A DNA stretch of 64,000 nucleotides from Synergistes jonesii (lineage in GTDB: Bacteria > Synergistota > Synergistia > Synergistales > Synergistaceae), in contig NZ_JMKI01000035.1 of the NCBI RefSeq assembly GCF_000712295.1, positions 5-64,004 of the forward strand, written 5' to 3'. A program made the translations under genes and the position numbers. Each line of letters starts with the position of its first letter. Positions within the stretch are counted from its first letter, which is position 1. Of this stretch, positions 1 through 64,000 are shown piece by piece. The notes beneath the pieces were generated by a model. The model was given only the letters and a program-made list of their open reading frames with translations, had not been told where the DNA came from and did not search any database.

Positions 1-1
1 C

Positions 2-847
2 CTGCAGTCTATCTACGGTGTGGATGCCTCTGCTGAAATGATTTCGCGAATGACGGATCGAATTCTGCCGATTGCCAAAGAATGGCAGAACCGGCCGCTG
101 GCCAAAAAGTATGCAGTCGTCTTTATGGACGCCGTGCATTTCAATGTGAGGCAGGACGGCCGAACCGTCAAGAAAGCCGTTTATGTTGCTATTGGGACAA
201 GACTGGACGGGCATCGTGAAGTCCTTGGCCTGTGGGTCGGCGGAAATGAGAGCGCCAAGTACTGGGTCGGTGTCCTTAACGAGATCCGTAATCGCGGCAC
301 CGAAGATATTTTCATTATCTCCGTCGACGGCCTGACAGGCTTTGCAGATGCGATAAGCGCCGTATATCCCAAGGCCGAAATCCAGCGCTGCATTGTCCAT
401 CAGATCCGTTACACGACAAAATTCGTCTCTTACAAGGACATTAAGGCTTTTATGAATGATTTGAAGGGTGTCTATCAGGCTCCTACACTGGAGCAGGCCG
501 AGGAAGGGCTTGACAGACTTGAAGAGAAGTGGGGCTCGAAATACCCGTCTTCGGTAGCGAGCTGGCGGAACAACTGGCCTCAGTTATCCGCTTATTTCAA
601 GTATCCCTATGAGCTGCGCCGGATGATCTATACGACAAACCAGATCGAGAACTACAACCGGCAGCTCAGGAAAGTGACAAAAACACGTACGATCTTCCCC
701 TCAGACGACGCCCTTCTCAAGCTCCTTTATCTTGCGACGATGGACATCACTGAAAAGTGGACCGGCAGGGACAGGGACTGGAGTAAAATTCTGTCACAGC
801 TGTGCATTTACTTTGAGGAACGCATAGAACCCGGAGATCTGGAATAG
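2..847 (+). CDS. IS256-family transposase, C-terminal part (cut by window start)
   Basis: The reading frame is already open at base 2, so the N-terminus lies outside the window and the apparent GTG start at 20 is not real. The protein is a Mutator/IS256-type DDE transposase. The catalytic residues are visible as the first Asp in FMDAVHF, the second in ISVDGLTGF and the Glu in TTNQIENYNRQ. The C-terminal region is intact to the TAG stop, and about 100 bases downstream lies the element's right end (950-1000). Known for the family: cut-and-paste or copy-out transposition with short target duplications. Whether this copy is full length cannot be told here. Confidence 0.93.
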   Translation: MQSIYGVDASAEMISRMTDRILPIAKEWQNRPLAKKYAVVFMDAVHFNVRQDGRTVKKAVYVAIGTRLDGHREVLGLWVGGNESAKYWVGVLNEIRNRGTEDIFIISVDGLTGFADAISAVYPKAEIQRCIVHQIRYTTKFVSYKDIKAFMNDLKGVYQAPTLEQAEEGLDRLEEKWGSKYPSSVASWRNNWPQLSAYFKYPYELRRMIYTTNQIENYNRQLRKVTKTRTIFPSDDALLKLLYLATMDITEKWTGRDRDWSKILSQLCIYFEERIEPGDLE

Positions 848-949
848 CCCTAAACGCCTATAAGAAAAGTCCGGGCTGCAGTCCATTGACAGCCCGGATA
901 GCGTATGTCATTATGGTGATACTGAAGCAGTAACGGTAACCCTTTGATG

Positions 950-1058
950 TCTTACATCGATCCAGGGGCAAGGGGTTTACACAGAATAAGTTACACTACC
1001 TTGATGGTCTTACATCGATCCAGGGGCAAGGGGTTTACACAGAATAAGTTACACTACC
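950..1058 (+). repeat. Two tandem copies of an IS256-type right end
   Basis: A 51-base sequence ending in GAATAAGTTACACTACC occurs at 950-1000 and again, identical and in the same orientation, at 1008-1058, separated by 7 bases. The first copy is the right end of the transposase copy at 2-847. The second copy abuts directly the truncated minus-strand transposase fragment at 1054-1248. The pattern suggests one element inserted at or next to the end of another, or unequal recombination between ends. Confidence 0.85.
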
Positions 1059-1248
1059 CGTAGCCGAGATGATCGTCCATCTCGGCTTCCATCATCTCTT
1101 TGATTGTCCCGCCAAGAAGGTCCTTCAGTGCATCCTGGATGTCCTCTGCGGACTCAATGTCATACTCCTCCAGAAGCTGGCGGATAATGTTCCGTTTACC
1201 CTCTGTCATCTGAACGTGGTGAACTGGTTTTTTCTCTCTGCGTGACAT
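1054..1248 (-). pseudogene. IS256-family transposase N-terminal fragment
   Basis: This fragment encodes 64 residues, beginning MSRREKK and ending EMDDHLGYG, that match the N-terminus of an IS256 transposase. The same stretch (AEMDDHLGY) is found in the related copy near 60000. The frame then runs into the foreign right-end sequence and stops, so the catalytic domain is absent. Upstream (1249-1330) is the element's left end, with a ribosome binding site and a small hairpin (CTATGAT...ATCATAG) just before the start codon, a leader also present in the copy at 60188. It is a relic and not functional. Confidence 0.85.
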
Positions 1249-1329
1249 ATGTAAAGCCCTCCTATGATTTAGAGTTTATCATAGAAGACCCTGCTCTTAT
1301 ATATTTACAGACTTGCTTTCACAGGCTCT

Positions 1330-1572
1330 GCCCAGCCGTCCTTGTATTTTGCAGGCCGGATGCAGGACTGACGCTGAGCGGTCGAAAGCCCGATCAGGCG
1401 TCCCGCTTGGCGGAGGATGCATGAAGCCCGCCGCCAAGCCTCGACATACTACACAGCCGGGGTTATCTTGTAGACGATGCGGCGGCATTGAAGCCGCTGC
1501 CGCCATGAAAATATCTCGCTCTATCTGAAATGCCTGCGAGTGCTTACACAAAATTTTTTGCGCTACCTGGTT
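1330..1572. other. GC-rich structured intergenic block ending in an IS256-like terminus
   Basis: No convincing gene is seen. The block contains several hairpins, for example GCTTGGCGG near 1405 pairing with CCGCCAAGC near 1430, and a GCGGCGGC/GCTGCCGC pair near 1480-1500. Short open frames exist on both strands but look incidental. At about 1544-1570 the sequence TTACACAAAATTTTTTGCGCTACC resembles the right end of the neighbouring IS256 elements, so the block may be the inside or flank of a decayed element, or a structured RNA. Its function is unknown. Confidence 0.4.
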
Positions 1573-2019
1573 TTATAGAATCCTTTTTAAATAAATCATG
1601 TCAACTAACTGTTTCCCATCTTCATACATAGGGTGGTCGTAATTGTCTATAAAAAAATTTTTAACAATATGCGATTTTTCAAAACCACATCTTTCGTAGA
1701 AACGGAGTATCTTATAACAATCGCCTGTTCCAACATATAACTCACTACCAAACTTCTTATAGTAATCAGCGATAAATGAGATCAGATATCGTCCATATCC
1801 TTTGCGTTGATATTTAGGAACAGTAACGATATTTTTAATTTCATATACGCTGGGTTGCTCATGTGTCACAATACAAATCGCCTTAATATCTCCATCACAC
1901 AAGGCAAACATATCACCGCGATACAAATATTTCTCTATCATACTTACCTGTTCATCTGCAATAAGCAGTAAATCCATGTACTTTGTTTTATCGCTATCAA
2001 TAATTTTTACAATTTTCAC
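1573..2019 (-). CDS. GNAT-family N-acetyltransferase
   Basis: The 148-residue protein has the GNAT fold signature: the acetyl-CoA-binding motif A, with PKYQRKGYGRYLISFI (Q/RxxGxG/A) in the middle, followed by the motif-B region ending FYERCGFEKS. It would transfer an acetyl group from acetyl-CoA to an amine on a small molecule or protein. The substrate cannot be inferred. The gene is markedly AT-richer than the rest of the window and sits alone between IS relics, which suggests recent horizontal acquisition as mobile-element cargo. The start codon is the first ATG of the frame. Confidence 0.8.
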   Translation of the reverse strand: MKIVKIIDSDKTKYMDLLLIADEQVSMIEKYLYRGDMFALCDGDIKAICIVTHEQPSVYEIKNIVTVPKYQRKGYGRYLISFIADYYKKFGSELYVGTGDCYKILRFYERCGFEKSHIVKNFFIDNYDHPMYEDGKQLVDMIYLKRIL

Positions 2020-2325
2020 TCGCTATTTTTCCTTTTCTCTGTAATCTTTACACATCAATTATACCCTTTTCATTTTTCAATGGTGGAACATACATCATCA
2101 TAAAAAATAGATGTGTCAATTTGTAACATGACACATCTGGTTAATTGTAAAATGAAGTTACATAGATAAAGATTTCACTGCCGGATAGAGAGATATGCAG
2201 CAAATATCCTGTAGAATTATTTCGCCCAAGACAAAAGCTACGGAAGAGATCGCTACGAATCTCAGAGATGTTTACCACAGGAGCGGGAGGCCGCAGAAAA
2301 GAAGCTATCTGTACTTTGCTCAGAG
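2020..2325. other. Intergenic region between GNAT gene and IS630 relic
   Basis: 2020-2150 is AT-rich and probably holds the promoter of the minus-strand acetyltransferase, though no strong hexamer pair stands out. About 2200-2328 has a short open frame ending KRSYLYFAQS that does not look complete and could be another mobile-element remnant. No RNA gene is seen. Confidence 0.35.
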
Positions 2326-3072
2326 TTGACTATAAGAAATTCGTTTCGAAGCAATTGTCAGGACAAGCCGCGAAGGAAGTATTTTAGAAAGATAGACCCC
2401 AAGAAGCTTGAAGATTTTCTTCGGGAACGTCCGAACGCCTATCTCAGAGAAGCGGCGGAAATATTCGGCTGCTCCAAGGCCGCCGTATCTAAAGCACTAA
2501 AACGCATGCATTATACTAAGAAAAAAAGACCGTAACATACAAAGAACAAGACGCCCGAAAATTAGCGGAGTATCTGTATAAAATCAAAGATATACCGCCT
2601 GATACGATCGCATATATAGACGAGACAGGTATAGACAGATATATCTACAGGCAGCGGGCATGGTCCCTGCGTGGGGCTCCGGTTTACGGTAAAGTGAGCG
2701 GACGTAAATACAGGCGCACGGGAATAGCCGCCGCATTGATCCGCGGTGTACTGGCGGCTCCGATGTAGTACGACGGCACTATGGACGGAGAACTGTTTGA
2801 AGCGTGGTTCCGAGACTTTTTATGTCCGGAGTTGTCAAAAGGCAGCACGATAATAATGGATAATGCATCGTTCCATCGCAAGAAGAAAGTTGAAAACATA
2901 GCAAACGGTTTTGGGCATAAAGTAATATTCCTGCCGCCTTACTCGCCGGAGCTGAACCCGATCGAACATTGTTGGTCTGCTTTGAAGAGACGCATGCAGG
3001 GCGTAATGAAATATATGCCGTCGTTCGATTCCGCCCTGCGTTATTGCATACAAGTTGAATGACTATATGCAC
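2326..3072 (+). pseudogene. IS630-family transposase, broken
   Basis: Three collinear pieces make up an IS630/Tc1-type transposase. The helix-turn-helix part (AYLREAAEIFGCSKAAVSKAL) ends at 2535. After a frameshift near 2530 the RNase-H-like catalytic domain follows, with the first Asp in IAYIDETGIDRYIY, interrupted by an in-frame TAG at 2767. The last part contains the second Asp in TIIMDNASFH and the Glu in PELNPIEHCW. The extreme N-terminus, known from the relic at 59343-59420, is missing. The element's terminal sequence at 3036-3068 is also found at 59185-59217 (31 of 33 bases). The gene cannot encode a working transposase as read. Confidence 0.88.
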
Positions 3073-3085
3073 GGAGAGACAATAA

Positions 3086-3128
3086 AAGGCCGCCGCGAAG
3101 CTAAAAAACGGCTCGACGCGGCAGCCTT
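3086..3128 (-). terminator. Intrinsic terminator of the V-ATPase operon
   Basis: Read on the minus strand, 12-base arms (AAGGCTGCCGCG and CGCGGCGGCCTT, one G-U pair) enclose a 19-base loop and are followed by TTTTATT. It lies about 30 bases after the ntpD stop codon, as expected for the end of this operon. Confidence 0.7.
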
Positions 3129-3156
3129 CTTGTGTTTTATTTGTTTTCCACGTCCG

Positions 3157-3783
3157 TCAGTGGCTCCTGACTATCTCTTTTATCACCATCAGGCGCGAGA
3201 GCGTCGAGCGCTCCATCTCTTCGAGCTTCATCGAGATCGAGCGGATCGCCTCGCCGTACGACGGTATCATGACGTGTTCGAGGGCGTTGACGCGGCGGCG
3301 CGTCCTCTCTATTTCGAGCGCCATCGACTGCACGGCCTTTTCTTCGGCCGCGAGCCGGACGAGCTTCGGCATGACGCCGAGAAATTTATCGAGGGCCACG
3401 TCGAGGCTTCCGGGGGAGGTCGCGAAACCGTAGCTGAGTTCTGCGTTCTGCTTGGGGAATTCGTACTCCGGCACGCGTACGCTCATCACGTTTTTGTAGC
3501 TGACGCCGACTTTGAGGTCGCCGCCGGCCATCATTAGAGTCTGTTCGAGCATCTGAGGCAGCGTTTGAGCGCGCGCCATAAGGAAGCCTCCGTAGCATCC
3601 TCCGAGTTCGCTTTCGACTTCTTTGCGCAGAGAGTACACGGCCCTCGCGCGGACAAGGAATTCCTTGACGAGCGCGTCCTGCTTGTCTTTGAGGAGCTTG
3701 TGTCCCCTCTTCGCCACGACGAGCAGTCTTTTCAGCCGCGACAGCTCCATTCTGTTGGGGTTGACGTTAAGCGCCTTTGCCAT
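3157..3783 (-). CDS. ntpD: V-type ATP synthase subunit D
   Basis: This 208-residue protein is the central rotor shaft of the V1 sector, which turns inside the A3B3 head and transmits rotation from the membrane ring. It begins MAKALNVNPNRMELSRLKRLL, a strongly conserved D-subunit start, and consists of two long helices (about residues 10-70 and 130-200) predicted to form an antiparallel coiled coil. It is the last gene of a nine-gene operon and starts 16 bases after subunit B. Length and position match bacterial Na+/H+ V-ATPases, so the identification is secure. Confidence 0.95.
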   Translation of the reverse strand: MAKALNVNPNRMELSRLKRLLVVAKRGHKLLKDKQDALVKEFLVRARAVYSLRKEVESELGGCYGGFLMARAQTLPQMLEQTLMMAGGDLKVGVSYKNVMSVRVPEYEFPKQNAELSYGFATSPGSLDVALDKFLGVMPKLVRLAAEEKAVQSMALEIERTRRRVNALEHVMIPSYGEAIRSISMKLEEMERSTLSRLMVIKEIVRSH

Positions 3784-3799
3784 CGAAAGTCACCCCTCT

Positions 3800-5218
3800 C
3801 TACTGTTCGTCCTGCTGCGCGAGATCCTCTTTCGCTGCGATGAGCGGATTCAGATATTTCTCAATGTATTCGTCTCTGACGCGTTTGAGTTCGCGGGCCG
3901 GGACTATCGTCAGGAGTTCCCAGCCGAGCTGCAGCGTATCTTCGACCGTACGGTTCTCGTATTCACCCTGGCGGACGTAGCGGTCTTCAAACTCGTCCGA
4001 GAACTTCGCGAACGCCTTGTCTTCGTCGGAGAGGGCGCCTTCGCCGAGTATGACCGCCAGCTCTTTCGCTTCTTTGCCGCGCGAATAAGCGGCGAAGAGC
4101 TGGTTCATCAGGTCGGCGTGATCCTCGCGCGTCTTGCCCTTGCCTATACCTTTATCTTTGAGCCGCGAGAGCGACGGCATGACGTCCACAGGCGGATAGA
4201 TGCCCCTGCGGTGCAGTCCGCGCGCAAGCATTATCTGTCCCTCTGTGATGTATCCTGTAAGGTCGGGGATCGGGTGCGTCTTGTCGTCCTCGGGCATCGT
4301 CAGGATAGGAATCTGCGTGATGGAGCCTTTTTTGCCGCGAAGCCGTCCGGCGCGCTCGTACATCGTCGCAAGGTCGGTGTAGAGGTAGCCGGGGTAGCCG
4401 CGGCGCCCGGGAACTTCTTTTCGCGCCGCGGAGATTTCGCGGAGCGCCTCGCAGTAGTTCGTAAGGTCCGTGAGGATGACGAGGACGTGCATATCCTTTT
4501 CGAACGCAAGATATTCGGCGGCCGTCAGCGCGAGGCGCGGCGTCGATATGCGCTCGATGGCGGGGTCGTCGGCCAGGTTGACGTACATGACCGTGCGTTC
4601 AAGAGCGCCGGTTTTGCGGAAGTCTTCCATGAAGAAGGAGGCCTCTTCAAAGGTGATGCCCATCGCCGCGAAGACGACGGCGAAGTCGGAGTGTCCGCTT
4701 ATGACCGTCGCCTGACGCGCTATCTGAGCGGCCATCTTGTTGTGCGGCATACCGCTTCCGGAGAAGATAGGCAGCTTCTGACCGCGGACGAGCGGGTTCA
4801 TGCCGTCTATCGTCGAGATGCCCGTCTGAATGAATTCTGACGGGAAGTCGCGCGAGAAGGGGTTCATCGGGTTTCCGTTGACGTCAAGGTATGTCTCCGG
4901 GATTATCGCCGAGCCTCCGTCCACAGGATCGCCGCGTCCGTTGAATATGCGTCCGAGCATGCTTCTTGAGACGGGGAGCCTCAGCACGTCGCCGAGGAAG
5001 CGGATCTCGGTGGAATCGACGTCTATTCCGCTGCTGCCTTCGTAGACCTGCACCAGAGCCCTGTCCTTGTCTATTTCCAGGACGCGCCCGCGGCGGCGCT
5101 CTCCGTTGGCGAGAGTGATCTCAGCGAGCTCGTCATAGCTCACGCCGCTGACCTTGTCGACCATCATAAGCGGGCCCGAAAGGTTGGCTATGGTCCTGTA
5201 TTTCTCAGGCAACCTCAT
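3800..5218 (-). CDS. ntpB: V-type ATP synthase subunit B (non-catalytic)
   Basis: The regulatory nucleotide-site subunit of the A3B3 hexamer has about 472 residues. The chosen start is the ATG at 5218 ([10 protein letters not shown]), preceded by GGGAGGTG at proper spacing. It overlaps the last 14 bases of subunit A, indicating translational coupling. A longer frame would extend to 5239 but would place the start inside the ribosome binding site. The sequence has the family hallmarks ([20 protein letters not shown], then SGSGMPHN in place of a canonical P-loop, then FLNLADDP-like [13 protein letters not shown]). The C-terminal region binds the D shaft. Confidence 0.95.
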
Positions 5219-7004
5219 CGTGCTCACCTCCCATTGCAAGCAGTTTGCCGAGTACGGCCTTTATTTTGTCTTCGAGCTCGTCGAGCTTTACAAGATCCTG
5301 TTCTTCGACGTAGCGCATACGCGCTATGTCGTCGCGTATCGGCAGGTCGATGACCGAGCGCAGCGTCGCGCCGCGCGTCAGGGCCTGCATGCCGAGGTCG
5401 TGGAAGGTCAGGATGTTGCGGAGCATTTTGAACTGTTTGTCCATAGACGCGTATGTGTCTATCTCGTGGAAGGAGTTCTGGTGCAGGAAGTCTTCGCGTA
5501 TCGACTTCGCGGTTTCTAGCACCATGCGCTCTTCTTTCGAAAGCGCGTCGACTCCGACGAGACGGACGATTTCCTTAAGCTTGTCTTCGTCTTCGAGGAG
5601 CGACATGGCGTCCGTGCGGAATACGCTCCACTCCCCGTCGTAGAAGCCGTCCCAGTATTCGCCGAGCTTTTGGGCGTATAGCGAATAGCTGTTCAGCCAG
5701 TTGATCGCCGGGAAGTGGCGCTGATAGGCGAGCTGCGCGTCGAGCCCCCAGAAGACCTTTGTGACGCGGAGCGTATTCTGCGTGACGGGCTCGGAAAGGT
5801 CGCCGCCCGGAGGAGAGACCGCCCCTATGACGGAGACTGCGCCTTCGCGCCCATCCCTGCCGAAGCATATCGCGCGTCCGGCCCTCTCGTAGAAGGAGGC
5901 GAGGCGCGTCCCAAGGTACGCGGGGTAGCCTTCTTCGCCGGGCATTTCCTCAAGGCGTCCGGACATTTCGCGCAGAGCCTCGGCCCAGCGTGAAGTTGAG
6001 TCGGCCATGAGCGCGACTGAGTATCCCATGTCCCGGAAATATTCGGCGATAGTGATGCCCGTGTAAACGGACGCTTCGCGCGCCGCGACGGGCATATTGG
6101 AGGTGTTCGCTATAAGCAGCGTCCTCTTCATAAGGGGCTGACCCGAGCGCGGGTCCTCCAGTTCGGGGAATTCGAGAAGGACGTCCGTCATCTCGTTGCC
6201 GCGTTCGCCGCAGCCTATATAGACGACGATCTCCGCGTCGGCCCACTTAGCGAGCTGGTGCTGAATGACCGTCTTGCCGGAGCCGAAGGGGCCGGGCACG
6301 CATGCGGTGCCGCCGCGGGCTATCGGGAAGAATGTATCGACGACGCGCTGTCCCGTCGTAAGAGGCACTTCGGGCGGCAGGCGCTTGACGACGGGGCGCG
6401 GCGTGCGCACCGGCCAGCGCTGCAGCAGCTTCAGCTCGTGCTCTTCGCCCTTGGCGTCTTCCACGACGGCGACAGTCTCTTCGACTGTGAACTCGCCGCT
6501 CTTTATCTCTTTGATCTTCCCGCTGACTTTATGGGGGACCATTATCCTGTGGTCTACGAGGACCGTCTCTTTCACCGAACCTATGATATCCCCCGGCCCT
6601 ACCTCGTCGCCGACTTCGGCGCAGGGCTCGAAATTCCATTTGTGCGCGCGGCTTACGGCGGGAACGCTTATGCCCCTCAGGATGTACGGGCTTTCGGCCT
6701 TCTGCTCTATCGATTCCAGCGGGCGCTGTATGCCGTCGAAGAATTCTTCTATGAGCCCCGGCGCCAGTTCGACGGAGAGCGGCTCCCCGGTGCTGACGAC
6801 AGGTTCGTTCGGCGCGAGGCCGGATGTTTCTTCGTAGACCTGGACAGAGGCCTTGTCTCCCCTGAGTTCTATTATTTCGCCCACGAGTCCGGAGCTGCCG
6901 ACTTTAACGACGTCGAACATGCAGGCGCCTGCCATTCCGCCTGCTATGACAAGCGGTCCGGATATTTTTTCGATGTACCCGGTAACGGCGTTTGGTGTGG
7001 TCAA
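5205..7004 (-). CDS. ntpA: V-type ATP synthase subunit A (catalytic)
   Basis: The catalytic subunit has 599 residues, the usual bacterial length. The Walker A loop GPFGSGKTV is at about residue 237. The A-type insertion domain precedes it (about 110-190), and the catalytic Glu region ([11 protein letters not shown]) follows. ATP is hydrolysed or made at A/B interfaces. The start ATG at 7004 gives [19 protein letters not shown], a typical beginning. The gene lies 20 bases after subunit F and overlaps subunit B. Confidence 0.97.
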
Positions 7005-7024
7005 TTACATCGCCTCCATCATAA

Positions 7025-7363
7025 TCATTTCTCGCCAAATATATCCATGCCTACCGCGCGTTCAACGTTGCGGCGTATGGCGTCGAGCCCCGCCCCGATG
7101 GAACCTTTCTGGTTTGGCACCGGCATCACGCTTATATCGTTATGTTCGTTGACTTCGTCTACCGCGGCACGGTATTTCACAAAAAGCTCTTCTTCAAGGA
7201 ACAGGACCGCGTAGCCGGAACGGGCAAATTTATTCAGGATATGCCCGATTTCACCCTCGTTTTCCCCTGTGAGGACTACGACGTCCAGCCCTATCGCTTT
7301 GAAGGGCAGTATGCTTTCGTAGCTTCCTACGGCCGCCATCGGCGCTTTTTCCTTAGCTGACAT
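7025..7363 (-). CDS. V-type ATP synthase subunit F
   Basis: A 112-residue protein of the central stalk, binding subunit D. It shows the family pattern (AAVGSYESILPFKAIGLDVV near the N-terminus and YAVLFLEEELFVKY in the middle), a small Rossmann-like fold. The start at 7363 overlaps the end of subunit C by 11 bases, with AAGGAGG about 10 bases upstream. A start at the internal Met at 7339 (MAAVGSY) is possible and would be closer to the usual length of about 104 residues. Confidence 0.9.
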   Translation of the reverse strand: MSAKEKAPMAAVGSYESILPFKAIGLDVVVLTGENEGEIGHILNKFARSGYAVLFLEEELFVKYRAAVDEVNEHNDISVMPVPNQKGSIGAGLDAIRRNVERAVGMDIFGEK

Positions 7364-8366
7364 GGCGCAGGAGCCTCCTTACGCTCTCTTTCTCTCCGCT
7401 TGCGGACTTTGAGACAAGAATCATGCGGATATTTTTTACCTCGAGCTCTTTCGACCAGAGGTAAGCTATTACATTGCACGGCGAATCCGGGCTGTATTTG
7501 CTCGCCGCGGCGAGGTCCAGGCAGAAGTCGTCATATTTCTTTTCGAAATCCATGATTATTTCCGAGAATCCCGCAGCCGCGCCACTCTCGACGAGCAGCT
7601 TCGAATAGTCCGAGAAATCAACGATCCTCCCCCACGTTTCAAACGGTTCCGCGATCATCGCCGATAGGATGGTTTTGTCGATCTTTCCGCCGTCGTGCAT
7701 GAAAGCCGCGGCGCGCGCGGCGTCGAAGCCGAATCTCTTCAGCCTGAGCAGCGTACGCAGGTTCTCGCCGTCTATCCTCGCTCTTACCCATTCCGTAACT
7801 TCAGCTACTGCAAGGCCTTCGGCGATTCTCCGCATCTCGGCGAACATCTGTATGTCGAGCAGGCGCTCTGTCTCAAGCGCATCCCGGCTCTGCTCCCATA
7901 GCGCGATGCATTTCGGGTAGAGCGTGCTGAGGCCGAAAGGCAGAAGCCTGTACTCCTCGCCCTCGATATCGGTTATCAGCTTGTCGACCGGATACGAGGC
8001 GAGAGATGAGAGCAGATCCCATCTTTTTTTGCCGCCGCTTCTCACGGAGAAGAGGCTTTTCAGCATGACCTTCGCGTTGCTGAAATCGTACGGCAGGCGA
8101 AGAAGGTCGATCAGTTCCTTGTCCGGAACGAAGGACGCCATCTCCTCGTAGGTTTCGTGCAGGGCGGCCTCAAGAATCTTGTCGAAAGCGCCGTCGCCGG
8201 AAAGTGACGTCAGCATGGGCGCGTAAGAGGTCTCCCCAAGAATCTTCAGGACAGAGGCAGAGTCCTCGGCTTCCAGCAGCCTCGCAAAAGCCGCGGCATC
8301 AAGAAGGCGATGCTCCATGGCGCGGATGCGCGCCACGGCGTAACCATAAGCCTCCTTACGTGACAT
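7353..8366 (-). CDS. ntpC: V-type ATP synthase subunit C
   Basis: This 337-residue protein corresponds to subunit C of bacterial V-ATPases (subunit d of eukaryotes), the funnel that joins the central stalk to the membrane ring. It is almost wholly helical, with the conserved opening YGYAVARIRAMEHRLLDA and the PYDFSNAKVMLKS segment at about residue 93. It starts 16 bases after subunit E and overlaps subunit F. Sequence conservation in this family is modest, but position and motifs agree. Confidence 0.92.
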   Translation of the reverse strand: MSRKEAYGYAVARIRAMEHRLLDAAAFARLLEAEDSASVLKILGETSYAPMLTSLSGDGAFDKILEAALHETYEEMASFVPDKELIDLLRLPYDFSNAKVMLKSLFSVRSGGKKRWDLLSSLASYPVDKLITDIEGEEYRLLPFGLSTLYPKCIALWEQSRDALETERLLDIQMFAEMRRIAEGLAVAEVTEWVRARIDGENLRTLLRLKRFGFDAARAAAFMHDGGKIDKTILSAMIAEPFETWGRIVDFSDYSKLLVESGAAAGFSEIIMDFEKKYDDFCLDLAAASKYSPDSPCNVIAYLWSKELEVKNIRMILVSKSASGEKESVRRLLRHVS

Positions 8367-8382
8367 CGGACCACCTCCTCCA

Positions 8383-8967
8383 CTATTCCCGCGGGAACAA
8401 ACGCTTCACAACGTCGGCTTCCTGTTTTTCCTTCAGGACCTTTACGAGCATATCCCACGAGCAGTCGACGCTTGTGCGGCCGCGCATAAGAATAAAGCCT
8501 CCCGCTATATCGGGCTTTCTGTCTGACATTGCGAGGGTTGTGCCGTGCGCCGCGTTATACGAGTCAAGCCAGCTGTCGTCAAGGTATTTTTCGTTTTTAC
8601 CGACCGCTACCTTTTCGTCCTTCGCTCTTACCGCTTCGTCAAGAAGGCGCCCGCAGAACGCCAGATAATCGTCTTTCCCTAAAGAGGCGAGTTTTTCGAG
8701 CGCGGCGTGGTAGACGTCTTCAATAAGATTTCTCTTCGCGCGCAGATCCATCTTAGCGGCGTCAAGGGTCGCTACTATCTCCCTGCGTCTGAATATCTCC
8801 GGACGCTCAGCGTCAAAACGTGCGTCAAAACCCGACTGTATCTCATCACATTCTTCTCCGGCCTTCCGGGTGATGGATTCCGCCTGCTCTTTAGCCTTTG
8901 AGAGAATCCCGTCGGCTTCTTTCCGAGCGTCGTTTTTGATTTTTTCCGTAATCTGGGCTAAAGACAT
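8383..8967 (-). CDS. ntpE: V-type ATP synthase subunit E (peripheral stalk)
   Basis: A 194-residue protein with an N-terminal Ala/Glu/Lys-rich helix (MSLAQITEKIKNDARKEADG, to about residue 90) that would pair with subunit G/H as the peripheral stator coiled coil. A globular C-terminal domain binds the top of the A3B3 head; the segment GGFILMRGRTSVDCSWDML is typical of it. It lies between K and C in the operon. Confidence 0.92.
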   Translation of the reverse strand: MSLAQITEKIKNDARKEADGILSKAKEQAESITRKAGEECDEIQSGFDARFDAERPEIFRRREIVATLDAAKMDLRAKRNLIEDVYHAALEKLASLGKDDYLAFCGRLLDEAVRAKDEKVAVGKNEKYLDDSWLDSYNAAHGTTLAMSDRKPDIAGGFILMRGRTSVDCSWDMLVKVLKEKQEADVVKRLFPRE

Positions 8968-8985
8968 GACAAACGCTCTTCTTTG

Positions 8986-9486
8986 TTAGAGCTTTATGCC
9001 GTTGAGCATCAGTATGCTGACGAGAAGTCCGAAGACGGCATAGGTTTCGCACATGGCCGGAAGGATGACCGCTTTGCCTATCTGCTCGGGACGTTTCGCA
9101 ATCATGAGAATCGTCGCGGCGGAAGACTTGCCCTGCCAGATCGCCGAATAGAAACCGGCGATGGCTATCGGGAGGCAGGCGCAGCAGATGCCGAAGCCCT
9201 GCCACACCGTGAGGGCTACAGAGCCGCCGCCGAGCAGCCCTGCCTTCTGCATCGCCAGGACCGCGACGAGGAGCCCGTAGATGCCCTGCGTGCCGGGAAG
9301 CGCGAGAAGGACGAGCGCGTAGCCGAATTTCTTCGGGTCTTCGGTCATGATTCCTGCCGCCGCCTCGTTTGCCAAGCCTATGCCCCACGCCGAGCCGGAG
9401 CCGGCGAAGCCGACCGCGAGAGCGCCGCCGAGCACCACGAGCATCTGTCCGAGCTGATCACCCATTGTTGCGAGAATTGATTCCAT
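8986..9486 (-). CDS. ntpK: V-type ATP synthase subunit K (c-ring proteolipid)
   Basis: A 166-residue, four-helix (double hairpin) proteolipid that forms the rotating membrane ring. The ion-binding residues known for Enterococcus hirae NtpK all have counterparts: Leu, Thr, Gln and Tyr in LPGTQGIYG, the Gln in IWQGKSSAA and the carboxylate Glu in CETYAVFG. This full set favours Na+ as coupling ion (inference from family knowledge). The first hairpin keeps no carboxylate, as in other 16-kDa V-type K subunits. The gene lies between I and E. Confidence 0.95.
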   Translation of the reverse strand: MESILATMGDQLGQMLVVLGGALAVGFAGSGSAWGIGLANEAAAGIMTEDPKKFGYALVLLALPGTQGIYGLLVAVLAMQKAGLLGGGSVALTVWQGFGICCACLPIAIAGFYSAIWQGKSSAATILMIAKRPEQIGKAVILPAMCETYAVFGLLVSILMLNGIKL

Positions 9487-9523
9487 GATGAACTTTACCT
9501 CCTTGAGAAATGTGCGTAATAAA

Positions 9524-11539
9524 TTAATTGACGGAAGATTCTTCCTGAATTATCGAATACTGCGCTGAATTGCGGAGAGGTGTGAAATCGTGCCCCGTCG
9601 CGTTGTAAAACTTGCCGAAGAACTCGACGTACTGAAGCCTCAGCGAATGTATGAACGCGCCGAGCAGGTTCACAACGATGCTGAACGAATGCCCCAGGAC
9701 GAATATCAATATCGCGAGCGGTACGCCCACGTATTGAGTGCCGGAGACGAGGTTCGCAAGCAGGTTGATGACCATGCCGACGGCCGCCGAGCCGAGCCCG
9801 AGGGCGAGCAGACGGCTGTAGCTCAAAACGTCTCCGAGATAGCCTGTCACGTTGTAGAGGCTGAGCACGCCGGAGAAAAGTTTTCCTGCGATATTCTTCT
9901 TCTCCCTGCCCTGGGTCGCTACCAAGAGCAGAGCGCCGGCGCAGGCGAGAAGCTTCGACGGAAAGGCCAGCGGCGCCGGCAGGTAGCCCGCCGCCGAGCA
10001 GCCCGTGAGGACGAGCCCGAGCAGGAACATCATCCAGCCGCCCTGGTCAGCCGCCGCAGCGAGCTTATTGCCGCTCCTCCAGTTGTCGCAGAACGCTATC
10101 GCGAGGCCGAACATGACCTGTACGAAACCGAGGCCGAGCGAAATCATAAGCAGCGTCATCGGGTCGTTCATCGGGTCGAGCAGCTGGAGCTTCTTCGCGA
10201 CAGGCGCGAGGCCCTTGAGGAGCGGGAAAGCGGTGACGGAGTCGCCGAACCACGAGCCGGTCGCCGCGCCGAAGAGGACGGTGACGACCATGCCGACCGT
10301 CATCAGTATGAAGAATTTACGCAGAGTGGGCGACAGCCTGTGTTTGACAAGCATATATCCGAGGATGCCCGTAAGGACCAGGCCGTACCCCGCGTCGCCG
10401 AAGCACATGCCGAGGAAGAGGAAGAAGAAGGGCGCCATAAGCGACGTCGGATCAACCCCACCGTAGGTCGGCGTGCCGTACATGATCGTCAGAGGTTCGA
10501 CCGAGGACGACCACGCCGGGTTTTTAAGCAGGGTCGGCGGCTCTTCGCCCTCGCCCGGCTGAATCGTCGCGAACTCCGTATATTCGGAGTACTCGCTTAC
10601 CGCGTATTCGACTTTTTTCAGCTGCGAAGCGGGCAGCCAGAATTCCCAGATAAGAGTGTCGTCCGTAGGCTCGCCCGTCTCCATCGCTTCGAGCCTGTCA
10701 CGCAGTATCGACCAGTAATCGCCGTAGGTGCGCGCCATCGAAAGCCCTTCGTCCGAAGAGGATTTGAGGACTTCCAGCAGGCTCCTTTCCTTCGCTTCCA
10801 GCTCCGAGGCCTTTGACGATAGAGAGCTTATCTCTTCGGCAGCTGAGAGCTTGAAGTCCTTCGGTACCTCGACGCGCGAAGCTGAGAATTGCGCCGCGAT
10901 CTGCTGAAGCTTATCGAAATCGTTCCTGCGGCACAGCAGCGCAAAAATTTCGGAAGCGTCCTTTCCTCCCGGCGGTATGCGCTGGAATTCGGACATTTCG
11001 CCGAGCTCCTTTTCGACGCCGGATGCGAAAGCGTCCGCCTCCGCGGCGGGGAGCGAATAAATTATCCCCGCGATCCCCTCGGTGCCTGCCGTGAAAAATT
11101 CAAGCGGGTATTTGACGCGCCCGAGCAACTCGGCCTGCGCGGCAAGCCCTCTTAAACGAGAAATCTCCGAGCGCGTCTCCGTGAGTCCGCGCTCCGTCTC
11201 CCTCATTTTCGAGGCGAAAGAAGTGAATCGTTTTTCGTCGGCAAGAACAGCGAGACGTTTGAGCGAAATGGCGGGAAGATCTCCTAACGCCTTAGCGAAA
11301 GAGCCCTCTTTTTTGGTTTCGTACGGTTCGAGAAGACGCTGGACGAACTTGGCGTCGCTCATCAGCTCGTCGATATGGCGGCGCTTTACGCGCAAAGCCG
11401 TCATCGCTGCGCCGCTTTTCGCTTCGCCTTCATTTTTTACGAACTCGCAGCACCCCAAAGATTGAAGTTTCGCCGCAAGTTCATTCGCTACGGCCCTATG
11501 GACGGCCATACGCGCCTTACACATCTCAGCGAGAGCCAT
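9524..11539 (-). CDS. ntpI: V-type ATP synthase subunit I (stator a-subunit)
   Basis: A 671-residue protein with an N-terminal cytoplasmic half (about 1-350, helical, binding the peripheral stalks) and a C-terminal membrane half with about eight hydrophobic helices. The Arg in the segment DVLSYSRLLALGLG matches the essential Arg that faces the ring carboxylate in this family. The protein provides the ion half-channels. The start at 11539 overlaps the end of the G/H subunit by 14 bases, indicating tight coupling of stator synthesis. Confidence 0.95.
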   Translation of the reverse strand: MALAEMCKARMAVHRAVANELAAKLQSLGCCEFVKNEGEAKSGAAMTALRVKRRHIDELMSDAKFVQRLLEPYETKKEGSFAKALGDLPAISLKRLAVLADEKRFTSFASKMRETERGLTETRSEISRLRGLAAQAELLGRVKYPLEFFTAGTEGIAGIIYSLPAAEADAFASGVEKELGEMSEFQRIPPGGKDASEIFALLCRRNDFDKLQQIAAQFSASRVEVPKDFKLSAAEEISSLSSKASELEAKERSLLEVLKSSSDEGLSMARTYGDYWSILRDRLEAMETGEPTDDTLIWEFWLPASQLKKVEYAVSEYSEYTEFATIQPGEGEEPPTLLKNPAWSSSVEPLTIMYGTPTYGGVDPTSLMAPFFFLFLGMCFGDAGYGLVLTGILGYMLVKHRLSPTLRKFFILMTVGMVVTVLFGAATGSWFGDSVTAFPLLKGLAPVAKKLQLLDPMNDPMTLLMISLGLGFVQVMFGLAIAFCDNWRSGNKLAAAADQGGWMMFLLGLVLTGCSAAGYLPAPLAFPSKLLACAGALLLVATQGREKKNIAGKLFSGVLSLYNVTGYLGDVLSYSRLLALGLGSAAVGMVINLLANLVSGTQYVGVPLAILIFVLGHSFSIVVNLLGAFIHSLRLQYVEFFGKFYNATGHDFTPLRNSAQYSIIQEESSVN

Positions 11540-11855
11540 AAGCCGCCATCACCTCACTAACAAGCCAATCTGCAACTTTTGCCGTTTCATTTTTCTTACT
11601 TTCATAGAATGCTTTTGCGTCGGCCTCGCCCTTCGCCGTCATCTCGGCGGCTTTGGCTTCGGCTTCCTTTTCAGCGGCCGCGACTCTTTCGCGCCACTGC
11701 CTGTGGCACCGCTGCCTCGTGCTCTTGACAGACTGTTCGGCCTCGGCGCGCGCCGAGGCTACGAGTCTCGCAGCTTCGGCCTTTGCTTCGGAAATCATAT
11801 TCTTTGCAATATCTTCCTGATCTCTTATTTCCTGCGCAAGGTTCTCTGCCAACAA
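11526..11855 (-). CDS. V-type ATP synthase subunit G/H (peripheral stalk), first gene of operon
   Basis: A small, highly charged, helical protein (AEAARLVASARAEAEQSV and similar Ala/Glu/Lys runs) that would form the stator coiled coil with subunit E. The frame is open up to 11945, but that upstream start overlaps the -35 element of the operon promoter and cannot be transcribed. The probable start is one of two adjacent TTG codons (11855 or 11852), just after GAGAGGGGGTGA. This gives about 108-109 residues beginning LLAENLAQEI, the usual length. It overlaps subunit I. Confidence 0.85.
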   Translation of the reverse strand: MLAENLAQEIRDQEDIAKNMISEAKAEAARLVASARAEAEQSVKSTRQRCHRQWRERVAAAEKEAEAKAAEMTAKGEADAKAFYESKKNETAKVADWLVSEVMAAYGSR

Positions 11856-11916
11856 GCTCACCCCCTCTCGATCGCCCTCGATAAAAATCATAATATTACC
11901 CATCTTACAAGAAGTG

Positions 11917-11945
11917 ATTTTAACCGCAACTTTAAATTGCGTCAA
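11917..11945 (-). promoter_or_regulatory. Sigma-70-type promoter of the V-ATPase operon
   Basis: On the minus strand, TTGACG (11940-11945) and TAAAAT (11917-11922) are separated by exactly 17 bases. Transcription would begin near 11910, giving a leader of about 55 bases before the TTG start of subunit G/H. No second promoter of this quality was seen inside the operon, which supports one nine-gene transcript. Confidence 0.75.
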
Positions 11946-12284
11946 TTTTCACACATCACCAAAAAATATCATGAAACAAGCAACAAGCGCTATTATTTTT
12001 AACTTTTGCAGTCGTTCGGGGGAAATAAATAGGTAATTAAAAGTAGTCAGCGCAATTCGTTCATTGCTCGCTTTTGCACGTCGAAAACACGCATTTACTT
12101 ATGATTTTATTTAAAAAAGCATGAAAATCCCGGCCTTTAAATATCGTGCGACATTTCCGGACGAATACGCGGCCGCCGCTTTTTGTTGTTCAAAGCAATG
12201 AACGGCTGCATATCCGCTTGCATCGCATCGCCGAAATATGGGCCGCAAATTTTTATTTTTTATTCCAACGAATAAAATAAATAT
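11946..12284. other. Intergenic region between V-ATPase operon and addA
   Basis: No gene is seen. Near 12250-12285, downstream of addA on the minus strand, an AT-rich hairpin (TTTTATTC...GAATAAAA) followed by A/T-rich sequence may act as a weak terminator. The remainder is AT-rich spacer. Confidence 0.4.
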
Positions 12285-15200
12285 TTAATCATCCTTGCCC
12301 GATGTGCGCGCGGCGCACTCTCTTCTCCACGGGCATTCGCCGCACCTCTCGACCGCGCCGGCAAAGCTCCCGGAGAGCGCCGTGACGGCCGCGGCTTCGA
12401 TCGCCTCCGCTATCGCCGAAAAATCTTCTTCGCTATATGCGCGCGGCTCTCTTACGCGCTCAGGCGAACGCAGGTAGATTATCGCGGAGTCGATGGGCGC
12501 CGCGCCGCTATTTTTTTTCTGATTCTTATGCAGCGCGTAGGCGTAGAATTCGAGCTGCCGCTCGTAGTACCACGAGGGAGAATATTTTTCGGCCGACGTC
12601 TTCCAGTCTCTGAGGTGCAGCCCGGATTGGTCCTGCCAGAATACGTCCGTCGAGCCCACGAGCAGCGTACCCCTGTCGGGCACGCGAAAGCGCGTTTCGC
12701 GCATCAGCGGGCGCGCGCCGTCGGCGGCGAGCGCGGCGAATTTCGCGCACTCCGCGCTCCGCGAATATTCCGTTAAAAGCTCGCGCGCTTCGCGCCGCTT
12801 GGCGTCGTCGGCAAACTCTCCGCGAAGCTCCGCCGGCAGGCGGCGCGACACCCGTTCGAACAGCGGATCGTCTTTTTGAAGCGGCAGCCAGCCGGCGAGG
12901 CTCGCGGCGTCAAAGTCCCAGCGCGCGAGCAGCCAGTGGGATAGGGAGCCGAACTCCGAACCGCCCCCGTCGCCGCCTTTGACGAGCCAGTTCGCCGCGC
13001 GCCCCTGTCTGTAAACGGTGCGGTAGGCGGCGGGGCACCACGAGAGCAGCGCGTAGGCGGACGCGGATATCCGTCCAAGCTTCGCGGGGACTTCCTCGGC
13101 GAGTTCCATCGGCTCCGCGGCGGGGCGCGCGGGTAGGCCGGCGGAGTTTTTTCTTTCCCGTACATCGCAGGTCAGCAGCGTCGCATCTTCTCTGCCGCTT
13201 TCGAGCAGGCGCAGCATTATCGAATCTTTGCCGCCGAAGCTTCCGCCTTTTCTTTTTTTATAAGCGCCGCACAGTATCAATTCGTCTGCGGCGCGCGTGA
13301 AGCCGACGTACCAGAGGCGCTTGCGCTCGGCTTTTTCTTCTTCCGCCTCGCGGCTCTCCTCCCACAGCGCGGCCGTATAGAGCTCCTCGCCCTCTTTCGA
13401 CGCGAAGTGCGGAGAGAGCTTCGCCGTCACGCCGTACCTCTTCGAGACATAAAGGGGGCCTACGCCCGCGCCTCTCTTTCCCTCTCTGTAAACGAGCGCC
13501 GTTATCGGGAACTCGAGTCCTTTCGACGCGTGGACCGTCATCACGCGCACCGCGTCGGCGGATTCGTCGGCGACGTCGGGCTCCTCCTTGGCGCCCTGCG
13601 TCGAGAGCTCAGACAGAAGATATTCCGCGCAGCCCTTCAGCGAGCACCCCTCCGATTTTTCGTACTCCTCCGCGACGTCGGCGAGATGCGAAATGTTCGC
13701 GCAGACGCGGCGCCTGCGCGTGCCGTCGTAGCTTTCGAGGAAGAAAGGCCTTTTCATCAGTTCGCGTATCGCCGCCGAAACGCCCGAGAAGTGCGCTCTC
13801 CTGCGCAGCCTGTCGACGCGCTCCGAGAGGGCCGGATTCTTTTCCCGCAAAAGGCGCGAAAGAGGTATCGGCATCCCCCTCTCCCTCATTTCGAACGCGC
13901 TTTGCAAAAGCCGCCCAGCTTCCTCGGAAGAAAGGCCTGATAAGGGGGAGGCCAGCCATCCGGCTAAATAGAGCGGTTCCTCCGGGGCGGAGAGCAGGGA
14001 GACAAAGTTCACTAGGTCGCCGGTCTCGCCGCGCGCGAAATATTTTTTCGAAGTCGAAAGAAGATACGGAAGGCCGAGCGAGTCGAAAGCCCTTTCGAGC
14101 ATGTCGTATTCGGCTCGCGAGGGCACGAGCACGGCAAAGTCTTTCCAGTCGGCGGCGCGGAAGGCTCCCTTTCCTCCGTCGGGGTTGTACGCCTCCTTGT
14201 CCCATATCTGTTTTTTTTCGGCGTGAGCCTTCATTATCTCGCGTCCGAGCGCGGCGTAGAGGCGCAGACGCAGATCGGCCGCCTTCACATCCGATTCCTC
14301 TTCGCCGGAGAGTGCGCACAGCAGCCTGAGATACGGCCCGCCGGCCTTTTCGTTCCTGCGGTCCGTGAAAACTTCGTCGTCAGGCGGCAGCAGGCGCTCG
14401 TAAATAATTTCGGGATCTCCCTCCCAGATATTTTCAAAGACGTCGTTGAACTTTTCGAGCAGCCCGCTCGACGTCCTGAAATTCCTGTCGAGGGAAACGT
14501 ATTTGCAGCACCCCTCAGCCCCTTCGACCTGCGCCTTTTTTATGTATTTGCGGAAAAGCATCAGGTCCGCGTGGCGGAAGCGGTAGATGGACTGCTTCTG
14601 GTCTCCTACGATAAAAAGCGTGTTGTGAAAATCGCTTTCGGCGTCCGGCGCCGTCCACATGGCTTCGACCAGCTCGTCCTGCAACGGGTCGGTGTCCTGG
14701 AATTCGTCTATCATGATATGTTTGAATCTGCGCTTATAGGCGGGGGACGATTCAAGCACATCGCGTGCGCAGCGTATGAGGTCGGATAGCGAAAGCATGC
14801 TCTCGCGGCGGCGGAACTCGTCCCAGGCGGCCCAGCCGAGCGCGCAGATTTCGCAGAGCGTTCCGTTCACCTTTTTTTCGCCCTTCGACGGCGCTTTCAT
14901 CATCAAAAGCGCCCTTCTTTTCTCGTCGCGCCACTCGGAGAGGGCGCATCCGAGCCCGGCCTCTATCGCGCCCTTTATTTCGCGCGACATGTTCAGATTG
15001 GAAAGAGGGCCGGAAATGAGCTCCGCGAGGAACTCTTCGGCGCTCTCGACGCTTGCCGCCGCGCCCTTCCAGCGTTCGACGAAGGCTTCGAATTTTTCCT
15101 TCGTCTTCGAGGGCTTTTTGCCGCCGGCGGTAAATTCGGGGGTAGAAAGTATCGCGGGAAAAACCGCCTCTTTCCACAGCCTGAATATTTCGGGGCAGCT

Positions 15201-15899
15201 CTTTTTCAAAGAGGCCACATCGTCGAGCAGCGCCGCGTCGTCGTGCCGCCAGAGGCTTCCCGGCGTCTGCCCAGCGCAGTAAAGCTTTTCCGCACAGCTT
15301 TCGGACGCCTCGGCTATCGCGCGCGGGCCGTAAGCGTTCAGCAGCTCCGTGAGATCGGGCGAGGAAAGCAGCGCGGCCGCACGCGCTCTCCACTCCTCCG
15401 GCAGCATCGCCGCTATCTTTTCCGCGTCGAGCGCCGAGAGCGCCCTCTCGTATTCCTTCCACCATATATCGGCCTTCGCCTCCGGCATGATCGACGCGGC
15501 GGGGTCGACGTCGAGCTCAAGTCCCGATTCCCTGATCATCTTCATCGCGAAGGAGTGGATCGTCGAAATGTACGCGTCATCCATCGAATCTATCGCAGAC
15601 TGAAGGTGTGCGAGCTCCTTCGGAAACGCCGAACGCCATTTGACGAGCGTATTTTTTATGCGGTCGCGCATTTCGCCGGCCGCCTTCTTCGTAAAGGTCA
15701 GCACGAGTATTTCGCCGGCGCGGCATTCGGGGTCGGAGGCGAGCAGCCAAGCGAAGCGCTGGGCGAGCGTCTGAGTCTTTCCCGTTCCGGCTCCGGCGCT
15801 CACGACCGTGAGGTACTTGTCGCTCTTGAGCGCGTCTATCTGCGCCTCAGTGCCATTTATCAGCGAATGCCACGCGGGGGCGCCATTTTCTTTACTCAT
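12285..15899 (-). CDS. addA: ATP-dependent helicase/nuclease AddA-like subunit
   Basis: A 1204-residue UvrD/Rep-type superfamily-1 helicase fused to a RecB-type PD-(D/E)XK nuclease. Walker A is AGAGTGKTQ at about residue 36. The Walker B/motif II is DEFQDTD at about 400. Helicase motifs VMTVHASKGLEFP and LWYVGFTRAADELILC follow, and the nuclease core is LRDWKTS at about 1097 with QLEFYAYAL after it. With AddB it processes double-strand breaks for recombination. A CxxCxxxxxC cluster (CGECPWRREC) at the C-terminus and a Cys before the nuclease domain (SWCPAAY) resemble the iron-sulfur staple normally described for AddB. The gene overlaps addB by 8 bases. Confidence 0.9.
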   Translation of the reverse strand: MSKENGAPAWHSLINGTEAQIDALKSDKYLTVVSAGAGTGKTQTLAQRFAWLLASDPECRAGEILVLTFTKKAAGEMRDRIKNTLVKWRSAFPKELAHLQSAIDSMDDAYISTIHSFAMKMIRESGLELDVDPAASIMPEAKADIWWKEYERALSALDAEKIAAMLPEEWRARAAALLSSPDLTELLNAYGPRAIAEASESCAEKLYCAGQTPGSLWRHDDAALLDDVASLKKSCPEIFRLWKEAVFPAILSTPEFTAGGKKPSKTKEKFEAFVERWKGAAASVESAEEFLAELISGPLSNLNMSREIKGAIEAGLGCALSEWRDEKRRALLMMKAPSKGEKKVNGTLCEICALGWAAWDEFRRRESMLSLSDLIRCARDVLESSPAYKRRFKHIMIDEFQDTDPLQDELVEAMWTAPDAESDFHNTLFIVGDQKQSIYRFRHADLMLFRKYIKKAQVEGAEGCCKYVSLDRNFRTSSGLLEKFNDVFENIWEGDPEIIYERLLPPDDEVFTDRRNEKAGGPYLRLLCALSGEEESDVKAADLRLRLYAALGREIMKAHAEKKQIWDKEAYNPDGGKGAFRAADWKDFAVLVPSRAEYDMLERAFDSLGLPYLLSTSKKYFARGETGDLVNFVSLLSAPEEPLYLAGWLASPLSGLSSEEAGRLLQSAFEMRERGMPIPLSRLLREKNPALSERVDRLRRRAHFSGVSAAIRELMKRPFFLESYDGTRRRRVCANISHLADVAEEYEKSEGCSLKGCAEYLLSELSTQGAKEEPDVADESADAVRVMTVHASKGLEFPITALVYREGKRGAGVGPLYVSKRYGVTAKLSPHFASKEGEELYTAALWEESREAEEEKAERKRLWYVGFTRAADELILCGAYKKRKGGSFGGKDSIMLRLLESGREDATLLTCDVRERKNSAGLPARPAAEPMELAEEVPAKLGRISASAYALLSWCPAAYRTVYRQGRAANWLVKGGDGGGSEFGSLSHWLLARWDFDAASLAGWLPLQKDDPLFERVSRRLPAELRGEFADDAKRREARELLTEYSRSAECAKFAALAADGARPLMRETRFRVPDRGTLLVGSTDVFWQDQSGLHLRDWKTSAEKYSPSWYYERQLEFYAYALHKNQKKNSGAAPIDSAIIYLRSPERVREPRAYSEEDFSAIAEAIEAAAVTALSGSFAGAVERCGECPWRRECAARTSGKDD

Positions 15900-18798
15900 C
15901 GCTCCCCTCCTCCTCTTCCTTCACTAAATACCACGGCAGATCGCGCTTGCGGCAGAGAGTGAAATACCGGCAATTTTTACAGAGAGCCGAATCAGAGTTG
16001 TAGCTCGGCTCGTAAACGCCCCTTTTGACCGCGCCGGCCATTTCGGACATCGAGGCCGTCGCTTCCTCCATGCGCTCCTCCGGGCACTTGCGCGACCTTT
16101 TAGTGCCCTGCACATCGTAAGCGCCGAAAATTTCGCCGCTGAAATATCCCGAAAGGGTGCAGTCGCTCTGTCCGAACCACCCGAGCCCGAGAATATCGAT
16201 CCCCGCTGCGTTCAGGATAACGCCATAGGCGGGGACCTGAAGCTCCGGCATATGTGGGTAGCTCTTCCCGAGCTTGTAATCCATAACGACGGCGCCATTT
16301 TCGTAAAAGTCGACCCTGTCCGCCTTCGCTCTGAAAATCACGCCGTCGACTTCAAAATCGTCGAGCTTGTATTCGCTTTTGACTTCGAGCCTTCCGAACC
16401 GCGGGATGCGCGCCTCTATTTCGTCCTGCAAAGCTGCGAGGTCTAAAATCTGCCGCATCAGGCTCTTTTCAAAGCGCGCGAGGCGCCTGTCCGCGTCGAG
16501 CGCGGGGTAAGATTCCGCTTTTAGGCGCGTCCAGCTCTCCGCCGCGCAGCCGCGAAGGGAAAGCTCCGGATTTTTCTTCTTTCCGCCGAAAGCCTCCTCC
16601 CACACCCTGTGGGAGAGCGTCCCAGCGGCAAGCGGGTCGTATAGCTCCGCGCCGGGGACTTCGAGGCGCAGATGTCTTTCGCACCAGTAAAGATACGGGC
16701 AGGCGCGCCAGAGGTCGAGATCGCTCACGCGCACGATCGGCTTTTCGCCTGTCGGCGTTGCGACGCCGACAGGTTTGACGAATTCCGCACCGCGCTCACA
16801 GCGCGAGCCCGAGACCTCCGCGCCCAGGAAGCGCGGCCTTTCGCCGTCCGGAAGGGCATCCTGGGTGCCGAAGCGCGCCGAAGCGGCAAGGCGCCACTTC
16901 CTGCCGCAGCCCGGCCTCTCTTTGAGCATCGAAAGTACGAACTGCGAATCCGGCGCCTGCTCGCGAGACTCGTCGTAAAGCGCGCGGCAAAAGACGACTC
17001 CCTCCCGCCCCGTCGCGGCGAGACGGCGGAATATCGCCTCGCGGCGCTCGCGTTCCTCGCGTATTTCAGGCAGATGCGGCGCGCCCTTCTCCCTTTCAGG
17101 CTCGCCCTTCAACTGAGCCGCGTTGAACTTCGACTTATATTCGTTGCGCAACAGCATCGACTCGCGCATGACGCCCGGCCAGCTGTTCCCGTCGGCCCCC
17201 ATTACGAACCAGTACTTATGTTCCGTGAGCGTCGGCGGCATCCCGGCGTAAAGCGTCAGCGAACGGCGCTGCGGCAGCTGTATCGGCAGCGTCGCGGCAG
17301 CCGCCCAGTCGTCGACGAAGGCGGCCGCTTCCGCTCCGCAAAGAGATATATCGGCCGCCGGGCCGATATACTTCGCGGCGTCGTCAAGATTTCGAATCTT
17401 CTTCTCCAGCTCGTGCAGCGCGTAAGAGACGTCGCGGACGCCGCCGTCGAGCCCGCTTTCGTCGGCCGCGACGCGCGACGCGGCCTCGACGACGCGGCAC
17501 TTCTCCAGAAAATCACGCCAGATGGAAAGGACGTCCGACGGTCTGTGCCTCTTTTTATCACCGTAAAGATCATCGCAGAGCACGCATATCTCTTCGAAGC
17601 GCGCTCTGTCCTCTCCGCTCAGAGCCGCGCGCCAGCCTTTGCGCCCCTCCGGCAGTAGAGAGGAGGGGCAGCGCGCGCCGAGCGTTTTGCCGTCCACGCT
17701 CGAAAAAAGCAGCGGGTTCGCGAGCAGTATAGACGTGTTGTAACTGTCGAAGCCGGAGGCGCAGGCGCGCCATATCATCCCCGGCAGCTCGCCTGCCAGC
17801 GTTTCGGCGACTGTGCCGCGCACCCTGACGTTGTAAGCGATCTTATAGCGCGACAGCGCGTACTCCATCAGCGCAAGCCATCTTGCCGGTGCCGAAATCC
17901 CTATCTCGCCGTAATTGTCGAGCTCTCCGAGTGCCGTCAGAACGCCTTCGCCCTTCGCCCACAGCGCTATCTCGCGCGCCGCCGACTCGGCTTCCAGGCC
18001 GTCGGAGCCCGCTTCGAGCCTGACGACGGGGACGTCCCATTCCGGGCGCTGCGAATATTCGCTGTCAAGCTGCCTTATGCCGTCGTAAAAATCGTCCAGC
18101 CCGGTCTCCGGCTGAAACATAGCAAGCTCCGCGGCCTCGGCGAGAGCCTTGACGAATTTGAGTTGAGCGCCGTTGAAGGAGAGGAAGCCGGCGAAAATAA
18201 ATTTTTTGCTTTTGACGAAATCAAGGACGAGAGAATTATTCAGCTCTTCGCGCGCAAGCGTGGGAATCTGCGCCGCGTCGGCTAAATCGTATTCTCTGAG
18301 ATAATCCACATATCTTTCGTAAAGAGAGAGCAGGATGTCCTCCGGGCGCGACGCGTCCGGCTCCTCTTCGCCGAAGAGCGACGACTTGAGGCGCTCCGGC
18401 GAAACCTCCTCCGAGAGCAGATCCTTGATATTTTCTCCGAGCAGGGAGACGAAACCGCGGTGGCGCAGCCCGGGCGCTACGGAGGCGCCGGCCGCTTCGC
18501 GCTCCGCGATATATTTTTCAAGAAGATGCCTGAGAATCAAATGATGGTCTGGCGGGTCGATGATCCGAACGCGGGAGCCCGTGATATGGGAAAATTCGCC
18601 GAGCAGGTCGCCGAGCGTCCAGACCGTCGGGCGCGCGCCGAAAAATGGTTCGTCGCCGCAGATGAGATCGCTCAAAGCGTCTCGGTCGAGCCCCGACGGG
18701 ACGACGAACGCCGCGTCCGTTTTGTACTCGTCGTAAAAAGCGCGCAGTTCCTTCGCCCTATCGGAAATATTATAATAGGCAGCGACTGTCAAAGGCAC
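15892..18798 (-). CDS. addB: AddB-like nuclease subunit with Fe-S staple
   Basis: This 968-residue partner of AddA has an inactive helicase-like N-terminal region and a C-terminal PD-(D/E)XK nuclease (VVMDYKLGK at about residue 839, then ELQVPAYGVIL). Four Cys residues frame the nuclease, one in ACPYLYWC (about 700) and three in LCKNCRYFTLC (about 939), the pattern of the [4Fe-4S] staple of Bacillus AddB. In the family, this subunit recognises Chi and cuts the 5' strand. It lies first in a two-gene operon. No P-loop typical of an active helicase is seen at its N-terminus. Confidence 0.85.
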   Translation of the reverse strand: MPLTVAAYYNISDRAKELRAFYDEYKTDAAFVVPSGLDRDALSDLICGDEPFFGARPTVWTLGDLLGEFSHITGSRVRIIDPPDHHLILRHLLEKYIAEREAAGASVAPGLRHRGFVSLLGENIKDLLSEEVSPERLKSSLFGEEEPDASRPEDILLSLYERYVDYLREYDLADAAQIPTLAREELNNSLVLDFVKSKKFIFAGFLSFNGAQLKFVKALAEAAELAMFQPETGLDDFYDGIRQLDSEYSQRPEWDVPVVRLEAGSDGLEAESAAREIALWAKGEGVLTALGELDNYGEIGISAPARWLALMEYALSRYKIAYNVRVRGTVAETLAGELPGMIWRACASGFDSYNTSILLANPLLFSSVDGKTLGARCPSSLLPEGRKGWRAALSGEDRARFEEICVLCDDLYGDKKRHRPSDVLSIWRDFLEKCRVVEAASRVAADESGLDGGVRDVSYALHELEKKIRNLDDAAKYIGPAADISLCGAEAAAFVDDWAAAATLPIQLPQRRSLTLYAGMPPTLTEHKYWFVMGADGNSWPGVMRESMLLRNEYKSKFNAAQLKGEPEREKGAPHLPEIREERERREAIFRRLAATGREGVVFCRALYDESREQAPDSQFVLSMLKERPGCGRKWRLAASARFGTQDALPDGERPRFLGAEVSGSRCERGAEFVKPVGVATPTGEKPIVRVSDLDLWRACPYLYWCERHLRLEVPGAELYDPLAAGTLSHRVWEEAFGGKKKNPELSLRGCAAESWTRLKAESYPALDADRRLARFEKSLMRQILDLAALQDEIEARIPRFGRLEVKSEYKLDDFEVDGVIFRAKADRVDFYENGAVVMDYKLGKSYPHMPELQVPAYGVILNAAGIDILGLGWFGQSDCTLSGYFSGEIFGAYDVQGTKRSRKCPEERMEEATASMSEMAGAVKRGVYEPSYNSDSALCKNCRYFTLCRKRDLPWYLVKEEEEGSDE

Positions 18799-19629
18799 TA
18801 TACCGCCCCCTGAAAATGATGTCGATCATGCCGGCGCGCGGCTCGTTCCCGGCGGCGAAACGCCGCCACTATATTTTGCCCGCGCCGCGCGCTTTTCGTC
18901 AAGCGCGAAAGCAGCGCCACATAAAAGACGCGGCGCCTGCGAGGTTTTTACCACAGGGTGGATCGCTGTGAAACTTCTTATTGCAATTGGCTGTTTCATT
19001 TCGACATCATGCCTGCCATAAGTAAGTTTTTCCAACATACCGAGCCGCCAGACTTCCTCTCCACCGATCTGTTCCGGCCTGTAACCCTTTTTCACATCTC
19101 TGCCTGAGGGAGTCTTTGTAAAGCCTGTTTTCTCTGTCGGGCTCAGATATTTATATATCATGCACATCGGCTGGATGCTTTTCCATTTTTTATCGAAAGT
19201 GTCAAAAAAATCGTTGAGTTGATTGCATTACGCATACGCAGACGTGCTTCGAAATCCGGGCTGTTCACATAACTGTTCACTACTACTTTTCTGACCTTTG
19301 TGATATTAGCTATGTCTTCAGGCGATTTGATCTCATACTTTCTGAACTCTTCGCTTTTCTCTTTCCAAAACTCCTTGAATAGGCGGCGCTTTTGTTCGGC
19401 ATATTTTTTATCGTCATTTATAGGGCTTAAATATTTTTCAGCTCCCTCCTGCAAAGTCATTACAAAATTATCCTCCTTAAAGCTTTGTCCGGAGTACCGG
19501 TTTTGCCCACAGCCCTTTATATTGGTTACTCCTCCGTTTCTGAAATAAAAAATTCCTGTCCAAACTCGGCGTTAAGAAAAAATCAGCCGCGGCGCGCGTG
19601 AGATCCGCGGCGCCGCGGCGGTATTGAGC
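18799..19629. other. Region between addB and the nitroreductase gene
   Basis: The right half holds the frameshifted unknown gene (see 18826-19460). At about 18855-18871 lies a perfect GGCGGCG-AAA-CGCCGCC hairpin in GC-rich sequence that looks non-coding despite being open in the minus strand. 19461-19629 is short spacer with no clear signal. Confidence 0.4.
18826..19460 (-). pseudogene. Unrecognised gene broken by a frameshift
   Basis: The first frame starts at 19460 (MTLQEGAEKYLSPI) and runs about 80 residues of good coding character. Near 19225 the coding character moves to another frame, where the sequence reads QLNDFFDTFDKKWKSIQP and continues through MCMIYKYLSPTEKTGF. A single one-base change would join the two. 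The end of the second frame (after about 19000) reads through GC-rich, repeat-like DNA and is unlikely to be protein. The original protein was probably about 150-170 residues, helical and lysine-rich. I do not recognise its family. A sequencing error instead of a true mutation is possible. Confidence 0.5.
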
Positions 19630-20163
19630 TTATATTATTTTCGCGATCTCTTCGACGCCCTTGCGCTTTTTGGGACGCGGCGCTTCGGCTGGGTAGCCGA
19701 GCGCGATTATGGCGCGCGCGGTGTCCGCTTCGCTGATGCCGAGCAGTCGCTTGACTTTCGCGTCGACGAAGGTCCCTATCACGCAGCTGCCAAGGCCGAG
19801 TTCTTCGGCCTGCAGCAGCAGGTAGGCGGTCGCCATGCCGACGTCGCCTTCGGAGAAGCGGCTTTCGCCGTAGCGGTCTGCTACGCTCTTGATGACCGCG
19901 GGGTGCGCGTCTTCCGATACTACGATGAAGGCCGGCGCTTTGTCGGCCCACTGGTTGAAGCCGGTGTCGTGCGTCAGTTCGGCGAGCTCTTTTCTCTTCT
20001 CCGGATCGGTGACTATCGTGAATTTCCAGGGCTGGCTGTTGCACGCCGAAGGCGCGAGAGAGGCGGCTTCGACGCAGGAGAGCAGCAGCTCCTTTTCCAC
20101 AGCTTTGTCGGTGAAGGCGCGGCAGCTTCCGCGCTTTTTCGCAAGTTCGATGAATTTTTCCAT
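19630..20163 (-). CDS. Nitroreductase-family protein
   Basis: A 177-residue FMN-dependent nitroreductase-fold enzyme. The N-terminal RGSCRAF matches the family RRSxRxF motif for phosphate binding of FMN. ACNSQPWKFTIV is the usual second motif, and ELGLGSCVIGTF is the third. The family reduces nitro groups, quinones or enones with NAD(P)H, but the natural substrate is unknown. The C-terminus ends with a Lys/Arg-rich tail (PRPKKRKGVEEI). The gene is monocistronic; upstream of it (20191-20217) is the terminator of aspS. Confidence 0.88.
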   Translation of the reverse strand: MEKFIELAKKRGSCRAFTDKAVEKELLLSCVEAASLAPSACNSQPWKFTIVTDPEKRKELAELTHDTGFNQWADKAPAFIVVSEDAHPAVIKSVADRYGESRFSEGDVGMATAYLLLQAEELGLGSCVIGTFVDAKVKRLLGISEADTARAIIALGYPAEAPRPKKRKGVEEIAKII

Positions 20164-20190
20164 TGAGTTTCCCTCCTGATTTTTTAAAAT

Positions 20191-20217
20191 AAGCCGCTCC
20201 GCGCGTCGGAGCGGCTT
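20191..20217 (-). terminator. Terminator after aspS
   Basis: A perfect 11-base stem (AAGCCGCTCCG / CGGAGCGGCTT) with a 5-base loop is followed on the minus strand by ATTTTAAAAAATC. It lies 11 bases after the aspS stop and before the nitroreductase gene. Confidence 0.7.
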
Positions 20218-20227
20218 TGTCGCCTTT

Positions 20228-22015
20228 TTATTTCACGAGCGGCTCTATCGTTTTTATAGATAGCTCGTCAAGCTGTTTTTTTTCGACTTCGGACGGCGCG
20301 TCGCTCATCGGGCACTGCGCCTTCTGGTTTTTCGGGAAGGCCATGACGTCGCGTATCGATTTGCCGCCCGTCATCAGCATGACGAGGCGGTCGAGGCCGA
20401 TCGCCAGCCCGCCGTGCGGCGGCGTGCCGTAGCTGAGCCCTTCGAGCAGGAAGCCGAAGCGTTCCTTCGCTGCTTCGGGCGTGAAGTTGAGCGCCTGGAA
20501 GGCCTTCTGCTGCATTTCGGGGTTGTGTATCCTTATCGAGCCGCCGCCGAGCTCCGTGCCGTTGAGGACGACGTCGTAGGCGCGCGAACGCACTTTGCCC
20601 GGCTCCGTTAGCAGGAAATCGACGTCCTCGTTCATCGGAGCGGTGAAGGGATGATGGACGGCCGTGTAGCGCCCCTCTTCGTCGTCCCATCCGAAGAGCG
20701 GGAATTCGGTGACCCAGAGGAAGCGGAAGCCCTCCCGCACCATGCCGCGGTCGCGTCCGAGCTCGAGGCGGATCTGCCCTAATATCTCGCAGGCCTTGCG
20801 CCAGTTTTCATCGGCCATGATGAAGAGCGCGTCGCCGTCTTCTATGCAGGATATTTCTTTCAGCTTCGCCGTCTGTTCTTCGCTCATGAATTTGACGAGA
20901 GGGCCTTTGAGCTCTCCGCCCTTGACCTGGAAGTTGGCCATTCCCTTCGCGCCGAGCGCCTTCGCGCGGCTTTCGAGCTCCGAGAGCTCTTTGCGCGAGA
21001 GCGCGGCCCCTCCGGGCAGGCGCAACCCCTTTATCGTCCCGTTTTCGGCGAGGCCGGAGAAGGGATTTTCTCCGCCTTTGAAAGCTTCTTCCAGCGAGAC
21101 CATCTCCATGGGGATTCTCATGTCCGGTTTGTCGACGCCGTATTTGTCCATCGCTTCCCTCCACGTCATGCGCGGGAAGGGCGTTTCGACCTCCGCGCCC
21201 CTGACTGCCTTGAAGAGCCCTGCGAGGTAGTTTTCGACGAGCGTCATTATGTCCTCTTCGGTGATGAAGCTCATCTCAAGGTCTATCTGCGTGAATTCCG
21301 GCTGGCGGTCGGCGCGCAGGTCTTCGTCGCGGAAGCACTTCACTATCTGCATGTAGCGGTCGCAGCCGCCTACCATCAGCAGCTGTTTGAATATCTGCGG
21401 CGACTGCGGCAGCGCGTAGAATTTGCCTGGATTGACGCGCGACGGCACGAGGTAGTCGCGCGCGCCCTCCGGCGTCGACTTCGTGAGCATCGGCGTCTCT
21501 ATTTCGATGAAGCCGTTGTCGGAGAAGTAGTTTCGCGTGTAAAGCGTGACGTCGTGGCGCGCTTTCAGGTTGGCCTGCATCGACGCGCGGCGCAGGTCGA
21601 GATAGCGGTACTTAAGGCGGAGGTCTTCGTTCACGCTGTCCGCGTTGTCTATTTCGAAGGGGATGAGCTTAGCCGGCGACAGCACGATGAAGTCTTCGAC
21701 GAGAAGTTCGACTTCACCGGTCGCGAGCTCCGGATTTTCCGTCCCCTCGGGGCGCCTGCGAAGCGTGCCGCGCACGGCTAAGACGTACTCGCTGCGCAGC
21801 GCTCCGGCGCGTCCGTGCGCCTCGGCGTTGAGCTCGGGGTTGAAGACCACCTGAGTCACCCCGGTCTTGTCCCACAGTTCGATGAAGATGATTCCGCCAA
21901 GGTCGCGGCGGCATCTGAGCCAGCCGTTGAGCACGGCCTTCTTTCCGGCGTCTTCGACGCGCGGAGCCCCGCAGTACATCGTCCTCTGCCATGCGGCGTC
22001 ATAATGTCGTTCCAT
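20228..22015 (-). CDS. aspS: Aspartyl-tRNA synthetase
   Basis: A 595-residue class II aminoacyl-tRNA synthetase that charges tRNA(Asp). An N-terminal OB-fold (about 18-110, LNGWLRCRRDLGGIIFIEL) binds the anticodon. The catalytic core has motif 2 (FRDEDLRADRQPEFTQIDLE) and motif 3 (GLAIGLDRLVML), with a bacterial GAD insertion between them (about 290-410). Length is normal for bacteria. Whether it also charges tRNA(Asn) cannot be told. It is the second gene after hisS (30-base gap), a pairing common in bacteria. Confidence 0.96.
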   Translation of the reverse strand: MERHYDAAWQRTMYCGAPRVEDAGKKAVLNGWLRCRRDLGGIIFIELWDKTGVTQVVFNPELNAEAHGRAGALRSEYVLAVRGTLRRRPEGTENPELATGEVELLVEDFIVLSPAKLIPFEIDNADSVNEDLRLKYRYLDLRRASMQANLKARHDVTLYTRNYFSDNGFIEIETPMLTKSTPEGARDYLVPSRVNPGKFYALPQSPQIFKQLLMVGGCDRYMQIVKCFRDEDLRADRQPEFTQIDLEMSFITEEDIMTLVENYLAGLFKAVRGAEVETPFPRMTWREAMDKYGVDKPDMRIPMEMVSLEEAFKGGENPFSGLAENGTIKGLRLPGGAALSRKELSELESRAKALGAKGMANFQVKGGELKGPLVKFMSEEQTAKLKEISCIEDGDALFIMADENWRKACEILGQIRLELGRDRGMVREGFRFLWVTEFPLFGWDDEEGRYTAVHHPFTAPMNEDVDFLLTEPGKVRSRAYDVVLNGTELGGGSIRIHNPEMQQKAFQALNFTPEAAKERFGFLLEGLSYGTPPHGGLAIGLDRLVMLMTGGKSIRDVMAFPKNQKAQCPMSDAPSEVEKKQLDELSIKTIEPLVK

Positions 22016-22044
22016 AATTATCCCTCTTTATATGATTTACTCTC

Positions 22045-23295
22045 TTACTTCAGCTTGTTTATCAGCTGCTCCGCGGTAAGCTCTTCCTGCGCGCCCTCTT
22101 TGAGATTTTTGACGGTGACGACGCCCTTTTCGATTTCACTCGTACCTATGATGCAGGCGTATTCGGCCGCAGCTCCGGCCGCTTTCATCTGTCCCTTCAT
22201 CGAGCGTCCCATGTAATCCATGTCGGCGGAGATTCTGTTCATGCGCAGCTCGCGCAGGAGGGCCATCGCGTCGAGGCGCGCCGAGGGCTCCGCAGCGACG
22301 ACGTAGACTTTGCTCTCCGGCTTTTCGCCGAAGGAGCAGCCCTGAGCCTCCATCGTAAGCACGACGCGCTCGATGCCGGAGGCGAAGCCGACGCCGGGAA
22401 CGTGCGGGCCGCCTATGGCTTCGGCGAGATTGTCGTAGCGTCCGCCGCCGCACACCGCGTTCTGAGCGCCCAAGTCGCCGGACTGAATCTCGTAGGCGGT
22501 CTTCGTGTAATAGTCGAGACCGCGCACAAGGCGCTTGTCGTGGACGACGGATGCGCCGATCTTTTCAAGCCCGCGGTTGAGCCGCTCATAGTGCTCGCGG
22601 CACTCGTCGCAGAGGCAGTCCGTCACGGCCGGCGCGTCTTCCGTTATCTCTTTGCATATCGGGCTCTTGCAGTCGAGTATGCGCAGAGGGTTCCTGTCGA
22701 AGCGGCTTTTGCACGTGTCGCAGAGCTCGTCGAAGCGCGGGCTAAGGAAGTCCTGCAGCACCCTGCGGTAGACGGGGCGGCACTTCGGGCAGCCGACGGA
22801 GTTGAGCACGACCTGAAGGTTGCGGAGCCCGAGCCTGCGGTAGAGCTCCATCGAAAAATCTATGACTTCGAGGTCGACGAGAGCGTCCTGCGCGCCCAAC
22901 GCTTCGATGTCGAGCTGGACGAACTGGCGATAGCGCCCCTTCTGCGGCCTCTCGTAGCGGAACATCGGGCCGATGCCCCAGAGCTTCGCTGGCTGCGGCC
23001 CCTTACTCATTTCATTTTCAATGTAGGAGCGCACCATCGACGCCGTGAGCTCGGGGCGCAGCGTCACGCTGCGGCCGCCTTTGTCTGTGAAAGTGTACAT
23101 CTCTTTTTCAACGATGTCCGTCGTATCGCCGACGCCGCGGCAGAATAGCTCCGTATGTTCAAATATCGGGAGATGAACTTCTTTATATCCGTAATCATCC
23201 GCCACGTCGCGGCAAACGCCGGTCACGTAAGCCCACTTCCAAGATTCGTCGCCGAGTATGTCCCTCGTGCCGCGCGGGGCCTTCACTGCTTCCAT
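22045..23295 (-). CDS. hisS: Histidyl-tRNA synthetase
   Basis: A class II synthetase of about 416 residues. The start chosen is the ATG at 23295 (MEAVKAPRGTRDIL), preceded by GGGAGG; the longer open frame to 23355 has no ribosome binding site. Motif 2 is FRYERPQKGRYRQF. The histidine-specific motif LVRGLDYYTKTAYE and the C-terminal anticodon-binding domain (VYVVAAEPSARLDAMALLREL onward) are present. A four-Cys segment (CPKC, CDTC) within the insertion may bind zinc. It is the first gene of the hisS-aspS operon. Confidence 0.95.
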   Translation of the reverse strand: MEAVKAPRGTRDILGDESWKWAYVTGVCRDVADDYGYKEVHLPIFEHTELFCRGVGDTTDIVEKEMYTFTDKGGRSVTLRPELTASMVRSYIENEMSKGPQPAKLWGIGPMFRYERPQKGRYRQFVQLDIEALGAQDALVDLEVIDFSMELYRRLGLRNLQVVLNSVGCPKCRPVYRRVLQDFLSPRFDELCDTCKSRFDRNPLRILDCKSPICKEITEDAPAVTDCLCDECREHYERLNRGLEKIGASVVHDKRLVRGLDYYTKTAYEIQSGDLGAQNAVCGGGRYDNLAEAIGGPHVPGVGFASGIERVVLTMEAQGCSFGEKPESKVYVVAAEPSARLDAMALLRELRMNRISADMDYMGRSMKGQMKAAGAAAEYACIIGTSEIEKGVVTVKNLKEGAQEELTAEQLINKLK

Positions 23296-23376
23296 AACAA
23301 CCGCCTCCCGGTAGTTTAAAATGCGTTCTTTACCGCCGCGCCGCGGACGCGGCAAAAACGGCTCTCATCTCAAAAG

Positions 23377-23404
23377 AGTATAATACTTCAAAAGTACCGC
23401 GCAA
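23377..23404 (-). promoter_or_regulatory. Promoter of hisS-aspS
   Basis: On the minus strand, TTGCGC (23399-23404) and TATACT (23377-23382) are spaced by 16 bases. The leader of about 75 bases to the hisS ATG includes a GC-rich inverted repeat (GCCGCG/CGCGGC) but no obvious T-box anti-terminator. Confidence 0.6.
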
Positions 23405-23504
23405 GACAAGGCGAAAATAATTTCCGCGCGCTCGGCGCCCTCGAAAACGGCGCTTCGGCGTTTTTCGTGTTATAAATACGAGGAGAATATATTGAGGAGG
23501 CGGG

Positions 23505-23975
23505 ATGATGATAAAAATCGAAATACCAGGAAGGAAAACTTTGGAGATAAATTACGTCGTGCTGGATTACAACGGTACGATCGCGGCGGACGGCGAGCTC
23601 CTGCCGGGCGCCGCGGAAAAAATAAAAGAGCTCTGCGGGCTCGCCGAGGTCTTCGTACTGACGGCCGACAGCTACGGCACGGCCGAAGCACAGTGCGGGG
23701 GGCTCGGCGCGGCCGTGAAAACTTTTCCGCGCGCAGGGGCAGCTGCCTGCAAGGAGGGAATCGTCCACGCCCTCGGCGGCGGCGCGGCCTGCGTCGGCAA
23801 CGGCTTCAACGATATAGAGATGTTTGACGCGGCGGAGCTTTCGATAGCGGTGATGGACCGCGAGGGCGTATGCGCCGCGCTTCTTCCGCACGCTGATATT
23901 CTGGTGCGCAGCGCGCTCGATGGGCTTGATTTGCTGCTGAATACCGAGCGCGTGAAAGCCACTCTCCGTACTTAG
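23505..23975 (+). CDS. HAD-family phosphatase-like protein
   Basis: A 156-residue protein with the minimal HAD hydrolase core: DYNGTIA (motif I; first Asp nucleophile, but the second Asp of DxD is replaced by Asn), VLTADSYG (motif II) and CVGNGFNDIEMFDAA (motif IV, with Asn where Asp is usual). This resembles the soluble P-type-ATPase-like HAD group of anaerobes. The substrate is unknown. AGGAGG precedes two adjacent ATGs at 23505 and 23508, either of which may be used. The gene appears to stand alone. Confidence 0.8.
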   Translation: MMIKIEIPGRKTLEINYVVLDYNGTIAADGELLPGAAEKIKELCGLAEVFVLTADSYGTAEAQCGGLGAAVKTFPRAGAAACKEGIVHALGGGAACVGNGFNDIEMFDAAELSIAVMDREGVCAALLPHADILVRSALDGLDLLLNTERVKATLRT

Positions 23976-24102
23976 CGTTTGCGGCTTTTATTTTTTAAAT
24001 AGTTTAACTTTCGATAATTTTTCCCTTCTCCTTTATATAAAAATTTGCGCTTTGGCGCGTTTTTTGCTATGCTGTTCTAAATCGGCGAAGGGAGGCGGTC
24101 AT

Positions 24103-24477
24103 ATGGATACCATCTGCGGCATCAGGAAAAAATGCGGCTGCACGGCGGCCGTCGTCTTCTGCTATATTGTGATGCAGATATTCCTCTTCGCCTTCTGCGA
24201 GGGGCCGTCGGCCTCTCCCCTTCAAGACACAGGCAGCATCTACATCATGGAAGCGATGACGGCGCTTTCGCACGCCGCCGTCACGCAGCGCAATACCGAT
24301 TACGGTTCTCTGGCGCAGCTTTCCGGATGTGTGCAGGCGCCGAGGCAGCTCTGCGACGCTTTTACCGAAAAATCCGAGCTCGACGCCTTCTGCGCCGAGC
24401 GTTTCGCTCTTTGGAGCATTTTCATAGACGGCATAAAGGAATCGCAATCTTCCTCCAACATGGTGGCAAGGAAATAA
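24103..24477 (+). CDS. Small hypothetical protein with N-terminal hydrophobic segment
   Basis: About 124 residues starting at the ATG at 24103 (MDTICGIRKKCGC), which follows GGGAGG. The longer frame from 24052 has no ribosome binding site. Residues about 12-33 (AAVVFCYIVMQIFLFAF) form a signal peptide or membrane anchor. The remainder is polar with scattered Cys. I do not recognise a family. It lies upstream of the activase-fusion gene in the same direction with a 120-base gap, so a functional link is possible but unsupported. Confidence 0.55.
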   Translation: MDTICGIRKKCGCTAAVVFCYIVMQIFLFAFCEGPSASPLQDTGSIYIMEAMTALSHAAVTQRNTDYGSLAQLSGCVQAPRQLCDAFTEKSELDAFCAERFALWSIFIDGIKESQSSSNMVARK

Positions 24478-24597
24478 TTTTCCCTTTTATAAAAATACTT
24501 CATATTTGACGCCGCAGTTAGCGGCACGGCTTTCGCAGGCGGCAAGGCGCTTTAGCGGAGCTTCCTGCACGACAGGGTATTTTTAGGGGGAATGGCG

Positions 24598-27500
24598 ATG
24601 GAGTTACTGCACGCCGGCCTTGACATAGGCTCCACGACGGCAAAAGCAGTCGTCCTGGACGAACGCGACAAGATAATATTTTACAGATATGGAAGACATT
24701 TCGCCGACATACGCGCGGCCGTGGAAAGGCTCGTCGGCGAGATAAAGGACAGCTTCTCCGGCGCGATGCTGACGCTCGCGATGGCGGGCTCCGGCGCGCT
24801 GGAAATAGCGCGCGGCATGGATGTGCCATTCACACAGGAGCAGATCGCCTGCGCTGCGTCGATAACGCGCTTCCTGCACGGCGTCGACGTCTGTATAGAG
24901 CTCGGCGGCGAGGATTCGAAGATAACCTTCTTCGGCGAAAACGGCGCGGAGCAGCGCATGAACGAGACCTGCGCCGGCGGCACGGGCGCGTTCATAGATC
25001 AGATGGCGACGCTCTTCGGCACGGACGCCTCGGGGCTGAACGAGCTCGCGAAGGGTTATAAGACGATTTACCCCGTCGCGTCGCGCTGCGGCGTCTTCGC
25101 CAAGACGGACGTGCAGGCGCTGCTCAACGACGGCGCGGCGAAGCCGGACATAGCGGCGTCGATATTCCAGGCGATAGTGAACCAGACGATAAGCGGCCTC
25201 GCCTGCGGGCGCAGGATAACGGGGCGCGTCGCCTTCCTAGGCGGGCCCCTGTACTTCCTCTCCGAGCTGCGCGCGCGCTTCGCCGACACGCTGCACCTAA
25301 CGCCGGAGAAGTGCGTCTTCCCACGGAACCCGCACCTCTTCGTAGCGATGGGCGCGGCGATAAGCGCGAAGGAGCGCGACGCGATGGAAGCCGGCGCTCT
25401 GCAGCGGCGGGCGGAACGCTTCTTCATCTCGCACGGCGACGAGCGCCGCGGCAGCTGCGCACCTCTTTTCAAAAGCGACGCGGAGCTGGCCGCCTTCAGG
25501 GAAAAGCATTCCCGCTGCCGCGCGAAGCGCGTTGATATGAAGGATTACAAGGGAAACGCCTATCTCGGCGTCGACGTCGGCTCAACGACGACAAAGCTCG
25601 TGCTGATCGGTGAAGACGGCGAACTGCTCTTCGCAAAGTACAGGCTGACAGGCGTCGGCGAGCCGCTTGCGGCCGTGCGCGAGGCTTTGACGGAGCTTTA
25701 TTCGCATATGACGCCGGATATAAAAATAGCGGCAAGCGGAGTAACGGGCTACGGCGAGAAGCTAATAAAGGCCGCGTTCGGCATAGACGTAGGCGAGGTC
25801 GAGACCGTCGCCCACGCTAAGGCGGCGGATTTCGTGCTGCCCGGCGCCGACTTCGTTATAGACATAGGCGGACAGGACATGAAATGCCTGAAGATAAAGG
25901 AAGGCGTTATAACGGGGGTCTTCCTCAACGAGGCCTGCTCCTCCGGCTGCGGCTCCTTCCTACAGAGCTTCGCCAAGTCTCTGAACATGGAGATAGGCGA
26001 ATTTGCGCGCGAAGCCGAAAAGTCGCAGACCCCGGTCGACCTGGGCTCGCGCTGCACGGTCTTCATGAACTCGCGCGTGCGCCAGGCGCAAAAGGAGGGA
26101 GCGTCGGTGCGCGACATATCGGCTGGTCTCGTCTACTCCGTCGTCAAAAACGCGCTTTACAAAGTCTTAAAGATCAAGGACCCGCGCGAGCTCGGAGAGA
26201 AGATCGTCGTTCAGGGCGGCACCTTCAAGAACGACGCGCTGCTGCGCGCCTTCGAGCTCGTAACGGGGCGCGAGGTGGCGCGCCCCGACATCTCCGAGCT
26301 GATGGGCGCCTTCGGCGCCGCGCTCGCCGCGAAGGAGCAGAAATGCGAGAGAAGCACGCTGCTTTCGGCGAAGCAGATCGCCGAGTTCAAGACGACGGTC
26401 ACGACGACGAACTGCGGCGGCTGCGGCAACAAATGTCTTCTGACGCTGACGCGCTTCCCCGACGGCAGAAAATACGTCTCGGGAAACCGCTGCGAACGCG
26501 GCGGCACCTCTGAGGAAAGGAAGCGGCTGCCCGCCAACGTCTTCGAAAAGAAGTACCGCCGCCTCTTCGGCTATTACAGGCCGCTCTCCGAAAGCGCAGC
26601 GCCGCGCGGCGTGATGGGGATACCGCGCGTCCTCAACATATACGACAACTATCCCTTCTGGTTCACACTGCTTACGGAGCTTGGCTTCTCCGTGCGCCTT
26701 TCGTCGGAGTCGCCCGACGAGAATCTCGGCATCGATACGATACCTTCGCAGACGCTCTGCTATCCGGCGAAGCTTGCGCACAGGCACATAACGGAGCTGA
26801 TAGCAAGCGGCGTGAAAAATATTTTTTATCCCGTCATACTGCACGAGAAGGGAGAATTCGACCGCGCGCAGAACGATTACAACTGCCCCGTCGTCACTGG
26901 CTACCCCGACGTTTCGCGCCTCAACATCGACAAGGCGCGCGAAAGCGGCGTGAACTTCATCTCGCCGGCCGTATGCATCGACAGCGGAGAATCGGCAGCG
27001 AAGACGCTTTATCCGGCGCTTGCGGAATTCGGCGTGGCGAAGCGCGAGCTGCGCGCCGCGGCGGAAGCGGCGCAGAAGGCGCGCGAAAAGTACAAGGCGG
27101 ACATAGCCGCGTTCGGAGCCGCCGCTCTTGAAGAGCTCAGGAGGGAGGGCGGCGTCGGCGTCGTGCTCGCGGGGCATCCGTACCATCTCTCGCCGGAGGT
27201 CAATCACGGCATACCGGAGCTCATAAACGGCTACGGCGTGACACTCTTCACAGAAGATTCGATCATGGGGCTCGCCGAAGGCCTCGAAAAGCCACAAGAC
27301 GTCGGAGCGGTCGACCAGTGGGCTTATCATTCGCGCCTCTACCGCGCCGCGATGGTCGTCGCGCGCCATCCGGCCTTCAAAAACGTCGAGCTCGTACAGT
27401 TCAATTCCTTCGGCTGCGGGCTGGACGCGATAAGCGCGGAGCAGACGGCCGAGCTGCTGACGCGCAGCGGCAAGCTGCACACTCTGATAAAGATCGACGA

Positions 27501-28812
27501 GGGCAAGAACAACGGCGCGGTGAGGATAAGGATTCGCTCTCTGCTCGCGGCGATGAAGGCTCGCAAAGAGAGCGGGAACGCCTACGTCGAGCGCGCTCCG
27601 ATATCTCGGCCGCAGATCTCGGACGGCCCGCGCACACTGCTCTGCCCGCCGCTATCGCCGTTCCACTTCCAGTTCATGGAGAGCGTGTTCGAGGGCAGCG
27701 GCATTAACCTGCGCGTAATGCCGCAGGGCACGCGCGAAACGGTCGAGCTCGGGCTGCGCTACGTCAACAACGACGTCTGCTACCCAGCTATGATGGTCGT
27801 CGGCGAATTCATCTCGGCACTGCAAAGCGGCCTTTACGACCCCGACAGGACCGACTGCCTCTACGCTCAGACCGGCGGGCCGTGCAGAGCCAGCAACTAC
27901 ATCCACCTGCTGCGCGGCGCGCTTGACGCGGCCGGCTTCCCGCAGGTGCGCGTGCTCGCAGTCAACCGCCAGAAGGAGGGCGAAGCGGAAGCTTTCAAGA
28001 TTCAGCCTCGCACGGGCTGGCGCGCGCTGCTCGGGCTCTTCTACGGCGACCTGCTGATGCGCCTGCTGCTCCGCACGCGCCCCTACGAAGTCGAAAAGGG
28101 CTCGGCGAACGCGCTCCACGACGGCTGGGTCAGGCGCATAAAGGAAAACATACGCAGCGGCAGCTGGTTCCAGTATAAGAAGAACGTAGCCGAAATGGTG
28201 CGCGACTTCTCCGCGCTGCCGATCTGCGGCGTACAGCGCCCGCGCGTCGGCATCGTCGGCGAAATCCTCGTAAAATACCACGCGAACGCGAACGAAAGGC
28301 TGATAGACGTGATAGAAGAAGAGGGAGGCGAAGCCGTCGTTCCGGACATGGCGAACTTCCTCGCCTACTGCCTCTGCGACCCGATAGTCGCGAACGAACA
28401 TCTGAACGGCGCTTATCTGCCGCGCCTGGGCGGCGAATTCGGCATATGGGCCCTCGAAAAGATAAAGGCGCCCGTGGCAAAAGCGCTGGCGGGGACGCGC
28501 TTCGGCGAGATGCACGAAATAAGCGACCTCAGGGCGCGCAGCTCGCAGGTCGTTTCGCCGGCCAATCAGGGCGGAGAGGGCTGGCTCCTCACGGCAGAGA
28601 TGATGACCCTGATAGAATCCGGCGTACGCAACGTGCTCTGCGTGCAGCCCTTCGCCTGCCTGCCGAACCATATCACCGGCAAGGGCGTCGTGAAAGAAAT
28701 AAAGCGCCGCTACCCCGGCGCGAACATCCTGCCACTCGACTACGACGCGAGCGTGAGCACGACGAACCAGCTGAACAGGCTGAAGCTGCTGATGGCGACC
28801 GCAAGAGCATAG
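24598..28812 (+). CDS. 2-hydroxyacyl-CoA dehydratase activase fusion (BadF/HgdC tandem + HgdB-like)
   Basis: A protein of about 1404 residues. Two ASKHA ATPase domains in tandem begin with GLDIGSTTAKAVVLD (about 8) and GVDVGSTTTKLVLI (about 320). Each has the Cys motifs of the bridging [4Fe-4S] cluster (NETCAGGTGAF, NEACSSGCGSF). A Cys-rich linker (NCGGCGNKC, NRCERGG) at about 605-640 is followed by a DUF2229-like domain and a C-terminal HgdB/FldC-like region with NDVCYPAMM and QTGGPCRASNYIHL. The ATG at 24598 is preferred to 24592 because the GGGGG ribosome binding site touches the latter. Family members deliver low-potential electrons by ATP hydrolysis; no separate dehydratase alpha/beta genes adjoin, so the substrate is unknown. 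Confidence 0.9.
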   Translation: MELLHAGLDIGSTTAKAVVLDERDKIIFYRYGRHFADIRAAVERLVGEIKDSFSGAMLTLAMAGSGALEIARGMDVPFTQEQIACAASITRFLHGVDVCIELGGEDSKITFFGENGAEQRMNETCAGGTGAFIDQMATLFGTDASGLNELAKGYKTIYPVASRCGVFAKTDVQALLNDGAAKPDIAASIFQAIVNQTISGLACGRRITGRVAFLGGPLYFLSELRARFADTLHLTPEKCVFPRNPHLFVAMGAAISAKERDAMEAGALQRRAERFFISHGDERRGSCAPLFKSDAELAAFREKHSRCRAKRVDMKDYKGNAYLGVDVGSTTTKLVLIGEDGELLFAKYRLTGVGEPLAAVREALTELYSHMTPDIKIAASGVTGYGEKLIKAAFGIDVGEVETVAHAKAADFVLPGADFVIDIGGQDMKCLKIKEGVITGVFLNEACSSGCGSFLQSFAKSLNMEIGEFAREAEKSQTPVDLGSRCTVFMNSRVRQAQKEGASVRDISAGLVYSVVKNALYKVLKIKDPRELGEKIVVQGGTFKNDALLRAFELVTGREVARPDISELMGAFGAALAAKEQKCERSTLLSAKQIAEFKTTVTTTNCGGCGNKCLLTLTRFPDGRKYVSGNRCERGGTSEERKRLPANVFEKKYRRLFGYYRPLSESAAPRGVMGIPRVLNIYDNYPFWFTLLTELGFSVRLSSESPDENLGIDTIPSQTLCYPAKLAHRHITELIASGVKNIFYPVILHEKGEFDRAQNDYNCPVVTGYPDVSRLNIDKARESGVNFISPAVCIDSGESAAKTLYPALAEFGVAKRELRAAAEAAQKAREKYKADIAAFGAAALEELRREGGVGVVLAGHPYHLSPEVNHGIPELINGYGVTLFTEDSIMGLAEGLEKPQDVGAVDQWAYHSRLYRAAMVVARHPAFKNVELVQFNSFGCGLDAISAEQTAELLTRSGKLHTLIKIDEGKNNGAVRIRIRSLLAAMKARKESGNAYVERAPISRPQISDGPRTLLCPPLSPFHFQFMESVFEGSGINLRVMPQGTRETVELGLRYVNNDVCYPAMMVVGEFISALQSGLYDPDRTDCLYAQTGGPCRASNYIHLLRGALDAAGFPQVRVLAVNRQKEGEAEAFKIQPRTGWRALLGLFYGDLLMRLLLRTRPYEVEKGSANALHDGWVRRIKENIRSGSWFQYKKNVAEMVRDFSALPICGVQRPRVGIVGEILVKYHANANERLIDVIEEEGGEAVVPDMANFLAYCLCDPIVANEHLNGAYLPRLGGEFGIWALEKIKAPVAKALAGTRFGEMHEISDLRARSSQVVSPANQGGEGWLLTAEMMTLIESGVRNVLCVQPFACLPNHITGKGVVKEIKRRYPGANILPLDYDASVSTTNQLNRLKLLMATARA

Positions 28813-28825
28813 AGGCGCAGGCGGC

Positions 28826-28863
28826 AAAGCGGGAGGGCGGACTTTTCCGCTCACCCGCTTTTT
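28826..28863. terminator. Bidirectional terminator between convergent genes
   Basis: The stem AAAGCGGGaGgGCGG pairs with CCGCtCaCCCGCTTT around a short loop and is followed by TTT on the plus strand and AAA-complement on the minus. It serves the activase-fusion gene and possibly the convergent M20 gene. Confidence 0.75.
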
Positions 28864-28881
28864 ACGGATACGCCGCTGCGA

Positions 28882-30072
28882 TCATCTTTTCAGTTTGGCG
28901 AACTCTTCTTTTATTTCGACAAGGAGCTCGGGCTTCATCATCAGGTCGACGGCGGTTTTCGCAAGCCCCCTGATAAAGAGGAACGACGTCTCTATCGCCT
29001 CCCGGCTGCGCGCTTTCTCGGCGAATTCCGCCGTATGGGCGGAATAAGCGCGTCCGTCCGACAACGGCCCCATACCGCTGTTGAGCTGTATGGCCGGGCA
29101 TCTGTAGCTGACGTCGCCCAAGTCCGACGAGCCCATATGAGCTTCGTCGCCGAGCCATTTCATCTTTACGCCTAGCGCTTCCATGTTATCGCAGGCAAGC
29201 CTGTTGAGGGCCATGTTGCTGCACGTGTCCATAAAATCGACTTCGGCGGGCGTGATTTTATACGTGGTGCCGGTCCCGATCGCCGCGCCCTTGGCGCAGG
29301 CTTCGACCCTGTCGAGCAGCGGCGCGATCTCCGCCGCCTTGCTGCTCCTGACGTAGAAGAGCGCGCTCGTATAGTCCGGGATGATGTTTGGAGCCTTGCC
29401 GCCGTCGGTGATTATGCCGTGCAGCCTCACGTCCGGCTTGGTCTGTTGTCTGAGCGCGTTAACGAGGTTAAAGAAATTGATCATCGCGTCCAGCGCGTTG
29501 AGCCCGTTCTCGGGAGCGGAGGCGGCGTGCGACGTTTTGCCGAAGAATTCGACGGTGCGGCAGCAGAGCGCCATCGAGTTGATAGAGCTTGTGCTTTCCA
29601 TCGAAGGATGCGACATCATCGCTACGTCCATCTCGTCGAAGGCTCCCATTTTAGACATCACGACCTTCGCCCCCTCGGTCTCCTCCGCCGGGGTGCCGAA
29701 GACGTTTATTTCGGCCCCGTACTCGTCCGCGAATTCCGCAAGCGCTATCCCCGCTCCAACCGACATCATGGCTATCAGGTTATGCCCGCAGCCGTGTCCG
29801 ATTCCCGGCAGCGCGTCGTACTCGGCAAGCAGCGCTATTTTCGGCCCGGCCTTGGCGCCTTTGTAGACCGCACGGTACGCCGTTTCGATGCCGCAGTATT
29901 TCTCCGCGACGTCGAAGCCGTATTTCCGAAGAAGCGCCAGCTGCCATTCGACGGCTTTGCGCTCCTCCTTGCCAAGCTCGGGATTGTCATGTATCTTCAG
30001 GGTCAGCTCCGTCAGCTCGGGCTTCAGGCGTTCGACCGCCGAATCTATTCTCTGCATAATGTTCTGTTCCAT
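28882..30072 (-). CDS. M20-family amidohydrolase (AbgB-like)
   Basis: A zinc-dependent M20 peptidase/amidohydrolase of about 396 residues. Metal-binding features are EYDALPGIGHGCGHNL (about 86-100) and PAEETEGAKV (about 128). The dimerisation domain lies between about 175 and 300 (VEFFGKTSHAASAPENG). The sequence pattern is that of the M20D group around AbgB/PM20D2, which cleaves N-acyl or aminobenzoyl amino acids and dipeptides. The second ATG (30072), spaced 6 bases from AAAAGGTGG, is preferred over 30078. It follows a YfcC carrier gene by about 70 bases, so import and hydrolysis are probably linked. Confidence 0.88.
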   Translation of the reverse strand: MEQNIMQRIDSAVERLKPELTELTLKIHDNPELGKEERKAVEWQLALLRKYGFDVAEKYCGIETAYRAVYKGAKAGPKIALLAEYDALPGIGHGCGHNLIAMMSVGAGIALAEFADEYGAEINVFGTPAEETEGAKVVMSKMGAFDEMDVAMMSHPSMESTSSINSMALCCRTVEFFGKTSHAASAPENGLNALDAMINFFNLVNALRQQTKPDVRLHGIITDGGKAPNIIPDYTSALFYVRSSKAAEIAPLLDRVEACAKGAAIGTGTTYKITPAEVDFMDTCSNMALNRLACDNMEALGVKMKWLGDEAHMGSSDLGDVSYRCPAIQLNSGMGPLSDGRAYSAHTAEFAEKARSREAIETSFLFIRGLAKTAVDLMMKPELLVEIKEEFAKLKR

Positions 30073-30145
30073 GCGCATCCACCTTTTGAAGCGTATGCTC
30101 CCGCGTTCAGCAAGAGCATACGCCGTGTCGTATAGTTAGTTCAGA

Positions 30146-31555
30146 TCAGAACGGGCCGAGCCCGATAGACTGCGCCGCTATGACGAAAGCGAGCCCGATG
30201 GCGTACTGAATCATCATGACGGGCAGGAACCACTTCGCCCACTTCGCCCACGGAATTTTCGCGAGAGCGAGGCTTGCCATCAGCACCCCGCTAGTAGGCG
30301 TTATAGCGTTGGATATGCCGTCGCCGAGCTGGAAGGCAATGACCGCAGTCTGCCTGGTGACGCCGACCAAGTCCGACAGAGGGGAGAGTATCGGCATCGT
30401 CACGGCGGCCTGCCCCGAGCCGGACGGTATCAGGTAGTTCATCAGGCACTGGAAGACGTACATCCCGACTGCCGACGCCTGCGAAGGGAGCCCCTGAAGA
30501 AGAGTCGCGGCTCCGTGAAGAATCGTGTCAAGGATGTTGCCCTGATTCAGGATGTAGAGGATGCCGGTCGCAAAACCGACCACCAGCGCCCCGCTGCATA
30601 TGTCGGCCATGCCGTCCGCCAGCGCCTGTCCATAGCCGTCCAAGCCCATTTTCGCGACGACTCCTATGACGATCGACATTCCCAGGAAGAGCGCCCCGAT
30701 CTCGCTGAAATACCATCCGAACTTTAGCACGCCGACCACCAGCATCACGATAGTCGCCAGGAAGACGGCGATGACCAATTTTTCCCTCGTCCCGAAAGGC
30801 ATCTCTTCGTTTTCTTCGACGACCTCTTCTCTCGTGCGGTCGAATTCATACATCGCGCTGAGCTGCGGCGTCTTTTTTACCTTCAGCGCGTAACGGCACA
30901 CCAAAAAGATAGTGACGCCGAACATGACGGCCAGCATGACCGCCCTGAACTGCCATCCGCTGTAGGGAGGCAGCTCCGAAATGCTCTGGGCCACTCCTAC
31001 GTTGAAAGGATTGAGGATGGAACAGGCGAAGCCGGTCGACGTCGAACATATGATCATGGCCGTGCCGGTTATGGAGTCGAAGCCCACGCGGAGCGCAAGC
31101 GCGACCATGATAGGAATCACAGGAATAAATTCCTCGCACGCGCCCATTACAACCGTCATCGTAACGATCAAGACCATGATGACCGGAATCGTAGCCACTT
31201 CCCTGCCCGCCATTCCTTTGGCAAGCCTCCTGAGACCGCCTTCAAGCGCCCCGCTCTTCTGCAGTACGGCAATGGAGCCGCCGACGATAAAGATGAAGAA
31301 AATTATGTCGGCCGCCTGAGACATGCCTCCAGCCAGAGAGGACAGCGCCGTCATAAGGCTTACGGGCGTCTGGTCAACGTATTTGAACGAAGCCGGGTCG
31401 ATGACCATCCTGCTCGTCTCGTCGGCGGGATCCAGATGCACGCGCTGGTACTGTCCCGCAGGCACGACGTACGACAGAATTCCGCAGATCATTATGATAA
31501 GCATCAGCAGGACGAATACATGCGGCATCTTGAATTTGAGTCTTTTCTCGCTCAT
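30146..31555 (-). CDS. YfcC-family membrane transporter
   Basis: About 470 residues with about 12 hydrophobic helices. The opening RLKFKMPHVFVLLMLIIMIC followed by YVVPAGQYQRV and VDQTPVSLMTAL is the N-terminal signature of YfcC permeases. GFACSILNPFNVGVAQ and LIPSGSGQAAVTMPI are the two conserved helical-hairpin motifs. The family is thought to carry amino acids or small peptides (known only by homology). The ATG at 31555 has AAGGAGGTG upstream; the frame to 31591 is not used. It forms an operon with the M20 gene downstream. A paralogue lies at 45741-47165. Confidence 0.88.
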   Translation of the reverse strand: MSEKRLKFKMPHVFVLLMLIIMICGILSYVVPAGQYQRVHLDPADETSRMVIDPASFKYVDQTPVSLMTALSSLAGGMSQAADIIFFIFIVGGSIAVLQKSGALEGGLRRLAKGMAGREVATIPVIMVLIVTMTVVMGACEEFIPVIPIMVALALRVGFDSITGTAMIICSTSTGFACSILNPFNVGVAQSISELPPYSGWQFRAVMLAVMFGVTIFLVCRYALKVKKTPQLSAMYEFDRTREEVVEENEEMPFGTREKLVIAVFLATIVMLVVGVLKFGWYFSEIGALFLGMSIVIGVVAKMGLDGYGQALADGMADICSGALVVGFATGILYILNQGNILDTILHGAATLLQGLPSQASAVGMYVFQCLMNYLIPSGSGQAAVTMPILSPLSDLVGVTRQTAVIAFQLGDGISNAITPTSGVLMASLALAKIPWAKWAKWFLPVMMIQYAIGLAFVIAAQSIGLGPF

Positions 31556-31586
31556 TCCGCACACCTCCTTAAAAAATGTAAATAAC

Positions 31587-31628
31587 AGCATTTATCTAAA
31601 TGCTACATAATTACTTTTCATTTGTCAA
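31587..31628 (-). promoter_or_regulatory. Promoter and operator of the first YfcC-M20 operon
   Basis: TTGACA (31623-31628) and TAGCAT (31600-31605) are 17 bases apart on the minus strand. A perfect inverted repeat, AGCATTTA-TC-TAAATGCT (31587-31604), overlaps the -10 element and start site, as expected for a repressor operator. The regulator is unknown. Confidence 0.65.
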
Positions 31629-31844
31629 TAAATAAATGAACTATTTTAAAAATATTTATGTAATAAATTTCATATATAAAAGCCGGCTGGCGCCGGAAGA
31701 GACGCTTCGACGACCTCGCCGCTCGTCTTGCGGTGCTTCGGGACCTTCAGGATCCTTAGGGCTGAGTCTGTTGCCGGGGAGCTGATTTTTGTCAATTATC
31801 ATATAATATTATCGAGTCGACGGGACAGGGAGGAGCCTGCGACG

Positions 31845-31916
31845 ATGGATTTTGCGCGGTACATCGACGCGATATACGCCCGCGCCGCTGGAGAGATTCG
31901 TTTCATAAATTTTTAG
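31845..31916 (+). CDS. Possible short leader peptide
   Basis: 23 codons, MDFARYIDAIYARAAGEIRF plus three residues, preceded by GGGAGGAG at about 10 bases. It ends just before the inverted repeat at 31923-31996 and the IlvD-like gene. Ile occurs four times, but there is no run of branched-chain codons, so classical attenuation is doubtful. It could also be a relic. Confidence 0.25.
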   Translation: MDFARYIDAIYARAAGEIRFINF

Positions 31917-31922
31917 GATGAA

Positions 31923-31996
31923 GGGCGTTAGCCCTGAGCAGACCCGCGTGATAAAAAATAATGGGGCGCAACGCGGGTCTGTTCGCAGCAAACGCC
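31923..31996. repeat. Long imperfect palindrome, dispersed repeat copy 1
   Basis: CAGACCCGCGT (31939-31949) pairs perfectly with ACGCGGGTCTG (31971-31981), and the outer parts (GGGCGTTAGC / GCAAACGCC) extend the match. A related palindrome with the same core (GAGCARAYCCGCGTG) is at 59257-59335 beside an IS relic. It lacks a T-tract and is followed by the IlvD-like gene, so it is not a simple terminator. Confidence 0.6.
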
Positions 31997-32029
31997 GCTT
32001 ACGGGAAAAGAAAGAAGGAGGCAGGCACA

Positions 32030-33721
32030 ATGACATACAGGTCAAAGAAACTCGCTCTTTTTTCAGGACGCGGCTCTTCGTCACGCCGCGCGATCTACAA
32101 AGGCTGCGGCTACGACGACGCAGACCTTTCGAAGCCTTTGATAGGCATCGTCAACACCGCGAACGACGCTGGGCTCGGGCACGTCCACTTAGACCGCCTC
32201 GCCGCTCGCGTGCGCGCCGGGATACTTCAGGCGGGAGGCACGCCGTTCGAATTCGGCACGATAGCGACCTGCGGCGCAGTGCCGATCGGGATGCCGCAAT
32301 TCCGCTACGAGCTCGTGATTCGCGACGTGATAGCCTCCTCCGTCGAAATAATGGCCGGCGTCCAGCTGCTCGACGGGCTCGTCCTGCTCGCCTCCTGCGA
32401 CAGCATCATCCCCGGCGTGCTGATAGGAGGCATACGCTCCGGCCTTCCGTGCATCATGCTGACGGGCGGGCCGCAGGAGGTCTGCAAAAGCGGCGGGCGC
32501 AGCGTCGTGATGAGCGAGCTTGACCAGCTCGTTTTCGGCGCCGGCTACGCCGGCAGCGAAGTGGAGGAAAAGATTCGTTACCTTGAGGATCACGTATGCC
32601 CTGGTCCCGGCGCCTGCTCGCTTATGGGCACGGCGAACACGATGCAGATACTCGCCGAGGGGCTCGGCATGGCTCTGCCCGGATCCTCGACGGCACCTGC
32701 CGTATACGCCGAAAAAGAGCGCTATGCGACGCAGAGCGGGCGCAGAATCGTCGAGCTCGTGAGGGAAGGCGTGACCCCGAGGGATATACTGACGCGCGAA
32801 GCGCTGCTGAACGGCGTTATAATCACCCTCGCGCTCGCCGGCTCGACGAACGCCGTGCTGCACCTGCTCTCCTTCGCACGCGAAGTCGGCGTCGAGCTGA
32901 CACTTGACGACTTCGACAGGCTATCGCGCGAGATCCCCGTCATAAGCCGCGTGATCCCGACCGGGCGCGCGACTGTGATAGACCTCTACAACGCCGGCGG
33001 CGTTCCGGCGGTGCTTGGAGAGCTGAAGGATTATCTGCATGGGGAATGCGTCACCGTATCAGGCCGGACGATCGGGGAGCTCGCTGAGCTGTGCCGCTCC
33101 TCCGACCGCGAAACGCTGACCTCAGCCGACGATCCGGTATTCAAAAACGGCGGCATCGCCGTAATGCGCGGCAACATATCTCCGAACGGCGCGATCTGCC
33201 GCACTACGACGATCTCGGAAAAGGCGCGCAAATTCACAGGTCCCGCGCGTGTCTTCAACTCGGACGAAGAGGCGCACGGTGCCGTCGTCGCGGGAAAAAT
33301 CAAAAAGGGCGACGTCGTAGTGATCCGCTACGAGGGACCGCGCGGCGCTCCCGGAATGCGCGAGATGATGATGACGACCGACGCGCTCGTCGGCCTCGGC
33401 ATGGGACAGGACGTCTTCGTGCTGACCGACGGGCGCTTCTCCGGCTTCACCGAGGGCGCGGCCATCGGACACATTTCCCCTGAAGCCGCAGTTGGCGGGG
33501 CCATCGCAGTTATAGAAGAGGGCGATATCGTCAGCATCGATATTGAAAAACGCCGGCTCGACCTCGATGTTCCCGAAGAAGAAATAAACGCGCGCTTGGC
33601 GAAGTGGAAGCTGCCGAAGAAAAGGGAGCGCGGCATACTCGGCATCTACGCAAAGACCGCGCTGCAGGCGCACGAGGGCGCAATGATAGACGACGGGGTC
33701 GTCGACGAAAGACGGGTATAA
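32030..33721 (+). CDS. IlvD/Edd-family dehydratase-like protein with altered metal site
   Basis: About 563 residues, full length for IlvD/Edd. The start is the ATG at 32030 with AAGGAGG upstream. Conserved parts are [43 protein letters not shown] and LTDGRFSG (catalytic Ser). Two Fe-S Cys are kept (SCDSIIPG and GACS). However, the Lys of the usual CDK motif, which is carbamylated and binds Mg2+, is Ser here, and the DDGI Mg-ligand segment is replaced by TCGAVPIG. Classical dihydroxy-acid dehydratase activity is therefore doubtful. It stands between a YfcC operon and a convergent TRAP operon, not with other ilv genes. Confidence 0.8.
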
Positions 33722-33783
33722 AGAGCTAACCCAGGCAACGTTTTACTGTGCCGATGCAGCAGCATGCGGATATGAGGCAGATT

Positions 33784-33825
33784 AAAAAACAGTGGGCGAA
33801 GCATATGAAACAGGCCCCGCCCGCT
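33784..33825 (-). terminator. Possible terminator of the TRAP operon
   Basis: On the minus strand AGCGGGC pairs with GCCCACT (one mismatch) around a long loop, followed by GTTTTTT. It lies shortly after the DctM stop codon. The stem is short, so confidence is limited. Confidence 0.35.
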
Positions 33826-33846
33826 TGATGTAGTTGTGCTAGGGCT

Positions 33847-35148
33847 TCAGTTCGCCATCAGATCCGGCAGGAACATCACGACCTGTGGGAATACCGCCAT
33901 TATGAATGCAAAGGCCACTATTATCAGGATAAATGGCATCACAGAGCGCGATATAAAACCGATGCTGCGCTCGGCAAGTCCTGTCATCAAGAAGAGGTTA
34001 AAACCGATCGGCGGCGTTATGTTAGCGATCTGCACGAGCAGAATAACGAAGATGCCGAACCAGATCGGATCCAGACCATAGGTCTTCGCAAGCGGCAGGA
34101 ACATCGGCACCGTCATTACTATCATAGAGTAGCCGTCAACGAGACAGCCGAGAATGATATAAACCACTGTCATAAGTGCAAGGGCGGTGTATTTGCCAGC
34201 ACCCAGCGTCACTATTGACTCGCTAATCCAGCGCGGTAGGTTCAGGAAGCCAAGCGCAACCGAGAAGAAAGATGCACCGATTAGTATAAGCATCACCATG
34301 CAATTCGTGCGCACCGCGCTCATAAGGCACTCAGCGAACAGCTTCCATGTCAGGCAACGCGTAGCGATAGCAAGCACCAGCGCGCCAGTGAGGCCGACCG
34401 CAGCCGCTTCTGTAGGCGTAGTCCATCCAGCATATATGCTTCCGAGCACGAAGCCTATCAGTACGACTACCGGAAAAATCTTAGGCGTGCTCTTTATTTT
34501 CTCGCACCAGCCGTACCTTTCACTGTTTATTCTTGCGCCGCTTTCGCCTTTAGCTTTCGACGCTATCATGATGTAACCGCAGAAAAACAGCATCAGCAGC
34601 AAACCCGGCACAAGACCGGCTATAAAAAGTCTGCCGATGCTACAATTGGCCGTGACCCCGTAGATCAGCATCGGTACGCTGGGGGGGATAAGAATACCCA
34701 AAGTGCCGGAGCTCGTGAGGCTGCCGATCGACAGCATCTCGCTGTAGCCGCGGCGACGGAACTCGGGTATCGTGATTTTGCCGACGGTGGCTGTCGTGGC
34801 GTTGACCGAGCCAGTTATAGCGGCAAAGATGGCGCAGGCTATGACATTGACGTGCAGCAGACCGCCAGGCAGACCGGAGACCCACGGCGTAAGCCCGTCG
34901 AAAAGATCGTCTGATATCTTTGTCCTGGCCAACACCTCTCCCATCATTATAAACAACGGCAGAGCCATCAGGCTGCTGCTGTTGACGTTGTTCCAAATGA
35001 CACTGCCCAGCACGCGCATGACAGGCAGGTCGGTAAAAATAGCCAGCACAAGCCAGCTGGTGAAAAAGAGAGACACGCCGATCCAGACGCCGCAGCCAAG
35101 GAATAGCATAAGCAGAAGTATGACCGTGAGCAACGACTGCCATTCCAT
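33847..35148 (-). CDS. TRAP transporter large permease (DctM)
   Basis: A 433-residue, roughly 12-helix protein of the TRAP-T large permease family. Characteristic segments are ALPLFIMMGEVLARTKISDDLF, GSVNATTATVGKI, SLTSSGTLGILIPPSVPMLIYG and the C-terminal QIANITPPIGFNLFLM. It drives uptake of an organic acid, usually with Na+, from a periplasmic binding protein. The order binding protein-small-large permease is the standard one. The substrate is not deducible from the permease. Confidence 0.93.
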   Translation of the reverse strand: MEWQSLLTVILLLMLFLGCGVWIGVSLFFTSWLVLAIFTDLPVMRVLGSVIWNNVNSSSLMALPLFIMMGEVLARTKISDDLFDGLTPWVSGLPGGLLHVNVIACAIFAAITGSVNATTATVGKITIPEFRRRGYSEMLSIGSLTSSGTLGILIPPSVPMLIYGVTANCSIGRLFIAGLVPGLLLMLFFCGYIMIASKAKGESGARINSERYGWCEKIKSTPKIFPVVVLIGFVLGSIYAGWTTPTEAAAVGLTGALVLAIATRCLTWKLFAECLMSAVRTNCMVMLILIGASFFSVALGFLNLPRWISESIVTLGAGKYTALALMTVVYIILGCLVDGYSMIVMTVPMFLPLAKTYGLDPIWFGIFVILLVQIANITPPIGFNLFLMTGLAERSIGFISRSVMPFILIIVAFAFIMAVFPQVVMFLPDLMAN

Positions 35149-35158
35149 ACAAAATCAC

Positions 35159-35656
35159 CTACTTTTGTGAGCGCCCTGAAGCGAACAGCACGAAATTTAC
35201 ACAATACTGCAACAGCAGCAGCGCCGAGCCAATCGGCAGGAATATCTGCGGTATCCAGAGGAGCGTTTCGGATATCTGCATTGACCTACTGCCGTTAGCA
35301 AAAGATTGATCAAAGGTCTTATAGGATACCCAAGTCAGATACAAGGCTACAATGATCGCCGCAATATAGGCTATATAGTTAAGCGACCGAATTAATTTAG
35401 GGAATTTTTCCCTCAACAAATCTACAAGGTCCATCCTGATGTGTCCGTGCACAGCTTCGACATAACCAAGGCCCAGCATACTGCTGGCTGCCATGAGATA
35501 GCCTGTGAACTCGTCAGCGACATACAGAGTACTTGCAAAGCAGCTCCTGATGATTATCTCCGCGACTATCAGGATTGCCGCAGCGCAGATACAGAAGCCG
35601 GCCAACCAGCCAGCCAACTTGTTCACCTTTTCGACGATCTTGAATAAAGGCTGCAT
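35159..35656 (-). CDS. TRAP transporter small permease (DctQ)
   Basis: A 165-residue protein with four hydrophobic helices (for example LAGWLAGFCICAAAILIVAEIIIR and YIAYIAAIIVALYLTWV), matching DctQ. RMDLVDLLREKFP between helices 2 and 3 is typical. It forms the membrane complex with DctM, starting 10 bases upstream of it. Confidence 0.9.
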   Translation of the reverse strand: MQPLFKIVEKVNKLAGWLAGFCICAAAILIVAEIIIRSCFASTLYVADEFTGYLMAASSMLGLGYVEAVHGHIRMDLVDLLREKFPKLIRSLNYIAYIAAIIVALYLTWVSYKTFDQSFANGSRSMQISETLLWIPQIFLPIGSALLLLQYCVNFVLFASGRSQK

Positions 35657-35734
35657 GATTCAATCAATTCCCTTCAGAGCCTAAAAAGGGGGCGGCTGTC
35701 TCCTTGTGACGGACGCCTCCCCCAGCGGCATTAT

Positions 35735-36745
35735 CTATTTAAGTTTCTTCTTTTCCGTCATGAACTTATTGTAAAGCTCGATGGCATCTGCCGCCTTTTT
35801 ATTGCTCTCAAGCCAGTCGTTTGCTACCATTCCGGCCGCCGCGACGAGCTGATTGTGATATGTGCCGGATACATCGACCTTCGTAACGCCGTTATGGTAG
35901 CAGAAGTCATCATTCTCAGCTACTACCCTCTTGACTTCATCGCGCAGGAACTTCTCGCACTCCGCCGCTGCCGTCATAAGGGCTTTCTGCTGATCAGGAG
36001 TTAGCTTATCCCATACTTTTCTGTTGATAGTGGTGATGCTGGAAGCGGTAGAGAAGCGTATCGGCATATGGAATTTGCATACTTCGTAGAACTTACCCTC
36101 TCTGACTGATATAGACGACGTGATAGTAGAGTCTATAAGTCCGGTCGCAAGACCGGTATAGGTCTCTGCATAAGGAACATTCAGCGCCTGTGCCTTACAG
36201 GCGGCAGCAAAGAGCGCGCCGTTCCTGTCGTACGAGCGTATCTTCAGTCCTTGCATGTCCTTGATGTCAGTCACCTTCTTTTTGCTCCACAGTCCGCCAA
36301 ACGGCCACGGCGATATCAGCAACAATTTTTGATTTTTTCTGTCGAGGACTTTCTCATAGTAAGGCTTCGCGAGCTTATCGAAGAGCTCTACCTCCTGCCA
36401 ACTGTCGACCATCATCGGCAGTGTACGCAATGCCAGCACAGGCGCGTCACCAGCGACATTGGATGTGACCATTTCGGCGATGTCAAGCTGCCCGTCATTA
36501 ACGGCGTTAAGCAGTTCGGCACCCTTATATCCCAGAGAACCGCCGTATTCTACGCGCAGTGACAAATCCCCTTTAGTGAGCTCTGAGACTCGTTTTGCCA
36601 TCAACATAAGACCTCGTGTCTGATAGTTCTCTTCGTTCCAGACGGTCAGAGCCATAAGGGTGGTCTTTGCCGCCGCTGCGGTAGCGAAAAACGCTACAAG
36701 CAAAAACGTTATTAAAACAGCTGAAAATTGCTTTCGAAACATCAT
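35735..36745 (-). CDS. TRAP transporter substrate-binding protein (DctP)
   Basis: A 336-residue periplasmic binding protein with a clear signal peptide (FSAVLITFLLVAFFATAAAA, cleavage after AAA). Family motifs are GLMLMAKRVSELTKGDLSL and VEYGGSLGYKGAELLNAVNDG. MQGLKIRSYDRNGALFAAACK contains the Arg that normally clamps the substrate carboxylate. YTGLATGLIDSTITS is the usual later motif. The ligand is probably an organic acid. It heads the TRAP operon and has its own promoter. Confidence 0.92.
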   Translation of the reverse strand: MMFRKQFSAVLITFLLVAFFATAAAAKTTLMALTVWNEENYQTRGLMLMAKRVSELTKGDLSLRVEYGGSLGYKGAELLNAVNDGQLDIAEMVTSNVAGDAPVLALRTLPMMVDSWQEVELFDKLAKPYYEKVLDRKNQKLLLISPWPFGGLWSKKKVTDIKDMQGLKIRSYDRNGALFAAACKAQALNVPYAETYTGLATGLIDSTITSSISVREGKFYEVCKFHMPIRFSTASSITTINRKVWDKLTPDQQKALMTAAAECEKFLRDEVKRVVAENDDFCYHNGVTKVDVSGTYHNQLVAAAGMVANDWLESNKKAADAIELYNKFMTEKKKLK

Positions 36746-36781
36746 CTTAGTGCCTCCTTAAATCATTATTATTCTACTACT

Positions 36782-36835
36782 ATTCATCATAGATGAATTG
36801 TATGTAGAATATAGGAAACATCCCAGCGTTGTCAA
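36782..36835 (-). promoter_or_regulatory. Promoter and palindrome upstream of the TRAP operon
   Basis: TTGACA (36830-36835) and TATATT (36808-36813) are spaced by 16 bases on the minus strand. Just downstream lies the palindrome ATTCATC-ATA-GATGAAT (36782-36798). Its half-site resembles the ACTCATCA element near the ThDP-enzyme and FAD-oxidase promoters. From 36836 to 37102 no gene or clear signal is seen. Confidence 0.65.
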
Positions 36836-37102
36836 TATTAAGAAAATAAATCACAGAACATTGTGAAATACAGTTTTCCCACAACGGAACAAAACTTTCA
36901 TAGAACGCCTCTAACTACGTACTATTCTTCAGGCAAAGCAGCGCCGTCGATACATAAATAACCAAAGAGTATCTGCCAGCCAGCGTTATAGCCCGGGAAC
37001 TGAGAGCACCCGCACGAAGCCTAGTTGGCCAATGGTGATTTCTAAACACACCATAATCCTTTGTATATTGCATCTACGGCGTCTCGTAGCTCATCCGCCG
37101 CC

Positions 37103-38812
37103 CTAATAAAAGTTTTTCCCGCCGGCTTTGCGCGCCTTCTCGGCCCAGCCCGGAACTGGCGGCACGCATTTGTCCTCCGGTTCGAACGGTATTTCGAGGA
37201 ACGCGGGCCCCTTTGCGGCGAAGAGCCCCTTCAGGGCGTCGGCGACGCGGAGCGGCCCGTCTACCCTGGCCGCCGGTATGCCAAAGCCCTTCATCAGCGT
37301 CACATAGTCGAGCTCGGCGAATTGAGTCGCGAAGGGCTCATTGTTGAAAGCCATGGAATTCGAGACGCGTATCCAGCCGAAGCTGCGGTTGTTCGCGAGA
37401 ATCACCTTTACGTCGGCGCCGGTTCTCACAAGCGTCTCGTACTCGCCGGCGCAGAAGCCAAAGCTGCCGTCGCCGGTAATGTGAACGATCGTGCTTCCGG
37501 GCGACGCCTTCGCCGCTCCTATCGCAGCCGCGGTGGCGTAGCCGAGCGAGCCCTGCGCAAAGTTGCAGACGAAGCGGCGGCCCGCCTTCTTCATCTTGAT
37601 GAAGCCGGCAGGGTAGACGGCCGAGATGCCCGGGTCAACGACGAGGATAGAATCCTCCGGCATCGCCGCGGCGATCTGATCCATCACATAGAGCGGGTCG
37701 CATGGGAAGGCGGCCGAATCCTTAAGCCCCTCGGCAAGCGATTCCTCATAGGCGGCGCGCTTTGCGGCGATGGACGCCGTGTAGGCGCCGGCTCCCTTTT
37801 TATAATTACCGCTGTATTCGAGCAGCTTGGCGAGAGTCTCCTTGACGTCGCCGAGCATCAGGACCTTGGCGTCATAATTATTGCCCAGGTCGCCCTCGCC
37901 GACGTTGAGTTCAACGATCTGCGCTTTCGTATCCTTCGCCGGGACCTTCCATCCCCAGGTTCCGGCAGAATCGGTGCTGGAACCGACAAAGAAAACCACA
38001 TCCGCGTCAAGGACGAGGCCGTTGGAAAAACTGTTAGCACCGCGCGCGCCGCAGACGCCGCCCGAGAGCGGATGCGTCTCGGCGATGACGCCCTTCGCGT
38101 TTATCGTCGTGAGCACTGCAAGCTCGAATTTCTCCGCCGTGGCCCGTACCTCATCCCATGCCTGCGACGACAGGGCCCCCTGCCCGCAGATCATCACGCC
38201 GCGCTCAGCGCCTTTCAGCGCCTCGATCGCCCTTTTGACGTCGTCGGCGGCCGCCGCGCAGCGCTTGCCGGGGATATGCGCGAACTCCGGCTGCGCGAAG
38301 AGGTCGGCCGCTTCAGCGTCTTCGCCGAGAACGTCCTGCGGCAGCCTGATGTGCACTGGTCCGGGCCTCCCGCTGGTCGCAAGGCGGAACGCGCGTCTGA
38401 CGATGAAGGGGATATCCGTTGCTTTATAGACCGTCAGCGACTCCTTTACAAATGGCTTGAACATGGAGGTCTGGTCGGCGCCGGTCAGTATGTTATGTTT
38501 CTCGCCGTTGAGTGGGATGTCGCTGGTGATTGCTATCACCGGGACACACGAGCTGAACGACTCGACGATGCCGGGCAGCATATGCGGCGCGCCGACGCTC
38601 GGCCCCTCACAGACGCCCGGTTTTCCGCTGACCTTCGCATAGCCGTCGGCCATGAAGGCCGCGTTGCGCTCGTCGCGCACCATCACATGTTCAATGTCCG
38701 GGAATTTTTTCCACTCATCGTACCAGTGAAGAGTCGTCTCGCCCGGAAGGCCGAATACATATTCGACGTCATATTTTTTCAGCATTTCCAACAGAATCCT
38801 GCCGCACTTCAT
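37103..38812 (-). CDS. Acetolactate-synthase-like ThDP-dependent enzyme
   Basis: About 569 residues, ThDP enzyme of the acetolactate synthase/benzoylformate decarboxylase superfamily. The N-terminal PYR domain has VFGLPGETT and the ThDP-activating Glu in VRDERNAAFMADGYA. A central FAD/DHAP-type domain follows. The C-terminal PP domain has the GDGS...NN cofactor motif (ITGDGSFGFCAGEYE, ILANNRSFGW). The true start is the ATG at 38812 (MKCGRILLEML) after AAAGGAGG. The substrate is a 2-oxo acid, but whether the product is an acyloin or an aldehyde is unknown. No ilv neighbour argues for biosynthesis. It is divergent from the FAD-oxidase unit across an FCD regulator. Confidence 0.85.
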   Translation of the reverse strand: MKCGRILLEMLKKYDVEYVFGLPGETTLHWYDEWKKFPDIEHVMVRDERNAAFMADGYAKVSGKPGVCEGPSVGAPHMLPGIVESFSSCVPVIAITSDIPLNGEKHNILTGADQTSMFKPFVKESLTVYKATDIPFIVRRAFRLATSGRPGPVHIRLPQDVLGEDAEAADLFAQPEFAHIPGKRCAAAADDVKRAIEALKGAERGVMICGQGALSSQAWDEVRATAEKFELAVLTTINAKGVIAETHPLSGGVCGARGANSFSNGLVLDADVVFFVGSSTDSAGTWGWKVPAKDTKAQIVELNVGEGDLGNNYDAKVLMLGDVKETLAKLLEYSGNYKKGAGAYTASIAAKRAAYEESLAEGLKDSAAFPCDPLYVMDQIAAAMPEDSILVVDPGISAVYPAGFIKMKKAGRRFVCNFAQGSLGYATAAAIGAAKASPGSTIVHITGDGSFGFCAGEYETLVRTGADVKVILANNRSFGWIRVSNSMAFNNEPFATQFAELDYVTLMKGFGIPAARVDGPLRVADALKGLFAAKGPAFLEIPFEPEDKCVPPVPGWAEKARKAGGKNFY

Positions 38813-38877
38813 AAATATGCCTCCTTTTACGCCCCGGCCGCGGCCTTGGCGTATGTCTGTGCGAAAAATTTTTTCTC

Positions 38878-38901
38878 CAAAGGGCGCAGAAGCGCCCTTT
38901 G
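38878..38901 (-). promoter_or_regulatory. Hairpin in the leader of the ThDP-enzyme gene
   Basis: A perfect 10-base stem CAAAGGGCGC/GCGCCCTTTG with a 4-base loop lies between the promoter and the start codon. Without a T-tract it is unlikely to be a terminator and may stabilise the mRNA. Confidence 0.5.
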
Positions 38902-38906
38902 AATAT

Positions 38907-38956
38907 ATCACTCATCAATAATGATTAGATTATACATAGGCAGACGTTCGTGTCAA
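38907..38956 (-). promoter_or_regulatory. Promoter and operator-like site of the ThDP-enzyme gene
   Basis: TTGACA (38951-38956) and TATAAT (38929-38934) are spaced by 16 bases on the minus strand, a near-consensus promoter. Immediately downstream, ATCACTCATCAATAAT (38907-38922) is repeated in the same position relative to the FAD-oxidase promoter (40086-40104). The likely ligand is the FCD regulator encoded between them. Confidence 0.75.
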
Positions 38957-39071
38957 GCGGGAGCTTCAAATTTCTCCGCCCAATTTAAGTCGTCTGCGCC
39001 TGATATGAAATGTAAGAACTTGTGCCCTGTTCTGATTTTGGATAGATTTTGGCCATATCTGCGCCGGCGAA

Positions 39072-39785
39072 TTATTTTTTCTCTTTCAGCGTGTGCATAA
39101 GGTTGCTTATATGCCTCTTCATAGCCAGTACAGCCAGCTCGACGTCGTGCTGCTCGACGGCTTCGAAAATCTTTCTGTGTTCGTCGTTGCTGATATTGCC
39201 GGCGTGGCGCCTGATGCCTTCGAGCTTGGTCGCGTCCTCCTCTTTTTTGCGCAGAAGTTCGACGATCGCTTCAAGTATAGAGTTGTGGCTTATCTTTGCT
39301 AGATACTGGTGAAACTCGGTGTCGAGGTGCGAGACAGCTTTCCCGGCCTTCGCCATCTGCTCGTGCTTATCCACGATACGGCGTAGCTCGCCGATCTCCT
39401 CGTTGGTAGCGTTCTTGGCGGCGAGCCGAGCCACTTCGATCTCCACCGGACGTCTGGCGATGAGCAGTTCCGTTAGGTGTTCCTTATCAGATGAGCCATT
39501 GCCGCTAAAGAACTCCTGCGCCCAGTTGCCCTGCCATCTCGCAACGTCCAGATCGCGCAGCTTCTCCTCCCCCTGCGGCGATATGGAACGGCCGAGGTTG
39601 CTTTCCTTCTCGAGCAGGCCGCGATACTCCATCTCGCGCAGCAGACGCCCGACGGAAGCCTCCGCCATAAAATATCCGCGAGTTTCGAGGCGGCGCTGCA
39701 CAGACCCCGCACCGACCGCCTTCCCCTCTTCCTTCATATAGGAAAGCACCTCATATATGAGTTCGTCTTCTCTTGGAATATTCAT
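39072..39785 (-). CDS. FCD-domain transcriptional regulator with atypical winged helix
   Basis: About 237 residues. The N-terminal part (about 1-75, EDELIYEVLSYMKEEGKAVG and GRLLREMEYRGLLEKE) looks like the winged helix seen in NrpR/RNase R-type regulators and not a canonical GntR helix. The C-terminal FCD effector domain (about 100-230) has the expected metal/ligand residues (HLDTEFHQYLAKISHN, HRKIFEAVEQHD). It probably senses an organic acid or amino-acid derivative. The start at 39785 (MNIPREDE) has GGGAGT upstream. It lies between two promoters sharing an operator-like sequence. Confidence 0.82.
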   Translation of the reverse strand: MNIPREDELIYEVLSYMKEEGKAVGAGSVQRRLETRGYFMAEASVGRLLREMEYRGLLEKESNLGRSISPQGEEKLRDLDVARWQGNWAQEFFSGNGSSDKEHLTELLIARRPVEIEVARLAAKNATNEEIGELRRIVDKHEQMAKAGKAVSHLDTEFHQYLAKISHNSILEAIVELLRKKEEDATKLEGIRRHAGNISNDEHRKIFEAVEQHDVELAVLAMKRHISNLMHTLKEKK

Positions 39786-40268
39786 CCTCGACACTCCCGC
39801 GCCCATTCAATGGCGCAGCGCGCAGATGCGCGGCGCTCACAAATATATCATACACATACGCTTCAGAGCGCGCAAGACAAAAATTCGAGTACAATATTCT
39901 TCCAGCCGAGCGCCCAGGGCAGGCCCGACCTTGTCAACCGCGGGAGTTCTCGCGTTTTTTGCCGGAAATACGAGAGTACCGCGTTAATTTAGAGCACTTT
40001 TTAAAGATAATTTATATAAATTACAAATATCATAAAAAGTTATGCGAAAAGTATTGACAAATAACCTAACGAAACTTATACTTGCATCACTCATCAATAA
40101 TTAGTAGTGTTTTGCGAAATGCGTCGCGTGCAAGGCCTGCGTCGTGAACGTTACAGGGGGACGCAGGTAGGCAACATCAAGGCAATTATCGCGTATCGCA
40201 GGCATTTTGATCGAATTTTTATCTTTATCTGTTTTTTGTGCCGTGCGATCCAGAGGGAGGGGAACCAA
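39786..40268. other. Intergenic region with FAD-oxidase promoter and long leader
   Basis: No gene is seen. Besides the promoter at 40054-40104, the leader (about 180 bases) has a hairpin of CCTGCGTC (40136-40143) with GACGCAGG (40160-40167). The first half is AT-rich spacer that probably includes the regulator's promoter. Confidence 0.45.
40054..40104 (+). promoter_or_regulatory. Promoter and operator-like site of the FAD-oxidase unit
   Basis: TTGACA (40054-40059) and TATACT (40077-40082) are exactly 17 bases apart. ATCACTCATCAATAAT (40086-40101) follows at the start-site position and is identical to the element in the divergent ThDP-enzyme promoter. Binding there would block transcription. 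Confidence 0.78.
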
Positions 40269-41444
40269 GTGGAGAAATGTGCAGACGTCGTCGTGGTCGG
40301 CTCCGGAGTCATAGGTTCCGCGGTGGCTTACAACATTCTGAAGAGGGGCGCTTCCGTCCTGATGATCGAAGCAAAGACTATCGGATGCGGCGCTTCTTCG
40401 GCGTGCGACGGTTTCGTCATTCTGCAATCAAAGAGCCCGGGGCCGCACCTGACGATGGCGCTGGCATCCGAGGTGCTCTACAGGACGCTGTCCGAGGAGC
40501 TCGCCTATGACATCGGCTACCGTCACTGCGGCGGTATGGTCGTGATCGAGCGCGAAGCGGAGCTCGAGGCGATGAGGATATTTATGTCTAAGCAGAAGGA
40601 CCTTGGGCTTGACGTTTCGCTGATCGACGGCGACGAGGCGCGCAGCATCGAACCGGCGCTTGCGAAGCATATCGTCGGCGCGACGGTCAGTTCGCGCGAC
40701 GCGCAGGTCAACCCGCTGCACCTTGTCAACGGCTTCATCACCGCAGGCAAGCGCCTCGGACTGCGTATCCGCAAACAGACGAAGGCGACGGGCTTCCTTA
40801 TCGAGAATGGCGCGGTGAAGGGCGTCCGCTGCGGCGATGAGAGGCTCTACGCGGACAATGTCGTCGTCTGCAACAGCATCGGCGCGCCGGAACTTTTTTC
40901 TCAGATCGGCTACGACCTGCCGATAAAGCCGCGCCGCGGGCAACTCGCGATCACCGAACCGGTCAATCCTCTGATTCATCGTGTAATGCTTTGCGCAAGG
41001 TACATCGCGGCCAAATATCACCCGGAGCTGCTTGAGGATTCCTCCGACGAATCGGTGCGCCTCGGCGTCGGCATGGCGCTTGAGCAGACCGAGAGCGGCG
41101 GGCTGCTGATCGGGGCTACGCGCGAGTTCGTGGGCGAGAATCGTTCGACGACGATCGCCGGCATCAGGGCGGTGACGCAGCACGCGGCGAGGATAGTGCC
41201 GGCGCTGAACGAGATTCGCATCGTGCGCACGTTCGCCGGCCTGCGCCCGTATACGCCGGACGGCAGAGCCTTCATGGGCGCCGTGCCGGGGTACAGGGGC
41301 CTCTATATCGCTGCCGGCCACGAGGGCGACGGCATCGCCTACACGCCGATCACCGGAAAGAGCATCGCCGAACTGGTCGTCGACGGCAAAACGGAGGCCG
41401 ACCTGGCGCCGTTCGCGATAGACCGCAAAATAGAGAAGCATTGA
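40269..41444 (+). CDS. FAD-dependent amine/amino-acid oxidoreductase (DAO family)
   Basis: A 391-residue protein of the D-amino-acid oxidase/glycine oxidase superfamily. The N-terminal Rossmann motif ADVVVVGSGVIGSAVAYNIL binds FAD. The C-terminal RTFAGLRPYTPDGRAFMGAV and AAGHEGDGIAYTPITGKSIAEL match the family's FAD-binding end. The start is the GTG at 40269, after AGGGAGGGG; the open frame to 40107 is leader. It probably oxidises a secondary or primary amine of an amino acid. It belongs to the FCD regulon suggested by the shared operator. A similar but distinct enzyme is at 57839-58987. Confidence 0.85.
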   Translation: MEKCADVVVVGSGVIGSAVAYNILKRGASVLMIEAKTIGCGASSACDGFVILQSKSPGPHLTMALASEVLYRTLSEELAYDIGYRHCGGMVVIEREAELEAMRIFMSKQKDLGLDVSLIDGDEARSIEPALAKHIVGATVSSRDAQVNPLHLVNGFITAGKRLGLRIRKQTKATGFLIENGAVKGVRCGDERLYADNVVVCNSIGAPELFSQIGYDLPIKPRRGQLAITEPVNPLIHRVMLCARYIAAKYHPELLEDSSDESVRLGVGMALEQTESGGLLIGATREFVGENRSTTIAGIRAVTQHAARIVPALNEIRIVRTFAGLRPYTPDGRAFMGAVPGYRGLYIAAGHEGDGIAYTPITGKSIAELVVDGKTEADLAPFAIDRKIEKH

Positions 41445-41559
41445 AAGAGATGACGCACAAAAGACAGGGGGTACCAGTCCACAGTGTTGCACGTATCGTA
41501 CAAGAACTGAAACTTCTTGCCTTCTCTTGTACTACTTAATTATACGAGGAGGGATTTTT

Positions 41560-41964
41560 ATGACTAATATGCATATCTGTACAATCGCAAAAGATCAGGA
41601 CGTAATGACCGCTCTCCATGAGTACATGATGGACAAAAAATGGAAAGGAGCGGTAATTGTCGCAGGAGTCGGCTCAATCTATGACGTAATGTTGGGAAAT
41701 CCTGGCACCTACGATCTCAAAGTTTTGTGTAAGAAAAAAATTGAAGCGCCATGCGAAGTTGTTTCTTTCATCGGAGAAATAACACCGAAAGCGGAAGCCG
41801 CAAAAAGCCTGCCGAAAGAAATTATCGACACCGCCGCGTCGGACTACATAATCCATATTCATATGTCCTGCTCGCACGAGGCAGACGCCGTCGTAAATGG
41901 AGGAAGCCTGCGCGAAGCAAAGGTACTGCGCGCACTTACGGTAGTTATGCTCGAATGTGATTAA
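41560..41964 (+). CDS. PPC-domain (DUF296) protein
   Basis: A 134-residue PPC/DUF296 domain protein, the domain fused to AT-hooks in plants but free-standing in bacteria. The metal-binding His pattern is seen in IIHIHMSCSHEADAVVNGGSL, and the trimer core in GAVIVAGVGSIYDVML. The cellular role of the bacterial single-domain form is unknown. The ATG at 41560 follows GAGGAGGG. It precedes the permease at 42000 by 35 bases and is probably co-transcribed with it. Confidence 0.8.
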   Translation: MTNMHICTIAKDQDVMTALHEYMMDKKWKGAVIVAGVGSIYDVMLGNPGTYDLKVLCKKKIEAPCEVVSFIGEITPKAEAAKSLPKEIIDTAASDYIIHIHMSCSHEADAVVNGGSLREAKVLRALTVVMLECD

Positions 41965-41999
41965 CCCCCATTTGACAAAATCCATAAAGGAGATAAACA

Positions 42000-43352
42000 A
42001 TGATAATAGTTATCGTGCCAATTTGTTTGCTTATATTTCTTATTCTCTGCAAAAAACTGCCTCTTGTCAGAGGAAATGTAATGTGGTGTCTGATGATAGC
42101 GGGATTCGTCGCGCTTCTTATGGGGAAAGTCTACAATCCCGTGGAGTGGATAAAAGCGTGGATACTCGGCCTTGACAAGCTCGCATGGATTATTGCACTC
42201 GGCCTTTTCGGCAGTATCTACGCCGAGACACAGACAGAGCTAAAAACTCTTGACTCCGTCTTGACGCTTCTTAGAAGCATGTTCGGAAAATCGCCGAAAG
42301 GCATTGTCGTCGCAACTGTAATCGCTCTCGGAATAGCCGGCTCCCTGCTCGGCGACGCGGTCGCAAGCGCGACGGTTATCGGCATCTTGGTCATCAAATC
42401 TCTTGAAGACTTGAAAATCGAGCCGGAAGGCATCGTCGCGATCATCACATCGGGCGCCATGCTCGGCTCGATAATGCCGCCCATCACGCAGGCAATATTC
42501 CTTTCATCTTCGCTTGTCGGCGTCGACGTTAATGTTCCTTGCAACTACACCTACATTACAATAAGCATCGGTATCATTTTAGTTACATTCTACCTCTGCG
42601 CCCGTTTTGTCAAAATCAAAGAACTACCGGAAAACATGATACCGAAAGGCTCGCTGTCAGACATGATGAAGGGCAAATGGCTTTCCTTCATTCCACTTCT
42701 TGCGCTCATTCTCATGGTCATAGTGAATACCGTTTGGAGAATCAACGTCGTCAACCTCATTGCAGGCCCGCTTGTAAAATTTCTGAGCGGCATCACGATT
42801 ATAAAAGGTATTGCGAACTACATCGTAACATTCCTCATATCCGCAACGATTATCTCATTCGCATATAAGAGTGTGAGACAAAACGGCGGTCATATAATCA
42901 AAAGAGGCATTTTGAACGCAGTCCCAGGACTCAGAGTTTTCATGGGGTCCGCGCTGCTCCTTGGATCATTCTACACAGCGGGACAAATTGACGCAGTTAA
43001 TGAATTTGCAACAAAGCTTTCGCCTGATGCGCTGAAAATAGGGGGTTCTCTCGCAATGATCGTCGTTGCTACGCTTACCGGCTCACAGTCGACGGCACAG
43101 AACACAATTTTCTCGTGGCTTGCACCCGCGTTAGTAAACATTGGGCTCGCGCCTGAAAAAGTTGCGGTCGCAGCCGCTCACATTGCATCAGGCGCGCAGG
43201 GTTTCCCTCCTACCAGCATCACAGCGCTTGTCGTCTGCGCGCTCGTCGGCGGCATACTCAACAAAAAAGTCGACCCGATTAAGAGCATGATGGGCTACTT
43301 CCCTCTCAGCCTATACATGGTGCTTGTCGGAATGCTTTTCCTCTACATATAG
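42000..43352 (+). CDS. DctM-like/ion-transporter-superfamily permease
   Basis: A 450-residue membrane protein with about 11-12 helices. Two hairpin-like motifs (GDAVASATVIGILVIKSLE...GAMLGSIMPPITQAIFL and LTGSQSTAQNTIFSW...ASGAQGFPPTSITALVV) recall the re-entrant repeats of TRAP large permeases and related carriers, but no binding protein or DctQ is next to it. Probably a secondary carrier of organic anions. The exact family is unsure. GGAGAT lies upstream of the ATG. Confidence 0.7.
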   Translation: MIIVIVPICLLIFLILCKKLPLVRGNVMWCLMIAGFVALLMGKVYNPVEWIKAWILGLDKLAWIIALGLFGSIYAETQTELKTLDSVLTLLRSMFGKSPKGIVVATVIALGIAGSLLGDAVASATVIGILVIKSLEDLKIEPEGIVAIITSGAMLGSIMPPITQAIFLSSSLVGVDVNVPCNYTYITISIGIILVTFYLCARFVKIKELPENMIPKGSLSDMMKGKWLSFIPLLALILMVIVNTVWRINVVNLIAGPLVKFLSGITIIKGIANYIVTFLISATIISFAYKSVRQNGGHIIKRGILNAVPGLRVFMGSALLLGSFYTAGQIDAVNEFATKLSPDALKIGGSLAMIVVATLTGSQSTAQNTIFSWLAPALVNIGLAPEKVAVAAAHIASGAQGFPPTSITALVVCALVGGILNKKVDPIKSMMGYFPLSLYMVLVGMLFLYI

Positions 43353-43368
43353 CTAAGGGACAACCGCA

Positions 43369-43434
43369 ATGAAACTGATTGGGAGCCCCCGATCCTGGGT
43401 TACAGCCGCGGTCGGGAAGTTGCGTCCTCCTTCG
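43369..43434 (+). pseudogene. 5' remnant of a 2Fe-2S dehydrogenase subunit gene
   Basis: The first 66-70 bases match 55597-55666, the start of the gamma-like subunit of the large dehydrogenase operon (ATGAAACTGAT, CGATCCTGG, CGGTCGGGAAGTTGC shared; about 80% identity), then break off at CCTTCGA and continue directly into sequence of the fourth gene of that operon. The result is a 26-codon frame. The scar is best explained by an internal deletion of a duplicated operon. Confidence 0.75.
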
Positions 43435-43684
43435 AAGGTGGTGTGCTGAAATGGCGAAAGCAAACGTGATATGCCGCTGCGAAGAAATAGAGATAGACAC
43501 TATACGCGAGTGGATAGCGCGCGGCTATGACACATTCGACGAGCTCAAGAGAGAGCTTCGCGTCGGCATGGGCCCCTGTCAGGGACGCGGCTGCCGCGAC
43601 ATCATACTGCGCGAGATAGCTAAGGCGACCGGCAAACCCGTCGCCGAACTGTCCCCTGGGACGATGAGACCACCAGTTAAACCA
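43435..43684 (+). repeat. 250-base perfect repeat (copy 1)
   Basis: Identical base for base with 57542-57791, covering the ribosome binding site and 78 codons of the BFD-type subunit gene. The flanks diverge sharply at both ends. Perfect identity implies a recent duplication or gene conversion. Confidence 0.9.
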
Positions 43685-43708
43685 GTGAAAATAAAACTCT
43701 TGGCGTAG
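43451..43708 (+). CDS. BFD-type (2Fe-2S) protein, duplicated copy
   Basis: An 85-residue protein with the bacterioferritin-ferredoxin-like [2Fe-2S] motif (CRCEEIEIDT, then MGPCQGRGCRD). The first 78 codons are identical to the gene at 57558, but the C-terminus differs (KIKLLA). In the family, this domain passes electrons within multi-subunit amino-acid dehydrogenases. Here the partner genes are deleted, so it is an orphan that may still be made. It lies 14 bases upstream of the racemase-like gene. Confidence 0.75.
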   Translation: MAKANVICRCEEIEIDTIREWIARGYDTFDELKRELRVGMGPCQGRGCRDIILREIAKATGKPVAELSPGTMRPPVKPVKIKLLA

Positions 43709-43721
43709 GCGGATGACAGCT

Positions 43722-44447
43722 ATGAAAAGATTTACCGGCATTGCCCGCGGAGGCAGGAACATCTACGGTTTTTCACTGGGGATACTGATGCTTGACACTG
43801 ATTTCCCGCGCATCCCCGGCGAGATCGGCAACGCCCTTACATGGGACTTCCCCGTTCTCTACAAGCTCGTCAGAGGCGCGTCGGTCCAAAGGGTGGTGAG
43901 CGAAGGAGACCCGACACTGCTGAATCCCTTTATCTACGGCGCTAAGGAGTTGATCGCTCAGGGCGCGCAAGCGATAACTACGAGCTGCGGTTTTCTGGCC
44001 ATATTTCAGCGAGAGCTGGCCGAGGCTCTTTCCGTGCCGGTATTTACTTCGGCGCTGCTGATAGTCCCGCTTGTTTATTCAATGTTGCCGGAGGACAGCA
44101 AAATAGGGATCATGACCTTCAACGGCAAACTGCTGACGGAGCGCCATTTCCGCGGCGCCGGCATAGAGAATATCCCAAAGGTCGTTTACGGCATGGAGGA
44201 TTCCCCGCACTTTGCAAGACCGATACGCGAGAATACCTGTGAGCTCGACGTCGACGGCGCACGCGCCGACCACATGGCCACCGCCAGGAAAATGTGCAGA
44301 GAGAATCCCGACGTGCGCGCCATCGTGCTGGAATGCACCAACATGCCGCCCTATGCGGACGACATCCGCGAAGCGACCGGCCTACCGGTATTCGACATAA
44401 CGGACCTGACAAAATTCGTGTACGGCGCAGTGCCGAAATCCATGTAA
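43722..44447 (+). CDS. Aspartate/glutamate racemase-family protein
   Basis: About 241 residues; the ATG at 43722 or one at 43713 could be the start. The two catalytic Cys of the Asp/Glu/hydantoin racemase fold are in ITTSCGFLAIFQ (about 87) and VLECTNMPPYADDI (about 206). The segment QRVVSEGDPTLLNPFIYGAKEL is atypical, so the protein may belong to a subgroup acting on other substrates. It is last in a plus-strand series from 41560. A racemase fits a region rich in DAO-type enzymes. Confidence 0.8.
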   Translation: MKRFTGIARGGRNIYGFSLGILMLDTDFPRIPGEIGNALTWDFPVLYKLVRGASVQRVVSEGDPTLLNPFIYGAKELIAQGAQAITTSCGFLAIFQRELAEALSVPVFTSALLIVPLVYSMLPEDSKIGIMTFNGKLLTERHFRGAGIENIPKVVYGMEDSPHFARPIRENTCELDVDGARADHMATARKMCRENPDVRAIVLECTNMPPYADDIREATGLPVFDITDLTKFVYGAVPKSM

Positions 44448-44524
44448 TCGACAACTCTCCCGCGCCGTGCGGAAGGGCAGCGGAAGTCAGCTCGGCTGCT
44501 TATCGGCTTCAAACGCAAAGTATA

Positions 44525-45718
44525 TCAGCGGATGGAGACCGCGGCCTTACATAGCAGCGAAGCGCCTACTGACAAAGCACCCTCGTCTATGTCGAACCGG
44601 GGGCTGTGCATCATATTGGTAAAACCTTTCTCCTCGTTCCGAGCCCCTATCCAGACGAAAACAGCGGGAATTTTTTCAGCCAAGAAGGCAAAATCCTCGG
44701 CTCCCATGTTGGAATACTTGAGTTGGATCACATTATCCGCTCCCACCAGCTCTCGGGCACAGAGCTCCATCTGCCTGCTTTTTTCCGTGTCGTTGATCAA
44801 AACCGGAAGGCCGCGCCGAATATTCATCTTGTACGAAGCACCGGAGCAGCTGCACAGGGCCTTTAAGAGTTTTTCGGCGCCTTCCAGCACAAAGGCCCTT
44901 GTTTCTTCACGCTGACAGCGCACCCCTCCGGAAATCGACGCCTTTTCGGGAATTATGTTGCGCGCAGAGCCGGCGTTCAGCATGCCGACGGCAAAAACTG
45001 ACGAGTCGAAGGGGTCTATTCGCTTTGACATGAAACTCTCCATTCCCGTTATGAACTTGGCCGCTACAGAGAGGGCGTCTACAGTCCTATGAGGTAGACC
45101 TACATGACCGCCCACTCCTATGATCTCGATGTCAAACTCATCCGTAGAGGCCATCATCGAGCCATACCCTACGGCGATCTTGCCGCAGCTATATTCCGTG
45201 GTAAGGTGCAGCGCCGAGATGGCCCTTATGTTTTTCGCCAGCCCCAGCGATTCTAAATCCTCCAGCATTATTTTGGCGCCTCCTGGAAACGGCCCCTCTT
45301 CCGCCGGCTGGAAGAGCAGTACGACGTCGCCGCACAGCTCGTGCCTGTTTTGATGCAAAACATGGGCGGCACCCATGAGCATTGCCGTATGCCCGTCGTG
45401 GCCGCAGGCATGCATTTTTCCCTCGACTTGAGATCTGTAGGCGACGTCATTCTCCTCCGCAAGCGGCAGCGCGTCGATATCAGCCCGCAGCGCGGAGCAG
45501 CGTCCGTCGCCGGCACATCCGCCGCGGATCATGCCCAACACGCCGACGGTGGATTCGAGCACGTCGATCCCCTCCGCAATGAGGAATTGTTTTATATACG
45601 CTTCGGTCTCCTTAGTCTCGAAGCCTGTTTCAGGGTGCATATGCAGCTGCCTTCTGAAAGAAACGATCCTGTCTGCGTACAAACTTATTTGCGCCTTTAT
45701 CTTTTCCGACGTCAACAT
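44525..45718 (-). CDS. M20D amidohydrolase (hippurate/IAA-amino-acid hydrolase type)
   Basis: About 397 residues. Metal-site motifs are RADIDALPLAEEN, MHACGHDGHTAM, FQPAEEGPFPGGA and ALHLTTEYSCGKI, with C-terminal MGAEDFAFLAEK, all typical of M20D enzymes that remove the acyl group from N-acyl-amino acids. The ATG at 45718 is chosen; a TTG in frame at 45733 lacks a good ribosome binding site. It lies 22 bases after a YfcC carrier, repeating the arrangement at 28882-31555. Confidence 0.9.
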   Translation of the reverse strand: MLTSEKIKAQISLYADRIVSFRRQLHMHPETGFETKETEAYIKQFLIAEGIDVLESTVGVLGMIRGGCAGDGRCSALRADIDALPLAEENDVAYRSQVEGKMHACGHDGHTAMLMGAAHVLHQNRHELCGDVVLLFQPAEEGPFPGGAKIMLEDLESLGLAKNIRAISALHLTTEYSCGKIAVGYGSMMASTDEFDIEIIGVGGHVGLPHRTVDALSVAAKFITGMESFMSKRIDPFDSSVFAVGMLNAGSARNIIPEKASISGGVRCQREETRAFVLEGAEKLLKALCSCSGASYKMNIRRGLPVLINDTEKSRQMELCARELVGADNVIQLKYSNMGAEDFAFLAEKIPAVFVWIGARNEEKGFTNMMHSPRFDIDEGALSVGASLLCKAAVSIR

Positions 45719-45740
45719 AGCCTTCACCGCCAAGGGGAGT

Positions 45741-47165
45741 TTAGAACGGGCCGTAGTTTATCGCGACCGCGCCGAGAATGAACGCCGCCTGGAGCAGGAA
45801 GCAGATGGCGTAGAACGGGATGATCCATCTGTAGTATCGCGAAAGCGGTATCCTCACCATAGCGCAGACTATCACCATGAAGCTTGTGGGCCAGAGCAAG
45901 TTGGAAAAACCGTCTCCAAACTGGAAGATGAGCACGGCGATCTGCCTGTTCATATGGATTAAGTCCGCAATGGGGGTCATTATCGGCATGGAGACGGCGG
46001 CCTGCCCCGAGCCGGAAGGGATCAAAAAGTTCAGTAAATTTTGGAACACCAACATGCCGATGGCGCTCACATGCAGCGAAAGGTGCTGCAGGACGCCGAC
46101 GCAGCTATGGATTATCGTATCAAGGATGTTGCCCTGCGTGATCACAACGAGTATGCCTCTGGCCACCCCGACTATCAGCGCGGCGAGTACCCCCTTCGAC
46201 AGTCCCTCGCAGAGAGTATTGGCGATACGGTTGGCGCTCCAGCGGTTTATTATTCCAACAATTACGGAGACGATCATGAATATCGCCGCGACCTGGTTGA
46301 TATACCATTTCAGGAAAATCAGACCGTAACCCATTACACATACGCCGACAAACAGCGTGAGCATCGAAAGCTTGCGCTGAAAAGTAAACGGCGTGCTCAT
46401 CCTCGCGTCGTCAATGGTGAAATCAGAGTAGTCGATCCCGCTCACGAGGCTTTTAGAGGGATCTTTCTTTACCATGCTTGCGTAACGCATAACGTATACG
46501 ATAGTGAACGTCGTCATGACGACAAGCACGGCACAGCGATAGCCAAGGCCGGAAAACACGGGAAGCTCCGCGATGGTCTGCGCTACGCCTATAGTGAAGG
46601 GGTTGACGGTCGCGGAGGCGAACCCTATTCCCACGGGAACGACGGAGATCGCCACGCCGGTGATCGCATCGTAGCCAAGGGCGATGCTGAGGGCCACAAA
46701 GATCGGCGCGAAAGCGATGATCTCCTCGTACGACAGCGTTCCGGTCGACCCCCAGACAGCAAGAATTATCATCAGCACGACGATCAGCCCGATCGAAAAC
46801 TTGGGATTTTTTTTAGTTTTGTTTACCATAAGGGCAATGCTAGCGTCAACAGCCCCCGTCTTTTCCATCAGATACAGGCACGAAAAAGCGGCAAAAATGA
46901 GAAAGGTGATATTGGCTGCCTCGATCAGCCCCAACTCTATGGCGACGAACATTGCAAATGGGCCTACGGGGGTATTCGGTATATATCTGAAAGAGGTCGG
47001 ATCGATCACCATCCTCTTGATACCCTCATCCATAACCCTGGTGTATTGTCCTGCCGGGATGATATAAGTGGCAATGGCCGATAAAACAATCACGCAAAAG
47101 AGGATCACAAAAATGTGGGGCAGCTCTTTGATTTTCTTTGCGACAGATTCCGAGTTTACTGACAT
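45741..47165 (-). CDS. YfcC-family membrane transporter (second copy)
   Basis: About 474 residues, about 12 helices, starting at the ATG at 47165 (MSVNSESVAKKIKELPHIFV) after AGGAGGAG. It shares with the carrier at 30146 the motifs YIIPAGQYTRV, GFASATVNPFTIGVAQ and LIPSGSGQAAVSMPI, and differs elsewhere, so the two are paralogues and not a recent duplication. With the M20 gene it probably imports and cleaves an acylated amino acid or dipeptide. Confidence 0.88.
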   Translation of the reverse strand: MSVNSESVAKKIKELPHIFVILFCVIVLSAIATYIIPAGQYTRVMDEGIKRMVIDPTSFRYIPNTPVGPFAMFVAIELGLIEAANITFLIFAAFSCLYLMEKTGAVDASIALMVNKTKKNPKFSIGLIVVLMIILAVWGSTGTLSYEEIIAFAPIFVALSIALGYDAITGVAISVVPVGIGFASATVNPFTIGVAQTIAELPVFSGLGYRCAVLVVMTTFTIVYVMRYASMVKKDPSKSLVSGIDYSDFTIDDARMSTPFTFQRKLSMLTLFVGVCVMGYGLIFLKWYINQVAAIFMIVSVIVGIINRWSANRIANTLCEGLSKGVLAALIVGVARGILVVITQGNILDTIIHSCVGVLQHLSLHVSAIGMLVFQNLLNFLIPSGSGQAAVSMPIMTPIADLIHMNRQIAVLIFQFGDGFSNLLWPTSFMVIVCAMVRIPLSRYYRWIIPFYAICFLLQAAFILGAVAINYGPF

Positions 47166-47648
47166 TTGAACTCCTCCTACGTAAAAAATAATATCGGACG
47201 CGGCTCTTTGACATTCCACACTTGCGAATGCAAGAATAGGAACAACGCCGGTCAAAGCGCGTGCGCCCAAGGCAGACGGCTTCGTCTTCCCTAATAGAAC
47301 ATTCTATCCTATAACACCTCAGTTTGACAGCACATACGGTATGCTCCATAAAGCATCTGTCAAAAATAAATACCTTGCAAGGTGGCCATCTAAATGACAG
47401 ATAAAATATTTCTGATTCGTGGCGATTGCCTCCGTAGCTTTTGTTTTTGGCGAAATAATTCTACCGGAGATTCGCTGTGGATCTTTTTCACTGTGCAGCT
47501 TCTAACCGTCTGCGCAACTTCATTTTGTGATCAACCAGCGAAAAATAATTTTGCAAAAGGGATTACAGCTTTCAAAAAAGAGGTTATACTGTACAGATAC
47601 GATATTGGGCTTGTGATTTGCAGACGATAAGCGAAAGGAGCAACTTTT
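47166..47648. other. Divergent intergenic region
   Basis: No gene is seen. A palindrome ATAGAAC-ATTCTAT (47294-47307) could be an operator for the carrier. TTGACA (47324-47329) with CATAAA 17 bases later is a possible plus-strand promoter. A dispersed repeat lies at 47441-47485. TATACT near 47586 may be the -10 of the aminotransferase gene, whose ribosome binding site is GAAAGGAG. Confidence 0.4.
47441..47485 (+). repeat. Dispersed repeat, copy 1
   Basis: TTGTTTTTgGCgAAATAA followed by TCTACCGGAGAtTCGCTGTGG occurs here and, with three substitutions and one gap, at 60323-60365. Both copies are intergenic. The origin is unknown; it might be an IS end or a conserved RNA segment. Confidence 0.6.
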
Positions 47649-48791
47649 ATGAGGATCAAAACGTTCAAGCTCGAAAGGCTCTTTGCCCGTTACGCGGAAA
47701 AGGCGAAGTATATGCTGAGCCAGTCCTCCTGCGAGGGCTGCACGATGCAGGAGGTTCTCGACATGGCCGACCCGGAGTGCAAAAAACTCTGGGACAACCT
47801 CAGCCTCGGCTATACGCGCCCCGAAGGCTTCCGCCCGCTGCGCGAGGCCATAACGACGCGTTACACCTCCATACGCCCTTCCGACATCCTTGAGCTGACG
47901 CCGGAAGAGGGCATTTTCATTTTCATGAACAATATGCTCGACGAGGGCGACGAGGTCATCGTCATGCACCCGACGCTGCCTTCGCTCTACGAGCTGCCGC
48001 GCGCGCTCGGCTGCAGGGTGATAAAATGGCCGCTCGAAGTGACGAGCTGGGGCTGGCGCCTCGACGTGAACTTCCTCGCGGAAAACATCACGCCGAAGAC
48101 GAAGCTTCTCGTTCTGAACATCCCAAACAACCCGACCGGATATATCCCAGTGCGCACAGAGCTCGACAGGATACTCAACCTCGCGGACCGCAACGGCACG
48201 TGGGTCTTCAACGAAGAGACCTACAGAGGCATGGAGCACGACCCCGCGGCCGCCATTCCGTCGCTTGCGGACATATATCACCGCGCCGTCGTCATAGGCG
48301 GCCTCAATAAATACGGACTGCCGGGAACGCGCATGGGCTGGCTCGTCTCGAAGAGCCGCCAGATAATCGAAGAGTGCGCGGCCTACAAAGACTATACCAC
48401 GCTTTGTAACAACGCGCCGGGCGAAGTGCTCGCGACGATCGCCATGAGGAACGCGGCGGACCTGTTGCAGCGCAACCATAAGATCGTCCTCGAAAATCTG
48501 AGCATCGCCGAGGCCTTTTTCAAAAAGAACAGGGACCTCTTCCAGTGGGTGCAGCCGAACGGAGGCGCGACCGCCTTCCCGCGCCTGTTGCCGCCCTTCG
48601 ACGTCACAGAGATGTGCGAAAAGGCGATGGAAGAAAAGGATCTGCTCATCGTAGGAGAGCGCGCCTACGGCTTAGACACAAACCATTTCCGCGTCGGACT
48701 CGGCCGCCGCGACTTCGCGCAGGCTCTCGCGGTATTCTCGGATATCGTCGACGAGGTGCGCACGGCGGAAGCGGAAGCAAAAGAAAAGTAA
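47649..48791 (+). CDS. PLP-dependent aminotransferase (class I/II)
   Basis: A 380-residue fold-type I enzyme. The PLP Lys is in GGLNKYGLPGTRMGW at about residue 221. NIPNNPTGYIP holds the Asn that contacts PLP, and FNEETYRGM follows. It resembles the capreomycidine-synthase-like/MalY-like aminotransferases of anaerobes. The amino donor is unknown. It is followed by a second aminotransferase 95 bases downstream, separated by a GC-rich hairpin. Confidence 0.88.
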   Translation: MRIKTFKLERLFARYAEKAKYMLSQSSCEGCTMQEVLDMADPECKKLWDNLSLGYTRPEGFRPLREAITTRYTSIRPSDILELTPEEGIFIFMNNMLDEGDEVIVMHPTLPSLYELPRALGCRVIKWPLEVTSWGWRLDVNFLAENITPKTKLLVLNIPNNPTGYIPVRTELDRILNLADRNGTWVFNEETYRGMEHDPAAAIPSLADIYHRAVVIGGLNKYGLPGTRMGWLVSKSRQIIEECAAYKDYTTLCNNAPGEVLATIAMRNAADLLQRNHKIVLENLSIAEAFFKKNRDLFQWVQPNGGATAFPRLLPPFDVTEMCEKAMEEKDLLIVGERAYGLDTNHFRVGLGRRDFAQALAVFSDIVDEVRTAEAEAKEK

Positions 48792-48813
48792 CGCCGCGAT
48801 CAATTTAAAAACG

Positions 48814-48846
48814 AGCCGCGCCGCGGGCTTGTTCCGCGGCGCGGCT
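48814..48846 (+). terminator. GC-rich hairpin between the two aminotransferase genes
   Basis: A perfect 13-base stem AGCCGCGCCGCGG/CCGCGGCGCGGCT with a 7-base loop, followed by TGATAAT instead of a T-run. It may be a weak terminator or an mRNA-stability element, leaving partial read-through. Confidence 0.5.
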
Positions 48847-48886
48847 TGATAATACGGAAAGAAAGCCTAAAGGAGAGTGATGCGCC

Positions 48887-50047
48887 ATGCGCTACTCAAG
48901 GAGAATCTTAGCTACGCCGTCATCGTTTATCCGCGACATACTGAAAGTCACGGAAGATCCGTCGGTAACATCTTTCGCCGGCGGCCTGCCGAACCCCATT
49001 TCCTTCCCGCAGGAAGCTCTGAAAGAATCGGCCTGCAACATCATCGACAATTACGGCGCGAAAGTATTTCAGTACTCAACGACGGAGGGGTACCTGCCGC
49101 TCCGCCAGTTCGTCGCCGACAAGTACAACAAAAATTTCGGGCTTAATATCAAGCCGGCCGACGTTTTGATCACAACGGGCTCGCAGCAGGCGCTCGACCT
49201 CATCGCGAAAGCTCTGCTCAACAACGGAGACAAGGTCATCGTCGAAGAGCCCGGCTACCTCGGCGCGATACAGGCGTTCTGCATGTTCGAGCCGCAGTTC
49301 ATGCCGGTAACGCTCGAACATGAGGGACTCAACCTCGAAGAGCTGGAAAACGCGTTGAAAGCGGGCGCGAAGTTCGCCTATCTCGTTCCGAACTTCCAGA
49401 ACCCCTCCGGACTCACATACACGCAGGAGCGCCGCGAAGCGATCTGCAAACTCTTCGACAAATACGACACCGTGCTTGTAGAAGACGACCCCTACGGCGA
49501 ACTGCGCTTCAAGGGAAAGAAGCTGCCCTACATCGGCGCGGGCAAGCTAGCGCACAGCGTGCTGCTCGGCACCTTTTCAAAGACGGTCACGCCCGGCATG
49601 CGGCTTGGCTACATAATCACGCAGGACGAGGAGCTTATGGGGCACCTCGTCACCGCGAAACAGTCGAGCGACCTGCACACTAACATCTTCTCGCAGTACA
49701 TGATCGCGGATTACCTCGCGCATAACGAATACCAGAAGCACGTCGACAAGATAACGGCGCTCTACAGGGAACAGTCCGACTCGATGCTCTCCGCGATGAG
49801 GGAATTCTTCCCGCCTCACGTGAGATACACGGAGCCGGAAGGCGGAATGTTCATCTGGGTGACGCTCCCGGAAGGGCAGTCGGCGCTCGCGCTCTTCCAC
49901 AAGGCGATGGAAAAGAAGGTCGCGTTTGTTCCCGGGGATCCTTTTTACGTCGACAAACACGACGTGAACACCTTCAGGCTCAATTACACGAACTCCACCG
50001 ACGAAATGATCCGCGACGGCATCAAAAGGCTCGCCTCGGTACTTTAG
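48887..50047 (+). CDS. PLP-dependent aminotransferase (AAT/MocR-like, LysN/ARO8 type)
   Basis: A 386-residue fold-type I aminotransferase without a DNA-binding domain. Typical features are SFAGGLPNPISFP, YSTTEGYLPLRQ, NFQNPSGLTY and the PLP Lys in LGTFSKTVTPGMRLGY at about 231. Members of this group act on 2-aminoadipate, aromatic or branched-chain amino acids. It supports the picture of amino-acid fermentation. Translation starts at 48887 after AAAGGAGAG. Confidence 0.9.
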   Translation: MRYSRRILATPSSFIRDILKVTEDPSVTSFAGGLPNPISFPQEALKESACNIIDNYGAKVFQYSTTEGYLPLRQFVADKYNKNFGLNIKPADVLITTGSQQALDLIAKALLNNGDKVIVEEPGYLGAIQAFCMFEPQFMPVTLEHEGLNLEELENALKAGAKFAYLVPNFQNPSGLTYTQERREAICKLFDKYDTVLVEDDPYGELRFKGKKLPYIGAGKLAHSVLLGTFSKTVTPGMRLGYIITQDEELMGHLVTAKQSSDLHTNIFSQYMIADYLAHNEYQKHVDKITALYREQSDSMLSAMREFFPPHVRYTEPEGGMFIWVTLPEGQSALALFHKAMEKKVAFVPGDPFYVDKHDVNTFRLNYTNSTDEMIRDGIKRLASVL

Positions 50048-50058
50048 ACTCTGAATCC

Positions 50059-50132
50059 GAGTCGGCTGGCGCGCCGCGTGTATCGCACGCTACAGCCAGC
50101 CGACTCGCAAAAAACGCAGAAGCAGCGTTTTT
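50059..50132 (+). terminator. Double hairpin terminator after the aminotransferase
   Basis: The first inverted repeat is GAGTCGGCTGGC (50059-50070) with GCCAGCCGACTC (50095-50106). The second is AAAAACGC (50110-50117) with GCGTTTTT (50125-50132). The second has the A-stem-T architecture of a bidirectional intrinsic terminator and also suits the convergent molybdenum operon. Confidence 0.75.
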
Positions 50133-50169
50133 CTTCGCTGTCCATACGTCTCTTATAGAATCTACTAAT

Positions 50170-52467
50170 CTACTTCACCAACCCAGCCTTCTTAAGTCCG
50201 GAAAGCACACGGCCAGGCACGAGCGGGCAAGCCTCGAATCGGACTCCTGTCGCATCCTCAACGGCCGACAAAATAGCGGGGAGCGTCGGGTTAACGCCGC
50301 ACTCTCCGATGCCCTTAATGCCATAGACGCCGTAAGGATCTCGGCTCTCCACAAGAATCGTCTCGATCTCACAAATATCATCCGCCGTCGGCAGCATATA
50401 TTTATGGAAGCCGTCATTATAGAAGCCTTTGCCCTCGACGTAAGTCATCTCCTCACGGGTCGCGTAGCCGACACCCTGGGCAACGCCGCCTTCAACCTGG
50501 CTTTCGCAAAGGACCGGGTTTACAACCTGACCGACGTCATGCGCAGCGGCGACCTTCAGGACCTTTACAAGGCCAAGCTCCATATCGACCTCGACTTCGG
50601 CGGCCTGCGCAAACCAAGGCAGACTGTTCGGAGGAATCTGACATTCACTTGCAATAAATTGATGTCCCCGAAGGTGAGCCTGGTAAGCAAGTTTCTTAAT
50701 CGTCATCTCCTTCCCTCCGCCAAAAACGATACCATCCTTTAAATCCAGCTCTTCAGCCGGAACTTCCATCATCTTAGATGCGAAGCCGAAGATATCCGCA
50801 CGAAGCTTCTTAGCCGCACAACTCATAACATAGCCGACCGTATAAAGCGTTCTTGTCGCGTGAGAACCGATATCGAAGGGGCCGGCGGCAGTATCTCCGA
50901 ACTGCATCGTAGCCGATTCGAACGGAACGCCGACGAGGTCACAGGCAACCTGCATAAGAGCTGTCGTCGATCCCGGGCCGATCTCCGGAATACCCGAAGA
51001 GACGAACAGCGAGCCATCCTGCTCTAAACGCATAACGATCGCGTTGTAGTCGACACAGAAGGGAGCCGCATTAGAAACGTGCGTCCCGCAGGCGATGCCG
51101 ACGCCGCGGCGGATGTTTCCGCTCTGCTTCCTGCCGCGCTTCTCCTTCCATCCGATCGCAAGAGCCGCGCGGTCCAGACACTCGTCCACTCCGATGGAGC
51201 CGACCGGGAAGGGCCAGAATCCAAGAGGATTCTCTTCCCGACGCGTATTCAGGTGGCGCAGCTCGATCGGATCCATGCCCAATACCTGAGCCATTTTATC
51301 AACGGCGGCCTCAACGATCGCCGTACCCTGCGGCGTGCCAAATCCGCGGAAAGCGCCGGCCGTTTCCTGATTAGTATAAACCGGATAACCCGTGTAACGA
51401 TTTGCCGGAATATAATACGTGCCCTGCGTGCCGCAGGCGCCGCAGACGCCCAGCAGCTCGATGCCAAAAGTTGCATACGCGCCGGTGTTGAGCCAGGCCG
51501 TCGTATCCATCGCCATGAACTTGCCGTTTTTATCCGCGCCCAGACGGCAATGCAGATATCCGCCATGGCGCGTATCGGAGCAAAGCATATCTTCCGCACG
51601 CGTATAGATAAATTTGACAGGCGCATGCGCCTCTACGGCAAGAGCCGCAGCGATGATTTCTGCCTTACCCGAAATACCGATTCGTACGCCGAAGCCCCCG
51701 CCTACGTAAGGCGGGTTCTGAACGTGCACCTTGCTCTCCGGCATGTCAAGCGCATAAGCTAGAATCATTTTGGTAGGATGCGGCGTCTGCGTCGTGCACC
51801 AGACATCCAGGCGGCCGTTCTTATAATCCGCGACGGCGCCGTGGGTCTCCATCTGACACTGTTTAACACGAGGCAACTCAATGTCCGTTTCTACAACGTG
51901 ATCGCAATTCTTGAAATGCTCTTCCAAATCGCCCTGGAAAACGTCTATATGCACGACGACCCCGCAGGCATTGTTTACTTCGGTCTTGCCGATCTCCGGA
52001 TGAAGCGTGACAGCCTCGGGCTTGATGGCCTCAAGAGGATCGTAGACCGCCGGCAGTTCCTCATATTCTACCCTGATCAGCTTCACAGCCTGCTCTGCGA
52101 TCGCTTCGCTCGTTGCGGCGACCGCGGCGACCTCGTCGCCGATGTAAAGGGGTTCGTTCGTGACGATATATTGGTCGCGGATCGGCTCCTCAGGCGGATT
52201 CGTGGTAACCATCGTAGCACTGGTATTAAAAGGGATGTGCTTCGTGTTCTCCCAGGTGATGATCGCTTTTACGCCGTGAAGCGCTTCCGCCTTGCTGGTG
52301 TCGATGGAGAGGACCTTAGCATGTGCGTAAGGGCTCCGGACAGCCTTAGCGTAAAGCATGTGAGGAAGATAGATATCCGCGGTAAACTTTCCGCAGCCGG
52401 TGACCTTGTCGTAACCATCGTTGCGGGGAATACTTTCACCTACATATGTTGTCATATCCGTTACCAT
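50170..52467 (-). CDS. Xanthine-dehydrogenase-family molybdenum subunit
   Basis: A 765-residue large subunit of a molybdenum hydroxylase. The N-terminal domain opens IPRNDGYDKVTGCGKFTADI. Molybdopterin-binding parts are PPYVGGGFGVRIGI, AGAFRGFGTPQGTAIVEA and GSTTALMQVACDLVG. The catalytic Glu is in VYGIKGIGECGVNP near the C-terminus. Such enzymes hydroxylate purines, N-heterocycles or other carbons with water as oxygen source. The substrate is unknown. It is last in the FAD-FeS-Mo operon and overlaps the FeS gene by 7 bases. Confidence 0.92.
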   Translation of the reverse strand: MVTDMTTYVGESIPRNDGYDKVTGCGKFTADIYLPHMLYAKAVRSPYAHAKVLSIDTSKAEALHGVKAIITWENTKHIPFNTSATMVTTNPPEEPIRDQYIVTNEPLYIGDEVAAVAATSEAIAEQAVKLIRVEYEELPAVYDPLEAIKPEAVTLHPEIGKTEVNNACGVVVHIDVFQGDLEEHFKNCDHVVETDIELPRVKQCQMETHGAVADYKNGRLDVWCTTQTPHPTKMILAYALDMPESKVHVQNPPYVGGGFGVRIGISGKAEIIAAALAVEAHAPVKFIYTRAEDMLCSDTRHGGYLHCRLGADKNGKFMAMDTTAWLNTGAYATFGIELLGVCGACGTQGTYYIPANRYTGYPVYTNQETAGAFRGFGTPQGTAIVEAAVDKMAQVLGMDPIELRHLNTRREENPLGFWPFPVGSIGVDECLDRAALAIGWKEKRGRKQSGNIRRGVGIACGTHVSNAAPFCVDYNAIVMRLEQDGSLFVSSGIPEIGPGSTTALMQVACDLVGVPFESATMQFGDTAAGPFDIGSHATRTLYTVGYVMSCAAKKLRADIFGFASKMMEVPAEELDLKDGIVFGGGKEMTIKKLAYQAHLRGHQFIASECQIPPNSLPWFAQAAEVEVDMELGLVKVLKVAAAHDVGQVVNPVLCESQVEGGVAQGVGYATREEMTYVEGKGFYNDGFHKYMLPTADDICEIETILVESRDPYGVYGIKGIGECGVNPTLPAILSAVEDATGVRFEACPLVPGRVLSGLKKAGLVK

Positions 52468-52937
52468 CCTTTCCGCATACGCTCTGCTGCGGCGAGAACA
52501 GCTTCTTGGATTTTCTTATAGCCTGTGCAGCGGCATATATTTCCACCCAACGCTTCACGCACTTCAGTAGGCGTCGGGTTTGGATTCTCATCCAGAAGCG
52601 CCTTAGCCGACATGATCATGCCCGGTGTGCAGAAACCACACTGGACTGCGCCATGATTAATAAACTCTTCCTGAATCGGGTGAAGCTTGTCCCCCTCAGC
52701 CAGACCTTCGATTGTTTCTATAACCGCGCCATCCGCGCGCATTACCGGAACGAGACAACTCGTAACCGCCTTGCCGTTGAAAATAACCGTACAGGCGCCG
52801 CACTCGCCGCGTTTGCAGCCGATCTTGGTCCCTATCAGATGCAGCTCGTCGCGCAGGAAATCAGCAAGCCGCATATCCGGATCCACATCCGTTTCCATAA
52901 AAACGCCGTTCAGCGTAAATGAAATCTTCTCGCGCAT
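52461..52937 (-). CDS. Molybdenum hydroxylase (2Fe-2S) subunit
   Basis: About 158 residues. The plant-type [2Fe-2S] motif is CKRGECGACTVIFNGK, with the second ligand set QCGFCTPGMIM and GNICRCTGYKKI, the diagnostic two-cluster small subunit. The start at 52937 (MREKISFTLNG) follows GGAGGGG; the frame beyond is not used. It passes electrons from the Mo centre to FAD. Confidence 0.95.
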   Translation of the reverse strand: MREKISFTLNGVFMETDVDPDMRLADFLRDELHLIGTKIGCKRGECGACTVIFNGKAVTSCLVPVMRADGAVIETIEGLAEGDKLHPIQEEFINHGAVQCGFCTPGMIMSAKALLDENPNPTPTEVREALGGNICRCTGYKKIQEAVLAAAERMRKGW

Positions 52938-52941
52938 ACTC

Positions 52942-53826
52942 TTACCCCTCCTTCTCATATTTCACACCCAGCTGAGTCGCAATATCTTCCAGCGCGCGTC
53001 TGACAAGGATCGGAAGCGTCGCTTCACGATATTCCCTGCTGCCGCGAAGAGGGTTGCTTCTGGGCTTCGCGTCAAGGAGCGCCATATTGCCGGCTTCCGC
53101 CATATTCTTCCAGTTCAATTTTTTACCAGCCAGCCATTCTTCAGCATGGCGGGCGCGAACGGGCCCTACGCCGACCGGTCCCATCGTAATCCGCACCCAG
53201 TCCACTTCGCCGCCTGTCGCGCCGGCCATGGCCGCGACGTTCAGCATCGGCAGAGACAACGACTTTCTAAGCTCCAGACGGACATACGAAGAAGCCTCAT
53301 TCTCCTTAGGCAGGGGGATACGGATTTCTTTTACCATCTCGTTGTGCGGATCGATGGCCGTACGGCCGAAGCCCGCGTACATCTCCTGCGTATTTAATTT
53401 CTTATCTTCCGCACCCTCTCTGGAAATCACATAGGCCGGATTCAAAGGAGCTACAGCCATGCCGCCGTCGGCGGCTGGCTGCGCGCTGACCACATTTCCG
53501 GTCAAAGTGGCGGAATTGCGTATTTGCAATGATCCAATGCAGCCGGTTCCCTTTGTCAGAGACAAGAAATACCTGCGCACCAGGGGGTTGTGCGTGATCT
53601 CCGTCAGCGTTGCCGACGCGCCGATCACAAGCTCGTCGCCCTCGATGCGTATCTCTTTCATTTCCGGGATCTGTGTTACATCGATCAGAACGTCTGCACT
53701 TATCTTCCCCTCTTCCATGTCTATGGTCAAATCCGTGCCGCCGGATATAACGCGTCCCTTTCCCTGAGCGTCAGCCAGCGCTCCCAAAGCTTCGCCGATA
53801 GACTTAGCGAGTACATACTTCATCAT
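52942..53826 (-). CDS. Molybdenum hydroxylase FAD-binding subunit
   Basis: A 294-residue medium subunit of the CoxM/NdhF type. FAD contacts are visible as VISGGTDLTIDMEEG near residue 30 and TKGTGCIGSLQIRNSATLTGNV at about 100. The C-terminal CO dehydrogenase flavoprotein domain follows. It is first in the operon, starts with ATGATG after GGGGAGG, and is preceded by an unusual leader (53859-54157). Confidence 0.93.
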   Translation of the reverse strand: MMKYVLAKSIGEALGALADAQGKGRVISGGTDLTIDMEEGKISADVLIDVTQIPEMKEIRIEGDELVIGASATLTEITHNPLVRRYFLSLTKGTGCIGSLQIRNSATLTGNVVSAQPAADGGMAVAPLNPAYVISREGAEDKKLNTQEMYAGFGRTAIDPHNEMVKEIRIPLPKENEASSYVRLELRKSLSLPMLNVAAMAGATGGEVDWVRITMGPVGVGPVRARHAEEWLAGKKLNWKNMAEAGNMALLDAKPRSNPLRGSREYREATLPILVRRALEDIATQLGVKYEKEG

Positions 53827-53858
53827 GCGTTCCTCCCCTCATAAACACACAAGAATTT

Positions 53859-54083
53859 TTATAGGCAGTACAGCAATGCCCAATGGATTCGAACAAAAAA
53901 GCGGCTGTCCATGTACATGGCGTACATAGACAGCCGCTCAATTAGCAATGATAGCTTATGAGTTATGACTGACTGACTGACTGACTGACTGACTGACTGA
54001 CTGACTGACTGACTGACTGACTGACTGACTGACTGACTGAGCATCGGGCATTTCCGTCCTCTTGTCAATAGCCTTCTTAACAT
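53859..54083 (-). CDS. Repeat-containing leader ORF of the molybdenum hydroxylase operon
   Basis: 74 codons: MLRRLLTRGRKCPM, then a Ser-Gln-Ser-Val repeat from the tetranucleotide tract, then ITHKLSLLIERL to the TAA at 53859. A ribosome binding site (AAAGGAAG) and a promoter 50 bases upstream suit translation from 54083. Only this frame is open across the terminator at 53894-53938; the other two meet TAA codons right after the repeat. Proposed role: translation in the correct frame would disrupt the terminator. The peptide itself need have no function. Confidence 0.5.
   Translation of the reverse strand: MLRRLLTRGRKCPMLSQSVSQSVSQSVSQSVSQSVSQSVITHKLSLLIERLSMYAMYMDSRFFVRIHWALLYCL
53894..53938 (-). 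terminator. Intrinsic terminator inside the leader of the molybdenum hydroxylase operon
   Basis: 17-base arms (53900-53916 and 53922-53938) pair with one mismatch around a 5-base loop and are followed on the minus strand by a T-run (TTTTTT). It lies about 70 bases before the first structural gene and after the promoter, and so would stop transcription unless prevented. Confidence 0.8.
53966..54040. repeat. (TGAC)n tetranucleotide tract
   Basis: 75 bases, 18 full TGAC units plus TGA, uninterrupted. On the minus strand it reads AGTC repeats, which contain no stop codon in any frame. Tetranucleotide tracts of this length are known hot spots of slipped-strand mispairing in phase-variable genes of other bacteria. 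Confidence 0.97.
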
Positions 54084-54129
54084 TTTTTTCGCTTCCTTTC
54101 TATAGCAACTTAACAGTCCAAGATAACAT

Positions 54130-54157
54130 TTTATAGTGTATAAAATATAGGTCACAA
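54130..54157 (-). promoter_or_regulatory. Promoter of the molybdenum hydroxylase operon
   Basis: TTGTGA (54152-54157) and TATAAA (54130-54135) are spaced by 16 bases on the minus strand. The start site would be near 54123, about 40 bases ahead of the leader ORF. Confidence 0.6.
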
Positions 54158-54647
54158 TTATTATATCATATGTAATAATTTTGAAAAGTAGAAATTAAGA
54201 GACAACACATTGTATTTAATATAAGTTTGCTAAATTGTATTTTTTTGACATAAATTCAATCTAATACCCCTCATAAAGCCTGCTGTGCTTTTTCTTAGTG
54301 GTTTTTGTCATTTTTTTGTCTATTTATTGAGTACTTTTGGACGCCGTGTTAAAACAGCGCTACGGGGAGGTGGATTTATGCGATTGAAAGTATCTAAATA
54401 AGAACGCCGCTTCTTCACGACGCCCGACAATACTAACGAGCAGGTACCCTTAGAGCCTCTTGAACGTAAACTGCCACACGCTTTCAAGCTGTCGAAGTTT
54501 GTCGTATGTACGGACGCGGGGTTGGCGAGTACCGCGAACAGGAAGCCGAACGATGCCGCAGAGATGGCCTAATTTTTTGTTATCGTCAATTTTTTGTTTG
54601 TTTGTCGCGTGATATAGTGTACAATATTTTCCGTTGGAGGTGATTGC
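54158..54647. other. AT-rich spacer with IS4-like relic
   Basis: 54158-54340 is AT-rich with no gene. 54401-54571 is a transposase relic (separate entry). 54572-54647 holds the promoter region of the YheO-type regulator, including CAATTTTTTG at 54586-54595, which matches one arm of the palindrome at 55463-55504. Confidence 0.5.
54401..54571 (+). pseudogene. IS4-superfamily transposase fragment
   Basis: The frame ending at the TAA of 54571 reads DNTNEQVPLEPLERKL and FVVCTDAGLASTANRKPND, which matches the middle of IS4/IS1634-type transposases around the catalytic Asp of CTDAGL. Both ends are missing. It is a short decayed relic. Confidence 0.65.
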
Positions 54648-55373
54648 GTGACGGATATGCCGAAAATGAATCCAAAATTAAAAATACTCATCCCCGTCGT
54701 CCGCGGCCTCGCCCAAACGCTGGGCAAGGACTATGAGGTGAATCTTCACGACGTTTCGATGCCCGAACACTCGCTCGTCCTCTGCGAGAACGGCTATGTA
54801 ACCGGCCGCAGCGAAGGCGGCCCGATGACGGATTTCGGCCTGTTCATGCTGCAGTCCGAGAAATATCGCGATAAAGAAGGAATTTTCAACTACCTCGCTA
54901 AAAACAACAGGGGCGAGCTGATCAAATGCAGCTGCATCTTCATAAGAGACGAAGAGGGGCAGATAATCGCCTTCCTCTGCATCAACTACGACCTTAAAAA
55001 AGCCTTCGCGGCGCAGGAATTGATCGAAAGCCTCGTCAGCGTCGGCATGGGAAAGGTCGAGCAATACCCGGAAAGGCTCGAGGCGGGGGAGAAATCCGGC
55101 GGTAAATTCCCCGAGCTCGTGCGCGAATCTTTCGCTCAGAATTTGGAAGAGGTCATAGGAGATTCTCTCGAAACTGTCAGGAAGAACGCCGGCAAGCCGC
55201 TGAGATTCCTGACGAAGCCGGAAAAAAAGTTGATCATCCAGGAGCTCCTCGACAGAGGCTTTTTCCGCCTGAAGGGAGCCGTCGACACGCTCGCTGCCGA
55301 GATGGGCAACACAAAATTTACGATATACGCGTACATCAGAGAGATACAGAAACAGCGGGAGAACGCTAAATAA
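54648..55373 (+). CDS. YheO/DauR-type transcriptional regulator
   Basis: 241 residues. The N-terminal YheO-like PAS domain (about 10-125) opens with LVRGLAQTLGKDYEVNLHD-like sequence and contains CIFIRDEEGQIIAFLCINYD. The C-terminal helix-turn-helix (about 195-235) ends AEMGNTKFTIYAYIREIQ. In Pseudomonas DauR represses D-amino-acid dehydrogenase genes, which fits the dehydrogenase operon downstream. GTG start at 54648 after GGAGGTG. Confidence 0.85.
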   Translation: MTDMPKMNPKLKILIPVVRGLAQTLGKDYEVNLHDVSMPEHSLVLCENGYVTGRSEGGPMTDFGLFMLQSEKYRDKEGIFNYLAKNNRGELIKCSCIFIRDEEGQIIAFLCINYDLKKAFAAQELIESLVSVGMGKVEQYPERLEAGEKSGGKFPELVRESFAQNLEEVIGDSLETVRKNAGKPLRFLTKPEKKLIIQELLDRGFFRLKGAVDTLAAEMGNTKFTIYAYIREIQKQRENAK

Positions 55374-55425
55374 TCACATCTCCGCGTGTACATTTATAGT
55401 TTTAGGTGTAAATTAATTTTTATCC

Positions 55426-55504
55426 TTGACAAAATTTCAATATGGTATAACAATATTCTATGGTTACATCAAAAAATTGATAAATAACAATTTTTTGATG
55501 TAAC
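55426..55504 (+). promoter_or_regulatory. Promoter and large palindromic operator of the dehydrogenase operon
   Basis: TTGACA at 55426-55431 with a -10 of TAACAA (55448-55453, 16-base spacer). Downstream is a perfect inverted repeat: arms of 17 bases (GTTACATCAAAAAATTG, 55463-55479; complement 55488-55504) with an 8-base AT spacer. The AT-rich arms and lack of a following T-run argue for protein binding over termination. The arm end CAATTTTTTG is also before the regulator gene. Confidence 0.7.
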
Positions 55505-55596
55505 GTTTAAGCATCTATTTTTAATAACCGTTATTTCACATTCACTTCGCCGCGCCGAAAAGGGCGGCGCAACAAATCCAAGGAGGGAGAGAGAGA

Positions 55597-55917
55597 ATGA
55601 AACTGATCGAGAGCCATCCGATCCTGGAGTACAGCCACGGTCGGGAAGTTGCATTCACCTTCGACGGGAAAGAGCTCAAGGGATATGAGGGGGAGCCCAT
55701 AGCGATGGCGCTGCACGCCAACGGCGTCCAGGTCTACCGCGTCACGCCGGAGATGAAGAGGACGCGCGGTTTCTTCTGCGCCATAGGCAAATGCAGCTCC
55801 TGCTTCATGGTGGTGGACGGAGTCCCCAACGTACGCACCTGCGTAACGCCGCTTTCCGCGGGCATGAAGGTGGAGACGCAGAAGGACAAGGGACGCGTTC
55901 CCCTGGAAGTCTGCTAA
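55597..55917 (+). CDS. Amino-acid dehydrogenase (2Fe-2S) subunit, HcnA/SoxA-N type
   Basis: A 106-residue ferredoxin-like subunit. The [2Fe-2S] motif is CAIGKCSSCFMVVDG plus the Cys in VRTCVTP, as in hydrogen cyanide synthase HcnA and the gamma subunit of proline/hydroxyproline dehydrogenases. First of five genes that together form a flavoprotein dehydrogenase. GGAGGGAG lies upstream. Its 5' end is duplicated in decayed form at 43369. Confidence 0.88.
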   Translation: MKLIESHPILEYSHGREVAFTFDGKELKGYEGEPIAMALHANGVQVYRVTPEMKRTRGFFCAIGKCSSCFMVVDGVPNVRTCVTPLSAGMKVETQKDKGRVPLEVC

Positions 55918-55932
55918 GGAGGTAGAGAGAAG

Positions 55933-57033
55933 ATGAAGAAGGTATATGAGACAGACCTTCTGGTCATAGGCGGCGGAGCCGCAGGCCTTTGCGCGGCGGC
56001 GGAAGCCGGGGGAGCCGGCGCCAAGGTGACCGTTATAGAAAGCGACCTGCACGCCGGAGGGCAGTTAGTCAAACAGACCCACAAATTCTTCGGTTCGAAA
56101 GACGAATACGCGGGGACGCGCGGCTACAAGATAGCGGACATCCTCCTTGAGGAGATAGCTGGGCTGGGAGACAGAGTGCAAATAAGCTGCAACTCCACAG
56201 TCACCGGCTACTACCCGGAAGACGGGGTATACACCGTGATGCAGGGAGAAGAAGAGTACTACCGCATCAAGGCGAAAAAAGCGGTGATAGCGACCGGGGC
56301 GCAGGAAAGAATGATCCCCTTCACGAACAACGACCTTCCCGGCGTATACGGAGCGGGAGCGGTACAGACCCTGATGAACGTATACGGCGTAGTGCCGGGC
56401 AAAAGAGTCGTCATGGTGGGAGCGGGCAACATAGGGCTCATAGTCAGCTACCAGCTTAAGCAGGCGGGAGTGGAAGTAGCGGCGGTAGTCGAAGCCATGC
56501 CTAAAATAGGCGGCTACTGGGTACACGCGGCGAAAATCAGAAGGCTGGGCATCCCCGTACTCCTAAGACACACCGTAGTGGAGGCCATAGGAGACAAAAT
56601 ACTCGAAGGCGCCGTGATCCAGGAACTGGACGACAAATTCCAGCTCATAGGCGAGCCGGAGAAAATAGAGTGCGACATCATCTGCATGGCGGTAGGACTC
56701 ACGCCCACCACGGAACTCTTCTGGCAGGCCGGCTGCAAAATGCAATACGTTCCGCAGCTCTGCGGCTACGTCCCCTACAGAGACAAAAACATGCGCACCA
56801 GCAACCCCGACATCTGGGTGGCGGGAGACGCCTCTGGCATAGAAGAAGCCTCCGCAGCGATGGTAGAAGGCCGGGTTGCGGGGCACTCGGCGGCCAAAGC
56901 GCTGGGACTTCCGGTAGACGACGGTAAATTCGACGAATACTGGACGAGACTCCACCACCTGCGCGCCGGCGAAGTAGGAGAAAAAATCACAGCCGGCATA
57001 AACCAAGTACTCGTACAGGGATGGGAGGCGTAA
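55933..57033 (+). CDS. Amino-acid dehydrogenase FAD/NAD(P)-binding subunit
   Basis: 366 residues with two Rossmann motifs, LLVIGGGAAGLCAAAEAGGA (FAD) and VVMVGAGNIGLIVSYQLKQAG (NAD). WVAGDASGIEEASAAMVEGRVAG near the end is the usual FAD ribityl-binding motif. It corresponds to the alpha subunit of opine oxidase, HcnB and D-hydroxyproline dehydrogenases, but lacks their C-terminal BFD domain, which is encoded separately by the fourth gene. Confidence 0.88.
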   Translation: MKKVYETDLLVIGGGAAGLCAAAEAGGAGAKVTVIESDLHAGGQLVKQTHKFFGSKDEYAGTRGYKIADILLEEIAGLGDRVQISCNSTVTGYYPEDGVYTVMQGEEEYYRIKAKKAVIATGAQERMIPFTNNDLPGVYGAGAVQTLMNVYGVVPGKRVVMVGAGNIGLIVSYQLKQAGVEVAAVVEAMPKIGGYWVHAAKIRRLGIPVLLRHTVVEAIGDKILEGAVIQELDDKFQLIGEPEKIECDIICMAVGLTPTTELFWQAGCKMQYVPQLCGYVPYRDKNMRTSNPDIWVAGDASGIEEASAAMVEGRVAGHSAAKALGLPVDDGKFDEYWTRLHHLRAGEVGEKITAGINQVLVQGWEA

Positions 57034-57035
57034 CA

Positions 57036-57542
57036 ATGAGCTGCGACAAAGACAAACTCTTCAACAGCGGAGTGCTGGTAGAACACGTGGAAGGAGCGCT
57101 GCTGCCGCCGCAAGAGAAATGGGAAGCCAAAAAAGGCGGTTACGTGGTGATAGAATGCCCCAAGCGCATCCCCTGCAACCCCTGCCATACCAGCTGCCCC
57201 ACCGGGGCCGTGCTGCCCTTCGAAGACATAAACGACACGCCGAAAATAGACTACGACAAATGCACCGGCTGCGGCATCTGCGTATCGCGCTGCCCGGGTC
57301 TTGCGTGCTTCGTGATAGACCTTACGGTGGGAAAAGGGCAGGCTCTCATCAAACTACCGTACGAAATGCTGCCGCTGCCGTCAAAAGGACAGAAAGTCAA
57401 ATGCCTGAACAGAGTCGGCGAAGAAGTGGCGGAGGGGGAAATCACATCTGTGACGGAGCCTTCGAAAGACAAGACCTACGTTCTGAGCGTGCTCATCCCC
57501 AAAGATAAAGCGGACGACATCCGCGCCGTGAAGGTCCAGTAA
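57036..57542 (+). CDS. Amino-acid dehydrogenase ferredoxin-type subunit
   Basis: 168 residues with two Cys sets for [4Fe-4S] clusters: CNPCHTSCPTG and CTGCGICVSRCPGLAC. A C-terminal beta-rich part (about 95-168) is not recognised. GGGAGG lies upstream of the ATG at 57036, just after the previous stop. It probably passes electrons from the flavins to an external carrier. This subunit is not present in aerobic opine or HCN systems and may adapt the complex to an anaerobe. Confidence 0.85.
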   Translation: MSCDKDKLFNSGVLVEHVEGALLPPQEKWEAKKGGYVVIECPKRIPCNPCHTSCPTGAVLPFEDINDTPKIDYDKCTGCGICVSRCPGLACFVIDLTVGKGQALIKLPYEMLPLPSKGQKVKCLNRVGEEVAEGEITSVTEPSKDKTYVLSVLIPKDKADDIRAVKVQ

Positions 57543-57791
57543 AGGTGGTGTGCTGAAATGGCGAAAGCAAACGTGATATGCCGCTGCGAAGAAATAGAGA
57601 TAGACACTATACGCGAGTGGATAGCGCGCGGCTATGACACATTCGACGAGCTCAAGAGAGAGCTTCGCGTCGGCATGGGCCCCTGTCAGGGACGCGGCTG
57701 CCGCGACATCATACTGCGCGAGATAGCTAAGGCGACCGGCAAACCCGTCGCCGAACTGTCCCCTGGGACGATGAGACCACCAGTTAAACCA
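57542..57791 (+). repeat. 250-base perfect repeat (copy 2)
   Basis: Identical to 43435-43684. This copy is in its complete operon context and is therefore probably the source. Confidence 0.9.
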
Positions 57792-57842
57792 ATAAAAATA
57801 AGCCTCCTCGCCGAGGACTTCAGGGAAGGTGAGCACAGATGA
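57558..57842 (+). CDS. Amino-acid dehydrogenase BFD-type (2Fe-2S) subunit
   Basis: 94 residues. The ligands are in CRCEEIEIDT and GPCQGRGCRD, the Fer2_BFD arrangement. In opine oxidase and similar enzymes this domain is fused to the FAD/NAD subunit; here it is free. The last codons overlap the start of the DAO-type gene by 4 bases (ATGA), indicating coupled translation. Confidence 0.88.
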   Translation: MAKANVICRCEEIEIDTIREWIARGYDTFDELKRELRVGMGPCQGRGCRDIILREIAKATGKPVAELSPGTMRPPVKPIKISLLAEDFREGEHR

Positions 57843-58987
57843 TAGATATCCCGAAAACAGCCGACATAGTGATAATAGGAGGAGGCGGCGTCGGCACCGC
57901 TACGGCCTATTATCTTGCAAAATCAGGAAGAAAAAACGTCGTCGTCCTCGAAAAGAACACGGTGTGCTCAGGCTCGACGGGACGCTGCGGCGCGGGCATC
58001 CGCGCGCAGTGGGGGCTTGAACTCAACTGCCGCATGGCGCTCGCCTGCCTAGACACCTTCGAACATCTGGACGAAGAGCTCGGCCTGCCTACCGGACTCA
58101 ATCAGGGCGGCTACCTGCTCGTAGCCTATAAAGAAAAGGAATGGGCCCAATTCCAGAAGAACGTCGAGCTTCAGCACAGCCTCGGCATCATGTCGGAAGC
58201 TTTCACGGACGTCAAGCGCGCCCAGGAGATATGCCCCGGCGTGGCTGTCGACGACGCGATCGGCTTCACGTTCTATCAGAGGGACGGACACGCCGACCCC
58301 TTCCTGACGACCTTTGCCTTCCAGGAGGCGGCGAAGCGCTACGGCGCCACTTTCTGCAAATTCACCGAGGTCGTCGGCCTCAAGGCGACGAAGGGTGGGA
58401 TGCTCGTCGAGACGAACCGCGGCAATATCGACTGCAAAGATGTCATAAACTGCGCGGGCTCCTGGGCGCAGGACGTCGCCGCGTTGGCCGGCGTCAAGCT
58501 GCCGAACTGGGCCGAGCGCCATCAGATAATCATAACGGAGCCGGTGGACCCGGGCGTCTGCCCTCCGATGCTGATGAGCTTCAGCGGCAACTACTACATC
58601 CAGCAGCGTCCGCACGGCTCTATCATCGCGGGCGAAAGCCCTTCGAGCGACATCAGGCTCGGCTACACGTCGAACGTCAATTCGATCGCGAGCATCGCGC
58701 GCACGGTGCTCAAGCTGCTGCCGCGCGCGAAGAACATCCGCGTCGTGCGTCAGTGGGCCGGACACTACGACATGACGCCGGATTCAGCGCCTATTCTCGG
58801 CGAGACGGACGTCAAGCACTTTTGGCACGCGACGGGCTTCTCCGGGCACGGCTTCATGCTCGCGCCGGTGGCCGGCCAGATCATGACAGCCCTGCTCAAC
58901 GGAGACAAGCCGCCGTTCGACCCGACTATCATGGACTACAAAAGGTTCGAGCGCGGCGAAAAGATCGTGGAGCCGAACGTCGTCTGA
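57839..58987 (+). CDS. Amino-acid dehydrogenase catalytic FAD subunit (DAO family)
   Basis: 382 residues, the substrate-oxidising beta subunit of a proline/hydroxyproline/opine-type dehydrogenase. FAD-binding motif ADIVIIGGGGVGTATAYYLA. GSTGRCGAGIRAQWG is typical of the sarcosine oxidase/proline dehydrogenase group. The C-terminal end has WAGHYDMTPDSAPILGE and TGFSGHGFMLAPVAGQ. The exact substrate cannot be read; a D-amino acid or cyclic imino acid is likely given the DauR-type regulator. Last gene, with a strong terminator after it. Confidence 0.9.
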   Translation: MIDIPKTADIVIIGGGGVGTATAYYLAKSGRKNVVVLEKNTVCSGSTGRCGAGIRAQWGLELNCRMALACLDTFEHLDEELGLPTGLNQGGYLLVAYKEKEWAQFQKNVELQHSLGIMSEAFTDVKRAQEICPGVAVDDAIGFTFYQRDGHADPFLTTFAFQEAAKRYGATFCKFTEVVGLKATKGGMLVETNRGNIDCKDVINCAGSWAQDVAALAGVKLPNWAERHQIIITEPVDPGVCPPMLMSFSGNYYIQQRPHGSIIAGESPSSDIRLGYTSNVNSIASIARTVLKLLPRAKNIRVVRQWAGHYDMTPDSAPILGETDVKHFWHATGFSGHGFMLAPVAGQIMTALLNGDKPPFDPTIMDYKRFERGEKIVEPNVV

Positions 58988-59020
58988 TATTTATTTCGCC
59001 CCTGTTTTCAATACGGCGGA

Positions 59021-59047
59021 AAACGGCCGCTTCGGCGGCCGTTTTTT
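59021..59047 (+). terminator. Strong terminator of the dehydrogenase operon
   Basis: AACGGCCGC-TTCG-GCGGCCGTT with a UUCG-type tetraloop followed by a T-run (to 59047), 34 bases after the stop codon. The A-run before the stem would allow weak function on the minus strand too. Confidence 0.9.
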
Positions 59048-59066
59048 GTTGCCGCCTATCTTGGAT

Positions 59067-59183
59067 TTACAGAATTCCTTTTACGGGTTCAACGCTGCCC
59101 TCTATGGCTTCTCTTATTACGGGTTCAACGCTGCCCTCTATGGCTTCTCTTATGCCTGTAAGCCCGTAAGCGCAGATGAGCAT
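59067..59183 (-). pseudogene. C-terminal gene remnant with duplicated 12-residue motif
   Basis: On the minus strand an open frame of 38 codons from an ATG at 59183 to TAA at 59067 reads MLICAYGLTG, then IREAIEGSVEPV twice, then KGIL. The duplication comes from a 36-base in-frame tandem repeat. It adjoins the IS630 terminus, which suggests that the upstream part of the gene was removed or displaced by the IS. The family is not recognised. Confidence 0.4.
59081..59152. repeat. 36-base tandem duplication
   Basis: The unit TTACGGGTTCAACGCTGCCC plus 16 bases occurs twice without spacer (59081-59116, 59117-59152) and without a mismatch. Two copies only and no spacer exclude a CRISPR. Confidence 0.95.
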
Positions 59184-59184
59184 G

Positions 59185-59217
59185 ATATAGTCATTCAACT
59201 TGTATGCTATAACGTAG
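59185..59217 (-). mobile_element. IS630 terminal sequence remnant
   Basis: Read on the minus strand, it matches 3036-3068 (31 of 33 bases, core GCATACAAGTTGAATGACTA), the 3' end of the broken IS630 at the window start. Beyond it the sequences diverge, marking the element boundary. Confidence 0.75.
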
Positions 59218-59256
59218 GACGGAAATGAGCGCCTCGTTTATTTTTTATGTTTTTTT

Positions 59257-59335
59257 CACGCGGATTTGCTCAAGAGCAACGCCCTTCACCCTTTTTTTCG
59301 TGAGCGGCATCAGCCGCGAACAAACCCGTGTGATC
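59257..59335. repeat. Long imperfect palindrome, dispersed repeat copy 2
   Basis: CACGCGGATTTGCTC (59257-59271) pairs with GAACAAACCCGTGTG (59318-59332) with a few wobbles, and GCGGCATCAGCCGC forms an inner hairpin. It shares the core of the repeat at 31923-31996. It is internal to the IS630 relic region, so the family may be carried by, or inserted in, this element. Confidence 0.55.
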
Positions 59336-59342
59336 TACTTCG

Positions 59343-60188
59343 TCAATTATACAAGGAGCGTCCGTCAAGTATGTATTTTACAGCGTGTTCTCTGAGGTCT
59401 TTAGAATATAATGTCATGAATATAGGATACACCATCTCGTTACTCTTGGATAGTTGATGGATTATATCCTTTACACCGCGGTTTTTGAGGCTGTTCATGA
59501 CGGAGAGCCAGTATTTCGAGCTCTCATTTTCCCCGATTTCTACTGTCAGGACTTCCTTGTGCCCTTCGGCGTTTATGCCGAGGATGACATACGCCGCAAG
59601 CTTTTTGATTATTCCGCTGTCTCGTACCGAATAGTGTATGGCGTCTATGTACAGCACCGGCCAGACTTCAGACAGTGACCGGTTCTGCCAGTCCTCTATC
59701 TCCGGCAGTATCTTGTCCGTGACGTTCGATATGAAGCCTTCTGAGGCCTCAAAACCATATACATCCATGAGCATGGCTGATATCTGCCTTGTCGTCATGC
59801 CATTTATATACATGGAGATTATCTTTCGATCTATCTCCGATATATCTTTCTGGCGTTTCTTGATAACTTTAGGCTCAAACGTGGAAGCCCTGTCCTGGGG
59901 AACTGATATCTTCATTGTTTCCAGGCTCGAGTTGACTGTCTTTTCCTTGTAGCCGTTCCGGCAGTAGTCCGAGTCCAAGCGTTCTGATTTCTCATAGCCA
60001 AGGTGGTCGTCCATCTCCGCTTCCATCATCTGCTTGATGGTACCGCCGAGCAGGTTCTTCAAGGCATCATGAATGTCCTCGGCAGTTTCGATGACGTACT
60101 ACTGAAGAAGGCGCCTGATTATTTCTTCCTTGCCTTCCGTCATGACAACCCTGTGGACCGATTGTTTCTCTTTCCTCGTCTTAGCCAT
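59343..60188 (-). pseudogene. IS256 transposase pseudogene fused to IS630 N-terminus
   Basis: From the ATG at 60188 the frame reads a normal IS256 N-terminus, interrupted by an in-frame TAG in place of a Glu codon (about 60101-60103), then a long intact part with the first catalytic Asp (VLYIDAIHYSV). After VKDI, at about 59455, IS256 homology stops and the frame continues into PIFMTLYSKDLREHAVKYI, the start of an IS630 transposase. Thus an IS630 landed in the IS256, and most of its own inside is gone. Non-functional. Confidence 0.85.
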
Positions 60189-60322
60189 ATAAAAAACCTA
60201 CTGTGATTAGTTTATATCACAGAAGAACCGCCTCAAACCTTATGAATGATATTTACAGAGTCTTGTTTATAGACTCCAGTACCCGCAGACACCTCCGCCT
60301 TTACACGGATAATATTTTTTAT

Positions 60323-60365
60323 TTGTTTTTAGCAAAATAATCTACCGGAGACTCGCTGTGGATAT
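60323..60365 (+). repeat. Dispersed repeat, copy 2
   Basis: TTGTTTTTaGCaAAATAA followed by TCTACCGGAGAcTCGCTGTGG, matching 47441-47485. Both lie 260-380 bases upstream of a plus-strand gene. Confidence 0.6.
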
Positions 60366-60638
60366 TTCTTTATGCTCCGATAACACTCACGCGTTCATGA
60401 GTGTGTATCTTCATTTTACAATGAAACCAGACTCTATCTATGTTTTACCCCCACTATTATGTACTTCTCACAGGTTATTACTGTATTTATTTAGTCTTCC
60501 AGTAACAATTAACTATTTATTTCTATGTTTGAATATCTTCATAAACACCGCCTAATATATCTGCTCTTTCCGACTCATGGAACAGATATACGGTAAACCT
60601 ATATATCCATTTTTTGTTTTTGCTGCCTTTAAAAAAAC

Positions 60639-60674
60639 TTGACTCAAATAGCACGATTGTATATAATCGACAAT
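60639..60674 (+). promoter_or_regulatory. Promoter and operator of the GntR-OYE cluster
   Basis: TTGACT (60639-60644) and a consensus TATAAT (60662-60667) are exactly 17 bases apart. An inverted repeat ATTGT-N9-ACAAT (60656-60674) straddles the -10, fitting autorepression. The 10-mer AATCGACAAT in it recurs at 62804-62813 before the flavoprotein gene. Confidence 0.78.
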
Positions 60675-60703
60675 AAACAAAGATTCGGAGGGAGAAATCA
60701 ATA

Positions 60704-61384
60704 ATGCTTGCACATGAGTCTACGCATGAGATACAGAAAAGCGGCTTTCAACATAAGAGCCTGGTGGAAAATATCGTAGAGGAGATCGAGTCTAAGATCA
60801 TCAGCGGCGAGTTCAAGCCTGGTATGCGTTTGATCGAACAAAACATGTGCGAACAGATGAATGTCAGCCGCTCCCCATTGAGAGAGGCTTTTCGTATTCT
60901 GGAAAATATAGGCTATCTTGTGAGCAACGCAAGAAAAGGTGTGTTCGTGAGCGAGCTGACATATAAAGACGCCGTAGATGTGTATACGATAAGAGCGAAT
61001 CTTGAAAGCCTGGCGATATACCTTGCAATTAAAAATGATGACGGAACATTAACCGACCGCCTAACCAGCATTAACAAACAGATGCTCGTTTACGCTAATA
61101 GCGGTGACACGTGGAACTATGCAAAGTATAACAGCAAATTTCACGAGACGCTGATAAAGGCATGCAACAATCAGAGGCTTATCAACATGCTGGATATTTT
61201 CAGCAAGCAGACGAAGCGCTACCGGACTGGAGTAATGCTTTCTACGGGAAAGATGCAGGAATCGATAAAAAAGCATGAAGAGCTAATCGAATCCATACGA
61301 AACGGTAATGCAGAAAAGGCTGAAAAAATACGGAAGAAATCTATACTTGCGAATTTGAAGTACCTGCCAAAGTTGTTTTCTTAA
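60704..61384 (+). CDS. GntR-family regulator with FCD domain
   Basis: 226 residues. The N-terminal winged helix is typical GntR (ISGEFKPGMRLIEQNMCEQMN, VSRSPLREAFRILENIGYL). The C-terminal FCD domain (about 85-220) has KYNSKFHETLIKACNNQRL and HEELIESIRNGN, which supply the usual metal/ligand residues. It probably senses the substrate of the genes downstream, which start 28 bases later. GGAGGG precedes the ATG. Confidence 0.9.
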   Translation: MLAHESTHEIQKSGFQHKSLVENIVEEIESKIISGEFKPGMRLIEQNMCEQMNVSRSPLREAFRILENIGYLVSNARKGVFVSELTYKDAVDVYTIRANLESLAIYLAIKNDDGTLTDRLTSINKQMLVYANSGDTWNYAKYNSKFHETLIKACNNQRLINMLDIFSKQTKRYRTGVMLSTGKMQESIKKHEELIESIRNGNAEKAEKIRKKSILANLKYLPKLFS

Positions 61385-61412
61385 CATGGCCTATCAAAAG
61401 GGAGGATATTGA

Positions 61413-62132
61413 ATGAAGATAAACGAAGAATTGTGCATAGGTTGTAAGCAGTGCGTTCCTTACTGTCCGGTTGGCTGCATAGCTACTAAAGGAGGCAAGG
61501 TGTATATCAATCACGACGAATGCGTTGACTGTGGCGTCTGCAAAAGGGCAAACGTCTGCCCGAAAGACGCTATTTACATGCCAGCTGAATGTTATGAGTA
61601 TCCGCGCGCGATCCGCATGCAGTTCAGTGACCCAGGCATACAGCACCCTAACCTAAGAGCGTGGGGGCGTGGGACGGAAGAGGCTAAAACAAACGATGTC
61701 ACTGCAAAGTTTAAAAGGGGTGAGTACGGCCTGCTCCTTGAATTTGGACGTCCCGGAACCGGCACTAGGCTATCGGAGATAGAAAAGGTGACTCTGGCAA
61801 TGCGCGGTATGGGGATCCCGATAATCAAGGACAACCCGCTTTACGGCCTCCTTGAGCCAGATATTTCAGGTAAATTCAAGCCCGAATATGTCAATGAAAA
61901 GGTGCTCTCGGCAATACTTGAGCTTGTGATTACAGAAGATAAGCTAGAAGAGACGCTAAACAAGCTATTTCCAATATTTAAATCGCTAAATACTGTCGTT
62001 TCCGTGGGCCTCGTAAGCCGCTTCGACGACAACGCGGAACTTCCCGTAGTAAAAAAGTTGAAAAAACTTGGAATAGAGGTCAGGCCTAATGCGAAGATCA
62101 ACGTTGGACTGGGCCGGCCGCTAATCGACTAG
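61413..62132 (+). CDS. 4Fe-4S ferredoxin domain fused to an unrecognised domain
   Basis: 239 residues. Two [4Fe-4S] motifs at the N-terminus: CIGCKQCVPYCPVGC (about 8-22) and CVDCGVCKRANVCP (about 37-50, with an insert before the last Cys). From about 90 on there is a domain of about 150 residues (FGRPGTGTRLSEIEKVTLAM, VVSVGLVSRFDDNAELPVV) that I do not recognise. Its alternation of strands and helices suggests a ferredoxin-like or ACT-like fold. Probably an electron carrier specialised for this cluster. Confidence 0.75.
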   Translation: MKINEELCIGCKQCVPYCPVGCIATKGGKVYINHDECVDCGVCKRANVCPKDAIYMPAECYEYPRAIRMQFSDPGIQHPNLRAWGRGTEEAKTNDVTAKFKRGEYGLLLEFGRPGTGTRLSEIEKVTLAMRGMGIPIIKDNPLYGLLEPDISGKFKPEYVNEKVLSAILELVITEDKLEETLNKLFPIFKSLNTVVSVGLVSRFDDNAELPVVKKLKKLGIEVRPNAKINVGLGRPLID

Positions 62133-62142
62133 GAGGTTTTTC

Positions 62143-62787
62143 ATGAGTCATTCGCTGCATCGTTATGGAACTGTTGAAAACCTGAAGAATGATTTTTGTA
62201 TATATACAAGGGCCGCAAAGGGGATAAACCGGGATAACTGTGGAGATAAGCTCCGCGAGACACTTAATATCTACCTTTCAGAAAAGGTCGTCAATTTCGG
62301 CTCCAGCCATGCGGGCAAAAGCTATTTGAATGGCCTTGACCCTGAAGAATATGCAAAGACACTGGATAATTCCTACGGCATCATCGCGACATTTTCTGAC
62401 CGTGAAGCCGTAAAGGGTGTGCTGATGAAGGCGAAAGCTGCCAAATTGGGCATCTCTACAGTAGTGAGCGGCCTGATCGACGAAGTCGTGCAAATTGCCC
62501 GCGAATGTGGATTAAAACCTCACACCGCGCTTCTGTCGCTGGGCGTTTATGGCGACACGTCGCTTCTGCCTAGCGGGGAGGTTCTTCAGTATACCACAAT
62601 GTGTGGACACTCTTTGGTTTCACAGCATCTTGTGAAGGACGTAACCGAAAAGGTCAAAAAGGGAATAATGACTCCCGAAGACGCGGCCCTGATCCTGGCA
62701 AAGCCCTGCACCTGCGGCATATTCAACACGGACCGCTGCGCGCAGCTTATGAAAGAACGTCTTGCCGCGGACAGTAAAAATTTATAA
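62143..62787 (+). CDS. Unrecognised protein of the GntR-OYE cluster
   Basis: 214 residues, 10 bases after the ferredoxin-fusion gene with a good ribosome binding site (GGAGG). Features: VVNFGSSHAGKSYLNGLDPEEY, a central alpha/beta part (YGIIATFSDREAVKGVLMKA, LGISTVVSGLIDEV), several Cys (CGLKPH, MCGHS, KPCTCGIFNTDRCAQLM). The C-terminal CTCG...C set could bind metal or an Fe-S cluster. No family is recognised. Co-location suggests a shared reaction with the flavoprotein downstream, for example as a second subunit. Confidence 0.7.
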   Translation: MSHSLHRYGTVENLKNDFCIYTRAAKGINRDNCGDKLRETLNIYLSEKVVNFGSSHAGKSYLNGLDPEEYAKTLDNSYGIIATFSDREAVKGVLMKAKAAKLGISTVVSGLIDEVVQIARECGLKPHTALLSLGVYGDTSLLPSGEVLQYTTMCGHSLVSQHLVKDVTEKVKKGIMTPEDAALILAKPCTCGIFNTDRCAQLMKERLAADSKNL

Positions 62788-62796
62788 TTTAGCTTT

Positions 62797-62819
62797 TGCA
62801 TACAATCGACAATTATGCA
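62797..62819 (+). promoter_or_regulatory. Operator-like palindrome before the flavoprotein gene
   Basis: TGCATA (62797-62802) and TATGCA (62814-62819) flank CAATCGACAAT. The 10-mer AATCGACAAT is the same as in the GntR promoter (60665-60674), suggesting a second binding site of the regulator. Confidence 0.5.
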
Positions 62820-62831
62820 ATTGGGGGTAAT

Positions 62832-64000
62832 ATGATGAAAGATTGTGCTCTGCTCACACCGGCGAAGATCGGCCCGGTAGAAATAAAAAATCGCGTGATC
62901 GTATCGTCGATGTGCCTTTATTATTCAAACAAAAACGGCGATGTCACAGATAAAATGATCGCGTTTTTTAAAAACAGGGCAGAGGCGGGGATCGGTGCGT
63001 TTATAATTCCCGCGAATCCGCACGGCGCGAATAAGAGAGCGCGGGGATCGCTATCGGACGATTCACGGATCGCCCAGTGGGAACCGCTGCTTAACGTTAT
63101 ACATGACGCTGGTGCGAAAGTTTTTAATCAGATTCACCCCTCCGGGACTCAATTTGGCCGCGCTGGGTTTGATGAGTCCCCCTTCGAGCTTTCCACCGAA
63201 GGTATACGTAAGATGATCGAATCTTATGCTCAGGGGGCACTTCGCGCAAAAAAAGCCGGTTTTGACGGGGTCGAGATACATGGGGCCCATGGGCATGAGG
63301 TGGCTCTTCTTCTTTCCGAACTGCTCAATACCCGTAAAGACCAATATGGCGGGAATCTGGAAAACTGTGCGCGTAACGTTACAGAGATGATTTCGCGTAT
63401 CAAAGAGCTTTGCGGAGGAGATTTTCCCGTCATTTTAAGGATCAGCGGCGAGGAAAGAATACCGGGAGGCCGCACCATTGAAAAATCGTCGGAGATATGC
63501 TGTCTGGCGGAGGCGGCGGGCGCCGACGCCATACACGTTTCCGTAGGAATGCCCGCCAGCGAGGAATGGGAATGCCCTCCCTCCGAGATACAGGAAGGGC
63601 ACCTGGGTTACATGGGTAAATACCTTAAGGAAAGGCTTAAAGTACCCGTGATTGTTGTCGGCCGTATCGTTGATTGGAACGTCGCTAATAAAATGGTCGA
63701 AGAGGCGGAGGCGGATTTCTGCGCGATTGCGCGAACTGTCCTCGCCGATGGAAACTGGATGCGCGCGGTAGGCAACGACGATTATCCGATACGCCATTGC
63801 ATCGCCTGCAATCAGGGGTGCCGCACCCGCAGAGAGCAGAACAAGACGCAGTGCGAGTGTTTGCAGAATCCCCTTACAAGCCGAGAGGAGCTCTTTGACC
63901 TTAACGAGCAGGACGCGGCCGGTAAAAAGGTGTGCGTGATCGGGGCCGGGCTTTCCGGGTTGGAGGCGGCAAATGTCTTTGCCCACAGAGGAGCAGCAGT
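62832..64000 (+). CDS. Old Yellow Enzyme-type NADH:flavin oxidoreductase (cut by window end)
   Basis: The open frame runs from ATGATG at 62832 (GGGGGT upstream) to the window edge, 389 codons. The FMN-binding TIM barrel has LTPAKIGPVEIKNRVIVSSM at the start, and EIHGAHGHEVALLLSELLNTRKDQYGG as the usual active-site stretch. The [4Fe-4S] Cys pattern of 2,4-dienoyl-CoA reductase-type enzymes is HCIACNQGC with a later Cys in TQCECLQNP. A second Rossmann motif (KVCVIGAGLSGLEAA) begins at about 368, so the complete protein should be of about 640-680 residues. It reduces an activated C=C bond. The substrate is unknown. Confidence 0.9.
   Translation, partial: MMKDCALLTPAKIGPVEIKNRVIVSSMCLYYSNKNGDVTDKMIAFFKNRAEAGIGAFIIPANPHGANKRARGSLSDDSRIAQWEPLLNVIHDAGAKVFNQIHPSGTQFGRAGFDESPFELSTEGIRKMIESYAQGALRAKKAGFDGVEIHGAHGHEVALLLSELLNTRKDQYGGNLENCARNVTEMISRIKELCGGDFPVILRISGEERIPGGRTIEKSSEICCLAEAAGADAIHVSVGMPASEEWECPPSEIQEGHLGYMGKYLKERLKVPVIVVGRIVDWNVANKMVEEAEADFCAIARTVLADGNWMRAVGNDDYPIRHCIACNQGCRTRREQNKTQCECLQNPLTSREELFDLNEQDAAGKKVCVIGAGLSGLEAANVFAHRGAA

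Follow-up and report, generated by a model that had tools for sequence, protein, structure and literature searches.

Here we describe a promoter–leader–repeat–terminator cassette that precedes a molybdenum hydroxylase (Mo-hydroxylase) operon in Synergistes jonesii and occurs as five dispersed copies in the genome. One copy lies on the reverse strand of the window, the whole 64,000-nucleotide stretch of DNA that was analysed (55.4% GC; Table 1). We consider it probable, with a likelihood of roughly two in three, that this copy is a phase-variable attenuator working like the leader of the Streptococcus gallolyticus pil1 locus. The parts of this reading taken from the sequence are a promoter-like site, a translation start, the repeat array, the positions of the stop codons, the terminator, covariation among stems and four paralogous cassettes.

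Table 1. Features of the cassette and of the operon behind it (positions in the window)
Feature	Position	Strand	Remarks
Promoter TTTTCA-16-TATAAT, TG preceding the −10	54160–54187	−	10/12 matches; segment conserved in 3 of the 4 other copies
Shine–Dalgarno sequence AAGGAA	54093–54098	−	9 nt 5′ of the leader ATG; read from sequence
Leader ORF, 74 aa	ATG 54083 to stop 53859	−	Open through array and terminator
Second ATG, different frame	54049–54051	−	Upstream AGAGGACGG, purine-rich
Tetranucleotide array, 18.75 perfect TCAG units	53966–54040	−	TRF: 18.8 copies of a 4-base unit, 100% matches
Off-frame stop TAA	53963–53965	−	23 nt upstream of hairpin
Off-frame stop TAA, remaining frame	53956–53958	−	16 nt upstream of hairpin
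Intrinsic terminator, 17–18 bp stem, 5-nt loop, six U	53895–53939	−	Positive terminator scan
Mo-hydroxylase FAD subunit, first gene of operon	52942–53826	−	Start 68 nt past U tract
Mo-hydroxylase [2Fe-2S] subunit	52461–52958	−	Pfam domain
Mo-hydroxylase molybdopterin subunit	50170–52467	−	Pfam domain

Most of the anatomy set out in an earlier note on this DNA was recovered: the ribosome binding site and ATG, a leader frame open past the terminator, the 4-base repeat, the TAA stops of both other frames between repeat and hairpin, an intrinsic terminator with 17-base arms and the FAD–FeS–Mo operon with its expected Pfam domains. A promoter-like site is present as well, although the site first proposed (54157–54128) has only 9 of 12 matches and the one in Table 1 is better. 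An internal promoter within the leader (TTGACA, 54068–54063) was rejected, as the hexamer 17 nt downstream, GATGCT, is a poor −10.

A 20-mer of the repeat had no match in 100 dinucleotide shuffles, and a chance origin of this 75-nt perfect tetranucleotide array is ruled out. When gain or loss of units was simulated from −6 to +6, starting at the leader ATG, the reading frame ended at 53859, 53956 or 53963 in strict rotation; repeat number thus sets the stop, as had been claimed, and one unit more or less moves it to one of the two sites before the hairpin. The present stop lies 32 nt upstream of the operon. In phase-variable genes of Haemophilus and Neisseria, a slippage-prone tetranucleotide array lies inside the structural gene and makes its output frame-dependent, whereas here the stop precedes the FAD start in all three phases, so that leader and FAD gene stay separate whatever the array length. 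Since no phase joins the two, the arrangement is not that of Haemophilus and Neisseria, and classical translational SSR phase variation was rejected. The second ATG is in a frame that would cross the hairpin at n − 1 units, which would blur the predicted switch. Shuffled spacers reproduce the frame geometry of the window about 10% of the time; the geometry of a single locus is therefore weak evidence, and the weight falls on the comparison of the five copies.

The arms of the terminator (53900–53916 and 53922–53938; 17 nt, 94% complementary) are followed by a U tail at 53900–53895, and hairpin and tail fold with an energy of −32.1 kcal/mol. The 68 nt that separate the U tract from the operon yielded no promoter-like site, so that transcripts should have to cross the terminator. 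No strong competing stem was seen, the terminator folding independently in the minimum-free-energy structure of the whole leader, and an Rfam scan of the window gave no family match; an amino-acid attenuator or riboswitch was rejected on these two grounds. The switch of the Clostridium difficile gene cwpV acts through an intrinsic terminator. That gene is a phase-variable surface gene switched by DNA inversion (PMC2784873), in contrast to the window locus, where the hairpin arms are the only inverted repeat found in 53600–54700; an invertible promoter or terminator switch was rejected because no flanking inverted repeats were found there.

Two queries, the terminator segment of the window and a leader segment taken from a further copy, were run against the whole genome (2,741,240 bases in 60 contigs). 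Five dispersed cassettes were found, designated C35 (the window copy), C48, C5, C31 and C10, and a covariance model built from them finds exactly these five again in the genome. Their arrays contain 18.75, 15.75, 7.75, 2.5 and 4.5 units, respectively, with perfect runs of 75 nt (C35) and 63 nt among them. All AGTC runs of at least 14 nt genome-wide lie inside cassettes; the array of C31 is below that length. Four copies are homologous from the −35 (CTTTTCAAAA) onward and C5 from roughly its leader ATG; homology ceases shortly after the U tract, and the sequences flanking the copies are unrelated. A purine-rich stretch precedes the ATG in all five, and once the copies are aligned, 26 nt consistently separate array and hairpin. 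Of the three frames that leave the array, one meets a stop 23 nt short of the hairpin (5/5 copies), another 16 nt short of it (4/5; 2 nt inside the hairpin in C31) and the third passes the loop (5/5). The layout first read from one locus is thus shared by four paralogous cassettes. From ATG to hairpin, the window copy spans 144 nt and the three short-array copies 76–99 nt.

The U tract lies 68 nt (C35), 420 nt (C48), 255 nt (C5), 178 nt (C31) and 302 nt (C10) from the next start. The genes behind C48 and C10 encode YadA-like trimeric autotransporters, in which head and stalk repeats of the YadA type occur together with collagen-like stretches. C31 is followed by a bacterial sugar transferase (sugar-phosphate transferase) with other genes after it, and C5 by a 704-aa protein that starts MFFNKKNFLSFLMPLIAVVFMAVIAGGCGG, is lipoprotein-like by eye and has no Pfam match. 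Four of the five downstream genes have typical or likely surface functions; the fifth target, that of C35, is an enzyme operon. Its subunits are xanthine-dehydrogenase-like, with scores below every NCBIfam equivalog cut-off, and a search of the genome contig collection with the FAD subunit returned a single relative (38%). Within positions 1–6000 of the C48 contig, the trimeric-autotransporter frame is very large, contains long collagen-like repeats and continues to the contig end. Read from the first ATG, the leaders of C35 and C48 are predicted to read through (ON), that of C10 to stop 16 nt before the hairpin and that of C31 to stop 2 nt inside it. In C5, a frameshift directly after the ATG (MLKNY*) ends the leader after five codons, so at least one leader is broken.

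Among the copies, 96.5% of stem cells are paired, against at most 51% when the arms are slid, while the stem sequences are 64–92% identical and three pairs have changed on both sides. Column shuffles reach the observed covariation score in 56 of 500 cases, an excess that is only weak; with so few stem changes, covariation is support, not proof. Neutral simulations started from the consensus kept the full geometry in four or more of the five copies in 45% of runs; common descent is thus enough to account for it, and selection is not proved. The pre-array codons of distinct copies differ by 0 synonymous and 5–8 nonsynonymous changes, so the leader peptide itself is not conserved, as expected if only passage of the ribosome matters and equally if the peptide is irrelevant. 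C48 and C10, the two copies ahead of trimeric autotransporters, are 99% identical over 128 nt in their leader parts and 74% identical in their stems, a mosaic that suggests recombination or gene conversion between copies across the repeat array.

The closest precedent is pil1 of S. gallolyticus, where GCAGA repeats within a leader ORF move its stop with respect to the terminator (Danne et al. 2014, PMC3894217). There, deletion of the terminator locks expression high, removal of the leader start locks it low and added stops abolish the two-state behaviour; the same control by repeat length is reported for a second locus, pil3 (PMC3894217). The cassette resembles both: a tandem repeat lies within a leader ORF that has a ribosome binding site to itself, an intrinsic terminator separates the leader start from the operon, repeat number sets the leader stop before as opposed to within or past the hairpin when the change is out of frame, more than one locus per genome carries the arrangement, and surface genes lie downstream. 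The pil loci differ in their GCAGA pentamers, Gram-positive host, sortase pili, number (two) and demonstrated switching, whereas S. jonesii has TCAG tetramers in a Gram-negative phylum and five cassettes, known here from their sequence, ahead of trimeric autotransporters, a glycan gene and the Mo-hydroxylase operon. An OFF stop precedes the hairpin by 16 or 23 nt in the window and by 39 bp in S. gallolyticus UCN34 (PMC3894217). The earlier note had seen novelty in a shift that acts on antitermination instead of on the structural gene; that claim falls, the mechanism having been published for S. gallolyticus in 2014 (PMC3894217). Relative to the open-access literature, what is new is the occurrence in this phylum, the type of repeat unit, dispersal over five loci and an enzyme as target; the mechanism is already known in kind.

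In the proposed mechanism, transcripts of the window copy would start near 54153 and ribosomes would load at the ATG at 54083. With 18.75 units, or a number differing from it by ±3k, a ribosome close behind RNA polymerase would cross the hairpin sequence, the hairpin would not form and the Mo-hydroxylase operon would be transcribed. After slippage by one unit, translation would end 16 or 23 nt before the hairpin, which would form, and most transcripts would stop at the U tract. Three elements of this scheme are inferred: that units slip in the living population, that ribosome and polymerase are coupled in this phylum and that expression responds. The pyrBI attenuator of Escherichia coli responds to UTP through polymerase pausing and contains no repeat. 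As in the cassette, its leader ORF spans the terminator and a close-following ribosome blocks the hairpin (cited in PMC4824070), but control there is by UTP, whereas in S. jonesii it would be genetic, by repeat number.

Measurements in E. coli bear on how sharp such a switch could be. Termination fell from about 90% to <10% when a stop codon was shifted from 28 to 5 bp before the terminator (Li et al. 2015, PMC4824070). With the stop only a few bp upstream, repression of the terminator is nearly complete; two constructs with the stop at 17–18 bp differ widely (termination about 0.12 versus 0.8), the maximum is reached beyond a stop-to-terminator distance of about 27–30 bp, and a terminator located within 100 bp of the start of a coding region remains efficient (PMC4824070). 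Frame-gated antitermination, as put forward in the earlier note, fits the anatomy, the four paralogous cassettes and the S. gallolyticus precedent, but a binary ON/OFF is too sharp. Because both OFF stops fall where termination in E. coli still rises with distance, a graded, three-state output is more likely. By the same measurements, the two OFF phases would probably leak unequally, the 16-nt phase perhaps leaking and the 23-nt phase less so, and array length would also set the lead from ATG to hairpin. Given their lead of only 76–99 nt, the short-array copies may be nearly locked OFF, terminating even if translated.

A covariance model search over 188 Synergistota genomes gave no convincing carrier among the 187 besides the genome of S. 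jonesii itself. The lone outside match (38.5 bits, contig C14 of genome G142) was rejected as chance: judged by eye from the translation of the sequence upstream of it, it resembles the 3′ end of an L7/L12 ribosomal protein gene and its ordinary terminator. The exact terminator pattern had no match in the genome contig collection, from which the genome studied here is possibly absent. Searches of the plasmid collection and of viral contigs also gave no match. The earlier note had suggested looking in relatives for repeat leaders ahead of terminators. Four other family members (G017, G019, G023 and G068) have AGTC arrays, yet no hairpin with a U run was found within 200 nt 3′ of any of them (in G017 within 110 nt, up to the contig end); arrays that have no terminator are not this cassette. 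It thus looks, from these searches, specific to the species or its close relatives. In G023 (C22, 3042–3084), 10.75 AGTC units directly follow TTGACA-16-CATAAT, ahead of a long ORF that is AlgX/AlgJ-like by eye and with no terminator, which is probably ordinary repeat phase variation in a relative. In G019 (C54, 545–609, reverse complement), 16.25 units lie just 5′ of an ORF resembling a PAS-domain protein, with no terminator within 200 nt.

The strongest competitor, which we regard as unlikely, sees the cassette as a small, dispersed transcription unit complete in itself (a small RNA or peptide gene), with the downstream genes using promoters of their own and repeat length having no regulatory meaning for them. 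Each copy does have its own terminator, and one promoter segment is common to four of them. In four copies the gap measures 178–420 nt, enough to hold other promoters: a promoter-like TTGACG-17-TAAAAT lies downstream of the terminator in C48, and the gap in C31 contains TGTTATAAT. Against this stand the codirectional placement of all five cassettes with the next gene, the gap of just 68 nt in the window, in which no promoter-like site was found, the unconserved peptide sequence and the lack of an Rfam match in the window.

Two further explanations are improbable, and to about the same degree. Array length could act as a frame-independent rheostat, setting the distance from ribosome loading to hairpin or some property of the transcript, so that output would vary smoothly with length; the spread of ATG-to-hairpin distances (76 to 144 nt) and the efficiency of early terminators in E. 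coli (PMC4824070) are in its favour. A smooth response sits badly with the off-frame stops directly after the array in all copies, affecting both other frames in 4/5, and with S. gallolyticus, where expression follows frame, not length (PMC3894217). The cassette could instead be a decaying dispersed repeat that has no present function, with the window frame passing through the hairpin by chance. The broken leader of C5, the short arrays of C31 and C10, the 10% of shuffled spacers with the same geometry and the 187 other Synergistota genomes that have no homologue are consistent with decay, which accounts poorly for the perfect 75-nt and 63-nt arrays, for stems that are 96.5% paired despite 8–36% divergence and for placement upstream of likely surface genes.

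Beyond the attenuator reading of the window copy, we put forward more tentatively, at somewhat less than even odds, that the cassettes are a dispersing phase-variation module copied before at least five operons; the adhesins, the glycan gene, the putative lipoprotein and the Mo-hydroxylase, here taken as catabolic, would each switch independently, graded by frame and array length, and the module would have an origin separate from that in Streptococcus. If so, repeat-gated attenuation would not be limited to Streptococcus and would have been reached independently in a distant Gram-negative phylum, in the form of a ready-made module able to spread within a genome and to be put in front of even a metabolic enzyme gene. 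S. jonesii lives in the rumen and is known to degrade a derivative of a plant toxin; if its Mo-hydroxylase and adhesins do switch stochastically, this could affect its colonisation and performance. The five natural copies, with their differing array lengths, allow a direct test of frame against length.

Elsewhere in the window, a YheO-like regulator with PAS and HTH_22 domains (54648–55373, forward strand) is divergent from the Mo-hydroxylase operon and is a possible conventional regulator of it. An exact 36-bp tandem duplication lies 3′ of an oxidase-like gene (59081–59153) and is followed by an ORF resembling a truncated transposase (59343–60062, reverse strand); a 58-bp tandem duplication with 98% matches is found at 944–1058.

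Follow-up and report, generated by a model that had tools for sequence, protein, structure and literature searches.

Fd, a protein that begins with a ferredoxin domain, and P3, the product of the next gene, form a conserved unit in a 64,000-nucleotide stretch of Synergistes jonesii DNA (the window) and its relatives; Fd and the Old Yellow Enzyme (OYE) encoded nearby do not. Judged from sequence, the pair is probably an undescribed electron-driven enzyme that acts on imported carboxylates. We assign a probability of roughly 45% to the reading that the surrounding genes constitute an operon, controlled by GntR, that breaks down a di- or tricarboxylic acid (hydroxylated or unsaturated) taken up from outside, and in which Fd and P3 would make up a separate two-subunit iron-sulfur oxidoreductase. 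Searches of the open-licence literature found no description of the pair or of the operon.

The operon has the order GntR(FCD)-Fd-P3-OYE-LeuC-LeuD-TctC-TctB-TctA-AbrB, with transposase genes on both sides, and everything from LeuC onward lies beyond the end of the window at position 64000 (Table 1). The OYE is of the 2-enoate reductase type and, at full length, comprises 627 residues, its gene ending 715 bases past the window (L006:4837-6720). A preliminary description of this DNA had noted four genes on the same strand with gaps of 10-45 bases, and we measured gaps of 28, 10 and 44 bases. It had also named CoA-transferases or carriers as possible partners past position 64000. The genes there encode no CoA-transferase but a dehydratase of the aconitase family and a tripartite tricarboxylate transporter (TTT), recognized by its TctC receptor (PF03401) and TctA membrane subunit (PF01970); TctB was called from its position and its similarity to cluster neighbours. 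The first gene encodes both the helix-turn-helix and the FCD domain of FCD-subfamily GntR regulators.

Table 1. Positions of operon features within the window.
Feature	Position	Strand	Remarks
Transposase fragment, Mutator family, upstream of operon	59343..60062	-	
Sigma-70-like promoter of operon, TTGACT-17-TATAAT	60639..60667	+	11/12 matches; -35, spacing and -10 kept in L019
Candidate GntR operator 1, TTGTATATAATCGACAATA region, overlaps -10	60656..60674 (ends approximate)	+	Same block in L019
GntR-family regulator, FCD subfamily	60704..61384	+	226 aa; Pfam GntR PF00392 and FCD PF07729
Fd, N-terminal 2x[4Fe-4S] ferredoxin and unnamed C-terminal domain	61413..62132	+	239 aa
P3, unnamed protein	62143..62787	+	214 aa
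Candidate operator 2 before OYE	62796..62820	+	Second 10-mer (62804-62813) within 7-bp inverted repeat TTGCATA/TATGCAA
OYE, 2-enoate reductase/BaiCD type	62832..64000 (window edge)	+	ATG at 62832; TIM barrel, 4Fe-4S, FAD and NAD(P)H domains

The consensus promoter proposed ahead of GntR was recovered as the best of nine promoter-like matches in the region, where shuffled sequences average 5.5 matches of any quality. The two copies of a shared 10-mer that had been reported are likewise present: AATCGACAAT occurs twice in the 64 kb, once overlapping the promoter (60665-60674) and once before OYE, and none of 100 shuffles contained two copies of this 10-mer, which was chosen post hoc. Conservation at L019, a locus from a different family with a GntR 70% identical to that of the window, is better evidence for these candidate sites than the shuffle count: the TTGTATATAATCGACAATA block is identical at its GntR promoter, and TACAATCGACAWT is found again ahead of its OYE. 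The exact extended site of candidate operator 2 occurs once in the genome. At seven more distant GntR-bearing orthologous loci (L031, L034, L035, L148, L153, L154 and L155), a search allowing up to two mismatches detected the 10-mer site ahead of neither GntR nor OYE, aside from one two-mismatch match before the OYE of L154 that is at the level of chance.

Linkage between Fd and P3 is close to perfect. Among 185 Synergistota genomes searched, the 19 that encode Fd are also the 19 that encode P3, almost always adjacent (in one, G468, they lie on separate short contigs), and P3 accompanies Fd at 77 of 78 named loci, the single exception stopping at a contig edge. The gap between the genes has a median of 5 bases and is no longer than 60 bases in 96 of 99 cases. 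Fd distances correlate with P3 distances (r = 0.83 for 93 pairs, a value reached in none of 2000 shuffles); in the same 42 comparable pairs, the correlation is 0.86 for Fd and P3 versus 0.58 for Fd and TctA. The pair has hundreds of relatives in sequenced bacteria and archaea, with at least 562 confirmed stretches; one cultured carrier is Desulfosporosinus lacus DSM 15449 (locus L067). Among the best 80 matches of an Fd-seeded scan, a sample biased to near relatives, we surveyed 95 gene runs, omitting eight repeat loci (L020, L021, L022, L024, L148, L152, L156 and L157). P3 was called in 88 of these runs, a count that understates the pairing because greedy gene choice misses copies of P3 seen by the locus survey, and OYE is present in 8. 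A transporter gene lies within 46 of the runs; about half have no recognized transporter, a count limited by contig ends and unnamed genes. Partners at other loci include TTT and TRAP transporters, AFOR, a CODH-like protein and hydroxy-acid enzymes. It is the shared presence in 19 of 185 genomes, the pairing at 77 of 78 loci and the rarity of OYE that identify Fd with P3, and not Fd with OYE, as the conserved unit.

These counts bear directly on the proposal that the ferredoxin is a dedicated electron donor to OYE, the two possibly forming, together with P3 as an extra subunit, an enoate reductase complex that bifurcates electrons. All four genes, GntR, Fd, P3 and OYE, do co-occur elsewhere, as had been anticipated: of the 19 Synergistota genomes that carry P3, 9 have the full set. 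This co-occurrence, the tight spacing within one operon, the presence of OYE near Fd and P3 in two Clostridia (L032 and L033) and the 4Fe-4S motif of OYE, which could take electrons from a ferredoxin, are all compatible with such a complex. In both Clostridia, however, OYE lies on the opposite strand and apart from the pair, and most loci with Fd and P3 have no OYE (8 of 95 runs among the best 80 matches). The enzyme also retains its 4Fe-4S motif and, toward the C terminus, the region that binds the FAD and NAD(P)H nucleotides, so it can draw electrons from NAD(P)H in the manner of its relatives. We therefore consider a dedicated donor, and with it a bifurcating OYE-ferredoxin complex, very unlikely. 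Of the undescribed reductive pathway suggested in the preliminary description, the regulated and conserved cluster, the two unnamed families and, plausibly, an undescribed redox pathway stand, but the OYE-ferredoxin core was weakened by the neighbourhood survey.

The enzymes around the pair suggest what the operon might do. The portion of OYE inside the window matches Oxidored_FMN (PF00724, E 6.2e-51), and the 627-residue protein and its cluster orthologs carry C-x2-C-x3-C...C and GxGxxG motifs; it shares the TIM barrel, 4Fe-4S motif and FAD/NAD(P)H domain of the 2-enoate reductase, BaiCD and bilirubin reductase branch. BaiCD is its best NCBIfam match, with the profile covering positions 4-640 of 642, but the score of 355.1 bits is far under the equivalog cut-off of 825. 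Every cluster ortholog covering the HGxH-E segment has a His where other compared members have Tyr or Phe, a position that we take to be the catalytic Tyr of dienoyl-CoA reductase. LeuC and LeuD carry PF00330 and PF00694 in separate subunits, with the cluster cysteines and a GSSRE motif, as in the aconitase, 3-isopropylmalate, homoaconitate and dimethylmalate dehydratase family; LeuC passes the family cut-offs of PRK00402 and hacA_fam in NCBIfam, LeuD passes that of the LeuD/DmdB subfamily, and neither reaches an NCBIfam equivalog cut-off. LeuC retains the three cluster cysteines of these dehydratases, but the canonical family motif, GSCTNGR, is replaced by SC[AST]G[AG]L in this LeuC and its Synergistota orthologs. 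The sequence thus directly gives the TctABC/AbrB transport genes, a LeuCD hydro-lyase, a 2-enoate reductase-type OYE and the Fd-P3 pair, from which we infer substrate and reaction: the transporter would bring in the acid, LeuCD would interconvert a 2-hydroxyacid and its enoate, and OYE would saturate the enoate with NAD(P)H, while Fd would hand electrons to P3.

Neither P3 nor the C-terminal domain of Fd could be assigned to a family with confidence, in keeping with the preliminary description. Fd contains two 4Fe-4S motifs, whose eight cluster cysteines are kept in nearly all members (alignment A4, made from the window Fd and 90 of 100 references), followed by about 150 residues that had been described as unrecognized and that still lacked a family after homology and structure searches. 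This C-terminal domain, marked by GRGTEE-KTND, GRP and KxNxGLG motifs, had no convincing match in family-profile searches and no meaningful match among sequences of solved structures, and a structure search with Fd gave a good match for the N-terminal ferredoxin only. P3, described earlier as unrecognized and Cys-rich at its end, was equally without a convincing family in Pfam, NCBIfam and further profile searches or a meaningful match among solved-structure sequences, and no homologs were found on plasmids. Its terminal cysteines correspond to C189-x-C191, with C154 upstream. Across alignment A3 (96 of 100 usable references plus the window P3; L050:19769, L061:6043, L085 and L100:8259 were left out for odd length or doubtful frame), the C154-G-H156 triplet (C154 and H156 each 97/97) and C189 (97/97) are invariant, C191 is kept in 96 sequences and reads X in the remaining one, and H3, H6 and H127 are near-invariant. 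The idea that P3 and the Fd C-terminal domain are duplicates of one another was rejected (hhalign probability 2%). Although single P3 members weakly match TIGR03275 and DUF2099, a relationship to methanogenesis marker 8 was rejected (hhalign probability 0.5% for 97 P3 sequences against 11 archaeal members), and a search for that link across 33 genomes behind P3 loci returned no P3.

Predicted models of the pair are confident (pLDDT 93.5 and 90.1), yet the P3 model gave a best Foldseek E of 0.036 and only common ferredoxin-like matches in fold comparison (best Z 7.1 over 72 residues, rmsd 2.1). Structure matches (VIA) to aspartokinase ACT, PII-like and designed ferredoxin folds were at the level of common arrangements; because ferredoxin-like matches are so common, they say nothing of catalysis. 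The PII-like and ferredoxin-like folds among the weak matches of both proteins, together with the close linkage to transporters and GntR, could suggest a redox or ligand sensor controlling transport or transcription of the operon. We regard this as highly improbable: ferredoxin-like folds are very common and these matches (Z <8) do not rise above chance, family-profile searches detected no DNA-binding or signalling domain in Fd or P3, and the Cys and His residues that are conserved have the look of a catalytic or metal-binding site.

Under the oxidoreductase reading that we favor, C154, C189 and C191 would be the ligands of a metal centre. This would most probably be a [4Fe-4S] cluster whose one free iron would bind the carboxylate substrate, while the invariant His would have acid-base roles. 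The three cysteines and His could bind zinc instead. With three Cys and a His, an aconitase-like count of three ligands, and hydroxy-acid enzymes as partners, P3 could also be a non-redox lyase, isomerase or racemase that uses a zinc or Fe-S site as a Lewis acid, leaving Fd a structural or protective part only. That seems improbable given the retention of all eight Fd cluster cysteines in nearly all members and the existence of one lineage in which P3 is fused to another electron carrier. In that genome, two loci encode P3 joined to a Fer4_11 polyferredoxin, an arrangement that speaks for P3 receiving or donating electrons. A 490-residue protein at L060 that looked like a fusion of Fd and P3 was discarded, because the sequence at its Fd end appears to be frameshifted.

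The variety of partner enzymes makes a single reaction shared by all pairs hard to name, and the pair may be a cassette that anaerobes have reused, adding it to operons that handle various organic acids. Many partners (LeuC, IlvD/Edd, AFOR and the CODH-like protein) contain Fe-S or metal centres, and some loci (L046 and L062) have two or three paralogous pairs, as would fit target-specific helpers that repair, activate or reduce the metal centres of LeuCD, IlvD, AFOR or CODH-like partners without being catabolic enzymes themselves. Such an accessory role is made doubtful by several runs (e.g., L023, L037, L064, L068 and L103) in which Fd and P3 are accompanied by a TTT transporter alone, leaving no metalloenzyme in the run for them to serve. 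On the side of an oxidoreductase, a bolder and, as a whole, unlikely extension is that P3 represents a new ferredoxin-fed enzyme class, with an open [4Fe-4S] cluster on C154, C189 and C191 that would act on free hydroxy-carboxylic acids either reductively (e.g., by dehydroxylation) or in the reverse, oxidative direction, requiring neither coenzyme A nor radical SAM, and with paralogs for different imported acids in Synergistota, Clostridia, Desulfobacterota-like bacteria, Chloroflexi and archaea. A pair without a family model but with near-perfect linkage shows that something is truly missing from current knowledge of anaerobic metabolism, and the window operon is a compact, regulated example of such a pair. 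Should the pair prove to be an Fe-S oxidoreductase that acts on free organic acids, the orphan TTT and TRAP operons of anaerobes from gut, rumen and sediment would be explained, and hydroxy acids would have a CoA-independent reductive step.

IspH- and IspG-type reductive dehydroxylases have an open cluster on three Cys and receive electrons from ferredoxin. P3 has three invariant cysteines, as IspH-like reductases do (allowing for the X at C191), but the likeness lies in the proposed chemistry only (a three-Cys [4Fe-4S] cluster fed by ferredoxin). The Pfam and NCBIfam lists for the window P3 contain no homology to IspH, IspG or NadA. The fluoroacetate reduction operon of Cloacibacillus was set aside as a relative because, as described (PMC10838667), it consists of different genes (GrdB-like, radical SAM). 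Closer in design are two-part anaerobic enzymes, the L-aspartate semialdehyde sulfurtransferase (COG1900/DUF39 with a NIL-ferredoxin) and the MMP16 coenzyme M synthase, in which a small catalytic protein with conserved cysteines is served by a dedicated ferredoxin, extended by a further ferredoxin-like domain, that is the likely source of electrons (PMC12068725, PMC5764234). Fd and P3 resemble these systems in their two-part build of a Cys protein and an extended ferredoxin. They differ in sequence, with no Pfam match of P3 to DUF39 or of Fd to NIL in the complete lists for the window proteins (E up to 1), and in gene context, which for Fd and P3, unlike the DUF39/NIL systems, is one of acid uptake and catabolism.

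An ORF check of the window confirmed the positions that the preliminary description had assigned to four genes, encoding a GntR regulator of the FCD subfamily, a ferredoxin with an unnamed C-terminal domain (Fd), an unnamed protein (P3) and a 2-enoate-reductase-type Old Yellow Enzyme (OYE). The contig is 72 kb long and the window occupies one of its ends; past the window the operon continues with genes for aconitase-family hydro-lyase subunits (LeuCD), a tripartite tricarboxylate transporter (TctABC) and a membrane protein. Because transposases flank the operon and P3 is missing from two other genomes of the genus, both of which were searched, the operon has the look of a mobile island with patchy inheritance. 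The upstream transposase fragment separates it from a gene set (55933-58987) resembling sarcosine-oxidase/opine-oxidase-type dehydrogenases, comprising a Pyr_redox_2 protein, a small 4Fe-4S protein, a BFD-like 2Fe-2S protein and a DAO-family protein.

Coordinates of the operon, its flanks and the P3 fusions (L006, stretch covering the operon past the window end; L085, L160 and L161, Chloroflexi stretches; other positions refer to the window)
Feature	Location	Strand	Length
Mutator-family transposase fragment, upstream flank	59343-60062	minus	
GntR	60704-61384	same as operon	
Fd	61413-62132	same as operon	
P3	62143-62787	same as operon	
OYE, full length	from 62832 to beyond base 64000	same as operon	627 aa
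LeuC	after OYE, L006:6739-7959	same as operon	406 aa
LeuD	after LeuC	same as operon	162 aa
TctC	after LeuD	same as operon	319 aa
TctB	after TctC	same as operon	175 aa
TctA	after TctB	same as operon	500 aa
AbrB-type membrane protein	after TctA; transposase genes next	same as operon	354 aa
IS4/5-type transposase genes/fragments, downstream flank	L006:12723-14355		
P3-Fer4_11 fusion, polyferredoxin at P3 C-terminus	L160:3742-4980	minus	~412 aa
P3-Fer4_11 fusion, polyferredoxin at P3 C-terminus	L085/L161		~412 aa

The cluster stands as first described and leads to something worth study; the OYE-ferredoxin complex originally suggested is not supported, and the interest lies in the Fd-P3 pair. Among 60 relatives, P3 occurred in 8 genomes, with Fd adjoining every P3 in the stretches examined, and among 185 Synergistota genomes 19 carried P3, exactly those 19 in which Fd was found (E up to 1e-40). 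When 84,980 species genomes were scanned for Fd, at least 562 stretches were confirmed, and P3 was present in 77 of the 78 loci kept; in the sole exception (L044), the sequence stops 71 bases past Fd. The trees of Fd and P3 match one another more closely than they match that of TctA. Outside the Synergistota survey P3 is rare (4/341 genomes in the class to which one clostridial carrier belongs and 7/251 in the phylum that includes a Dehalococcoidia carrier, each count including that carrier). Record titles from the Fd scan name Synergistota, Clostridia and other Bacillota, deltaproteobacterial groups, Chloroflexi, SAR324, a Terriglobia MAG, a Bathyarchaeote and a Desulfurococcales archaeon, lineages that are mainly anaerobic.

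The order GntR-Fd-P3-OYE was present in 9 of the 19 P3-bearing Synergistota (G000, G040, G027, G012, G504, G412, G467, G472 and G477); in three of these the contig stops within OYE or LeuC, and in G469, outside the nine, directly after P3. Across 95 gene runs around Fd, OYE appeared in 8, LeuC in 7, TctC in 36, TctA in 35, GntR in 25, a CooF-like polyferredoxin in 13, AFOR in 10, a CODH-like protein in 9, a pyridine-nucleotide reductase in 8 and some transporter gene in 46; fewer runs held hydroxyacid dehydrogenases, DHDPS-type aldolases, IlvD, PdxA or glycolate-oxidase-like genes. In nine loci (L067, L070, L071, L072, L079, L084, L096, L097 and L099) Fd-P3 adjoins a 450-515-aa protein that only weakly resembles the catalytic subunit of CO dehydrogenase, along with a CooF-like polyferredoxin and a pyridine-nucleotide reductase; a small CODH-like "mini-CooS" is already published, according to an excerpt of that paper (PMC8776680).

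In two Clostridia (L032, L033), Fd-P3 lies beside a TctC-TctB-TctA-OYE-LeuC-LeuD set of opposite direction, whose LeuCD is of a different subtype from that of the Synergistota clusters. LeuC of the latter carries SC[AST]G[AG]L in place of the GCTNGR of two clostridial copies, hinting at an unusual substrate. Two Synergistota encode an extra, apparently secreted ~380-410-aa protein between LeuD and TctC (L153:3455-4606 and L155:4053-5282 (minus)), the former without a Pfam match at 1e-4. In a related genus (L149, L150, L151), a second cluster, LeuC(-LeuD)-PdxA-TctC-TctA, accompanies GntR-TctC-TctA-Fd-P3, with LeuC and LeuD observed in L149 and LeuC also in L150.

All eight cluster cysteines of Fd are kept in nearly all of 91 members, which share an invariant GRG-(TEE)-K motif, GRP, E170, K228 and G232. 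P3 is invariant at R7, G137, C154, G155, H156 and C189 (97/97) and nearly so at C191 (96/97, the remaining member having X), H3 (96/97), H6 (95/97) and H127 (94/97). Among the first 25 matches of each list, none to Pfam or NCBIfam was convincing for the 97 P3 proteins, nor any to Pfam for the C-terminal domain across the 91 Fd proteins; for P3 and the Fd C-terminal domain of the window, the complete Pfam and NCBIfam lists gave none either. Confidently predicted structures give both proteins ferredoxin-like alpha/beta parts, and searches of these models against the PDB returned nothing beyond such matches. Two loci of one Chloroflexi genome encode a P3 that runs on into a Fer4_11 polyferredoxin.

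Promoter scoring bore out the near-consensus operon promoter, and the 10-mer reported with it indeed occurs once there and again between P3 and OYE, the second copy within a 7-bp inverted repeat. L019, which belongs to a different family of the same order, has the identical promoter block TTGTATATAATCGACAATA; there the second site reads TACAATCGACATT, and GntR is 70% identical to that of the window. This arrangement fits a GntR autoregulator with two candidate operators; the motif was not seen in any of seven more distant GntR-bearing clusters examined.

Beyond the gene content, linkage, conservation and P3 fusion that we observed directly, family knowledge suggests that the transporter would take up an acid, LeuCD would catalyze a hydration or dehydration step, and OYE would reduce an enoate with NAD(P)H. 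More tentatively, Fd and P3 may act together as an oxidoreductase in which P3 carries an open Fe-S cluster. Since the operon includes LeuCD and TctABC, our best guess at the substrate is a 2-hydroxy di- or tricarboxylate.

A Pfam comparison did not place Fd and P3 in the COG1900 plus NIL-ferredoxin family. According to excerpts of two papers (PMC12068725, PMC5764234), the COG1900 + NIL-ferredoxin enzyme occurs in methanogens and Desulfovibrio, and its cysteine-bearing catalytic subunit is served by a small ferredoxin that bears an additional domain. This enzyme offers the closest working analogy for the Fd-P3 pair.
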